Assembly: GCA_021811155.1 (NCBI GenBank)
Contig: JAJZPO010000024.1
Location: 1-36,125 of the forward strand
Direction of reading: 5' to 3'
Source: Bacillota bacterium
GTDB taxonomy: Bacteria; Bacillota; Desulfitobacteriia; Desulfitobacteriales; JAJXUE01
DNA: 36,125 nt
Shown here: piece by piece, positions 1 through 36,125 of the stretch
How positions within the stretch are numbered: the first letter of the stretch is position 1
How the letters are laid out: every line of letters starts with the position of its first letter
Made by a program: the position numbers and the translations under genes
The notes under the pieces: model-generated
Databases searched by the model: none
What the model was told of the DNA's origin: nothing
Seen by the model: only the letters and a program-made list of their open reading frames with translations

Positions 1-1
1 T

Positions 2-808
2 CCGATCTTTGGGGCCTTGCGCCTGGAATCAGGTGAGTACAGGCAGAGAATTTTGCCGCTCTCGGCCTATTTCCACTTTGAATCTATGCGCACAGAAGTG
101 GCAAAGGATGCCGTGCTTGAACTCCTCAATGACTTGAACTATGCACCCGGCGAACCCCTTGTCTTTTGCACCGGTGACATTTTTGCTGAGGCAAAACACT
201 TTCTGTCCAACCAAGGTATTGAATGGCAGGAGCAAAAAATCACCGGCGCTCTCCAGGAACTGGTTGAGGCTTCTTACTTTAATTCCCTCCGCCAATACGG
301 CCTGCCGGAAAGATTTCGCGATTATCACCATCAGTACCACGCATTCCATAATATGGTATTAGGATGGGTGTGCCGGGATCTGTCAGCCAGGTCCAGGTTC
401 TGCAAACCCTTAAGGCTCAACTCGGGATTGGTGGCCCGGGCCAAGTTTTACCGGACTGTATGCCAAAAGCTCCAGACCTGCAGCGTTTGCAACACGACAA
501 TTCAGCCCGGAAGCGAGGCCGTCGTGGACAAGAGCGGCAGCGCTCCTGTCGCTTGCCATCTCAGCTGTTTCCCCGCGCAGGTTGAATTGTCAGATTTTCA
601 GGAAGCGGTGGTTTCCGGCGAACCAGCCCGCTCCTTTGTCAACAGGTTCACTCCTCCCCCACTCTGCGCTGCCTGTCAAAAGCCTGTCAAACATGGAAAG
701 CGTATGGTCATGTTCAGACAGCAGATTTTTCACTTCTCCTGCTTTTCAGCCCTGATCAAATCGGCCCGACAGCAGCCTGTCCTGCCCGAATCGGAACAGA
801 GAGTCTAA
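2..808 (+). CDS. 5'-truncated protein with two LIM-like zinc fingers
   Basis: The frame is open back to the first bases of the window, so the gene is probably cut by the left edge; the first in-window start (TTG at 17) has no ribosome site. The N-terminal part (about 130 residues) is a mixed alpha/beta segment I do not recognise. The C-terminal half carries two zinc-finger-like motifs: C-x2-C-x22-H-x2-C and C-x2-C-x17-H-x2-C. Both fit the first half of the LIM-domain spacing, and both end in C-F. This implies zinc binding, perhaps in nucleic-acid or protein contacts, but no catalytic motif is visible. The stop at 806-808 lies 20 nt before the serA promoter, so the gene ends its own unit. No function is assigned. 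Confidence 0.7.
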   Translation, partial: PIFGALRLESGEYRQRILPLSAYFHFESMRTEVAKDAVLELLNDLNYAPGEPLVFCTGDIFAEAKHFLSNQGIEWQEQKITGALQELVEASYFNSLRQYGLPERFRDYHHQYHAFHNMVLGWVCRDLSARSRFCKPLRLNSGLVARAKFYRTVCQKLQTCSVCNTTIQPGSEAVVDKSGSAPVACHLSCFPAQVELSDFQEAVVSGEPARSFVNRFTPPPLCAACQKPVKHGKRMVMFRQQIFHFSCFSALIKSARQQPVLPESEQRV

Positions 809-827
809 ATTTCTTGCCGAAAAACTG

Positions 828-857
828 TTGACATACTTTACCCTGCCATGTTATAAA
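828..857 (+). promoter_or_regulatory. Sigma-A-type promoter for the serA leader
   Basis: A perfect -35 box TTGACA (828-833) is followed after 17 or 18 nt by TTATAA/TATAAA (851-857). Transcription would begin near 863, about 45 nt before the first glycine aptamer. No other gene lies between, so this promoter drives the riboswitch and serA. Confidence 0.75.
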
Positions 858-904
858 TCTAGTTAATAAAATTACTCCTGCGCAATTGAATATTGTACCG
901 GATG

Positions 905-1122
905 AAAACTGTAGGAGAAGGTTGTTTCGCCTGCCGAAGGGGCAAGGATTTCCGGCTTTCCACCGGAAGTTTGAAACTCTCAGGCATCACGCTTTGCGTG
1001 ATTACAACTACAGTCCGACGGACCTCTGGAGAGACCTCTTAAGTGAGGCGCCGAAGGAGCAAAACCTTCCAAGTTTGGAAGGCTAATCTCTCAGGCACAA
1101 AGGACAGGGGAAAGGAAAAAAG
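905..1122 (+). ncRNA. Tandem glycine riboswitch
   Basis: Two successive copies of the glycine aptamer core are readable. Aptamer 1 (about 908-1014) has a perfect 7-bp P1 stem, ACTGTAG at 908-914 with CTACAGT at 1008-1014, and contains GCCGAAGGGGCAA and ACTCTCAGGCA. Aptamer 2 (about 1022-1122) contains GGAGAGACC, GCGCCGAAGGAGCAA and ATCTCTCAGGCACAAAGGAC, the textbook glycine-riboswitch signature. The short linker between them is typical of cooperative tandem glycine riboswitches. A terminator lies 50 nt downstream (1171-1206), so control is probably by transcription attenuation of serA. Whether glycine turns serA on or off cannot be read from the sequence. Confidence 0.9.
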
Positions 1123-1170
1123 TCTTGCTGTTTGTGGCAGCGTGGCTTTCTATCCTTTTTGAATTTTCCA

Positions 1171-1206
1171 GAGGTCAGACCAAATGTGGTTTGACCTTTT
1201 ATTTTT
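1171..1206 (+). terminator. Riboswitch expression-platform terminator
   Basis: An 11-bp stem (1172-1182 with 1187-1197, one G-T pair) closes a 4-nt loop and is followed by TTTTATTTTT. It lies between the glycine aptamers and the serA ribosome site, the expected position of a ligand-controlled terminator. Confidence 0.8.
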
Positions 1207-1220
1207 AGGAGGAATGCCGA

Positions 1221-1271
1221 ATGTGTACAATTTGTATCCCCTACCGGGGACCCGCAGACTCATGCCGGTAG
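1221..1271 (+). CDS. Possible 16-residue Cys-rich leader peptide
   Basis: A perfect AGGAGG (1207-1212), directly after the riboswitch terminator, is 8 nt upstream of ATG 1221. The frame encodes MCTICIPYRGPADSCR and stops at TAG 1269-1271, about 60 nt before serA, which has its own GAGGTG ribosome site. The strong, well-spaced site is the only evidence for translation. Three cysteines in 16 residues are unusual. It could be a translated leader affecting serA expression, or a chance frame. An alternative ATG at 1214 is only 1 nt from the ribosome site and is unlikely. Confidence 0.35.
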   Translation: MCTICIPYRGPADSCR

Positions 1272-1333
1272 TACAACTGCATACCTGTTTTGAACCCCCA
1301 CAATAACCAATACAGACAAGAGGTGCAAACACG

Positions 1334-2299
1334 ATGAAAATATTGGTTGCAGACCCCATATCCCAGAAAGGGATTGATGTTTTAGCGGCAGACCCCGCGG
1401 TCCAAGTCGATGTCAAGCTCAAGCAAAGCGAGGATGAGTTGGCAGGGATTATTGGGAATTACGATGCCCTGGTCGTCCGCAGCGAAACCAAGGTTACCAA
1501 GCGGGTAATTGACAACGCCCACAAACTGCAGGTAATTGGCCGCGCCGGGGTGGGCGTGGACAACATCGACCTCGACGCAGCAAAAGCAAACGGCATTATC
1601 GTGGTCAACACTCCCGGGGGCAATACCGTGGCCGCGGCCGAACACACCTTTGGCATGATTCTGGCTCTGGCCCGCAACGTCCCTCAAGCGCACCACGACC
1701 TCAAAGACGGCAACTGGAACCGTTCCAAGTATACGGGAACAGAACTGCGCAGCAAAGTTCTCGGCATTCTGGGTCTGGGCCGGATAGGCAAAGAAGTGGC
1801 GAAATTTGCTGCGGCCTTCGGCATGAAGGTGCTTGCCTATGACCCCTTCCTGACCAAAGAAGCTGCCTCTTCCCTTACCGTCAAGCTGGTGGATTTTGAA
1901 ACTGTTTTAAAAGAAGCGGATTTCCTCACCGTGCACATGCCGCTAACTCCCGAATCCCGCAAGCTCATCTCCGCCGAACAGTTTGCCCTCATGAAAGACG
2001 GCGCCTGCGTGGTCAACTGTGCCCGGGGCGGCATCGTCTGCGAAGAGGCTCTGTACCAGGCAATAGTTGCCGGCAAAGTCAAGGGCGCTGCCCTGGACGT
2101 ATTTGAGAAAGAACCCCAGGTATGCAGCCCCCTGTTTGCATTAGACCAGGTTATAGTAACCCCTCACCTGGGAGCCTCCACCAGGGAAGCCCAAATCAAC
2201 GTGGCCATCGAAGTCTGTGAAGATGTGATCGGGATTCTCCTAGGCCACGAACCCCTGAACCCCGTGTTTAAGCTCCAAGCCGAAGCCAAAAGCGCCTAG
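1334..2299 (+). CDS. serA: D-3-phosphoglycerate dehydrogenase, short form
   Basis: Oxidises 3-phosphoglycerate to 3-phosphohydroxypyruvate with NAD, the first step of serine synthesis, in the cytoplasm. The 321 residues contain the NAD-binding loop GLGRIG (147-152) and the catalytic Arg231 in NCARGG, Glu260 in FEKEP and His278 in TPHLGAS. The protein ends at the close of the catalytic core, so it lacks the intervening and ACT domains that make Bacillus SerA about 525 residues and serine-inhibited. The start ATG follows GAGGTG at a normal distance. It is the only gene behind the tandem glycine riboswitch, so regulation by glycine at the RNA level may replace allosteric serine feedback. Another 2-hydroxyacid dehydrogenase is possible, but the leader supports SerA. 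Confidence 0.88.
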   Translation: MKILVADPISQKGIDVLAADPAVQVDVKLKQSEDELAGIIGNYDALVVRSETKVTKRVIDNAHKLQVIGRAGVGVDNIDLDAAKANGIIVVNTPGGNTVAAAEHTFGMILALARNVPQAHHDLKDGNWNRSKYTGTELRSKVLGILGLGRIGKEVAKFAAAFGMKVLAYDPFLTKEAASSLTVKLVDFETVLKEADFLTVHMPLTPESRKLISAEQFALMKDGACVVNCARGGIVCEEALYQAIVAGKVKGAALDVFEKEPQVCSPLFALDQVIVTPHLGASTREAQINVAIEVCEDVIGILLGHEPLNPVFKLQAEAKSA

Positions 2300-2322
2300 T
2301 GCTTATAGGTCGGGCTTTAGTG

Positions 2323-2461
2323 TCAGAACTCAGAAGTCAGGAGTCAGAATGTCCCAGATTCCACAGCAATCAAAAAAAGCTGATCCCCAATTCGGGGGTC
2401 AGCTTTTCAATATTACCAGAGTAACCTAAACCAATTCTGACTTCTGACTCCTGACTCCTGA
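2323..2461. repeat. Inverted heptamer arrays flanking a terminator
   Basis: Two 28-nt arms, each of four 7-nt units of the type TCAGRAN, lie in inverted orientation at 2323-2350 and 2434-2461. They enclose about 83 bp that includes the bidirectional terminator at 2371-2408. The arms match at about 24 of 28 positions. The right arm abuts the TAG stop of the gene at 2462. The same heptamers recur at 14855, 26984, 27265 and 32003. Confidence 0.85.
2371..2408. terminator. Bidirectional terminator between convergent genes
   Basis: The stem AAGCTGATCCCC (2377-2388) pairs with 2394-2405 around a short loop. An A7 run lies on one side and a T4 run on the other, so it can stop both serA on the plus strand and the minus-strand gene ending at 2462. 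Confidence 0.85.
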
Positions 2462-2827
2462 CTAGTTAAAGCTCATACGATGGGCTTTGATGGCCCTTCT
2501 CACCTCGTTGGCTACGCGCCAGGTCTCCTGTTTGTCCGGAGTCAAGAGAATTACCCTTCCGGTGCGTTTGTCTACCAGCAAGTCGACTTGATGTGGCGCG
2601 GTGCCGGAAAGTTCATCGGGCATGACCACATCTATGCCAACCTTGTTGCCATCACTGGCTTCGGGTGGAACCAAATAGTTCAAGGCAGCCTGTGTCGCCT
2701 GCATCAATTCCCTGACCTGCTCCGGGGGATATCCTTCCCGGATCAGCAATTCCTCCACCTGGCTCAGGGGATGTTCCATAGTTAACAACACCTGAGCCCG
2801 TTGAACCAAATCCGGGTCAATATCCAT
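2462..2827 (-). CDS. Hypothetical 121-residue protein
   Basis: No family is recognised. The N-terminal half is helical and acidic (residues 1-50, with a HPLSQVEELL segment reminiscent of small helical-bundle folds). The C-terminal half ends in a basic helix (VANEVRRAIKAHRMSFN). There is no signal peptide, membrane segment or cysteine motif, so it is probably cytoplasmic. The ATG is preceded by GAGGCGGTGAA, an acceptable ribosome site. Its stop TAG is immediately followed by the heptamer repeat. It is downstream of, and in the same direction as, the ABC exporter, but a 130-nt gap makes co-transcription uncertain. Confidence 0.6.
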   Translation of the reverse strand: MDIDPDLVQRAQVLLTMEHPLSQVEELLIREGYPPEQVRELMQATQAALNYLVPPEASDGNKVGIDVVMPDELSGTAPHQVDLLVDKRTGRVILLTPDKQETWRVANEVRRAIKAHRMSFN

Positions 2828-2956
2828 TGAGCTTCACCGCCTCATTTCGCACTGTCGAAACCGGTGCAGCCATATTCAATTTTCCTGTTTTCATTATTCC
2901 CAAGCAAAAGCTCAACTAATCTTGGAAATCTTTACTTTTTACCTTTAAATGGCACA

Positions 2957-5203
2957 TCATCCATTTCGTTCCCGCGAGCTTTCTGTTAAGTTTAGCTTGC
3001 TGATTGACAGCAGGGAACTCAAGACAGCCGCCGGGAGAATGGCTATGGACAGCAGCGCAATAACCAGCAGGGTCCGGGGATTAATGGTCAGAACGTTGTA
3101 GACCAGCGCGGTATTGACGCGGCCCAGCAGGTAGAAGGCCAGGCCGATCCCGGCCAGGATCCCCGCTCCCAAACCGACGCAAACCAAAAACAAGTATTCA
3201 GCGAACACGCCAAGACCTATCTGACCATAACCCAGCCCCAGGACGCGCATGGTAACATACTCCCTGCTGCGGGACAAAACAGCAACACTGGCCGTAGAAA
3301 AAATCATTGCTGCTGCCAAAATGAGTCCAAACAAGGTGAGGATGCGCAAATAAACGTAGGTGAAATTAACCAAGGTCTTTTGGTCTTCATAGGTCTCCTG
3401 CGGGCTGTCCACCTGCATAATGGTCGGATAGCGGTACAATCTGCTCCGCACCTGCTCCAGTTCGCCTGGCTGAACCCGCAGGAAAACCCCGGTTATCCCC
3501 TTTTTGCCGCTCAGGGACTGCACCAGCTCCAATGGGGCAAAAATCTGGTTCCCGAAATGCCAGCGAACATATCCCTTTACCGCAAGTTCAGTCTTTCTCC
3601 CTCCCAGGGTAGTTAACGCTACCTCAGGTGTCCACCTGGCAGCCAGACTTTCCTTAACTCCATCGGACATAAACAGTCCGGTCAACTCCACAGGTCTGCC
3701 TAAGCGGTCCTCGAGTTTGAGCATATCCCCTCTCGCGCCCAGCAAGGAAGTAGGAACCTGCCAGTTCCCCATCTGAACTATCACGGGCAATTCATAAAAA
3801 GGGTTCACGCCCATCACACCTGGAATACGGGAGATTTCCGCGCTCACATCTTCCTTAAGGGTTGAACGGAACTGCGCCCTTAAGTCATAGGCCTGATAAC
3901 TTTCAAACTGTTTGCGGGCTGACTCCGCCACAGAATCATACAGCAAAAACCCTACCACTACCAGGCAAACCCCCAAAGCCACTGTAACCAGTGTAAACAA
4001 GGAGTTCCTTCCTTCCCTCAGCACATTGTTCAGCGGAATCCGGACCATGACCGGAACGAAGCGGTGCCAGGCCGGTACCGGCTTCACTGTCCTTTCCACA
4101 CCTGACCCGGCAGACAGGGCAGGCAGCAGTCCGCCCAGCAGGGCCGCAAGGCAGTTGAAAATCCCGGCAGTGAGCAGGACATCATGCCTCACGTGGGTGA
4201 CCACGAAGGGCAGGCCAATTATTCCGGCCAACGCCCCGGTAAGCTTCCCTGCTAAATATATGCCAAGCAGGCAGCCCAGCAGGGAACCGAGGACCCCTGC
4301 CAGGAGACTAAAAGTCAAGTAATGGCTGAGGATCTGCCAACGGGAAAAGCCGAGGTATTTGAGGATTTTGATTTGACCGAGCTGACTTTTTAACAACAAG
4401 CTGATTAGAGCAAAAGATGCCAGGCAGGCAGCCAGCAGGAACAACCATGGAAGAAGGCCTGCAAGCTTGCTGAATCCTTTCAGCAACAGATTCAAAACCT
4501 GATGGCTTGGCTGTTCGTTCCTGGAGTAAACCTCGCTGATTTTGATCTTTTGACTTTGCAGGGCGGTCATGACCTGCCTCAGGTCAGCGCCGTATACCAA
4601 CAGTTCGTGGCTCAGCCCTGTTACATCCCGGAGCAGTTGGTTCTGAGGTGCGTAAAGGACCCCAAAGTTGCGCGGCGAGGAATTGGGGACAAACCTGTCA
4701 AGCACCGGCCAGATAAATTCCGGGCTTCCTGCAGTGCCTGAGACCACCCAGTTGTACACTTTTTCACCCACACGGATCCCCAGGGTGTCGCCAGGCTTGA
4801 GTTTGTGGAACCTGGCAAATGATTCTTCGACCAGGACCTGTCCCTCCCCCGGCAGGGCTCCGCTGCTTAATTTCAACCGGCTGTAAAGGGGTCCCTCAGG
4901 CTGCAGGCCAATTATTTTGGCGCCTGCCCGTTCCCCGGGGTTGAATTCGAGAACAACCTGGGCAGTTTCCCTCATCTCAACGCCCACAGGCAGATTGACA
5001 GGACCATCACCGCCCAATTTGATCCAGTACTGGGGAAACTTCAGTTCCTGATAAGTTTTTTCCAGTGAGTCATTTACACCTTGATAAGAAGAGAAGGAGG
5101 CAATGAAGAAGGCGCTGCCCAGGGTGATAATAAACACCACGGCAATAAATTGCGCCAAGTTGGTCTTAATGTCCCGCCCTAGTTTCATCCATAGCGGTTT
5201 CAT
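2957..5203 (-). CDS. ABC transporter permease, duplicated FtsX domain
   Basis: A 748-residue membrane protein of the MacB/LolC/FtsX class. One transmembrane helix near residues 15-37 is followed by a large extracytoplasmic domain. The first FtsX helix bundle lies at about 255-375, followed by another extracytoplasmic region. The second FtsX bundle is at about 630-740. The double-FtsX layout is common in Firmicute exporters acting on lipids, peptides or antibiotics at the outer face of the membrane by mechanotransmission. The ATG at 5203 lies 1 nt after the stop of the ATPase gene and uses AGGTGG as ribosome site, so the two are translationally coupled. The substrate cannot be inferred. Confidence 0.88.
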   Translation of the reverse strand: MKPLWMKLGRDIKTNLAQFIAVVFIITLGSAFFIASFSSYQGVNDSLEKTYQELKFPQYWIKLGGDGPVNLPVGVEMRETAQVVLEFNPGERAGAKIIGLQPEGPLYSRLKLSSGALPGEGQVLVEESFARFHKLKPGDTLGIRVGEKVYNWVVSGTAGSPEFIWPVLDRFVPNSSPRNFGVLYAPQNQLLRDVTGLSHELLVYGADLRQVMTALQSQKIKISEVYSRNEQPSHQVLNLLLKGFSKLAGLLPWLFLLAACLASFALISLLLKSQLGQIKILKYLGFSRWQILSHYLTFSLLAGVLGSLLGCLLGIYLAGKLTGALAGIIGLPFVVTHVRHDVLLTAGIFNCLAALLGGLLPALSAGSGVERTVKPVPAWHRFVPVMVRIPLNNVLREGRNSLFTLVTVALGVCLVVVGFLLYDSVAESARKQFESYQAYDLRAQFRSTLKEDVSAEISRIPGVMGVNPFYELPVIVQMGNWQVPTSLLGARGDMLKLEDRLGRPVELTGLFMSDGVKESLAARWTPEVALTTLGGRKTELAVKGYVRWHFGNQIFAPLELVQSLSGKKGITGVFLRVQPGELEQVRSRLYRYPTIMQVDSPQETYEDQKTLVNFTYVYLRILTLFGLILAAAMIFSTASVAVLSRSREYVTMRVLGLGYGQIGLGVFAEYLFLVCVGLGAGILAGIGLAFYLLGRVNTALVYNVLTINPRTLLVIALLSIAILPAAVLSSLLSISKLNLTESSRERNG

Positions 5204-5204
5204 C

Positions 5205-5936
5205 TTACCACCTCAGTTCGCGCGGCGGACAAGGAGCCGAATTGACAGTATTTTCGCTAACGCGCCCGCTTCCCAGGCGGACAACCCGGTCCGCCATATT
5301 GCCGATGACCGTATTATGGGTTACCAAGACAGTAGTTGTTCCCTTACGGTTATTGATCAGCCTGAGCAGCTCTAACACACTTTGCCCGTTTTCAAAATCC
5401 AGGGAGCCGGTTGGCTCGTCACACAGGAGTATTGCCGGGTCTTTTACCAAGGCCCGGGCAATGGCAACCCTTTGCTGTTCACCGCCCGAGAGTTGGCCTG
5501 GAAAACGGTCCGCCAGATTCTCCAGGCCCAGTTCCCTGAACAGCGCAGCGGTCCGCTTGCTCCGCCCCAGCAAGTTGGCCACCAAGTCCACATTTTCGCG
5601 GGCGGTTAGACTGGGCAGCAGGTTAAAATACTGAAATACGTAGCCAACGCTCTTTTTACGGTAGCTTGTTCGCTGCTGTTCCGAAAGGCCGTTTAGTTCG
5701 CTCCCCTTCACAACAATGCTGCCGCTGCTCGGTGTGTCAATCCCCCCGATGAGGTTCAGCAGGGTGCTCTTGCCCGAGCCGCTAGGACCCAAAACCACCA
5801 CAAATTCTCCCTGATCGATGTCCAGGTTTATTCTGTCAAGCGCAAAAACATTTGCGACACCCGTGCCATATACTTTTGCAACGTCCTGCAGCCTGATTAG
5901 AGGTCCACTGTCTGTCCTTTGCCTTCCCACAACCAT
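5205..5936 (-). CDS. ABC transporter ATPase, LolD/MacB type
   Basis: The ATP-binding subunit of the exporter encoded immediately downstream. Walker A GPSGSGKST is at about residues 50-58, the signature LSGGEQQR at about 149-156, and Walker B with DEPTGSLD at about 173-180. The DEPTGSLD sequence and the 243-residue length are typical of the LolD/MacB/FtsE branch. The annotated ATG is only 2 nt from AGGGGGG; the in-frame GTG two codons later (5930) has better spacing and may be the true start. No recognition domain is fused. Confidence 0.9.
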   Translation of the reverse strand: MVVGRQRTDSGPLIRLQDVAKVYGTGVANVFALDRINLDIDQGEFVVVLGPSGSGKSTLLNLIGGIDTPSSGSIVVKGSELNGLSEQQRTSYRKKSVGYVFQYFNLLPSLTARENVDLVANLLGRSKRTAALFRELGLENLADRFPGQLSGGEQQRVAIARALVKDPAILLCDEPTGSLDFENGQSVLELLRLINNRKGTTTVLVTHNTVIGNMADRVVRLGSGRVSENTVNSAPCPPRELRW

Positions 5937-6354
5937 CCCCCCCTATTGCCTGTCCTTATCTTAATATATAGTCGGTCTCCTACCTGCACATGCCAACAAG
6001 GCAAGAAAAACCAGGACAAGGGCAATTGAAACCTGGCGCAGCGAAACATTACGGCAGCAAGACCAAATGTCCCTGCCGCCGTAATGCTCTAATAACTCAG
6101 AACCTTTTTCAATAATTTCGAATTTGCCAAATCGTTCGGTGTTGGAAACGCAATCTCCGGGCATAATTGCACACCGGCCTCGCGGTAGGCATCTGCCCAT
6201 AGCGTGGAACAAAGACTGTTCTTACCTTCCCGGTAGGGCCATACCCGCTTCAACAAATAGCGAGATGCCTGCCCCAGTTTCCATTCCTAATTTTCTATGT
6301 AAAATATGGATAGCTGCGAATATGATAGGAGCAGCTCTACCTGATTTCTGTGCG
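5937..6354. other. Intergenic region, no convincing gene
   Basis: About 420 bp upstream of the ABC operon. It has an imperfect hairpin at 6048-6085 and no frame with a good ribosome site. An 83-residue minus-strand frame with a hydrophobic C-terminus (5961-6212) lacks a credible start. The exporter promoter must lie here, but I could not identify a good -35/-10 pair. Confidence 0.5.
6048..6085. repeat. Imperfect hairpin upstream of the ABC operon
   Basis: ATTACGGC at 6048-6055 pairs with GCCGTAAT at 6078-6085, and the stem continues inward with mismatches to about 13-16 positions. No T-run follows on either strand, so it is not a simple terminator. It could be an operator or an RNA leader structure of the ABC operon. 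Confidence 0.4.
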
Positions 6355-6386
6355 CAAAAGAAAAAAAGCAGCCTTTGCGACTGCTT
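6355..6386 (-). terminator. Terminator of the gene at 6431-6772
   Basis: On the minus strand AAGCAG and CTGCTT (6366-6371 with 6381-6386) form a 6-bp stem with a 9-nt loop, followed by T7CT4. It lies 45 nt beyond the stop at 6431. Confidence 0.75.
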
Positions 6387-6430
6387 AATGTACACTGGAC
6401 AAAAGAATATCTCCCGCTGTGAATAAGATC

Positions 6431-6772
6431 TTACCACATATACTGGGATTCACTGAGGCTGCGGTACAATTCGTAACCGTTACCAGTGAGCACAGCCAGA
6501 TAAGTAGTCAAACTGTCCTGCGAAAAGGCTTTGATCACATCATGATCGATAAACACCTGTTCAATGTCTTTGACTTCTGTCAGATGCACGATAACATTTT
6601 CGGCTTGAAGGCTCTTCGTAACCAGGGCAGGGCTGGAATCCTGATAAGGAGCAAAAATTCGTTCCAGGTCACTCCCGCTCACCCGGTTCAGACGGGACAT
6701 GGCTTCAATCAAATCATTAGTATTGCAGGAACATAGATACGGCTTCTTTTCTAACGTAACTCCGCTCAACAA
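6431..6772 (-). CDS. Hypothetical 113-residue protein
   Basis: No family is recognised. It is a soluble protein with helical segments and two adjacent cysteines near residues 14-16 (LCSCN). The TTG start at 6772 has GAAGG about 11 nt upstream; an internal ATG (MSRLN) is the alternative. The unit is well delimited, with a sigma-A-like promoter at 6830-6858 and a terminator at 6355-6386. This supports a real single-gene transcript. Confidence 0.6.
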   Translation of the reverse strand: MLSGVTLEKKPYLCSCNTNDLIEAMSRLNRVSGSDLERIFAPYQDSSPALVTKSLQAENVIVHLTEVKDIEQVFIDHDVIKAFSQDSLTTYLAVLTGNGYELYRSLSESQYMW

Positions 6773-6829
6773 CCCCGTCGCCTTCTTTCTATTAAGTATT
6801 TTTCTTAGAATTGGAACTTTTCTGACTAT

Positions 6830-6858
6830 ATCTTATCATTCTAATTAATTTTGTACAA
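6830..6858 (-). promoter_or_regulatory. Promoter for the hypothetical gene at 6431-6772
   Basis: Reading the minus strand, TTGTAC (6853-6858), a 17-nt spacer and TAAGAT (6830-6835) make a reasonable sigma-A promoter in an AT-rich divergent intergenic region. A plus-strand promoter for the gene at 6988 must lie nearby; TATAAT motifs are present but without a good -35. Confidence 0.5.
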
Positions 6859-6987
6859 TCCGTTGCTGGGCGAACGGTAAAAAAACGACTATGAATGGAT
6901 ATTTGTTTATAATCGTTATAATATAGCCATGTATTAACTGTCTCAGCCAGGATACACTAACTCGGAATACGTTGCCGAGGTGATATA

Positions 6988-7428
6988 ATGACCAAATATG
7001 TGCCTTTACTGGTGGCCGCGGTTTCAGGCATCGCCATGGCGCTTCAGGGAACAGTTAATGCTCGTTTGTCACAAAAGACCGGCATCTGGGAAGCCACTTT
7101 CCTGGTCCACCTGATTGGCACAATTACTGTTGGAATATTACTGCTGTTCCTGGGTCTGGGAGCTCTAAGGTTCGACCGGTGGCTTCGGATTCCATGGTAC
7201 TTGTATCTCGGGGGTCTGCTCAGTGTATTGATCATCTATTTGGTTGCTCTCAGCATTCCCAAAGTCGGAGTCTGCAACGCCACTACAGCGATTATCGTGG
7301 GCCAGGTTTCAGCCGCAGTCATAATTGACCATTTCGGCCTGTTTGGCGTGCAAAAACTAGCGTGGAGCTACATCCAGCTGTTAGGCGTAGCCTTCTTTGC
7401 CGTGGGAGCCCGGCTCTTGATGCGCTAA
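6988..7428 (+). CDS. YdcZ/DUF606-type DMT superfamily membrane protein
   Basis: A 146-residue integral membrane protein with about five hydrophobic helices. The opening (VPLLVAAVSGIAMALQGTVN) and the Gly-rich second and third helices match the DUF606 (YdcZ) half-size members of the drug/metabolite transporter superfamily, which often act as dimers. The ATG has GAGGTG 6 nt upstream. Substrate is unknown. It stands alone and overlaps the convergent gene at 7425 by 4 nt. Confidence 0.8.
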   Translation: MTKYVPLLVAAVSGIAMALQGTVNARLSQKTGIWEATFLVHLIGTITVGILLLFLGLGALRFDRWLRIPWYLYLGGLLSVLIIYLVALSIPKVGVCNATTAIIVGQVSAAVIIDHFGLFGVQKLAWSYIQLLGVAFFAVGARLLMR

Positions 7429-7916
7429 GGCGAGCGGTTCCTGCTGCCGACGACTGATAGCTGCGACATGATGTCATAAACCTCGTCACTCACCAAAACC
7501 TGCCTCACCTGGCCATTAGCAGACAAAATAACCTTTTGCTTGCCGTTGTTGCGGTCTTTTTCAATTAATCCCAGCAGAAAACTATAGGCTTCCTGCGTTA
7601 ATTCCATCTGCTCAAACTGTCCGTCCCGCACGAAGATCGCCCAGTACCCTTTGGTCAGTTCCGGCAGTTGGCCCGAACCGTAAACTTCCTGAAAAACCAG
7701 GGGAAAATCCGGCGATGCCTGAACCCGCTGATCTATGGACTGGTTGGCCTGGGTCGGTGTGTCCAGGGGCATAGTCAGTCTGCCAAACAGGTCTTGGAAG
7801 AAGCTCGGGAACAACAGGTATCCGATAACCCCAATCAGCGCCAACCAGAAAGCCAGGGCTTGCAGGTCCTGGATTAATGCGTTGCCGCGCGGACGTCCCC
7901 AGGAAGAACGGCTCAT
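7425..7916 (-). CDS. Hypothetical membrane-anchored 163-residue protein
   Basis: One clear transmembrane helix (about residues 20-41, QALAFWLALIGVIGYLLFP) follows a short basic N-terminus. About 120 residues then lie outside the membrane, with no Cys or catalytic motif. No family is recognised. The ATG at 7916 has AGGGGTGAG upstream. The gene diverges from uvrC and converges with the DMT gene, overlapping its last codon. Confidence 0.65.
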   Translation of the reverse strand: MSRSSWGRPRGNALIQDLQALAFWLALIGVIGYLLFPSFFQDLFGRLTMPLDTPTQANQSIDQRVQASPDFPLVFQEVYGSGQLPELTKGYWAIFVRDGQFEQMELTQEAYSFLLGLIEKDRNNGKQKVILSANGQVRQVLVSDEVYDIMSQLSVVGSRNRSP

Positions 7917-8036
7917 AGTTCTCTCACCCCTTTTCCTTGCCTTTATTCATTATACGCTTGCACTGTCCGGTTATGATGCCCCACGCTTGCGGCCAAACCC
8001 GGTATCTTTTACAATGAAAGCGAGGTGAATATTGAG

Positions 8037-9818
8037 GTGCTGAAGGAAAAGCTGGCCCTTTTGCCGGATAAGCCCGGCGTCTATTTAATGAAGGACGGGA
8101 ACGGACTAGTCATTTATGTAGGCAAGGCCAAGGTGCTGAAAAACCGCGTACGCTCTTATTTTTCGGGCTCCCATGACGCCAAGACCCAGGCCTTGGTCGC
8201 CAATATTGCTGACTTCGAATATATCGTTACAGACTCTCCGGTAGAGGCTCTGATTTTAGAGTGCAATCTGATTAAGCAGCATGACCCCAAATACAACATT
8301 CTGCTCAAAGACGACAAAACTTATCCGTACATCAAGCTTACCAATGAAGCAAACCCTCGTCTTGAGGTTGTCCGCAAAGTGGCAAAGGATGGCGCGCGTT
8401 ATTTCGGGCCCTACCCCAATTCCAGCGCCGCCCAGGAAACAGCCCGCCTGCTGAACAAAATTTTCCCCCTGCGTAAATGCAGCCAGCTGCGAACCCGCCC
8501 CTGCCTTTACTTTCATCTGGGGCAATGCCTCGCTCCCTGTAAAAACCCAATCAGCGGCGGGACATACGCAGAGATTATGAAAGAGGTCAGCGGTCTGTTA
8601 AAAGGCGGGGAAGCCGCCTTGGTCTCTGCTTTGGAAGAGAAGATGCGGCAGGAAGCAGCTAAACTCAACTTTGAGCGGGCCGGCGAGCTCAGGGACCAAA
8701 TCCACAACCTGCAGCAGGTAATGGAGAAACAAAAAATCACCAGTGTGGACCAGACGGACCGGGACGTCTTCGGCTATGCCGCCGCCCATGGGCTGATCTC
8801 AATTCAGGTCCTGTACATCAGACAGGGCAAGTTGATTTCCAGGGATGCTTCGGTCTTTCCCTACCACTCCGCTGAAGGTGAGGCTTTTCAATCTTTTGTG
8901 CAGCAGTTTTATTTTGACAGCGCGGCCAGGCCGAAGGAAATCTTGCTTCCCGCCGGCGCGGACACCGATTTGCTCAGCGCATGGTTGAAAATTCCTGTTA
9001 AAATTCCCCGCCGCGGCACCAAAAAAGAACTTGTGGCTATGGCGGTTAAAAACGCCACGGTAGCCTTAAACGAACACCTCTCCCTTATCAACCGGGAGGA
9101 AGAACGCACCACCAAGGCGCTGGTGAAGTTGGGGCAAGTCCTGGGGATCCCGACTCCCCATCGTATTGAAGCCTTTGACAATTCCAACATCCAGGGTTCC
9201 TCTGCTGTTGCAGCGATGGTCACTTTTGTGGACAGCAGACCTTCCCGCTCGGACTACCGCAAATATAAGATCCAATCTGTGCAAGGGCCTGACGATTATG
9301 CTTCTATGGCAGAGGCGCTGCGCCGGCGTTATTCGCGCCTGCTGGCTGAGGACAAAACCTTCCCGGATCTCATTTTGGTGGATGGGGGCAAGGGCCAGGT
9401 TAATGTTGCTGCAAGCACGCTGCAGGACCTGGACCTGCATATCCCTGTGGCCGGAATGGCCAAAGACGACTTTCACCGCACTTCAGACCTGATTCTGCCG
9501 GAGAGCTTCGGGCCGGTGCACCTGGAGAAAGGGTCCCAGGAGTTTTATCTGATCCAACGCATTCAGGAAGAAGTTCACCGTTTTGCCATCGCCTTTCACC
9601 GCCAAAAGAGAAGCAAATCCATGCTTCAGTCTGCCCTGGACAGCATACCCGGAGTCGGGATGAAACGCCGTCAGGCCCTGCTCAAACACTTTGGTTCCTT
9701 AAAAAAGATCCGCCAGGCACAGCCGGAAGATTTCCGTCCCTTGGGCATCGGGGACAAACTGGCGCGCACCATCCTGGCCGAACTGAACGCTGCATTAAAT
9801 GACCGGCAAGGGGAATAA
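8037..9818 (+). CDS. uvrC: Excinuclease ABC subunit C
   Basis: The nuclease of nucleotide excision repair, which makes the 3' and 5' incisions with UvrB at damaged DNA. The GIY-YIG domain is at the N-terminus (GVYLMKD, VIYVGKA), followed by the KYNILLKDDKTYPYIK segment and a UVR UvrB-binding motif around residues 200-235. The RNase H-like second nuclease (IEAFDNSNIQGSS, DLILVDGGKGQ) follows. Tandem helix-hairpin-helix motifs (IPGVGMKRR) close the protein. I chose GTG 8037 because GAGGTG (8022-8027) is 9 nt upstream and the protein then begins MLKEKLALLPDKPG as in orthologues; GTG 8025 is in frame but has a poor ribosome site. About 593 residues, normal length. Confidence 0.97.
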   Translation: MLKEKLALLPDKPGVYLMKDGNGLVIYVGKAKVLKNRVRSYFSGSHDAKTQALVANIADFEYIVTDSPVEALILECNLIKQHDPKYNILLKDDKTYPYIKLTNEANPRLEVVRKVAKDGARYFGPYPNSSAAQETARLLNKIFPLRKCSQLRTRPCLYFHLGQCLAPCKNPISGGTYAEIMKEVSGLLKGGEAALVSALEEKMRQEAAKLNFERAGELRDQIHNLQQVMEKQKITSVDQTDRDVFGYAAAHGLISIQVLYIRQGKLISRDASVFPYHSAEGEAFQSFVQQFYFDSAARPKEILLPAGADTDLLSAWLKIPVKIPRRGTKKELVAMAVKNATVALNEHLSLINREEERTTKALVKLGQVLGIPTPHRIEAFDNSNIQGSSAVAAMVTFVDSRPSRSDYRKYKIQSVQGPDDYASMAEALRRRYSRLLAEDKTFPDLILVDGGKGQVNVAASTLQDLDLHIPVAGMAKDDFHRTSDLILPESFGPVHLEKGSQEFYLIQRIQEEVHRFAIAFHRQKRSKSMLQSALDSIPGVGMKRRQALLKHFGSLKKIRQAQPEDFRPLGIGDKLARTILAELNAALNDRQGE

Positions 9819-9940
9819 TATGCTTGATTACGCAAAAAGACGGTGAAGCACATTGATTCTCAACTACCGGATAGAATTCTGCCGCTCGTGCTATTGGAAG
9901 CAGATCGACAAATGTACCCGGCATGAACACTACGTCGCAA

Positions 9941-9979
9941 ACAAAAATTCACCCCTGATGGTCAATTCCCGGGGTGAAT
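9941..9979 (-). terminator. Minus-strand terminator downstream of the NlpC/P60 gene
   Basis: ATTCACCCC (9947-9955) pairs with GGGGTGAAT (9971-9979). Read on the minus strand the stem is followed by TTTTTGTTTG, a good intrinsic terminator for the gene ending at 10067. Confidence 0.7.
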
Positions 9980-10021
9980 GCCTGCGCAAACTTGAAGTTC
10001 CCTGGCTCGCTCAAATCTAGG

Positions 10022-10073
10022 CAACTAGAAAATACCCCCCGGACGATTTTGGCCGGAGGGTATTTTCTAGTTG
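10022..10073. terminator. Long hairpin across the NlpC/P60 stop codon
   Basis: A perfect 16-bp stem (10022-10037 with 10058-10073) plus inner CCGG pairing. The stop codon TAG of the NlpC/P60 gene (10067-10069) sits inside the stem. The stem arms contain AAAA/TTTT, so it may slow polymerase in both directions between convergent uvrC and nlpC. It could also affect translation termination or mRNA stability. Confidence 0.6.
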
Positions 10074-10795
10074 TTGACGCGTCTGGAGCCAAGGTAGCGT
10101 TCGCCATAATAACCTGTGGTCATGTCTTGTATCACCACGCCCCGATTGGAAGAATCCACAAATCTTCCTCCCCCCATGTAGATGCCTACATGGCTGGGAC
10201 CGCGGGAATAGGTGCTGAAGAACACCAAGTCGCCGGGCTTTAAGTCGCCTTTGGCAATAGGGCTGCCCACATGATACTGGTCGTAGGAAGTGCGGGGCAG
10301 GCTGATCCCATATTTGCCAAATACATATTGGGTAAAGCCTGAGCAGTCAAACCCTGTATTAGGCGAGGTCCCGCCAAACCTGTAGGGTAAGCCCCTGAAG
10401 CTAAGGGCGTAGCCGATGATGCCAGGGTCCGCTGCCGGCCCTGTAGAGCGTGAAACCACTTTGGGCTTAGCGGCGGCTTGTTGAGCCACGATTTTGGCCT
10501 GTGCAACTTTCACGGCGTTAGGGACCGCTTTCTGTGCTGAATTGGCTGTTGCCGTGCCCTTGCCCTTTTCTGGAGCCGTATCTGCTTTTGCGTCAACGAT
10601 TGTCTGGGAAACCCCCAGGCGTCGCAGGAGACTGTCCCGTCCGTCGGGCTTGACATAACTCAGATAAGACGGAGCCAGGGATGGCAGCTTACGGGCCGGG
10701 GGCGCTTGCGGGGCTGCAAGCAGCATTGAGCCTGTAACAAACAAGCTTAATACTGCCGTTCCCCCGAAAACAAGGGACCGGTTGATTCTGGACAT
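10067..10795 (-). CDS. Secreted NlpC/P60 cell-wall endopeptidase
   Basis: A 242-residue exported peptidoglycan hydrolase. A signal peptide covers residues 1-28 (basic start, hydrophobic core, AAP region). An Ala/Lys/Pro-rich linker runs to about 115, and the NlpC/P60 domain occupies about 125-242. The catalytic Cys151 is in DCSGF and His202 in SHVGIY. The segment around 214-219 (DSSNRG) holds the position of the third polar residue, where the usual His/Asn/Gln is not obvious. These enzymes cleave D-Glu-diaminopimelate bonds in stem peptides. The ATG follows AAGGTGG. The c-di-AMP riboswitch upstream fits the known regulation of wall hydrolases by this messenger. Confidence 0.92.
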   Translation of the reverse strand: MSRINRSLVFGGTAVLSLFVTGSMLLAAPQAPPARKLPSLAPSYLSYVKPDGRDSLLRRLGVSQTIVDAKADTAPEKGKGTATANSAQKAVPNAVKVAQAKIVAQQAAAKPKVVSRSTGPAADPGIIGYALSFRGLPYRFGGTSPNTGFDCSGFTQYVFGKYGISLPRTSYDQYHVGSPIAKGDLKPGDLVFFSTYSRGPSHVGIYMGGGRFVDSSNRGVVIQDMTTGYYGERYLGSRRVNN

Positions 10796-10813
10796 GGATC
10801 GCCACCTTTCTTG

Positions 10814-10930
10814 CGGCCTACGAGGTTAGTTGACGGGTTCGGGCTAAAAGGTGTAAGAGCCCTACAGGCATGCCTGATTCACCCCGGAAAATTCTGTCCC
10901 CCGTTCCACTCAGCGAGCGGATTCAGCCAA
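10814..10930 (-). ncRNA. c-di-AMP riboswitch (ydaO/yuaA type)
   Basis: The minus-strand leader of the NlpC/P60 gene contains the ydaO landmarks in order: GGCTGAATCCGC, GGGGGACAGAA, CCGGGGTGAATCAGG, GTAGGGCTCTTAC, and near the 3' end TAGCCCGAACCCGTC followed by AACTAACCTCGTAGGC. The element ends about 10 nt before the ribosome site AAGGTGG, and no separate T-run terminator is visible between them. Control could therefore be by access to the ribosome site. Candidate promoters lie just upstream (TTGTGA-N18-TATAGT or TTTACA-N18-TAGAAT). The class is well known in front of NlpC/P60, Rpf and potassium genes in Firmicutes. Confidence 0.88.
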
Positions 10931-11124
10931 CATATGGACTCAACTATATTTACATTCTACACAAAATCACAAAATCCTGTAAATGCAACAAGGAAAAATA
11001 TCCTGAAAGCTTTCATTTCACCGAAAACATCCCTTTGCATGCCAAATATTGCCGTCCACCCAGCTCCGGTCTTGAATTCTATGCCAATCCTTGAACAGCC
11101 CGAAAAACCTGGACAACAATTTGA

Positions 11125-11304
11125 CTAGAGGGGCAGATCCCGCTGTTTTGGGGGTCTGCCCCTTTTCTTTTGCAGCGGCCTGTAACTGCGCTGGCGGCGC
11201 AGCCTGGCCAGCTCCCGCCTGACAGATCCCAGCCGCAGCAAGACCAGGAGACTGAGCAGCAAATCAGCCAAAACCACCAGAAATATCAGATCCTGCAGCG
11301 TCAT
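11125..11304 (-). CDS. Possible 59-residue membrane peptide
   Basis: The frame starts at ATG 11304 with GGTGGTGGA 3-8 nt upstream, 24 nt after the stop of the membrane gene at 11329. It encodes one hydrophobic helix (TLQDLIFLVVLADLLLSLLV) followed by a strongly basic tail containing KKRGRPPKQ. Its last dozen codons lie in the hairpin at 11129-11163, and it stops at 11125-11127. The spacing, start and membrane-plus-basic layout suggest it is the last gene of the DUF5685 run. No family is recognised. Confidence 0.45.
   Translation of the reverse strand: MTLQDLIFLVVLADLLLSLLVLLRLGSVRRELARLRRQRSYRPLQKKRGRPPKQRDLPL
11129..11170 (+). terminator. Strong plus-strand terminator
   Basis: AGGGGCAGATCCC (11129-11141) pairs with 11151-11163 and is followed by TTTTCTTTT, a textbook Rho-independent terminator on the plus strand. 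No plus-strand gene ends nearby: uvrC ends 1.3 kb away and the intervening genes are on the minus strand. It may block antisense transcription into the minus-strand operon. It overlaps the 3' end of the small ORF at 11125-11304. Confidence 0.75.
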
Positions 11305-11328
11305 GCTTCCACCACCAGTCGTGGGATT

Positions 11329-11862
11329 TTAGGGCTTAAAAATATGTTTAAAAGCCCAGTGACGGCGAATCTCGCTGTCAAACCAGTGCAGGGACCAGGG
11401 GTAGAGAAAACTTAAGACTGCCAGCGCTCCCAGAGCCAATATGACAGGATTCACCCATGGCACCCATCTTTCCAGACTAGCCAGCAATGCGGCTAGCTGA
11501 ATGCCGAAAAGCGCAGTGGAAATCCATAAGTAGGTCAGGCCCAGGAGCAGGGTGAGAACCCCGGTCACCCAGACATTCCCCGCCGTCAAAATCAGGACCA
11601 GCGGCGCTCCTCCGGCCAGAAGCAGGTAACCGGCAGCCTTAAAAGGGTTCACCCACAAAAACAGGAGTAAAGCCGTGGCGCCGTATACAGCCAGAGCCGC
11701 CCGACGGCCCATGACAGCCGAAGCGGTCAGGAGCGGCACTCCGCTGGCAAGAAACAGTACCCGCTTGCCAAAAGGCGTATAGACACTGATCAAGGCCATT
11801 CCCACCCCGATAGCAACCAGCACGCCACCATAAGTGATTAGACGCGAGTCTTTTAGCAGCAT
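11329..11862 (-). CDS. Hypothetical polytopic membrane protein
   Basis: About 177 residues with five or six hydrophobic helices and short loops, ending in a basic tail (RRHWAFKHIFKP). No transporter motif or catalytic residue is visible. The most likely start is ATG 11862 (MLLKDSRLITYGG), which overlaps the stop of the preceding Cys-rich gene by 10 nt; ATG 11919 would overlap it by 67 nt. The overlap implies translational coupling, so it probably works with the TPR/Cys-rich and DUF5685 proteins. Confidence 0.7.
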   Translation of the reverse strand: MLLKDSRLITYGGVLVAIGVGMALISVYTPFGKRVLFLASGVPLLTASAVMGRRAALAVYGATALLLFLWVNPFKAAGYLLLAGGAPLVLILTAGNVWVTGVLTLLLGLTYLWISTALFGIQLAALLASLERWVPWVNPVILALGALAVLSFLYPWSLHWFDSEIRRHWAFKHIFKP

Positions 11863-12203
11863 TCGATAATGTCCCCGCCCATGCACTCGCAGCAGGTATC
11901 CAGGACGCAAAGTCCGCATAGGGCATCACAGGCAGAGCACCCGTCACTATGATGGTGGTCATAGTAGCGCCTGCGCCGGAACTCAGCCAGCACAGCTCCG
12001 CTAGGATCAAGCGACTGGGCCTGCAGCAGGTACTGATGTGCCTTCTGGTAAAAGCCGGCCCGGTCCAGGACTTCCCCGGCGCTGAGATAAAGGCGCAGGT
12101 CGGACGGCTCCCTGCTAATCCGGGATTCCAACTCCTCTACCAGCTGACGCAGAGTGCGGACATGAACGGGACCGCCAGGATAAGGGCAAACGCTCATCAT
12201 CAA
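11853..12203 (-). CDS. TPR-like protein with a Cys-rich C-terminus
   Basis: 116 residues. Positions 20-72 form one or two TPR-like helical hairpins (SDLRLYLSAGEVLDRAGFY, then QKAHQYLLQAQSLDP). A basic RRRRYYDHHH linker follows. The last 28 residues hold nine cysteines in the pattern CSACDALCGLC, then DTCCECMGGDIIECC. Such a cluster could bind metal or form an oxidisable site; it resembles, from memory, the Cys-rich ends of small DUF5685-linked proteins in Clostridia. GGGAGGAGATTG precedes ATG 12203. The gene overlaps the end of the DUF5685 gene by 89 nt and the start of the membrane gene by 10 nt, a tightly coupled arrangement. Confidence 0.7.
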   Translation of the reverse strand: MMMSVCPYPGGPVHVRTLRQLVEELESRISREPSDLRLYLSAGEVLDRAGFYQKAHQYLLQAQSLDPSGAVLAEFRRRRYYDHHHSDGCSACDALCGLCVLDTCCECMGGDIIECC

Positions 12204-13056
12204 TCTCCTCCCGGAAAAATTCTTTCACAAAGGTGTTTTTATGCCACCCATGGGCTCCACAGATCAGTTTGGCCAAAATCTCACCGGTGGCGCCCAAATC
12301 CAGACTGCGCAAATTTCCTGTCACTTCAGCCAGGCTTCTCTCCAGCACAAAGTCCAACTCACTCATCAGCTGCGGAGCCAGTCCCCGCACGTGCTTTGTC
12401 TCGAGAGCGTAAGCGGCGCTCAGTGCGTTGAACCGGCCGGAGTCGCAGTCGTCCTCGAAGTCCCAGAGGGCATCCCAGAGATAAATCCATTTCCCCAGGT
12501 TTTCACCCAACTTGTAGGCGGTTTCCTCTTCCCGGCCATAAGCGGCGGCAGCCCGGGCCGTTATTGACCCCAAAAGAAATCCTGTAGGATAAAGCAGCTC
12601 ATCCAACCATGATTCCGGGTTCTCCTCGGCCTCCCGCTGCAGTGTTCCGGTTTCCTTAAACTCCGGCCAGGACGGGGCTTTTACATACCTTGTCAATACC
12701 TGCATGGCCCAACGCCTTAACAGTCCTGCACCATCCAGGATTTCGTCTTCTGCTTTCAGTTTTACCAAGCCCAAGCTCGCCTTAGCGGCAAAATCAAACA
12801 CTTCACCCGGTCCCGCCGCCATGGGCTTGCGACGCCAAGGTGAAAAGGGACAGGGCTTGCGCTCAATCAAGACTTCGCCCCCGGCAAAAGCAGAAACCAA
12901 CATGGCAAGGGCTGCTGCGTCATAAGAAAGGGCCAGGCGAAATCCTTGCGAGCCGCAGCGGGCCAGTGCATGGCAGACACCGCAGTAATGAGCTTGAAAC
13001 TGCACAAACTCCTCCGGGGACAGGTATCCCTTCGGCACCCTCAACAGCCCGAACAT
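12115..13056 (-). CDS. DUF5685 family protein
   Basis: 313 residues from ATG 13056, which has a perfect AGGAG 6 nt upstream. The opening MFGLLRVPKGYLSPEEF, followed by YCGVCHALA and ALSYDAAALAML, matches the DUF5685 family, whose biochemical function is unknown. Cysteines in YCGVC, KPCPFSP and ICGAHGWHKN are potential metal ligands. The rest is mainly helical, with an acidic WDALWDFEDDCDSGR segment that could bind cations. It lies between the zinc-ribbon gene and the TPR/Cys-rich gene and overlaps the latter by 89 nt. The frame continues upstream of 13056 without a better start. Confidence 0.8.
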   Translation of the reverse strand: MFGLLRVPKGYLSPEEFVQFQAHYCGVCHALARCGSQGFRLALSYDAAALAMLVSAFAGGEVLIERKPCPFSPWRRKPMAAGPGEVFDFAAKASLGLVKLKAEDEILDGAGLLRRWAMQVLTRYVKAPSWPEFKETGTLQREAEENPESWLDELLYPTGFLLGSITARAAAAYGREEETAYKLGENLGKWIYLWDALWDFEDDCDSGRFNALSAAYALETKHVRGLAPQLMSELDFVLERSLAEVTGNLRSLDLGATGEILAKLICGAHGWHKNTFVKEFFREEIDDERLPLSWRSRSCPHSASAGRGVGIPD

Positions 13057-13070
13057 TGTTTCTCCTCTTC

Positions 13071-13295
13071 TCAGATCATTCTCCCGCAGTGTGAGCAAGG
13101 TTCCCCGGTCAGCTCCGGAGTGGAGCCGCAGTGCGGGCAGGCAACTACGCGCTTTTCCCCGCTGGGAGGCTTGGCCTCGCGCGGCTGCAGCCCCGAAAAC
13201 ACGGCATAAATGCGGCGGTATATTTCCCTGTGGCGCCAAAAGTGCCTGAGGACCAGAAAGAGCAAAAAAACAAACAGCGCAAAGATTAATTGCAA
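13071..13295 (-). CDS. Membrane-anchored zinc-ribbon protein
   Basis: About 74 residues. An N-terminal transmembrane helix (LQLIFALFVFLLFLVLRHF) is followed by a basic region and a C-terminal C-x2-C...C-x2-C zinc ribbon (CPHCGSTPELTGEPCSHCG). I prefer TTG 13295, which has AGGTGG 8 nt upstream; in-frame GTG 13307 or TTG 13343 are alternatives. It ends 14 nt before the DUF5685 start, so the two are in one transcript. Confidence 0.72.
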   Translation of the reverse strand: MQLIFALFVFLLFLVLRHFWRHREIYRRIYAVFSGLQPREAKPPSGEKRVVACPHCGSTPELTGEPCSHCGRMI

Positions 13296-13368
13296 ACCTT
13301 TTCCCACCTGAGGAGGCCTTCGAAAGTGGGCGAACGGCCTCAATATTATTGGTAACTCCTTAGCAATG

Positions 13369-13401
13369 TTCCTAGAGCAATCTTCCTAGAGCAATCTTCC
13401 T
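13369..13401. repeat. 14-bp tandem repeat after the thioredoxin gene
   Basis: The unit TTCCTAGAGCAATC occurs twice in tandem (13369-13396) and a third, partial copy runs into the thioredoxin stop codon. It is a simple duplication in a 3' untranslated region. Confidence 0.75.
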
Positions 13402-13720
13402 AAGCTAGTTCCTGGATAAACTTTTGGACCTGTTCAACTGTTTTGGCGTCACGGCTGTACAGGCGGGTGGTTTCCGCGCCCTTGTCAAACACCAGAAAGC
13501 TGGGAATGCCTCTCACATTGAACCTCTCAGCCAGCTCAGGCTCTGCTTCCGTGTCAACGGCATAAAACTTGAACCGCCCGGCAAAATCCTTGGCGATTTG
13601 CTCCGCCCCACTCTCAATCCGCCGGCAGTCTGGGCACCAATCCGCATAAAACTTGACTATGACCTTGCCTTGCTCATGGCTTAGAGTGTGGTCAAAACTT
13701 TCTGCTGTCAATTTTTCCAT
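13400..13720 (-). CDS. Thioredoxin-family protein
   Basis: 106 residues with the thioredoxin fold and the active site WCPDC (Cys29, Cys32), a cis-proline segment GIPSFLVF and a C-terminal helix. CPDC instead of CGPC suggests a specialised thiol-disulfide reductase rather than the housekeeping thioredoxin. Start ATG 13720 (MEKLTAESF) has GTGGAGG upstream; a longer frame to 13753 has no such site. No signal peptide, so cytoplasmic. It heads the minus-strand run with several Cys-rich proteins, which may be substrates, though a 100-nt gap follows it. Confidence 0.88.
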   Translation of the reverse strand: MEKLTAESFDHTLSHEQGKVIVKFYADWCPDCRRIESGAEQIAKDFAGRFKFYAVDTEAEPELAERFNVRGIPSFLVFDKGAETTRLYSRDAKTVEQVQKFIQELA

Positions 13721-13836
13721 GCAAAAAAACCTCCACATAATGATGATACGCATATGGCTTCGCCAAGTTTCACTTTGGGCAGGAAAAGCCGGGAGAGTCT
13801 CGAATATCTGAAGGAAAATCGCTATGAGGTGACAAA

Positions 13837-14688
13837 ATGTCCAAAAAAGCTTCTTTGCTGATAATTGGCCTGGCAGCGATGCTTATTTCCCTCACTGCCT
13901 GTGCGCCTGCCCCCACGACCTCCCCACCCAGACAGGTGTCCGCTCAAAGCTCCGATATCCCTGCACAGCAGAAGCCCGCACCCCAGAAATGGGTCCCGCC
14001 TCAAGCGGAGTATGATTTTCCGGCCAAAGGTGTTCCCTTTCTCTATTACCATTCCATTGCCAGCCTGCCGGGAAATGTGGCAGGAGTACCGCCGGCAGAA
14101 TTCGCTGCTCAGATGAAGTACCTCTATGATGCCGGGTTTTCCGCCGTCTCCCTGGACCAGTTTTATGCGGCTTATGAGGGCAAGGAGAAACTGCCCCGCA
14201 AACCTGTGGTGATCACCTTTGATGACGGCTATCCGGACAACTACAGCATAGCCTTCCCAATCCTCAAACAATATAATTTTACCGCTGCTTTCTTTGTGGT
14301 GACAGGTTATATGGAACCCGGCCAGGGCATGCTGACCTGGGACCAGTTAAGGGAAATGCAGGCCTACGGCATGACCATTGGCTCACATACCGTTGATCAC
14401 CTGGAATTGTCCAAACTCTCGCTCGCAGAGCAAAAAAATGAAATCTTTCAGTCCAAAGCCAAGATTGAGAGTGAGCTTGGCACAAGCGTAGACTACTTTT
14501 GCTATCCTAACGGCAAATTCAATCAAACAACCCTCTCTCTCTTGCGCCAGGCAGGCTACAAATTGGCCGTAACCACTGCTCCAGGTACCGCCAAGCGCGG
14601 GGACAATCCTCTTTTGCTCAAGCGGGTTTTTGTCAACGGACTCAACGACCTGGCTGACTTTAAACGCCGCGTCACACAAGCTGGCTGA
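13837..14688 (+). CDS. Lipoprotein polysaccharide deacetylase
   Basis: A carbohydrate esterase 4 (NodB-fold) enzyme of 283 residues that removes acetyl groups from wall or surface polysaccharides. The N-terminus is a lipoprotein signal with lipobox ISLTAC (Cys22), followed by a Pro-rich linker to about residue 55. The metal-binding triad is visible: Asp130 in TFDDGYPD, and His184 and His188 in SHTVDH. The FCYPNGKFN segment is the next family motif. GAGGTG lies 6 nt before the ATG. It is a single gene, diverging from the thioredoxin gene and facing thiD. It would act outside the membrane on peptidoglycan or an exopolysaccharide. Confidence 0.92.
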   Translation: MSKKASLLIIGLAAMLISLTACAPAPTTSPPRQVSAQSSDIPAQQKPAPQKWVPPQAEYDFPAKGVPFLYYHSIASLPGNVAGVPPAEFAAQMKYLYDAGFSAVSLDQFYAAYEGKEKLPRKPVVITFDDGYPDNYSIAFPILKQYNFTAAFFVVTGYMEPGQGMLTWDQLREMQAYGMTIGSHTVDHLELSKLSLAEQKNEIFQSKAKIESELGTSVDYFCYPNGKFNQTTLSLLRQAGYKLAVTTAPGTAKRGDNPLLLKRVFVNGLNDLADFKRRVTQAG

Positions 14689-14723
14689 GATTTACCGCAT
14701 TGCATTCTGCCGAAACCGATTTA

Positions 14724-14774
14724 TTTCGACATATATATTTTTTTCTCGACATTTTTCTTACGAGGTGCTACACT
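14724..14774 (+). promoter_or_regulatory. Two Spo0A-like boxes over a sigma-A-like promoter
   Basis: TTTCGACA (14724-14731) is the complement of a perfect 0A box (TGTCGAAA). A second, one-mismatch copy (CTCGACA, 14745-14751) lies exactly 20 bp downstream. The second copy overlaps a -35-like TCGACA (14746-14751), which is followed after 17 nt by TACACT (14769-14774). Boxes overlapping the -35 are characteristic of Spo0A-activated sigma-A promoters in Bacillus. There is no protein gene downstream on this strand before a strong terminator. Confidence 0.5.
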
Positions 14775-14780
14775 AAATTT

Positions 14781-14841
14781 AACCCGACTTGTTTCTCTCA
14801 CTCTTCTTCATTAGACCGGTTCAAACCGGTCGCTTTTTTTT
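14781..14841 (+). ncRNA. Candidate short RNA from the Spo0A-like promoter
   Basis: From the predicted start near 14781 to the T-run ending at 14841 a transcript would be about 60 nt. It would have a pyrimidine-rich single-stranded 5' part (14788-14809, rich in CUCU and UUCUUC) and a perfect 8-bp terminator stem. CU-rich segments can pair with purine-rich ribosome sites. This is inference from promoter and terminator spacing only; the terminator may simply serve the deacetylase gene. Confidence 0.3.
14814..14841 (+). terminator. Terminator after the polysaccharide deacetylase
   Basis: GACCGGTT (14814-14821) pairs with AACCGGTC (14824-14831) around a 2-nt loop, followed by GC and T8. It ends exactly at the convergent thiD stop codon. 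Confidence 0.85.
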
Positions 14842-15670
14842 ACAGGAATTCAGGATTCTGACCTGTGACTTCTGACTTCTGCTCATCACCGTACATCCTA
14901 AAGAAGTGATTTGTCGGCCCGGGTCCCTTTCCTATCTCCAGGCCGGCCGCAATGGCCCCGGTGATATAAGTCTTAGCCCTGCCTATGCTTTCCGCCAAAG
15001 GGAGTCCCAAGGCCAGGTTGGCAGCGATGGCTGAGGCATAGGTGCAGCCGGTGCCATGGGTGTTGGGATTGGTTTGCCGCTCGGAGGAAAAGGTCATATA
15101 GTCCTTCTGGTAATAGAGGATGTCCTCCGCCTCCCCGCTCAAGTGGCCTCCTTTGACCAAGACTGCCTTTGGGCCCAGGCCGGCGATAGTTCGGGCTGCC
15201 TGGAACATCTCCTCCCTATTGGTCACGGATCTGCCGGCAAGGACCCCGGCCTCAGCCAGATTCGGGGTGACCAGCAGGGCTTTGGGGAACAGCTGCCTGA
15301 CCATTATCTCGATGCCGCTGCGCTCCAATAAAGGCTTCCCGCTGCTGGAGAGCATGACCGGGTCAAGCACCAGGGGAATATTCCCGTCTAAAACCTCAGC
15401 TACTGTCTGGATCACCGCTGTGACGCCCAGCATGCCAAGCTTAACCGCCTGAACGGGGATATCCGCCAGAAGGTGGAGTATCTGGGCTCTCACCTGATAA
15501 GGCTCAACAGGAAAAACCTCCTGCACACCCTGTGTATTCTGAACTGTCAAAGCCGTAATCGCGCTGACACCGTATACCCGGTGCGCGGCAAAGGTTTTAA
15601 GATCTGCTTGTATGCCGGCTCCGCCGCTCGGATCCGAACCGGCGATGGTCAAAGCTACCGGGATTTTCAT
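14840..15670 (-). CDS. thiD: Hydroxymethylpyrimidine/phosphomethylpyrimidine kinase
   Basis: Phosphorylates 4-amino-5-hydroxymethyl-2-methylpyrimidine twice for thiamine synthesis; some members also act on pyridoxal. A ribokinase fold with the family opening [30 protein letters not shown] and the anion-hole motif [14 protein letters not shown] near residue 208. ATG 15670 has GGAGTG 10 nt upstream; the TTG at 15679 is too close to it. The last dozen residues (TGQNPEFL region) are encoded by the heptamer repeat at 14855-14882 and are not part of the fold. No thiamine riboswitch is visible. It diverges from the PspC gene. Confidence 0.92.
14855..14882. repeat. Heptamer repeat inside the 3' end of thiD
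   Basis: Four 7-nt units related to CTTCTGA fill exactly 28 nt (14855-14882). This is the same length and unit as the arms at 2323-2350 and 2434-2461. The repeat is translated as the ThiD tail. Confidence 0.75.
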
Positions 15671-15758
15671 GCTGGGCAAACACTCCAGTCTGAGCTCTGC
15701 AACTTTCCTTTCCGCGCCACGTATTAAGTATCAGAACATCGAGGGGAGAGGATTGCGC

Positions 15759-15938
15759 TTGAGCAAAAAGATTTATCGGTCCAGGGACAAAATGATTGGA
15801 GGGGTATGCGCCGGAATTGGCGAATACTTTGACGTCGACCCCACCGTGGTCCGGCTGCTGTGTGTTCTGGCTGTTCTCATGGGGGGCGCAGGAATAGTTG
15901 CTTATCTGGCTGCTTGGATAATTATACCACAGGCATGA
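15759..15938 (+). CDS. PspC-domain peptide
   Basis: A 59-residue protein that is essentially one PspC domain. A basic start ([26 protein letters not shown]) is followed by a transmembrane segment ([28 protein letters not shown]). The GGVCxGIxEYFxxDPxxVRL signature is complete. PspC proteins sit in the inner membrane and take part in envelope-stress responses. TTG 15759 has AGAGGA/GAGGGGAG upstream; TTG 15753 is the alternative, and an open frame back to 15612 lies in the thiD region and is not used. No pspA or pspB homologue is adjacent. Confidence 0.85.
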
Positions 15939-15951
15939 ATTGCGGAAAAAG

Positions 15952-16052
15952 ACCACCCAGCGCACAAATCTATTTATTATGAATTAAGCGAGTGCTTCAA
16001 TTCCGCACAAACCTGCTTTCTTCATAATTGACATAATTGAGTGCTGGGTGGT
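15952..16052. other. Structured intergenic element between convergent genes
   Basis: A perfect 10-bp outer stem (ACCACCCAGC at 15952-15961 with GCTGGGTGGT at 16043-16052) encloses an inner hairpin at about 15981-16003 (GAATTAAGC and GCTTCAATTC arms around GAGT). It also encloses a short direct repeat of ATAATT. On the minus strand the outer stem is followed by CTTTTTCC, so it can end transcription of the UPF0210 operon. The 80-nt internal part is larger than a plain terminator needs. Confidence 0.55.
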
Positions 16053-16099
16053 TTAACCTTAAAACCTTTCCTGTCTGACTGCCGCGCACGGAAATAGGC

Positions 16100-17467
16100 C
16101 TAATTAGTTAAAGCTTGCAGAGGCGAGGGTATGCGGCCGCCGCGGCGAACAAAGGCGGCGGAACTGAAGGGGTGCACTTTGATTACCGGGGCCCCGCCCA
16201 GCAGGCCGCCAAACTCTACCCTGTCCCCCGCCTGCTTGCCCGGCGCAGGAATTACCCGCACTGCGGTGGTCTTTTTGTTGATCATACCGATGGCCATCTC
16301 GTCAGCAATAATGCCGGCAACAGTCTCTGTTGGGGTGTCGCCCGGCAGGGCAATCATGTCCAGGCCAACGGAACAAACACAGGTCATGGCCTCCAGCTTG
16401 TCCAGGCTGAGTGCGCCTGCTTCCACGGCTGAAACCATCCCGGCGTCCTCGCTTACGGGGATGAATGCACCGCTCAGTCCGCCCACCTGGGATGAAGCCA
16501 TAGACCCCCCTTTCTTGACTGCGTCATTAAGCAGGGCCAAGGCTGCTGTAGTTCCATGAGTGCCGCATTTGGCCAGACCCATGCCCTCCAGGATATCAGC
16601 CACACTGTCCCCTACAGCGGGGGTAGGGGCCAGGGAGAGATCGACAATGCCAAAGGGAACTCCCAGCCGTTTGGAGGCAGCTCTGCCGACCAACTCACCC
16701 ATGCGTGTAATTTTGAAGGCTGTCTGCTTAATCAGGTTGGCCAGTTCCCCCAGGTCCTGATTCGGGTTGGCCCGCACTACCCTATTGACAACCCCGGGCC
16801 CGCTTACTCCTACATTCAATACGCACTCCGGTTCGCCCACACCGTGAAAGGCCCCGGCCATAAAGGGATTGTCCTCGGGCACATTGCAGAATACAACCAG
16901 CTTGGCAGCTCCGATTCCGTCCTGTTCCGCGGTAAGACGGGCGGTCTCAACCACTACCTCACCCATTTTAAGCACCGCATCCATGTTAATCCCAGCCTTG
17001 GTGCTGGCCACATTTACTGAGGAGCAGACAAGTTTGGTCCTTGAGAGGGCCTCGGGAATCGCCTCCACTAATGCAGCATCCCCCCTGGTAAAACCTTTTT
17101 GCACCAGTGCGGAGAAGCCGCCAATAAAGTTAACCCCCACTTCCTCTGCCGCCCTGTCCAGGGCTTCAGCTATGCCTACATAGTCGTACACATCGCAGCT
17201 TTCCCCAACCAGGGAAATTGGCGTGACTGAGATGCGCTTGTTGATAACCGGTATGCCGTAGGCTGCCTCAATTTCTTCACCCGCTTTGACCAGGTCTTGA
17301 GCCAGGCGTGTTATTTTGTCATAGATCTTGGCCTGGACTGTTTTTGCGTCGCTGTGGGCACAGTCTCTCAGGCTGATGCCCATAGTGATGGTGCGGATAT
17401 CCAGGTTTTGATCTTCCACCATCCTGACAGTTTCCAGAATTTCATTCGGGCTGAAGGAGATCCTCAT
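16100..17467 (-). CDS. UPF0210 (PFL/DUF711) family protein
   Basis: 455 residues, the usual length of the UPF0210 family, matching it from [30 protein letters not shown] onward. The fold is related to pyruvate-formate lyase and anaerobic ribonucleotide reductase barrels, but the family has no proven reaction. It is cytoplasmic. The ATG shares its A with the TAA stop of the ACT-domain gene, so the two are translationally coupled, as in many Firmicutes and archaea. It is bounded downstream by the structured element at 15952-16052. Confidence 0.9.
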
Positions 17468-17772
17468 TACCTGCCCCCCTCAATCCTGTGCATGTAATGA
17501 AATACATCTTCATGCTGCATGGTTACCTTCATCTCCTGCATTTTACCCTGGCCGGCCAACTCTTCCCGCAGGTCTTTGAACTCAATGTTGGCCCCCGCCA
17601 GGTCCACCACCATGATCATGGTAAAGAACTCCTGCAGAATGGTCTGGCTGATATCCAGGATATTGGCATTGTACCGGGCCAGGAGGGTGGATATCCAGGC
17701 AATAATGCCAACCTTGTCTTTTCCCAGCACCGTAATAATTACCCGGCTCCCGCCTTTTTCTAAAGCGCTCAT
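17467..17772 (-). CDS. UPF0237-type ACT-domain protein
   Basis: 101 residues forming a single ACT domain ([20 protein letters not shown], then [17 protein letters not shown]). ACT domains bind small ligands, often amino acids, and regulate partner enzymes. This family is nearly always encoded with UPF0210, as here, where the stop and start codons overlap by one base. ATG 17772 has GAAGGAGA upstream; a longer frame to 17892 runs into the upstream terminator and is not used. The natural inference is that it is the regulatory subunit of the UPF0210 protein. Confidence 0.88.
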
Positions 17773-17888
17773 AGAATTTGTCTCCTTCTCTGTGACAAGT
17801 GTCCGCATCTGATTGACATTGTTTCGACCGCAGGGGTGCAAAATCCTTTTATGAGAAAAGTCAAACAGTTTTATTTCCTGGCTGGGAA

Positions 17889-17924
17889 GCAAAAACTCCT
17901 GACCGCTAGAGCAGGAGTTTTTGC
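17889..17924. terminator. 13-bp terminator ending the ccm operon
   Basis: GCAAAAACTCCTG (17889-17901) pairs perfectly with 17912-17924. The stem has A5 and T5 at its base, so it works in either direction. It lies 33 nt beyond the last ccm-operon gene. Confidence 0.85.
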
Positions 17925-17956
17925 TATTGGCTTAACCAGGGCTTCAAAGAGGGTTC

Positions 17957-18562
17957 CTAGTCCCTTGGCTGCCAGTTTTTCAGATCCGTCTCACTGATTA
18001 CGATATCGCCGGCTTTATCTGCGGTGTAGCTTAACTGCTGCGGCGGATATTTGACGCATCCGCCGCTAATTCCGCTCATATCGGCCAAGGCCCAGCGGGT
18101 ACCGCAGGTGTTGCAAACAAGCTGGTCCCCTTCAATGTGAAACTGGCGCGAGAAACAAGGTTCACAGAAACTGACTGCAACCGTCACCCTCCCGGCCGGG
18201 GTAAGAAAGGCCATAATCGGCTCACCTTTCTGGTTTTGGCCGATATTCCGGTTAGGGTCATACATGGCATAAACCAGATTATTCTGTTCCAGTTTCGCCA
18301 GGGGAAGCTTTACCTGCCCCCCGCCAATCTGGATATCCGGGGTAATATCAGTCATATTTACAGTCCTGTTGCTGTAATTTACGCTCTTGCCGGTACTGTA
18401 CTTGTTATCAAAACCCGGGATGCTCTCCCGGGTTGAAAGGACAACCGCGGCAATCCCGACAACCAAAAGGCCGAGCAGAGCGCCCAAAACAATCTTCTTC
18501 CTTTTCCGCCTTCTCCGGTACTCCGCTTCCAGACGGGCCTTTTTTCCCTCCAGGTCAGTCAT
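17957..18562 (-). CDS. Membrane-anchored DUF2318 protein, last ccm-operon gene
   Basis: 201 residues. A basic, coiled N-terminus (about 1-24) and one transmembrane helix (about 25-43) precede an external domain with cysteines at 133, 136, 150, 153 and 169 (SFCEPCFSRQF, VCNTCGTRW, GGCVKYPP). This is the DUF2318 pattern, a Cys-rich domain thought to bind iron or an iron-sulfur site and found with FTR1-type iron uptake. I chose ATG 18562 (7 nt from GGGGGTG) over the TTG one codon earlier. Its position at the end of the cytochrome c maturation operon suggests a role in iron or haem supply or thiol handling outside the membrane, which is inference. Confidence 0.82.
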   Translation of the reverse strand: MTDLEGKKARLEAEYRRRRKRKKIVLGALLGLLVVGIAAVVLSTRESIPGFDNKYSTGKSVNYSNRTVNMTDITPDIQIGGGQVKLPLAKLEQNNLVYAMYDPNRNIGQNQKGEPIMAFLTPAGRVTVAVSFCEPCFSRQFHIEGDQLVCNTCGTRWALADMSGISGGCVKYPPQQLSYTADKAGDIVISETDLKNWQPRD

Positions 18563-18582
18563 CAATTGTCACCCCCATGATG

Positions 18583-19161
18583 TTAATAGAGCGGTGCGAC
18601 CTGTTTCAGGACATCTGCCGGATTGGCAGCAATAATCCCAACCCACATCACGCGTTTGCCGGTTAACCAATAGAAGTGCTGCATTCCGTCGGAACTGGTG
18701 ACACTCTTGTATTCCCGCCCGTCAATCTTAACACTTTTATAGTTTTGAAAAGCCTTGCTGGCGGGAACTTTCTGATCCATGGACTTAAACAGGGCCGCGG
18801 CGTCCTGTTCATTTTTCGCTTCGGAGTAATAGATGACCAGTTGGTCATTGCCATTTCCCTGGTACATGGCTACAACAGCCTGTTGCACTTTAATGTCAGC
18901 GCCGTGCATTTGATTAATGGCCTGCTCTGCCTGGGAACCTGTAACAGCGTTAGCCAGACTCATGCCGGCCAGCTGCTGGGGAAAGAGCTTTGTGTCCACC
19001 TGGGGAGCCTGGGTCTGGGACGAGGCAGCATTGGCAGGCGACGGGGCCGGACTGCTGCCGCTGCGCCTGCCGAGCTGTGCCGCCGTCATAGTATAGGCCA
19101 ACATTACAAGCGTAAGAATCAAGGCTATAATCCCTATAGCCCTGAGATATTTTCTTTCCAT
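18583..19161 (-). CDS. Hypothetical membrane-anchored protein in the ccm operon
   Basis: 192 residues. The N-terminus has one hydrophobic helix (about 8-27), then a Ser/Pro/Ala-rich linker (35-55) and an extracytoplasmic domain with no cysteine. The domain has alternating strand and helix segments (QLVIYYSEAKNEQDAAALFK, then FYWLTGKRVMWVGIIAANP). No family is recognised. The ATG has GGGGAGGG upstream, and the gene lies 15 nt after ccmD and 18-20 nt before the DUF2318 gene, so it belongs to the operon. It may be a periplasm-facing accessory of the haem machinery. Confidence 0.75.
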   Translation of the reverse strand: MERKYLRAIGIIALILTLVMLAYTMTAAQLGRRSGSSPAPSPANAASSQTQAPQVDTKLFPQQLAGMSLANAVTGSQAEQAINQMHGADIKVQQAVVAMYQGNGNDQLVIYYSEAKNEQDAAALFKSMDQKVPASKAFQNYKSVKIDGREYKSVTSSDGMQHFYWLTGKRVMWVGIIAANPADVLKQVAPLY

Positions 19162-19176
19162 CTGACCCTCCCCGGC

Positions 19177-19329
19177 TTAGATTTTGTCCTTCAAGGACTG
19201 CTTAAGCAAATCCAACTCGTCTGCCAAGCGTGCCTCACGCTTGCCCAGGCGCAGGGTATACCAAAAGATCAAGGCCCAGATAAAAGTGTAAGCAATAAAC
19301 AGATAAAATATGGTGTCGCTGTTATCCAT
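19177..19329 (-). CDS. ccmD: CcmD-like small membrane protein
   Basis: A 50-residue frame from ATG 19329 with GGGAGG upstream. It encodes an N-terminal transmembrane helix (TIFYLFIAYTFIWALIFWY) followed by a charged amphipathic helix (LGKREARLADELDLLKQSL). Size, topology and position right after ccmC match CcmD, which in System I stabilises CcmE with CcmABC and helps release holo-CcmE. It fills the 191-nt gap between ccmC and the next gene. Sequence conservation of CcmD is low, so topology and context carry the call. Confidence 0.85.
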   Translation of the reverse strand: MDNSDTIFYLFIAYTFIWALIFWYTLRLGKREARLADELDLLKQSLKDKI

Positions 19330-19352
19330 TTGTTTTCAACCTCCCTTAACGG

Positions 19353-20042
19353 TTACAGATTTTCCTTGATGGCTCTGATTTCTGCGCTCATCCTCTCGAT
19401 CCTGACACTGCGCCGCATCAAGAAAATGTAAAGCAGAGTAAAGGCGAAAAGGCTGACGAAAAACGCGGGTATCATGCCTCCGGCCAGGGCAAATCCCGTT
19501 GAACCGCCTACTACAGGCGCCGGGTGCAGGGTTTTCCACCAGCGGATAGACATGAATACTATGGGTACATCCACGAAAGAGATGATGCCGAAGACTGCTG
19601 CCAGGCGGGCGCGCTTCTCTTCCTCACCCAGGGAGGAACGGATCTTGCCGTAGGCCAGATAGAGAAACCACATGATCAGAGTCGTGGTCAGGCGGGGATC
19701 CCAGGACCACCAGGTATGCCAGATGGGCTTAGCCCAAATAGGTCCGGTGACCAGGACAATGGTGGTGAAAATCACCCCGAGTTCCGCCGATGTATAGGCG
19801 TAGATATCCCACCTGGCGTCCTTGCCGGCCAGGTAGGCGATACTTGCCACAAACACCACAAAAAAGGCAAACATACCAATCCAGGCCGAAGCTACATGAA
19901 AATAGAAAATCCTCTGAACGTCGCCCATGGTTTTCTCAGTCGGGGCATAGACCAACGAAAGGTACAAGGCCGCCAGTACGGAAAAGAAAGTAAGCCAGGC
20001 CAGCAGGCGGTCCCAACCAGGATTTTCCCGGTTTTGAGCCAT
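19353..20042 (-). CDS. ccmC: Haem exporter subunit CcmC
   Basis: 229 residues with six transmembrane helices and the tryptophan-rich haem-handling motif WHTWWSWDPRLT (about 108-119). It also has the two conserved histidines that ligate haem, His49 in FYFHV and His173 in LHPAP. CcmC loads haem onto CcmE at the outer face of the membrane, with CcmD and the CcmAB ATPase. ATG 20042 has GGAGGTG 8 nt upstream and lies 3 nt after ccmB. The family is shared with CcsA, but length and neighbours indicate CcmC. Confidence 0.93.
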   Translation of the reverse strand: MAQNRENPGWDRLLAWLTFFSVLAALYLSLVYAPTEKTMGDVQRIFYFHVASAWIGMFAFFVVFVASIAYLAGKDARWDIYAYTSAELGVIFTTIVLVTGPIWAKPIWHTWWSWDPRLTTTLIMWFLYLAYGKIRSSLGEEEKRARLAAVFGIISFVDVPIVFMSIRWWKTLHPAPVVGGSTGFALAGGMIPAFFVSLFAFTLLYIFLMRRSVRIERMSAEIRAIKENL

Positions 20043-20045
20043 TCT

Positions 20046-20720
20046 TTACACCTCCAACAGGTAATCAAACAGAATAAAGGGCAGACCGGAGTAAATTGCC
20101 CCAAAGGTGACCAGGAGTTTCAGGTATAAGCTAACTCCGGACAAATCACCGGAGAAGACCCCGCCTGTAACCTGAACCGCACAGATCAGAACCGGCACGA
20201 TCAGGGGAATCATCAGGATCGGCAGCAGAATTTCACTGATTCTGGTGCTGGCAGCCAGGGCGGAAAGAAAAGTGCCGATAACCATAAAAGCATATGTGCC
20301 CAAAAACAGGACAAGAATCAACAGGCCCAAATTGGCCGGCAGCGGGTAATTGAACATGATAAAAAACATAGGTATGGCAATCAGTTCAACAACAGCCATG
20401 AGCATCAGGTTCATCAGGGTTTTTGCCACATAAATTGCGCTGCGGTCCACCGGGCAGAGCATCAGCCCGTAAATACAGTCGTTCTGCCTCTCGGATACGA
20501 AGGAGCGGTTCAGCCCCAAAATACCGGCGAAGGCAAGGGTCACCCAAATCACTCCGGGCAGGACCTTGGCAACTTCATCCTTGGCAATCTCCAGGGCAAA
20601 GCCGAAAGAGACCGCTACCAGCAGCGCAAAGACCAGCATGGCGCTTAGCATTTCTTTTGTCCGCAGCTCGCTCTTAACTTCTTTCCAGAGCAGGACCCGT
20701 ACTTTGCCGGCGAAGTTCAT
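20046..20720 (-). CDS. ccmB: Haem exporter membrane subunit CcmB
   Basis: 224 residues with six hydrophobic helices, starting MNFAGKVRVLLWKEVKSELRTKEM, the typical CcmB N-terminal amphipathic region. The segment GLMLCPVDRSAIYVAKTLMN is another family feature. With CcmA it forms the ABC complex needed to release haem-loaded CcmE from CcmC. ATG 20720 overlaps the TGA stop of ccmA as TGATG; the longer frame to 20789 lies inside ccmA. Confidence 0.92.
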   Translation of the reverse strand: MNFAGKVRVLLWKEVKSELRTKEMLSAMLVFALLVAVSFGFALEIAKDEVAKVLPGVIWVTLAFAGILGLNRSFVSERQNDCIYGLMLCPVDRSAIYVAKTLMNLMLMAVVELIAIPMFFIMFNYPLPANLGLLILVLFLGTYAFMVIGTFLSALAASTRISEILLPILMIPLIVPVLICAVQVTGGVFSGDLSGVSLYLKLLVTFGAIYSGLPFILFDYLLEV

Positions 20721-21421
20721 CAGGCTCCCTCCACTAATTTCAGATACAAGTGCCGGAAGTCCTCCCGCCCAATCCCCTTCGGGTCGCACCTGTGCACAAT
20801 CCTGCCGCCTACCAGAACAACAGTCTGGTCGCTCTGTTCCAGGCCCTGGTCAAAGTCGTGGGTAATCAAAAACACGGTGTGTTTGCTCTGGGAGAGCTGC
20901 TGCAAGACAGAATTGAGAATCCCTTTGGCCATCTCATCCAACCCGGTGTAGGGCTCGTCCATCAACAGGATTGGGGGGTTATGCACCAGGGAACGGGCAA
21001 TAGCAAGTCTTTGCTGCATTCCGCGGGAAAAGGTGCGGACCGTATCGTTGGCGGCGTAGGTCAGTCCCACATCCTCCAGCAATTTCTCCACCCGCTTGTT
21101 TAAATCTTGCACTTCGTACATCTTGCCGTAAAAAACAAGGTTTTCCCGCGCACTCAGATTGTCATAGAGAAATGTGTTGTGGGAAATAACCCCGACCTTT
21201 TTGCGCAGTACGTCTCCGTGCTTTGAGACATCCATGCCGTCGATAAACAACTGGCCGCTGGATGCTTTGCTGAGCAGGGCCAGGATTTTCAACGTGGTGC
21301 TCTTGCCCGCTCCGTTCGGCCCGAAGCAAGTGACAAATTCGCCTGCGGCGACTTCCAAGTCTATTCCCTTGAGGATTCGCTTACTGCCAATTTGCTTGGT
21401 CAGGCCCTTGGCCACAATCAA
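20720..21421 (-). CDS. ccmA: Haem exporter ATPase CcmA
   Basis: An ABC ATPase of about 233 residues. Walker A is GPNGAGKST, the signature region is FSRGMQQRLAIARSL (Phe-Ser-Arg-Gly instead of Leu-Ser-Gly-Gly), and Walker B is ILLMDEPYTGLDE. The modified signature is normal for CcmA. I prefer TTG 21421 because GGAGGTG lies 6 nt upstream; the GTG at 21430 sits inside that ribosome site. The gene overlaps ccmB by the TGATG junction. Confidence 0.92.
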   Translation of the reverse strand: MIVAKGLTKQIGSKRILKGIDLEVAAGEFVTCFGPNGAGKSTTLKILALLSKASSGQLFIDGMDVSKHGDVLRKKVGVISHNTFLYDNLSARENLVFYGKMYEVQDLNKRVEKLLEDVGLTYAANDTVRTFSRGMQQRLAIARSLVHNPPILLMDEPYTGLDEMAKGILNSVLQQLSQSKHTVFLITHDFDQGLEQSDQTVVLVGGRIVHRCDPKGIGREDFRHLYLKLVEGA

Positions 21422-21438
21422 ACGGTCCACCTCCCAGC

Positions 21439-22434
21439 TCAGGCGAGCTCTCTCAGCTGCAGCTTGACCTGAACCAGCAACTGCTTGTATTTTTCCCGGC
21501 TTTCCCTGTACTCCTGTTCACTCATCTGCCCTGCTGCAAACCTGTCGTCCAGTGACTTGATACGCTGCAAGAGCAGGTCCTGTTTGGCCTTGAGCCTAAG
21601 GAACAACTGATCATCCCCGGCGCCGGAGTCGGCTTGCGGCTCTTCCTCCTCATGCCCGAAACGCCCTCTGTACCACAGGATGGCGGCAGCTATCCCCAAG
21701 CCAAGCATGATAAATAGATAGGCAGCCCACAGATGGGGGTTTGTGTACACAAGAGGGTCAGTCATAAACAGCTTGACATGCCCCGCCGGGTGAAGCTTAA
21801 CGTCAAAACCTCTGGCCAGTTGATTATTGGAGGGAGTTGTCTGGGCCTGCGGCTGATCCACAGTGATGTTGACTACAGTGCCTGCTGCCAGATTTCCGCC
21901 CCAAAGCTGTTCATACGTATTGTTATTGAAGTTTACCTGCCCTTCGTCCTGCAGAACGTCTGCTTTGACTGAAAAAGCGCTGACGGGTGCAATTACAAAA
22001 AACTGCTGGGTGGTAAAAGGAATTTTCTTGCTCACTGCTGCCGGCAGGCCGGATACAGGCAGAGTATAGCTAAAAGAAAAAGTGCTTTTTCCAGACGCTA
22101 TGGCCTTGTACACCTGTATGCCGTCAGGGACTCCGGCGTAATCGGAGTTCTCCAAACCGTTCACTTGCAAATTCCGGTAACCGCCTGGCAGGGGAATTAA
22201 CCATGCGGTCCGTTTTTTGCCGCTGGGGTCGGCGACAGCCCCTCCGCTGTAGGGTTTGCTGTCCGGGTTATTGAAGGACAGGAACTCAGTTATGGTCAGG
22301 CCGGTATTACCAGGGCTTATGATAAAATGAGCTTCCTCAACCTGCGGCCCGCCGCTGCCGGCACCCAAAACGGCTGAAGCCGGCAGGAGCAGCACCAGGG
22401 CTGCAAGCAGGACACCCAAGACGCGCTTAATCAT
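21439..22434 (-). CDS. Exported membrane-anchored protein of the ccm operon
   Basis: 331 residues from ATG 22434 (AGGTGGAG upstream). A signal peptide (1-25) precedes a roughly 200-residue beta-rich external domain without cysteines, then a transmembrane helix (about 234-257). A cytoplasmic acidic linker and a C-terminal helical segment of the SHOCT kind (LKAKQDLLLQRIKSLDDRF, then GQMSEQEYRESREKYKQLL) follow. It lies between the CcmI-like gene and ccmA, 27 nt after the former. The C-terminal coil with its short tetramer-like helix suggests oligomerisation. No described Ccm protein matches this layout. Confidence 0.8.
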   Translation of the reverse strand: MIKRVLGVLLAALVLLLPASAVLGAGSGGPQVEEAHFIISPGNTGLTITEFLSFNNPDSKPYSGGAVADPSGKKRTAWLIPLPGGYRNLQVNGLENSDYAGVPDGIQVYKAIASGKSTFSFSYTLPVSGLPAAVSKKIPFTTQQFFVIAPVSAFSVKADVLQDEGQVNFNNNTYEQLWGGNLAAGTVVNITVDQPQAQTTPSNNQLARGFDVKLHPAGHVKLFMTDPLVYTNPHLWAAYLFIMLGLGIAAAILWYRGRFGHEEEEPQADSGAGDDQLFLRLKAKQDLLLQRIKSLDDRFAAGQMSEQEYRESREKYKQLLVQVKLQLRELA

Positions 22435-22461
22435 AAATCTCCACCTTTCAAACAGGAACAA

Positions 22462-22929
22462 CTAAAACTGACGTTCACCGCAAGCATGGCAGTATTCCTG
22501 GCCAACTTCCTTCAGGACTGCGCCGCAGCGGTGGCACTTTTCGGCCAATTCACCCGAACTGCTGAGGCGAGCCAACTCCTGTTCGATTTCCTGTTCGATC
22601 TCAGCGGCAGTAAATCCTGCCGCATTACTCTTGCCCTTGGCCTTCGACCTGGTGTCTACCATCTGGTCCTGGGCCCGCATAATATTCACCGCTGCTCCGG
22701 CATAGGTGTTCTTGAGCTGCTGGTAATCTTCCTCTGAGAGTTTGTTCATGTGGTAGTCGAACTCAATTTCGCCCAAGGCGCTCATGACAGTTTCTTTCTC
22801 CGCTGCCAGGCTTGGACGTGCCGGCTTAACTTCGGGGTAGCCCTCACCCCGGTAGCCCTTAAACAGAGGATAACCTATTAATATCAGTACCACCACTGCC
22901 AGGATAACACTGAAAAAGGCGCTCAACAC
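22462..22929 (-). CDS. CcmI-like membrane protein with zinc ribbon
   Basis: 155 residues. One N-terminal transmembrane helix (3-23) is followed by the CcmI-type segment (about 40-75: EKETVMSALGEIEFDYHMNK, then LSEEDYQQLKNTY). A coiled acidic helix comes next, and a C-terminal zinc ribbon has Cys132, Cys135, Cys147 and Cys150 (CHRCGAVLKEVGQEYCHACG). In System I, CcmI holds apocytochrome c for CcmH and CcmF. The TPR domain of proteobacterial CcmI is absent and the zinc ribbon takes its place. Start is GTG 22929 or TTG 22926 behind GGGAGG. Confidence 0.82.
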   Translation of the reverse strand: MLSAFFSVILAVVVLILIGYPLFKGYRGEGYPEVKPARPSLAAEKETVMSALGEIEFDYHMNKLSEEDYQQLKNTYAGAAVNIMRAQDQMVDTRSKAKGKSNAAGFTAAEIEQEIEQELARLSSSGELAEKCHRCGAVLKEVGQEYCHACGERQF

Positions 22930-22944
22930 ATTTCCCTCCCGTCC

Positions 22945-23427
22945 TTATAGGTACCGCTTCAATTCCTCATCCAGTTTCTCCGCGTATACGGAATCGATGG
23001 GTGCAGGCCCGTTCTCCTCTCCTTCTTTTGCCCGGCCGGGAATGACCCATTTTTCCAAACCCAGGTACACTAGGACGGCCCCGCCTACTGCAGCAACAAA
23101 CGGAGTAATCCATGCCACCCAGTCAAAACCCTTCTTGGGCGGCGCCGCCAGCACACTCTCTCCGTAAACCGAGGACAAATAGGCATATACCTGCTGCTTG
23201 TTCATGCCATCCTTGTACATTTTTTCCCTGATAATCCCGCGCATTTTTTGAGCGGCCGCATCGTCGCAAGAAGAGAGAACCATATTACAGCCATCCAGTA
23301 CGCAGATTACGCCGGATTCCACATCCAGAGGAATCGGTTTGTTCTGCCAATCTTCCGCTGCCCAGGCGCGGGAAGGAAGCAGGAGTAACAGCAGCGCCAG
23401 GGCCAAAACAGGCAAAGCTTTCTTCAT
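22945..23427 (-). CDS. ccmH: CcmH-type thiol protein with altered Cys motif
   Basis: 160 residues: a signal peptide (1-23), the CcmH three-helix core (about 38-90), a transmembrane helix (about 105-124) and an acidic tail. CcmH normally reduces or holds the apocytochrome CxxCH site through an LRCxxC motif. Here the aligned site reads ICVLDGCNMVLSSCDD, i.e. Cys42-x4-Cys47-x6-Cys54. The downstream YGESVLAAPPKKGFDWVAWITPF is typical of the family. AAGGAGG lies 7 nt before the ATG, and the gene is 14 nt after ccmF. The changed spacing suggests different thiol chemistry. Confidence 0.85.
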   Translation of the reverse strand: MKKALPVLALALLLLLLPSRAWAAEDWQNKPIPLDVESGVICVLDGCNMVLSSCDDAAAQKMRGIIREKMYKDGMNKQQVYAYLSSVYGESVLAAPPKKGFDWVAWITPFVAAVGGAVLVYLGLEKWVIPGRAKEGEENGPAPIDSVYAEKLDEELKRYL

Positions 23428-23440
23428 GGTCCCGACCTCC

Positions 23441-25444
23441 TTACACTGCCTCTTGCGTCAACCGTTCACTGCGCACGTATTTGGAGCCCGCCTGACTGCC
23501 CCTGCCCGGCCACAAAGCGAAGATCGTGCCAAACACCAGGATATAGCCGCCAATCCACAGCCAGATCATCAGCGGATTCACAAAAGCTTTGAAAGTCGCG
23601 TTCCCCTCCTGATCCCAGGATGCAAGAACTACGTATAGATCTTCTTTGGGCGTTGAATAAAGGCCGACCACCGACTCAGGCTGATCAGGCGCCGTTGAGT
23701 AGAACACCTTTTGCGGTTCAATTTGCGCCATGTATGCGCCGTTTTTAAACACAGTCATATCAGCGTACACCGCGTCTTTGTCGGTAGTCAGCTTCTTCTC
23801 AGCCAAATTATTGAAACTAATTGAATACTGGCCGATACTCAGGCTGTCACCAACCTTGATTGTTTTAGTTGCATCGAGGCTATAGGCTTGGGAACCGGTG
23901 ATGCCTATCAGCATCAGCACAAGCCCCAGGTGGATGATATACCCGCCGTGGCGCCTCCGGTTGCGAACCATCAAGCGAATGAACGCTACAGGATATGATT
24001 CGCCTGTCAAACGGCGCCTCACCCTGGTGCCCCGGAATATTTCCATCAGGATTGTGGCGATGGTGAAAAATCCGATCGCAAAGCCTGCCAGCGCATAGAA
24101 CTTTCTGATGCCCAGGAAGAACAGGAGCGCTGCCACCGCAACAGCTCCCACAGCCGGCCACTGGAAATTCTGCACCAGGTTTTTCAGAGTTGCCTTGCGC
24201 CAGGCAATCAGGGGGCAGACACCCATAAGCAGAAACAGCGCCAGTCCAAGGGGTGCACTGACCGTGTTGAAGAAGGGCGCTCCCACCGTAACCTTCACAC
24301 CGCGGATGGCCTCTGAAATCAGAGGATAAATCGTACCCCAGAACACGGCGAAAGCCAAGCCGACAAGCACCAGGTTGTTCAGCAAAAAGCTACTTTCTTT
24401 GGACAGGAAGGATTCAAAACTGCGCGCCTGGGACAAAAGTTTGCGCCGGTCTACGATGAGGAAAAGTGAAGCAAACAGCATAAATACTGTAAAGGCCAGG
24501 AAATACCGGCCCAGAGGCCCGCCGCTGAAGGCGTGGACCGAAGTCAAGACACCGCTGCGCACCAGGAAAGTGCCGAAAAGAGTCAAGACGTAGGTAATTG
24601 CGATTAGAGCCACATTCCATACCTTAAGCATGTCTTTACGTTCCTGAACCATGACCGAGTGCAGGAATGCGGAACCCGTCAACCAGGGGATGAAGGAAGC
24701 GTTCTCCACAGGGTCCCAACCCCAGTACCCGCCCCAGCCTAATTCGGTGTAAGCCCATTGGGCGCCCCAAAGGTTGCCCAGACTTAAGAATACCCAAGCC
24801 ATAATAGTCCAGCGCCGGGTAACTTTAATCCAATCATCGTCAGCTGTTTTGGTCAACAAGGCTGTCATGCCGTAAGCAAAAGGTACGGCAAAGCCCACAT
24901 ACCCCAGATATGTGGTCAGGGGATGAAACACCATCCCAGGGTTCTGCAGCATCGGGTTCATGCCCGCACCGTCCGGCACCACCGCTCCCGGAGTCCAGCC
25001 TGGGACCCGCTCGAAGGGATTTACCAAAAAGGCCAGTACGAAAAAGAAAAAGGCCGAGTTAAAGAGCAGGATACTGCTGGCATAAGGCGTGAGCTGCTTG
25101 GTCTTCCTGGAAAAGGCAACGATTACCGTATACCAGGTCAAGAGAAAAAGCCAAAGCAGGAGAGATCCGGCATTGCCGGCCCACCAGGCTGCAAAGCGGT
25201 AAAAAACAGGCAGGTCTTTGCTGGTGTATTCGTAAACATAATTAATGCTGTAATCCCCGCTCATCAAAAAGTACAACAAGATAAAGGTAGACACAGAACT
25301 GAGAACTGCCACCGCCAGCGATGCCCCTTTGCCGCTGGCAAGGAAAGCGGGGTTCTTTTTCGCAACTCCTATCACAAAGGCTGCGATTCCGTACAGACTG
25401 ATGAATAAGCCTAAAACCAGCGCAAGATAGCCGACTTCAGCCAT
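23441..25444 (-). CDS. ccmF: Cytochrome c haem lyase CcmF
   Basis: 667 residues with about 15 transmembrane helices. It has the long tryptophan-rich WWD haem motif at 226-248 (LGWGGYWGWDPVENAS) and conserved external histidines at 174 (VFHPL), 262 (FLHSV) and 304 (SVHAF). CcmF takes haem from holo-CcmE and attaches it to the CxxCH cysteines of apocytochrome c. A final periplasmic domain (about 510-610) and last helix (about 625-645) close the protein. ATG 25444 has GGAGGG upstream. It lies 104 nt after ccmE, the largest gap inside the operon. Confidence 0.95.
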   Translation of the reverse strand: MAEVGYLALVLGLFISLYGIAAFVIGVAKKNPAFLASGKGASLAVAVLSSVSTFILLYFLMSGDYSINYVYEYTSKDLPVFYRFAAWWAGNAGSLLLWLFLLTWYTVIVAFSRKTKQLTPYASSILLFNSAFFFFVLAFLVNPFERVPGWTPGAVVPDGAGMNPMLQNPGMVFHPLTTYLGYVGFAVPFAYGMTALLTKTADDDWIKVTRRWTIMAWVFLSLGNLWGAQWAYTELGWGGYWGWDPVENASFIPWLTGSAFLHSVMVQERKDMLKVWNVALIAITYVLTLFGTFLVRSGVLTSVHAFSGGPLGRYFLAFTVFMLFASLFLIVDRRKLLSQARSFESFLSKESSFLLNNLVLVGLAFAVFWGTIYPLISEAIRGVKVTVGAPFFNTVSAPLGLALFLLMGVCPLIAWRKATLKNLVQNFQWPAVGAVAVAALLFFLGIRKFYALAGFAIGFFTIATILMEIFRGTRVRRRLTGESYPVAFIRLMVRNRRRHGGYIIHLGLVLMLIGITGSQAYSLDATKTIKVGDSLSIGQYSISFNNLAEKKLTTDKDAVYADMTVFKNGAYMAQIEPQKVFYSTAPDQPESVVGLYSTPKEDLYVVLASWDQEGNATFKAFVNPLMIWLWIGGYILVFGTIFALWPGRGSQAGSKYVRSERLTQEAV

Positions 25445-25548
25445 TGCCGATGGTCCCTCCTTTAAATGGTCAACTCAACCTGCCGGCTGCCCTGTCAGGA
25501 CAGCCGCCTTAATTTTCTCATGTGTTCAGTTCAACTCGTGCCAGGGAC

Positions 25549-26016
25549 CTAGCTTTTTAAGCCCAAGGATTTGAGGAATTTGGTTACAGGCCCCTCGTTC
25601 TTGGCGGTTGTATTCTCCGCCTCGTACTTGGATGGGCATTTGAGCAGCAGCTGGTCCGCATGGAAAGTACCGTCTGGATTGAATTTTCCTTGCACCACTG
25701 CTTGCGTCGCCTCGGGGAAGTTGTCCGGTTTTACGTCATTGTAAATCACCGTGAGTTTTTTCTCCGGGTTCGCTGGGTCGTACAGGTCAAATTTCAGTTC
25801 CACCGGGTTTTTGTCCCCGTTCCATTGCGCATGTGCGACGTCGATATTGGCTTCGATGCGGTAATATTTGTCCGCTCTGCCTTGTCCGGCCAGCGCTTGC
25901 TGCACCGTCAGCGCATATGCGGGTGTTGTGCTGCTCATACCGGAGATAATCAGATAGGCTATGGCCGCTACAATCACCAGCACTCCTGCAGTAATCTTGA
26001 CGTTCTTACCTTTCAC
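25549..26016 (-). CDS. ccmE: Haem chaperone CcmE, Cys-type
   Basis: 155 residues: a short cytoplasmic start, one transmembrane helix (about 8-26), an OB-fold domain (IEANIDVAHAQWN to VVQGKFNPDGTF) and a flexible tail. In the usual CcmE, haem is bound covalently by His in HxxxY. Here the site is LLLKCPSKYE, i.e. Cys127-x3-Tyr131, the variant known from Desulfovibrio and archaeal CcmE. The GTG start at 26016 has AAGGAGG 8 nt upstream. It is first in the operon, about 195 nt downstream of the predicted transcription start. Confidence 0.93.
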   Translation of the reverse strand: MKGKNVKITAGVLVIVAAIAYLIISGMSSTTPAYALTVQQALAGQGRADKYYRIEANIDVAHAQWNGDKNPVELKFDLYDPANPEKKLTVIYNDVKPDNFPEATQAVVQGKFNPDGTFHADQLLLKCPSKYEAENTTAKNEGPVTKFLKSLGLKS

Positions 26017-26218
26017 ACTCTTTGCCTCCTTAGGCTTTATTGCCCGGCATCTATGCCGGGAATCAACCCTGGTTTTCCTCGCTCAACTCAGCCAGCAGGC
26101 TCTTGTCGGTATCCTCTTGGCATAAAAGTGAAAAACAGAACAAAAAGGGACAGAAAAATACCTGATCATGGTCACAAGTTAGAATTACCTAAAAAGCGTG
26201 TTTTTATTGCACGACCCA

Positions 26219-26247
26219 ATTATATACTAGGAACTAAATTGCTTCAA
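26219..26247 (-). promoter_or_regulatory. Promoter of the ccm operon
   Basis: On the minus strand TTGAAG (26242-26247), a 17-nt spacer and a perfect TATAAT (26219-26224). Predicted start is near 26212-26214, leaving a leader of roughly 195 nt with a 7-bp hairpin shortly before the ribosome site. Confidence 0.75.
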
Positions 26248-26248
26248 C

Positions 26249-26262
26249 TTGAGTCAACTCAA
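26249..26262. promoter_or_regulatory. Crp/FNR-family operator upstream of the ccm operon
   Basis: TTGAGTCAACTCAA fits TTGA-N6-TCAA, the FNR-type half-sites with correct spacing, and has 6-nt inverted arms. Its centre (26255.5) is 41.5-43.5 nt upstream of the expected start, the class II activator position. The identity of the regulator (FNR, CooA, Clp or another family member) cannot be told from the site. Confidence 0.55.
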
Positions 26263-26314
26263 ATCCGCGACAAATAACGCCGTGAAACCCTGACCATTCC
26301 CGGCTGAAAGATAT

Positions 26315-26497
26315 TCAGCAGATTTTTTTGATGTTCCCATTTGCCTTAACCTTGGAAATCGCAAGAACCTTGTCGCCTTGCGCCCGGAATTCTACTGAAC
26401 AACAATTGCAGAAGTACGATGAAACACTTTTATTGCCCCGCACAACTTCAAACAATTTACCCACGGCGCCGTGTTGGCCACAAATCGGGCATCGCAT
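26315..26497 (-). CDS. Small zinc-ribbon protein
   Basis: 60 residues with MRCPICGQHG at the start (Cys3, Cys6) and a second cluster FCNCC (Cys30, Cys32, Cys33), the layout of a zinc ribbon. The C-terminal half is basic. ATG 26497 has AAAGGGGGCG upstream, and a promoter (TTGTTA-N18-TATGAT) lies 37 nt before it. No partner is evident; it sits between the copper genes and the ccm operon and may be an independent unit. Function is unknown. Confidence 0.7.
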   Translation of the reverse strand: MRCPICGQHGAVGKLFEVVRGNKSVSSYFCNCCSVEFRAQGDKVLAISKVKANGNIKKIC

Positions 26498-26533
26498 TTT
26501 ATTCGCCCCCTTTTCCGCATGATCATCCGCCCA

Positions 26534-26563
26534 ATCATAACCGGTATTTTATTGGTTTAACAA
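26534..26563 (-). promoter_or_regulatory. Promoter for the small zinc-ribbon gene
   Basis: Minus-strand TTGTTA (26558-26563), 18-nt spacer, TATGAT (26534-26539). The predicted start near 26527 gives a 30-nt leader. Confidence 0.5.
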
Positions 26564-26704
26564 GGATTTTTGTTTTGTCGCGCAGACCACCATAATAAAA
26601 AACACGCAATTTTGATGCCAAACCTTAACTTGCCGACAAGAGTGGAAAACGGTTTAAAACTATGGTGTCAAATCCCTTACTCTGTGTCATTTCCCACACT
26701 ATTA

Positions 26705-26735
26705 AGAAACAAACAAAAGACCCCGAAGGGTCTCT
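26705..26735 (-). terminator. Terminator after copZ
   Basis: On the minus strand AGACCC and GGGTCT close a TTCG tetraloop, followed by TTTGTTTGTTT. It lies 17 nt beyond the copZ stop and ends the copper operon. Confidence 0.85.
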
Positions 26736-26751
26736 GTTTGGAAGTAAGGAT

Positions 26752-26949
26752 TTAGCCTGCCACGCTGTACCCAGCATCCGCAACCGCTTTGGCCAAGAGC
26801 TCCCGGTCAGCGTTCCCGGTGACAACAGCCTCTTTTTTGTCCAAGTCCACTTGAGCGTTTTCAACTCCTGCTACGCCCTTCAAGGCTTTTTCCACACTCA
26901 TTTTGCAGTGCATGCAGGTCATGCCTTCAACTTTAAGAACCATTTTCAC
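26752..26949 (-). CDS. copZ: Copper chaperone CopZ
   Basis: 65 residues forming a single heavy-metal-associated domain, with the Cu(I) site GMTCMHC (Cys12 and Cys15) in the first loop and the usual beta-alpha-beta-beta-alpha-beta order. It delivers Cu(I) to CopA and CsoR in the cytoplasm. GTG 26949 has AGGAGGTG 7 nt upstream; the ATG two codons later is the alternative. It is downstream of copA on the same strand but separated by about 350 bp of repeat-rich spacer, so co-transcription is not certain. Confidence 0.92.
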   Translation of the reverse strand: MKMVLKVEGMTCMHCKMSVEKALKGVAGVENAQVDLDKKEAVVTGNADRELLAKAVADAGYSVAG

Positions 26950-26983
26950 GTTTACTCACCTCCTAACTTTACTGATCAAGAAT

Positions 26984-27004
26984 TCAGGAGTCAGGAGTCA
27001 GAAT
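26984..27004. repeat. Heptamer repeat upstream of copZ
   Basis: Three units (TCAGGAG twice, then TCAGAAT), in inverted orientation relative to the array at 27265-27299. Degenerate copies lie at about 27034-27060 and 27088-27110. Confidence 0.8.
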
Positions 27005-27171
27005 ACCGTGAGGATAACAAATCCGTCTTCCTTTTCTGACTCCCAATTGCTTGCTCCTGAATCTAACTGGTATCTAGTACAATGTCAGAATTTGCCTGTC
27101 AGAATAGTAATGGCTGATAGACCATCTTCCTCATTCTGCCCTGAAACAAGCCTTTTGGGTCCGCTCGGGTC

Positions 27172-27209
27172 GAATTTTCTTTCTGCTCCGTTCAGCAGAA
27201 AGAAAATTC
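27172..27209. repeat. Perfect 16-bp hairpin between copA and copZ
   Basis: Positions 27172-27187 pair without mismatch with 27194-27209 around a 6-nt loop (CCGTTC). The stem has AT-rich ends (GAATTTTCTTTC). It is not followed by a clean T-run on the minus strand. It may stabilise or process the copA mRNA, or mark a small mobile element. Confidence 0.75.
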
Positions 27210-27264
27210 ACCCTTGAGCTTAACGGCCTGTTTCATTCATCAGTGGTGCCGTGAAGCGGCATGC

Positions 27265-27299
27265 AAGTCTGAATTCTGAATTCTGGCTTCTGAATTCTG
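27265..27299. repeat. Heptamer repeat directly after copA
   Basis: Five 7-nt units of the AATTCTG type begin one base after the copA stop codon (27301-27303) on the minus strand. Confidence 0.8.
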
Positions 27300-27300
27300 G

Positions 27301-29988
27301 CTACTGCCCCAGTTTCTTGCCGTATCCCTTTAGCAACAGGGAACTGGTGACCACTGACACAGAAGAAAAGGCCATGGCCAGCCCGGCCCATTCCGGGGGT
27401 AAAAGCTTGCCGGTCACGGGATATAGTACCCCCGCTGCAACAGGGATCCCGATGGTGTTGTAAATCAAAGCCCAAAACAAGTTCTGTTTAATTTTAGCCA
27501 AGGTTTTGCGGCCCAGGCGGATTGCCCTCTCCACGTCCTGGAGGTCATTTCGCACCAGAACCACATCCCCGGTTTCCTTTGCCACATCAGTGCCGGAACC
27601 GATGGCGATACCTATGTCGGCTTGAGCCAAGGCAGGCGCATCATTGATGCCGTCTCCCACCATCCCCACTTTTAGGCCCTGGGACTGATACTTGCGGACA
27701 ATGTCAATCTTGTCCTGAGGGAGAATTTCCGCCACAACCTCCGTTATCCCGACCTGCTGGCCCACCACCTCGGCCACCTTCTTGTTGTCCCCGGTAATCA
27801 TAAAGGTTTTCAGCCCCAACCGGTGCAGACGGGCTATGGCCTGGGCTGCACTGTCCTTGAGCACATCCGCCAGGGCTATCAAACCGGCTGCCTGGCCGTC
27901 AAGGGCTATGAACATGGTGGTCTTGCCAGCCCCAGCCAGGCGCTTAAAATCAGCCTCAGCCCGGGCTATGTCGACTCCGTTTTTCTCCAGCAGCTTGGCG
28001 TTGCCGACCAGCAGCCGGCGCCCGGCGTAGGAACAGGAGATGCCGTACCCGCTTTCTTCCAGGTAATCCTGAACCTCATCAACTCTAACCCCTTCAGCTC
28101 TTGCTTTGCACACAACTGACGTGGCCAGTGGGTGCAGGGAGAGACTTTCCCCGGCTGCGGCTATTCTCAGTAATTCTGTCTGAGCATACGGCGCATAAGG
28201 GACAATATCCGTGACTTCCGGAGTCCCCTTGGTCAGGGTCCCGGTTTTGTCAAACCCAACCGCCTGCAGCCCGGCAATTCCCTCCAGCACGGCAGCCGAT
28301 TTGAACAAAATGCCCCGATTCAAACCCACCCCGCTGCCCACCATAATGGCCGTAGGAGTAGCCAGGCCCAGAGCGCACGGACAGGCTATCACCAGCACGG
28401 CAATCGCGGCTGTAAAGGCAAAAACGAAGCTGGTGTGCAGTCCGAAATACCAAACCAAAAAGGTGATTACAGCGATGGACACAACCGCCGGGACAAAATA
28501 GTTGGATATCGTATCGGCAAAACGTTGGATAGGCGGTTTGACCCCCTGGGCATCTTCTACCATTTGAATTATTCCGGCCAGGACGGTATCCTTGCCAGTC
28601 TTGCCCGTCCTGACTTTGATACTGCCGGACCTGTTGATGGTGGCCCCGACTACGCTGTCACCAACCCCCTTGTCAACAGGGATTGATTCCCCGGTCAGCA
28701 TGGACTCGTCAATGCTGGCTTGTCCCTCAATAATTTCGCCATCCACAGGGATTTTCTCCCCGGGCTTGACCAAAACTATATCCCCAATCCTGACTTCTGA
28801 GGCGGCAACATCTTTTTCAACCCCGTCCAGCCAGAGCCGCGCCTTGTCAGCCTGAAGTTGCAACAGCCGTTTCAGTGCCTGGCCTGCTCGCCCTTTGGCC
28901 CGGGCCTCCAGGTACTTGCCGAAGCGGATGAAGGTTATGAGCAGGGCTGATGTGTCAAAAAAGGTCGGTCCCATAAAAAACACTTGCGGAAAAGTTGTCA
29001 GGACGCTGTAACCATAGGCTGCCGTAATCCCCATGGCTACCAGCACATCCATATTGGCGGAACGGTTTTTCAGGGCATGATAAGCCCCGCGGTAAAAAGT
29101 CCAGCCGGCGCTGAACTGAACCACAGTGGCCATGCCAAACATTGAATATAACACCGCCGGGGTCATGGGTAAAAACCACATCATCCCCATCAGCGGCAGA
29201 GAGACAACCGCGCTGAAAATCAGCCAGTTGCGTTGGACAATAGCGCTGCGGTCATCCTGCTCCTCGTCGTTCTTTTCCAGCGGTATATAGCCCGCATCCC
29301 GCACCTGTTCAAAAATCCCCGCCAAACTCACTACCTTGGGTTCAAATTCCACGCTTACTGTCTCATTGGCAAAATTAACTGCAGCGAGATGTACCCCGGG
29401 CGTACCTTTCAGCTTCTTCTCAATGGTCAGGGCGCAGTTGGCACAGGTCATGCCGCTGACCTTAAACTGCTGCTTGCCTGCCGCCTGGTCAGATGGCAGC
29501 GCCAATTTCTCAACCGGCGGCCATTCCACTTCAGTCTCCGGCTGCGGTGTCTCAACAGGATTAGTCGTGTAACCTGCCTGTTCCACTGCCAGCCGAATTT
29601 CCTCCAGGTTCGCCCGAGAGGGGTCAAAGCTAAACAAAGCGCTGGCGTCATCCAGGCTGACCCGGATATTCCCCACCCCCGGTACAGCCTCAAGGGCCTT
29701 GGTAACTCTTCTGACACAGTGCTGGCAGGTCATACCGTAAACCTTAATTTCCTGCTCAGTTTTGCCCCAAACCGCGTAGCCGGCCGCTTCAATTGCCTTA
29801 GTCACCTCTGCGATGCCAATCTGAGCCGGGTCATAGACAAAATCAGCGGCTGCCTCTGCCAAAGATACCTTGACCTGCGTGACACCGGGCAAATTCTGCA
29901 AGGCCTGGGTAACCCTCCTTACACAATGCTCGCAAGTCATTCCCGTAACGCCCAATTCAGCCTTCATCAGTTGCTCAGATGCTGACAT
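27301..29988 (-). CDS. copA: Cu(I)-exporting P-type ATPase CopA, three HMA domains
   Basis: 895 residues of the P1B-1 class that pumps Cu(I) out of the cytoplasm. Three N-terminal metal-binding domains carry MTCEHC (17-22), MTCQHC (86-91) and MTCANC (180-185). The transmembrane Cu site is CPC (536-538). TGES is at 432-435, the phosphorylated Asp580 is in [10 protein letters not shown], the nucleotide-domain motif is SLHPLA, and [10 protein letters not shown] marks the hinge. Two N-terminal domains are usual in Firmicutes; the first two here are close duplicates, while the third is separated by a 45-residue Pro/Glu-rich linker. ATG 29988 has GGAGGGGG 9 nt upstream. It follows csoR by 41 nt and is repressed by it. 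Confidence 0.96.
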
Positions 29989-30029
29989 CTGTCATACCCC
30001 CTCCAGACAGCCCTTGATGTACCAATTCC

Positions 30030-30350
30030 TTATCGCATCATACGAAAAATTGTCTGCAGTATCTCATCAATCACCTGGGTGTCTCCAGCCTCCAACTGTT
30101 CCACAACGCAGGATTTCATATGCTTTTCCAACAGCAGCCTCGACACGCCGTGCAGCGCCGACTGGGCCGATGCTATCTGGTTCAGCACATCATCACAATA
30201 AACATGCCGCTCAATCATTCCCTTTATGCCCCGGATCTGGCCCTCAATGCGGTTCATCCTGTTGATTAATTCCTTGACCGTTTTTTCGCTGTGATGGCTT
30301 TTACGTTCGTCACTCTGGCAAATTGGACAAAACTCTTCCTTATCGCCCAC
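30030..30350 (-). CDS. csoR: Copper-sensing repressor CsoR
   Basis: 106 residues, an all-helical tetrameric repressor of the CsoR/RcnR family. The Cu(I) ligands are Cys52 (VYCDD), His77 and Cys81 (EKHMKSC), with the pattern RMNRIEGQIRGIKGMIE before them. An N-terminal extension with CPIC (Cys8, Cys11) and two histidines is additional. I chose GTG 30350 because AGGTGG lies 7 nt upstream and because the ATG at 30371 is upstream of the predicted transcription start. It heads the copper operon. Confidence 0.93.
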   Translation of the reverse strand: MGDKEEFCPICQSDERKSHHSEKTVKELINRMNRIEGQIRGIKGMIERHVYCDDVLNQIASAQSALHGVSRLLLEKHMKSCVVEQLEAGDTQVIDEILQTIFRMMR

Positions 30351-30373
30351 GCAAACACCACCTTTCAACATAT

Positions 30374-30401
30374 AGTATACCCCCCTATCCTATAATGTCA
30401 A
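30374..30401 (-). promoter_or_regulatory. csoR-copA promoter containing a CsoR-type operator
   Basis: On the minus strand a perfect TTGACA (30396-30401), a 16-nt spacer and TATACT (30374-30379). The spacer is TTATAGGATAGGGGGG, and together with the -10 it gives the G-tract flanked by TATA that characterises CsoR sites. Binding of apo-CsoR would cover the spacer and -10. Confidence 0.8.
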
Positions 30402-30447
30402 CTCAGGAGGGGAAATTTATTCTGTTTTAGTATGTCCTTGTCCAACC

Positions 30448-31203
30448 TTAAAAGCGCAGATTTTTACCCTCCCGGCGGAGATATTTTTCCAATTGACGGT
30501 AGCCCGGGCAGCGCGACTCCACCAGTTGCCAGAACCTGGCTGAATGATTAAGTTCCTGCAGGTGCGCCAGCTCGTGCACAATGATATAATCAAGGACCTC
30601 AGGCGCGGCCAGCAGCAGACGCCAGTTGAAATTCAGGTTTTTTAGGGCGGAGCAGCTGCCCCAGCGGGTTTTTTGGTCTTTTACTTTTACACTATGGTAG
30701 GTAAAGCCAAACAACTGCCGGTTGATCTCCGCCACCCTGGCCGGTATCAGAGATGAAGCGTACCGCCGGTACCACGCTACCAAAATCCGTTTGATTTCTC
30801 GCTGCCGTACCTGCCCAACCAAAAATGCCGGCACATTTACCCGGAACACATCATCCTCAAGGATCACCGCTATGCGGTTTGCAGCAACCTCAATAATCTG
30901 CAGAGTACAGTTTTTCCCCAGGAGGGGCAGAGTTTCCCCGCTGGCATACTGCCGCGAGGGAACAAGGCCCGTTTCCTTGCTTACCTGTTCTATGGCTTTG
31001 AATATCCAATCTTTCTTCTCCCTGATGGCCTCCTCTACCCGCTGCACCGGAAAGCCAGCAGGCGCTGAGACAGCCATGGTTGCGTCAGACAAAATCCTGA
31101 ACCTGATATGCTTGTTTCTCCTGCTGCTGTACAAATAATATTCCAACAGCCTGCCGTCAAGCATGATACCGCGTTTCTGTCCTGGTATACCCCCGTTGCT
31201 CAT
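30448..31203 (-). CDS. YgjP/DUF45-type zinc metallopeptidase
   Basis: 251 residues. The N-terminal part is the YgjP beta domain (residues 15-70, SSRRNKHIRFRI). The C-terminal part is the metallopeptidase core: VKDQKTRWGSCS, then HELAH (His210, Glu211, His214) and NHSARFW with the third ligand His220. The family is cytoplasmic and its substrates are not established. ATG 31203 has AAGGAG upstream. It is separated from csoR by the copper promoter and from the HD gene by two hairpins, so it is probably a single-gene unit. Confidence 0.9.
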   Translation of the reverse strand: MSNGGIPGQKRGIMLDGRLLEYYLYSSRRNKHIRFRILSDATMAVSAPAGFPVQRVEEAIREKKDWIFKAIEQVSKETGLVPSRQYASGETLPLLGKNCTLQIIEVAANRIAVILEDDVFRVNVPAFLVGQVRQREIKRILVAWYRRYASSLIPARVAEINRQLFGFTYHSVKVKDQKTRWGSCSALKNLNFNWRLLLAAPEVLDYIIVHELAHLQELNHSARFWQLVESRCPGYRQLEKYLRREGKNLRF

Positions 31204-31276
31204 ATTGACGACTCCTTGACCGAAATTACAAGAAATGCGCGCTTCGTTTTTCCTCAGCGCGCAGTGCCCGTGTTCG

Positions 31277-31305
31277 ATATACTCGGCAAAAGTTGCCGAG
31301 TATAT
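31277..31305. repeat. Perfect 13-bp hairpin upstream of the YgjP gene
   Basis: ATATACTCGGCAA (31277-31289) pairs fully with 31293-31305 around a 3-nt loop. There is no T-run. It could be a dyad operator for the downstream YgjP-type gene, 75-100 nt before its start. Confidence 0.7.
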
Positions 31306-31339
31306 ACTTTCCTGAGGTAGGACATCATTCCCAATGTTT

Positions 31340-31370
31340 AGCCCGTCCGGACCTGCCGGACGGGCTTCTT
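31340..31370. terminator. GC-rich hairpin after the HD gene
   Basis: AGCCCGTCCGG (31340-31350) pairs with 31356-31366 around ACCTG, followed on the plus strand by TCTT. It starts 3 nt beyond the HD-gene stop. The T-tract is weak on both strands, but stem stability and position make terminator the best call. Confidence 0.65.
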
Positions 31371-31977
31371 AGGTTTCAGTGTTCCCGGAGATGTTGACCT
31401 GGCGGCGCAGCCTCTGCCAAAATTCCAAAGCAAATTTGTCGTTATCCGCCAAAAGTTCACGGGCGGTACGGGTATAAAGTTTTGCCGGGAAGTGCCGGAT
31501 TTTGTGCATGAAGATTTCTTCCCCACTCGTGCCGGACTGGTTCTGGCCGGAATATATGGGCCGCGTCTCTGCGCCGCACACCACAAACAGTCGTGCCAGG
31601 CCGATGGCGCCGGTGAAATCCAGCTTGTCGGCATCAAAGACAATCCTGGCCTCAATCGACTCGGGCTCTCCCATTTCCAGCGAATGTACCGCGATGCAGT
31701 GCCTAACAGCGCTGACCACACCTTCGGGGTAGCCGTACTTCTCCAGAATCGTTACAGCCAGGCTGGCGCTGCTGGAGGCATGGGTTTTCTCCAAGGGGGA
31801 TTCTCTGCCAATATCATGCAGTAGGGCTGCCAGCTCAATGACCTCAAGATTTCCCCCTTCCCGCGCCGCAATATACATAGCTGTGTCCCGTACGCGAACG
31901 GCATGAGAAAAATCGTGGCCTGGGTCTTTACGGCTGTAGAAGCCGCGAACTGCTGAAAGAATACTGTCAAGCGACAA
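31369..31977 (-). CDS. HD-domain phosphohydrolase
   Basis: 202 residues of the HD superfamily. The metal-binding residues are visible: His25 in GHDFSHAVRV, His54-Asp55 in LLHDIGRES, and Asp in FDADKLDFTG. The overall order (HDFSHA, HDIG, HCIAVHS, ADKLD) is that of the small HD phosphohydrolases acting on nucleotides or phosphorylated metabolites. The substrate is unknown. TTG 31977 has GGGAGGTG 8 nt upstream. It follows acuC by about 60 nt on the same strand with a heptamer repeat between, so it may be the last gene of the acu transcript. Confidence 0.88.
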   Translation of the reverse strand: MSLDSILSAVRGFYSRKDPGHDFSHAVRVRDTAMYIAAREGGNLEVIELAALLHDIGRESPLEKTHASSSASLAVTILEKYGYPEGVVSAVRHCIAVHSLEMGEPESIEARIVFDADKLDFTGAIGLARLFVVCGAETRPIYSGQNQSGTSGEEIFMHKIRHFPAKLYTRTARELLADNDKFALEFWQRLRRQVNISGNTET

Positions 31978-32002
31978 AGAATTTACACCTCCCGTTAAGA
32001 AA

Positions 32003-32031
32003 TCAGGAGTCAGGAGTCAGAATTCTGACTG
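32003..32031. repeat. Heptamer repeat between acuC and the HD gene
   Basis: Three direct units (TCAGGAG twice, then TCAGAAT) run into an inverted unit (TCTGACT), giving the 14-bp palindrome GTCAGAATTCTGAC at its centre. It ends 5 nt from the acuC stop. Confidence 0.8.
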
Positions 32032-32036
32032 AAGAT

Positions 32037-33197
32037 TTAGACAAATTTGTTTAAGTGGAAGACGGCGCCGGATAAAACACGCCGCACGGTGCGGTCGTTC
32101 TTGTCTTCAATCTCAGCCCGGCGCGGCACAGGCTCGAACATGTATGGATTGTCCAGAAATTGTTCAGGCAGGGTAACCCTGGCTTCTTGCTCCCATTCAG
32201 CCCGCCAATCAGGAGGGATTTCCTCCGGCAATTCCCTGCCGCTCAATTCCGACCACAACAAGGCCCATACCCGGGGTACCACCCGGTACCAATCATACCC
32301 GCCGCCCCCAAGGGCAACCAGCCTGCCGCCGCACAACCTGTGAGCCAGCTTATGCAGCAGCCTGAACGCAACGTCGTAGCTCCGGGTGGTACAGCACAAG
32401 TGGGTAAGGGGATCCAGGATATGACCGTCACACCCGTTTTGGGTGATGATGATATCAGGCCTGAAAGACTCAACCAGGGCGGGTACCACCGCGCCGAAAG
32501 ACTTAATCCATGAATCATCCTCAGTAAAGGCATCCAGCGGGATATTGGCGCTGTAGCCATAACCCTCGCCTATTCCCCGCTCTTCCTCAAAACCGGTGCC
32601 CGGAAACAAATAACGTCCTGTTTCATGCACAGATATGGTCAGGACATTGGAATCGCTGTAAAAAGCCGTCTGCACCCCGTCGCCATGGTGTGCATCGATA
32701 TCTATGTAAGCGACCCGGGCATGGTACCGCTCCTTGAGATAGGAAATGGCCGCCACGGCGTCATTATAAATGCAAAAACCCGAAGCCTTGTCCCGCATGG
32801 CATGGTGCAGGCCGCCGCCCAAATTCAAGGCATGTTCCAGTTTGCCTTCCATCACCAGTTTTGCGGCGAGCAAAGTTCCGCCCAGCACCAGGGAGGAGGC
32901 TTCGTGCATATGCGGAAAAACAGGGGTATCTTCCGAACCCAGGCCGTGCTCCAGGTCAATCTCCGTACCGGTTGCGCTCAAGCGTTCCACCGTGTCAATG
33001 TAACCTGAACTGTGGGCCAGGAGCAGATCCTGCCTGCCAGCTGCTTTTGGTTCAAAAAGATCTTCTTTGTGCAGGATGCCGGACTTGCGCAGCAGGTCCA
33101 GTGTCAGCGCCAGACGTTTGGAGTTAAAAGGGTGTTCCGGGCCAAAACTATACTCTTCATAGGCCTGGCTGTAGATGAACCCTACCTTTCTACTCAT
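32037..33197 (-). CDS. acuC: Acetoin utilization protein AcuC, class I deacetylase
   Basis: 386 residues of the histone-deacetylase superfamily. Catalytic motifs are GGGLHHAMRD, DIDAHHGDGVQTAF, QNGCDGHILDPL and GGGGYDW, with the zinc-binding Asp/His/Asp and the His pair in place. In Bacillus AcuC removes the acetyl group that AcuA puts on the active-site lysine of acetyl-CoA synthetase. ATG 33197 has GGAGG 6 nt upstream and lies 2 nt after acuB; the longer frame to 33224 overlaps acuB. Neighbours make the assignment firm. Confidence 0.94.
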   Translation of the reverse strand: MSRKVGFIYSQAYEEYSFGPEHPFNSKRLALTLDLLRKSGILHKEDLFEPKAAGRQDLLLAHSSGYIDTVERLSATGTEIDLEHGLGSEDTPVFPHMHEASSLVLGGTLLAAKLVMEGKLEHALNLGGGLHHAMRDKASGFCIYNDAVAAISYLKERYHARVAYIDIDAHHGDGVQTAFYSDSNVLTISVHETGRYLFPGTGFEEERGIGEGYGYSANIPLDAFTEDDSWIKSFGAVVPALVESFRPDIIITQNGCDGHILDPLTHLCCTTRSYDVAFRLLHKLAHRLCGGRLVALGGGGYDWYRVVPRVWALLWSELSGRELPEEIPPDWRAEWEQEARVTLPEQFLDNPYMFEPVPRRAEIEDKNDRTVRRVLSGAVFHLNKFV

Positions 33198-33199
33198 CA

Positions 33200-33835
33200 C
33201 TAACCTCCGGTAACCACAGGCCAAAGAATCCTATAGCCGGCCCCCTCAATCTCGCTGGCGATCCTGCTGATGTTAAGCGCCTGGAGCCGCAGTACGAGAC
33301 ATTTGCGTCCATCATCTCGCGGGGGACACAAGATGATGCTGGAAATGTTCACAGCGTGATTCTTGACGATTTGAGTGATCTCCGCCAGAACCCCCGGCTT
33401 GTCAGGTATATCCAATTCCAGGTAACTTCCCGGAGCAAGTATCCCAAGCATGTTTACCAAGTGGGCCAGGACATCTGTTTCAGACACTATTCCCACCACC
33501 CGTCCAACCGAAACAACGGGCAAACAGCCGATTTTATTGTCGTGCATAAGTTTAACTGCTTCGTCAAAAAAATCCAGGGGATGCACTGTGATCACCTGGG
33601 TCTGCATGATTTTACGGACGGGAGTGGTTTTAATTATGTCCTGTTCGCAGTTTTCCAGGCAGGAAGGGCATGCTTCCCTCAGATCCCGGTCAGAAACTAT
33701 GCCAACCAGTTTTTCAGCTTCAACCACCGGCAAATGCCTGATCTGCTTCTGACGGGTAAGCTCTAAAGCATCATAGATCGAGACATCAGGTCCAACCGTA
33801 TACACCGGAGAATGCATCAGTTTTTCTACCAGCAT
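33200..33835 (-). CDS. acuB: AcuB, CBS-CBS-ACT protein
   Basis: 211 residues: CBS domain 1 (about 1-60, PVYTVGPDVSIYDALELTRQ), CBS domain 2 (about 73-130, ITVHPLDFFDEAVKLMHDNK) and an ACT domain (about 138-205, YLELDIPDKPGVLAEITQIV). CBS pairs bind adenine nucleotides and ACT domains bind small metabolites, so it is probably a sensor in the AcuA/AcuC cycle. The loop ACPSCLENC between the CBS domains holds three cysteines. ATG 33835 has AGGGGGC upstream and lies 11 nt after acuA. Confidence 0.93.
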   Translation of the reverse strand: MLVEKLMHSPVYTVGPDVSIYDALELTRQKQIRHLPVVEAEKLVGIVSDRDLREACPSCLENCEQDIIKTTPVRKIMQTQVITVHPLDFFDEAVKLMHDNKIGCLPVVSVGRVVGIVSETDVLAHLVNMLGILAPGSYLELDIPDKPGVLAEITQIVKNHAVNISSIILCPPRDDGRKCLVLRLQALNISRIASEIEGAGYRILWPVVTGG

Positions 33836-33846
33836 CCTACAGCCCC

Positions 33847-34578
33847 CTAACTCTTTTTCTTGCGGAACAACAGCTTTTCAAAAGCCTCTGTTGCCTCAGC
33901 GCTCACTGTGCTGCCCACCCTGACCATAAGCATATTGGCAGGATGAGCCGAGATTTCCTGCTCATCAGTGTCCCGTTTAACCATCCCGACACTCTCCATC
34001 AACCTGGACATAACATTCTGGTATTCCCAGACAGTGAGGCCGGTTCCGTCAAGATCCCAGTGCCAATAATACTCGGTAGAGATCACAATATACTTTTCCA
34101 TCACCGGATCGGCAAACGCCAGCTGCATCATTTCCCTGCCTAGCCGGATATTGCGGTAGCCGGGGGCAACCTCGATGGCTCCCAATTCCAGAATCTCGCT
34201 TATGCCGGCTCTGCCCCAACGCTCAAATTCACCCGGCGGATGGAACGTAATATAGCCGATTATTGTTTCGCCCTGGCAGGCACAAACTACCCAGCTGTCT
34301 TCCAGACCGGCTATTTCCACCAGAGCCTCTTTTTGCCTCCAGGCAGGGCGGAAGGCTCTAAGGCCCTCGTCAATCCCCAAACCGCTGATCTTTTCACTGA
34401 GAGTTGGCCCTTCAACACTGATCCGTCCTTTGGCAGTGTCCAGGAGCTGAATTGTACTGGAACGGGTAGAAGCATAGGCAGAAGTCACAGGTGTCACCTC
34501 GGCAGTGAATTCTGGTTCACAAGCGTAATTTTCCACATCGGAGAACAATTCTCCTTCCGCCTTCCTTTCATTTATCAT
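33847..34578 (-). CDS. acuA: AcuA, GNAT protein acetyltransferase
   Basis: 243 residues. The GNAT core is clear: IIGYITFHPPGEFERWG, ELGAIEVAPGYRNIRLGREMM (acetyl-CoA loop) and EYYWHWDLDGTGLTVWEYQNVM, all close to Bacillus AcuA. AcuA acetylates and inactivates acetyl-CoA synthetase. The predicted protein has about 30 residues more at the N-terminus than Bacillus AcuA. ATG 34578 lacks a good ribosome site (AAGGACC, about 14 nt away), so a downstream start is possible. It begins the acuABC unit just after the terminator of the regulator gene. Confidence 0.92.
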   Translation of the reverse strand: MINERKAEGELFSDVENYACEPEFTAEVTPVTSAYASTRSSTIQLLDTAKGRISVEGPTLSEKISGLGIDEGLRAFRPAWRQKEALVEIAGLEDSWVVCACQGETIIGYITFHPPGEFERWGRAGISEILELGAIEVAPGYRNIRLGREMMQLAFADPVMEKYIVISTEYYWHWDLDGTGLTVWEYQNVMSRLMESVGMVKRDTDEQEISAHPANMLMVRVGSTVSAEATEAFEKLLFRKKKS

Positions 34579-34599
34579 TTATTCTCTGAGGTCCTTTTA

Positions 34600-34629
34600 A
34601 AGAAACCCTCCGGGGAACGGAGGTTTCTT
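34600..34629 (-). terminator. Hairpin between the regulator gene and acuA
   Basis: AAGAAACC and TCCG (34600-34612) pair with 34618-34629 with one bulge; on the minus strand TTTCTTT follows. It starts one base after the regulator stop. It can end the regulator transcript or attenuate readthrough into acuA. Confidence 0.65.
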
Positions 34630-36042
34630 CTAAATATCATACTTTTTAAGTTTATTATACAGAGTAGCCAACGAAATATTCAGAATCTGCGCCGCTTTCT
34701 TTTTGCCCTCAAGATTATCCCCGTAGCGGGCCAGAGCCGCCCGCAGCAGGATCTCCTCCATGCGTTTCATGGGCATGATGTCATAGGCCTGCATCAGCCC
34801 GCCGCTCACGTGCGAAAGGTATTCCGCCAGGTGCTTGTGGGTCAGCTGTGCCTCATTGGCGGAGAGCATCGCCCTCTCTACCACGTGTTCCAGTTCCCTC
34901 ACATTGCCGGGCCAATCATACCCCATAAGTATTTGCAGAGCCTGTGGGCTTACTCCCTTGATACTCTTTCCTAATTTCCGGTTAAACCGTGTCATCAGAT
35001 AATTGACAAATAAGGGTATGTCCTCGCGGCGCTGCCGCAGAGCAGGGACACCCAGTTCCTGATTGTTCAGGCGGTAGAACAACTCTTCCCGGAACTTGCC
35101 ATCCCGTACCATGGAGCGCAAATCCCGGTTGGAAGACGCGATTATTCTTACATCAGCCCTGATAGGCTGGGAACCGCCTACCCGGAAAAATTCCCAATGT
35201 TCCAGCACGCGCAGCAGTTTATCCTGAATAAAGAGATTCAGGTTGGCTACTTCATCCAGGAACAAGCTGCCGCCGTTGGCAAGCTCAAGCCGCCCGATGT
35301 GAGTCCGGATAGCTCCTGGATAGGCGCCCTTCTCATGCCCGAACAGTTCATCTTCCATCAAGCTTTCAGGGATGCCGTTACAGTTCAGTTTGATAAACGG
35401 TTTCTCCCGCCGGCGGCTTGCCTGGTGAATGGCATGGGCATAGAGTTCCTTGCCCGTACCGCTCTCGCCCAGAATCAACACCGGGTTGTCGGTCTTGGCC
35501 GCTTTGCGGGCCGTTTCCACCGCTGTCCTGGTAGCCTTGCTGGTGCCGATGATGCTGTCAAAAGTGAACTTTGCCCCTGCCACCTGCTGCAGACGGGCAT
35601 ACAAGTTTTCTATCAGGGTGTGGCTCTGCCCCAGCTCCTCCTGCAGGCGCGCGATCTGGGTAAGCGGCTGCCAGGTCATAACACCGCCCGCCATATGCCC
35701 GTTCACAAACAGGGGGACAGCGCTGGCGATAACCTCCAATCCCTGCACTTCCGCCCTCTGGTTGAAGACGGGTTGCTGTGAAACCAGCACCTGAACCAAT
35801 GGGGTATGGGGTGCAGCCTCAAATACGTTCTTGCCCAGCCAGTCATTGGCGTTGATGCCGGTAAAGCGGGTGAAAGACTGATTTACATAAACCACGTTTC
35901 CCCTGTTATCGGTCACCTCCATCCCTTCCTGGAGAGATTCCATCACAGGTTGGAAATATCCAAGGTCAAATTCCATGGTTTCTGTCGAGTTCGGTTCCTC
36001 TGCTCCAACAAATCCAATCCTAACGCTCTTCAAGGCCTGCAC
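34630..36042 (-). CDS. PAS/AAA+/Fis regulator of the sigma-54 class
   Basis: About 470 residues. A PAS domain (about 23-115, MEVTDNRGNVVYVNQSFTRF) is followed by a short coiled linker and an AAA+ domain. The AAA+ domain has Walker A GESGTGKE (about 192-199), Walker B GGSLFLDEV (about 257-265) and LRVLEHWEFFRVGG. A Fis-type helix-turn-helix lies at the C-terminus (KKAAQILNISLATLYNKLKKY). The sigma-54-contact loop, normally GAFTGA, reads GAYPGA (about 239-244). The predicted promoter puts the start downstream of 36067, so GTG 36042 or TTG 36033 is used rather than the first ATG of the frame at 36108. It is upstream of acuABC and could control it. Confidence 0.9.
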   Translation of the reverse strand: MQALKSVRIGFVGAEEPNSTETMEFDLGYFQPVMESLQEGMEVTDNRGNVVYVNQSFTRFTGINANDWLGKNVFEAAPHTPLVQVLVSQQPVFNQRAEVQGLEVIASAVPLFVNGHMAGGVMTWQPLTQIARLQEELGQSHTLIENLYARLQQVAGAKFTFDSIIGTSKATRTAVETARKAAKTDNPVLILGESGTGKELYAHAIHQASRRREKPFIKLNCNGIPESLMEDELFGHEKGAYPGAIRTHIGRLELANGGSLFLDEVANLNLFIQDKLLRVLEHWEFFRVGGSQPIRADVRIIASSNRDLRSMVRDGKFREELFYRLNNQELGVPALRQRREDIPLFVNYLMTRFNRKLGKSIKGVSPQALQILMGYDWPGNVRELEHVVERAMLSANEAQLTHKHLAEYLSHVSGGLMQAYDIMPMKRMEEILLRAALARYGDNLEGKKKAAQILNISLATLYNKLKKYDI

Positions 36043-36073
36043 CCCGCCTCTTCTCTTATTTCTCTTTAAGAAT

Positions 36074-36102
36074 ATTCTAACAATTATTATAAAATAAGGC
36101 AA
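36074..36102 (-). promoter_or_regulatory. Promoter of the PAS/AAA+ regulator
   Basis: Minus-strand TTGCCT (36097-36102), 17-nt spacer, TAGAAT (36074-36079), in an AT-rich stretch. Start is expected near 36067. Confidence 0.6.
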
Positions 36103-36125
36103 TTGCAAAAAATTAAAAAGGTTAA

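Follow-up and report, generated by a model that had tools for sequence, protein, structure and literature searches.

System I* is the variant of the Ccm system that has a Cys-type CcmE, and it occurs in Desulfovibrio, in archaea and in some Firmicutes. The commonest form of the CcmE motif is CPSKY, and CcmH is absent in about two thirds of the examples (PMC3601427). It has been considered that System I* may have compensatory features for the missing CcmG and CcmH functions; bioinformatics, however, gave no evidence for them (PMC3601427). In proteobacteria, the TPR domain of CcmI binds apocytochromes and acts as their chaperone (PMC3884852). FtrD/DUF2318 proteins have been described in another setting, and are almost always encoded in the Ftr/P19 iron-uptake cluster (PMC6083913).

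The window, i.e. the whole stretch of 36,125 nucleotides that was analysed, contains on the minus strand at 17957-26016 one operon of the order ccmE-F-H-I-p331-A-B-C-D-p192-ftrD. The following features were assigned:

25549..26016, minus strand: ccmE of the Cys type (CPSKYE; CxxxY haem-binding motif of System I*); PF03100 at 74.8 bits, motif read directly
23441..25444, minus strand: ccmF, haem lyase core; PF01578 and PF16327
22945..23427, minus strand: divergent ccmH; PF03918 at 56.6 bits, alignment of 22
22462..22929, minus strand: gene for a short CcmI-like protein of 155 aa; N-terminal TM helix, coil and C-terminal CxxC..CxxC
21439..22434, minus strand: p331, 331 aa from the ATG; alignment, AF2 model (pLDDT 83) and hhalign match of the tail to CcmI (92.9%)
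20720..21430, minus strand: ccmA, haem exporter ATPase; TIGR01189 at 133 bits (cut-off 131.6)
20046..20720, minus strand: ccmB, its ATG start overlapping the ccmA stop; PF03379 at 111.9 bits
19353..20042, minus strand: ccmC; PF01578, and TIGR01191 at 139.5 bits
19177..19329, minus strand: ccmD-like gene, 50 aa, single TM; place after ccmC, length, TM pattern, kept in relatives
18583..19161, minus strand: p192; alignment and AF2 model (pLDDT 85)
17957..18565, minus strand: ftrD/DUF2318 (PF10080, now named FtrD-like); 68.3 bits (cut-off 26.3)
17887..17925, minus strand: hairpin with a U-rich 3' arm, 3' of ftrD; folding energy

The original prediction had named four accessory proteins encoded among and after the ccm genes. 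All four are open frames on the minus strand, in the predicted places and with recognisable ccm neighbours. The intergenic gaps downstream of ccmF are -1 to 27 nt, which also holds for the section 17957-22929, where a spacing of 0-30 nt had been claimed; ccmE and ccmF are separated by 104 nt. The ccmD and ccmH genes also belong to the operon, the former having been omitted from the predicted gene list and the presence of the latter not having been weighed. The hairpin stretch (-31 kcal/mol, z -2.8) is likely to mark the operon end. Upstream of ccmE and on the same strand lie an HMA (CopZ-like) gene (26752-26949) and a CopA-type P-ATPase gene (27301-29988), and a similar HMA/CopA-type pair precedes the betaN-ccmF operon of another genome (G062, L144). 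Between ccmE and the CopZ-like gene, a 60-aa frame (26315-26497) contains two CxxC pairs (MRCPICGQHG...CNCC); a family search with it gave no match above cut-off.

The window contains the CcmABCEF core of System I*. Its CcmE carries the sequence LLLKCPSKYE, in which Cys replaces the haem-binding His. For CcmC, TIGR01191 was the best model, yet its score remained below the cut-off of 186. Judged from their families, CcmABCD would move haem to CcmE, and CcmF-CcmH would attach it. A thioredoxin-like (CcmG) gene was not found within the operon, and the window genome encodes a CcdA-like protein (contig C14). The absence of CcmH, which is a non-strict criterion for System I*, does not apply here; the PF03918 protein of the operon has a C-x4-C-x6-C motif in place of CxxC, and its presence contradicts the earlier assumption that the CcmH function is missing. 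Several ResB (System II) genes were also found in the window genome (G000; contigs C8, C51 and C67), two of which have multihaem cytochrome-like frames as neighbours, and therefore both maturation systems coexist in this genome.

The CcmI-like protein has a single TM helix and lacks a second one, and no TPR match was found in a family search; the CcmI model TIGR03142 gave a score of 18.3 bits and thus did not reach its cut-off (29.3). Its zinc ribbon had been proposed as a supplier of thiols. This proposal was rejected, because the ribbon is present in only 3 of 26 CcmI-like orthologues, from two lineages, and because it is predicted to face the cytoplasm according to the positive-inside rule.

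p331 consists of a signal peptide, a beta-sandwich, a juxtamembrane His motif, a TM helix at about residues 242-266, and a CcmI/SHOCT-like cytoplasmic hairpin. All further residue numbers refer to a possible 340-aa form with its start at a TTG nine codons upstream of the ATG; nine has to be subtracted for the ATG form. The tail and the CcmI coil are homologous (hhalign 92.9%, 3.7e-7), and SHOCT (PF09851) matches the tail with 16.1 bits, below the cut-off of 27. The beta-domain is homologous to that of betaN (hhalign 97.8%, E 1.3e-12), a p331 paralogue with its own TM helix and a SHOCT-like tail, which aligns weakly with the CcmI coil (58.9%). In relatives, betaN is usually encoded by the first gene of the operon. 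As predicted for at least two of the four proteins, p331 and p192 matched no described Ccm component, and searches of Pfam, NCBIfam and the PDB gave no credible sequence match for these two families or for betaN; a Pfam scan over all members of the three families yielded scattered sub-threshold matches only. A description of any of them as a Ccm subunit was not found in the open literature searched.

The juxtamembrane consensus of p331 is FHSxxHIxxWxxSPLxxTNPHLW, and the version in the window is LHPAGHVKLFMTDPLVYTNPHLW. In the alignment of 18 full-length members, H45, H224, H228 and H243 were invariant. When short forms were included (27 proteins), H224 was found in 26 proteins, the remaining one being gapped at this position, H228 in 25 and H243 in 26, and an aromatic residue occupied position 232 in all 27 (F in the window, W in most relatives). 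The AF2 model had an overall pLDDT of 83 and was mostly above 90 over residues 40-200, the helices also being modelled with confidence, whereas the His motif region was poorly modelled (pLDDT below 50 for residues 208-234).

A Foldseek search with p331 retrieved ribophorin I/OST1 and the N-domain of M1 aminopeptidases (E 6e-7). The predicted fold of residues 40-205 resembles the luminal sandwich of the former and the N-terminal beta-sandwich of the latter; however, the TM-scores are only about 0.3, the identity is 7-16%, and the pathways are unrelated. Ribophorin has a luminal sandwich, a TM helix and a cytoplasmic part, as has p331. The resemblance to non-catalytic domains would fit an alternative reading, according to which the accessory proteins have no part in haem or thiol handling. 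They would instead be chaperones or anchors for multihaem apocytochromes, which after export would be kept at the membrane face of the Gram-positive wall, and the His residues would bind a structural metal. The lack of the TPR chaperone domain in CcmI and the multihaem cytochromes encoded in the window genome also favour this reading. We consider it unlikely, and it is challenged by short p331 forms in several lineages, which have shed the beta domain and usually kept the His motif together with the TM helix and the tail. The conserved core is therefore the His motif and not the sandwich.

To survey the phylum, 399 genomes were searched with PF03100 (CcmE), of which 78 were positive, and 80 neighbourhoods were examined with genes called profile-first. 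The order betaN-ccmE-ccmF-ccmH-ccmI-p331-ccmA-ccmB-ccmC-ccmD-p192-ftrD recurred in full or almost in full in many families. In separate searches of the phylum, the number of genomes with a match was 29 for p331, 32 for p192 and 31 for betaN. At thresholds of E<=1e-9 for p331 and E<=1e-40 for betaN, each was present in 26 of the 399 genomes, and in both cases 25 of the 26 also had CcmE (Fisher p 1e-18 each). The one exception (G138) has a ccmF-I-p331-ccmABC arrangement at the end of a contig, where the ccm locus is broken (L145). At all 26 loci with both genes p331 lies directly 5' of ccmA, with a 63-aa frame in between at one of them (L075). About 50 CcmE-bearing genomes have no p331, and some of these have a plain ccmABCEF cluster with no extra genes; thus, the Ccm core does not depend on the extension. 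A scan of the collection with a subset of eight p331 sequences found nine loci, among them Thermincola ferriacetica bins and Carboxydothermus islandicus. All nine are in Bacillota records, and the p331-type module may thus be restricted to a clade.

p192 is composed of an N-terminal anchor and an exofacial alpha/beta domain with a conserved LHG (H86), and its gene normally follows ccmD in relatives. The best Foldseek match was the extracellular domain of PknH/TiME (E 5e-3, probability 1.0), a likeness of fold (TM-score 0.4) with no sequence relation. PDB matches to designed PPR proteins covered about 20 residues and were dismissed as not credible. CcmE was found in 28 of the 32 genomes with p192. 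Several copies lie far from ccm, beside sdaAB, pdxST, hisIF or ccdA, in genomes with or without CcmE; the genome with the copy beside ccdA (L134:7629-9100, G242) gave no CcmE match. Because of these paralogues, p192 is the weaker case for a dedicated ccm accessory. The copies beside sdaAB, pdxST and hisIF would also be expected if the genes were co-transcribed from operon habit only, being functionally unrelated genes of respiration or of the envelope. This explanation appears very improbable: the gene order is fixed, p331 and betaN occur almost only where CcmE does, over many families, and the p331 tail is a homologue of CcmI. The original prediction would have been undermined by a linkage seen in no other genome, or by an evident relationship to systems of another kind, and neither was found, with the above reservation for p192; the linkage of p331 and betaN to ccmE extends well beyond this genome.

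FtrD is a Cys-rich anchored protein that is predicted to be exofacial by the positive-inside rule. Its motif, C-x2-C-x13-C-x2-C-x15-C, conforms to the family pattern CxxC-x13-CxxC-x14,15-C. The usual location of such genes in Ftr/P19 clusters raises the alternative that the module ties haem export to the uptake of iron: FtrD and its partners would deliver or reduce iron, and p331 and p192 would form an iron-uptake arm in a shared operon. One locus (L012:1-4465, G053) agrees with this, as a complete FTR1-P19 (PF10634)-FtrD-like-FtsX-type iron-uptake cluster follows the ccm genes directly on the same strand. However, FTR1 or P19 genes were not present near ccm in the window and, L012 excepted, a detailed reading of further neighbourhoods revealed none; moreover, p331 is linked to ccm and not to ftr, and in one genome (G095) ftrD is paired with betaN and ccmH only. 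A coupling to iron acquisition is thus improbable. At three loci the ccm operon has a second ftrD paralogue some 8-12 kb away, together with MacB/FtsX-like permeases and a BlaI-like regulator (L048:16278-19885, L050:1-3676 and L075:12786-18705; names by eye).

Two kinds of CcmH were found among the relatives, one with a C-x2-4-C..C motif, in which the third Cys follows after six or so residues, and one of the CPAC type. A Cys pair in betaN (CExxxGMxC or CEIVNGGHSC) was present at 18 of 18 loci with the former type, including one at which the first CcmH Cys is lost (L045), and at 0 of 5 loci with a CPAC-type or cysteine-depleted CcmH, the association being counted by locus and uncorrected for phylogeny. 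Two genomes contain one locus of each type (G015, L008/L009; G182, L048/L057). At Carboxydothermus ccm loci that lack CcmH, betaN is devoid of cysteines. The G095 genome has betaN, ccmH and ftrD as a stand-alone unit (L139). This unit and the match between betaN cysteines and CcmH type suggest a shared redox function. betaN, the Cys pair of which goes with the CcmH type among the relatives, is a likelier thiol partner than FtrD. Yet no betaN match was found anywhere in the window genome with the query that matched 31 of the 399 genomes.

Our preferred explanation is that the operon encodes a clade-specific extended System I* machine. p331, with betaN in relatives, would be a dedicated subunit alongside the CcmABCD exporter and CcmF-CcmH, into which it would be docked by its TM helix and CcmI-like cytoplasmic hairpin. 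The exofacial beta-sandwich of p331 and betaN would present apocytochrome or CcmE, and would thus replace the TPR domain that is missing from CcmI here. Next to the exporter, the three juxtamembrane His residues and the aromatic residue of p331 may bind either haem or a metal. An extracytoplasmic thiol relay could be formed by CcmH, the Cys pair of betaN and FtrD in most of the relatives that have CcmH. In the window lineage, CcmH and FtrD would have been kept and betaN lost; as betaN is missing, the thiol-relay part cannot apply to the window as stated. Membership in a complex, docking of apocytochromes, binding of haem and a thiol relay are what the proposal adds to the observations, namely conservation, a recurrent gene order, linkage at the genome level, the layout of the domains, the invariant His residues and the match of CcmH type with betaN cysteines.

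We are highly confident that, in this clade, p331 truly belongs to the Ccm machinery, while the specific mechanism of docking plus His site is a tentative proposal. For the extended machine with docking, His site and thiol relay as a whole, the chances appear evenly balanced, an assessment that blends the previous two. A still narrower version, that the p331 motif H-x3-H-x3-[WF]-x10-H is a haem relay site on the outer membrane face between CcmABCD and CcmE/CcmF and that p331 and betaN together supply the compensatory features, is rather doubtful. The original reading as an extended haem-delivery module is plausible. A dedicated accessory set tied to Cys-type ccmE in many families was recovered, while the thiol supply by the zinc ribbon and the missing CcmH had to be given up.

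Compared with CcmI/CycH of proteobacterial System I, the CcmI-like protein shares the N-terminal TM helix and the cytoplasmic coil, but is without the second TM helix and the TPR domain, stays below the TIGR03142 cut-off, and has acquired a cytoplasmic zinc ribbon in two lineages only. The FtrD protein shares PF10080 and the spacing of five Cys with the Cj1651-type proteins of the Ftr/P19 iron system; in contrast to these, it is encoded in a ccm operon, and the window contains neither Ftr1 nor P19. As the conserved extra membrane-anchored proteins match no described component, the locus probably represents a System I* variant with undescribed and unstudied subunits in an anaerobic Gram-positive group. 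The families also occur in Thermincola and Carboxydothermus, which are used for studying electron transfer through Gram-positive cell walls. The three families, two of which are almost confined to CcmE-bearing genomes, could be compensatory features of System I*. In summary, the locus shares with System I* the CcmABCDEF core and the CPSKY-containing CcmE, and no CcmG gene was found in the operon; it differs by a CcmH whose Cys motif is altered, by the shortness of its CcmI, by FtrD, and by the additional families p331, betaN and p192, of which betaN is absent from the window genome itself.
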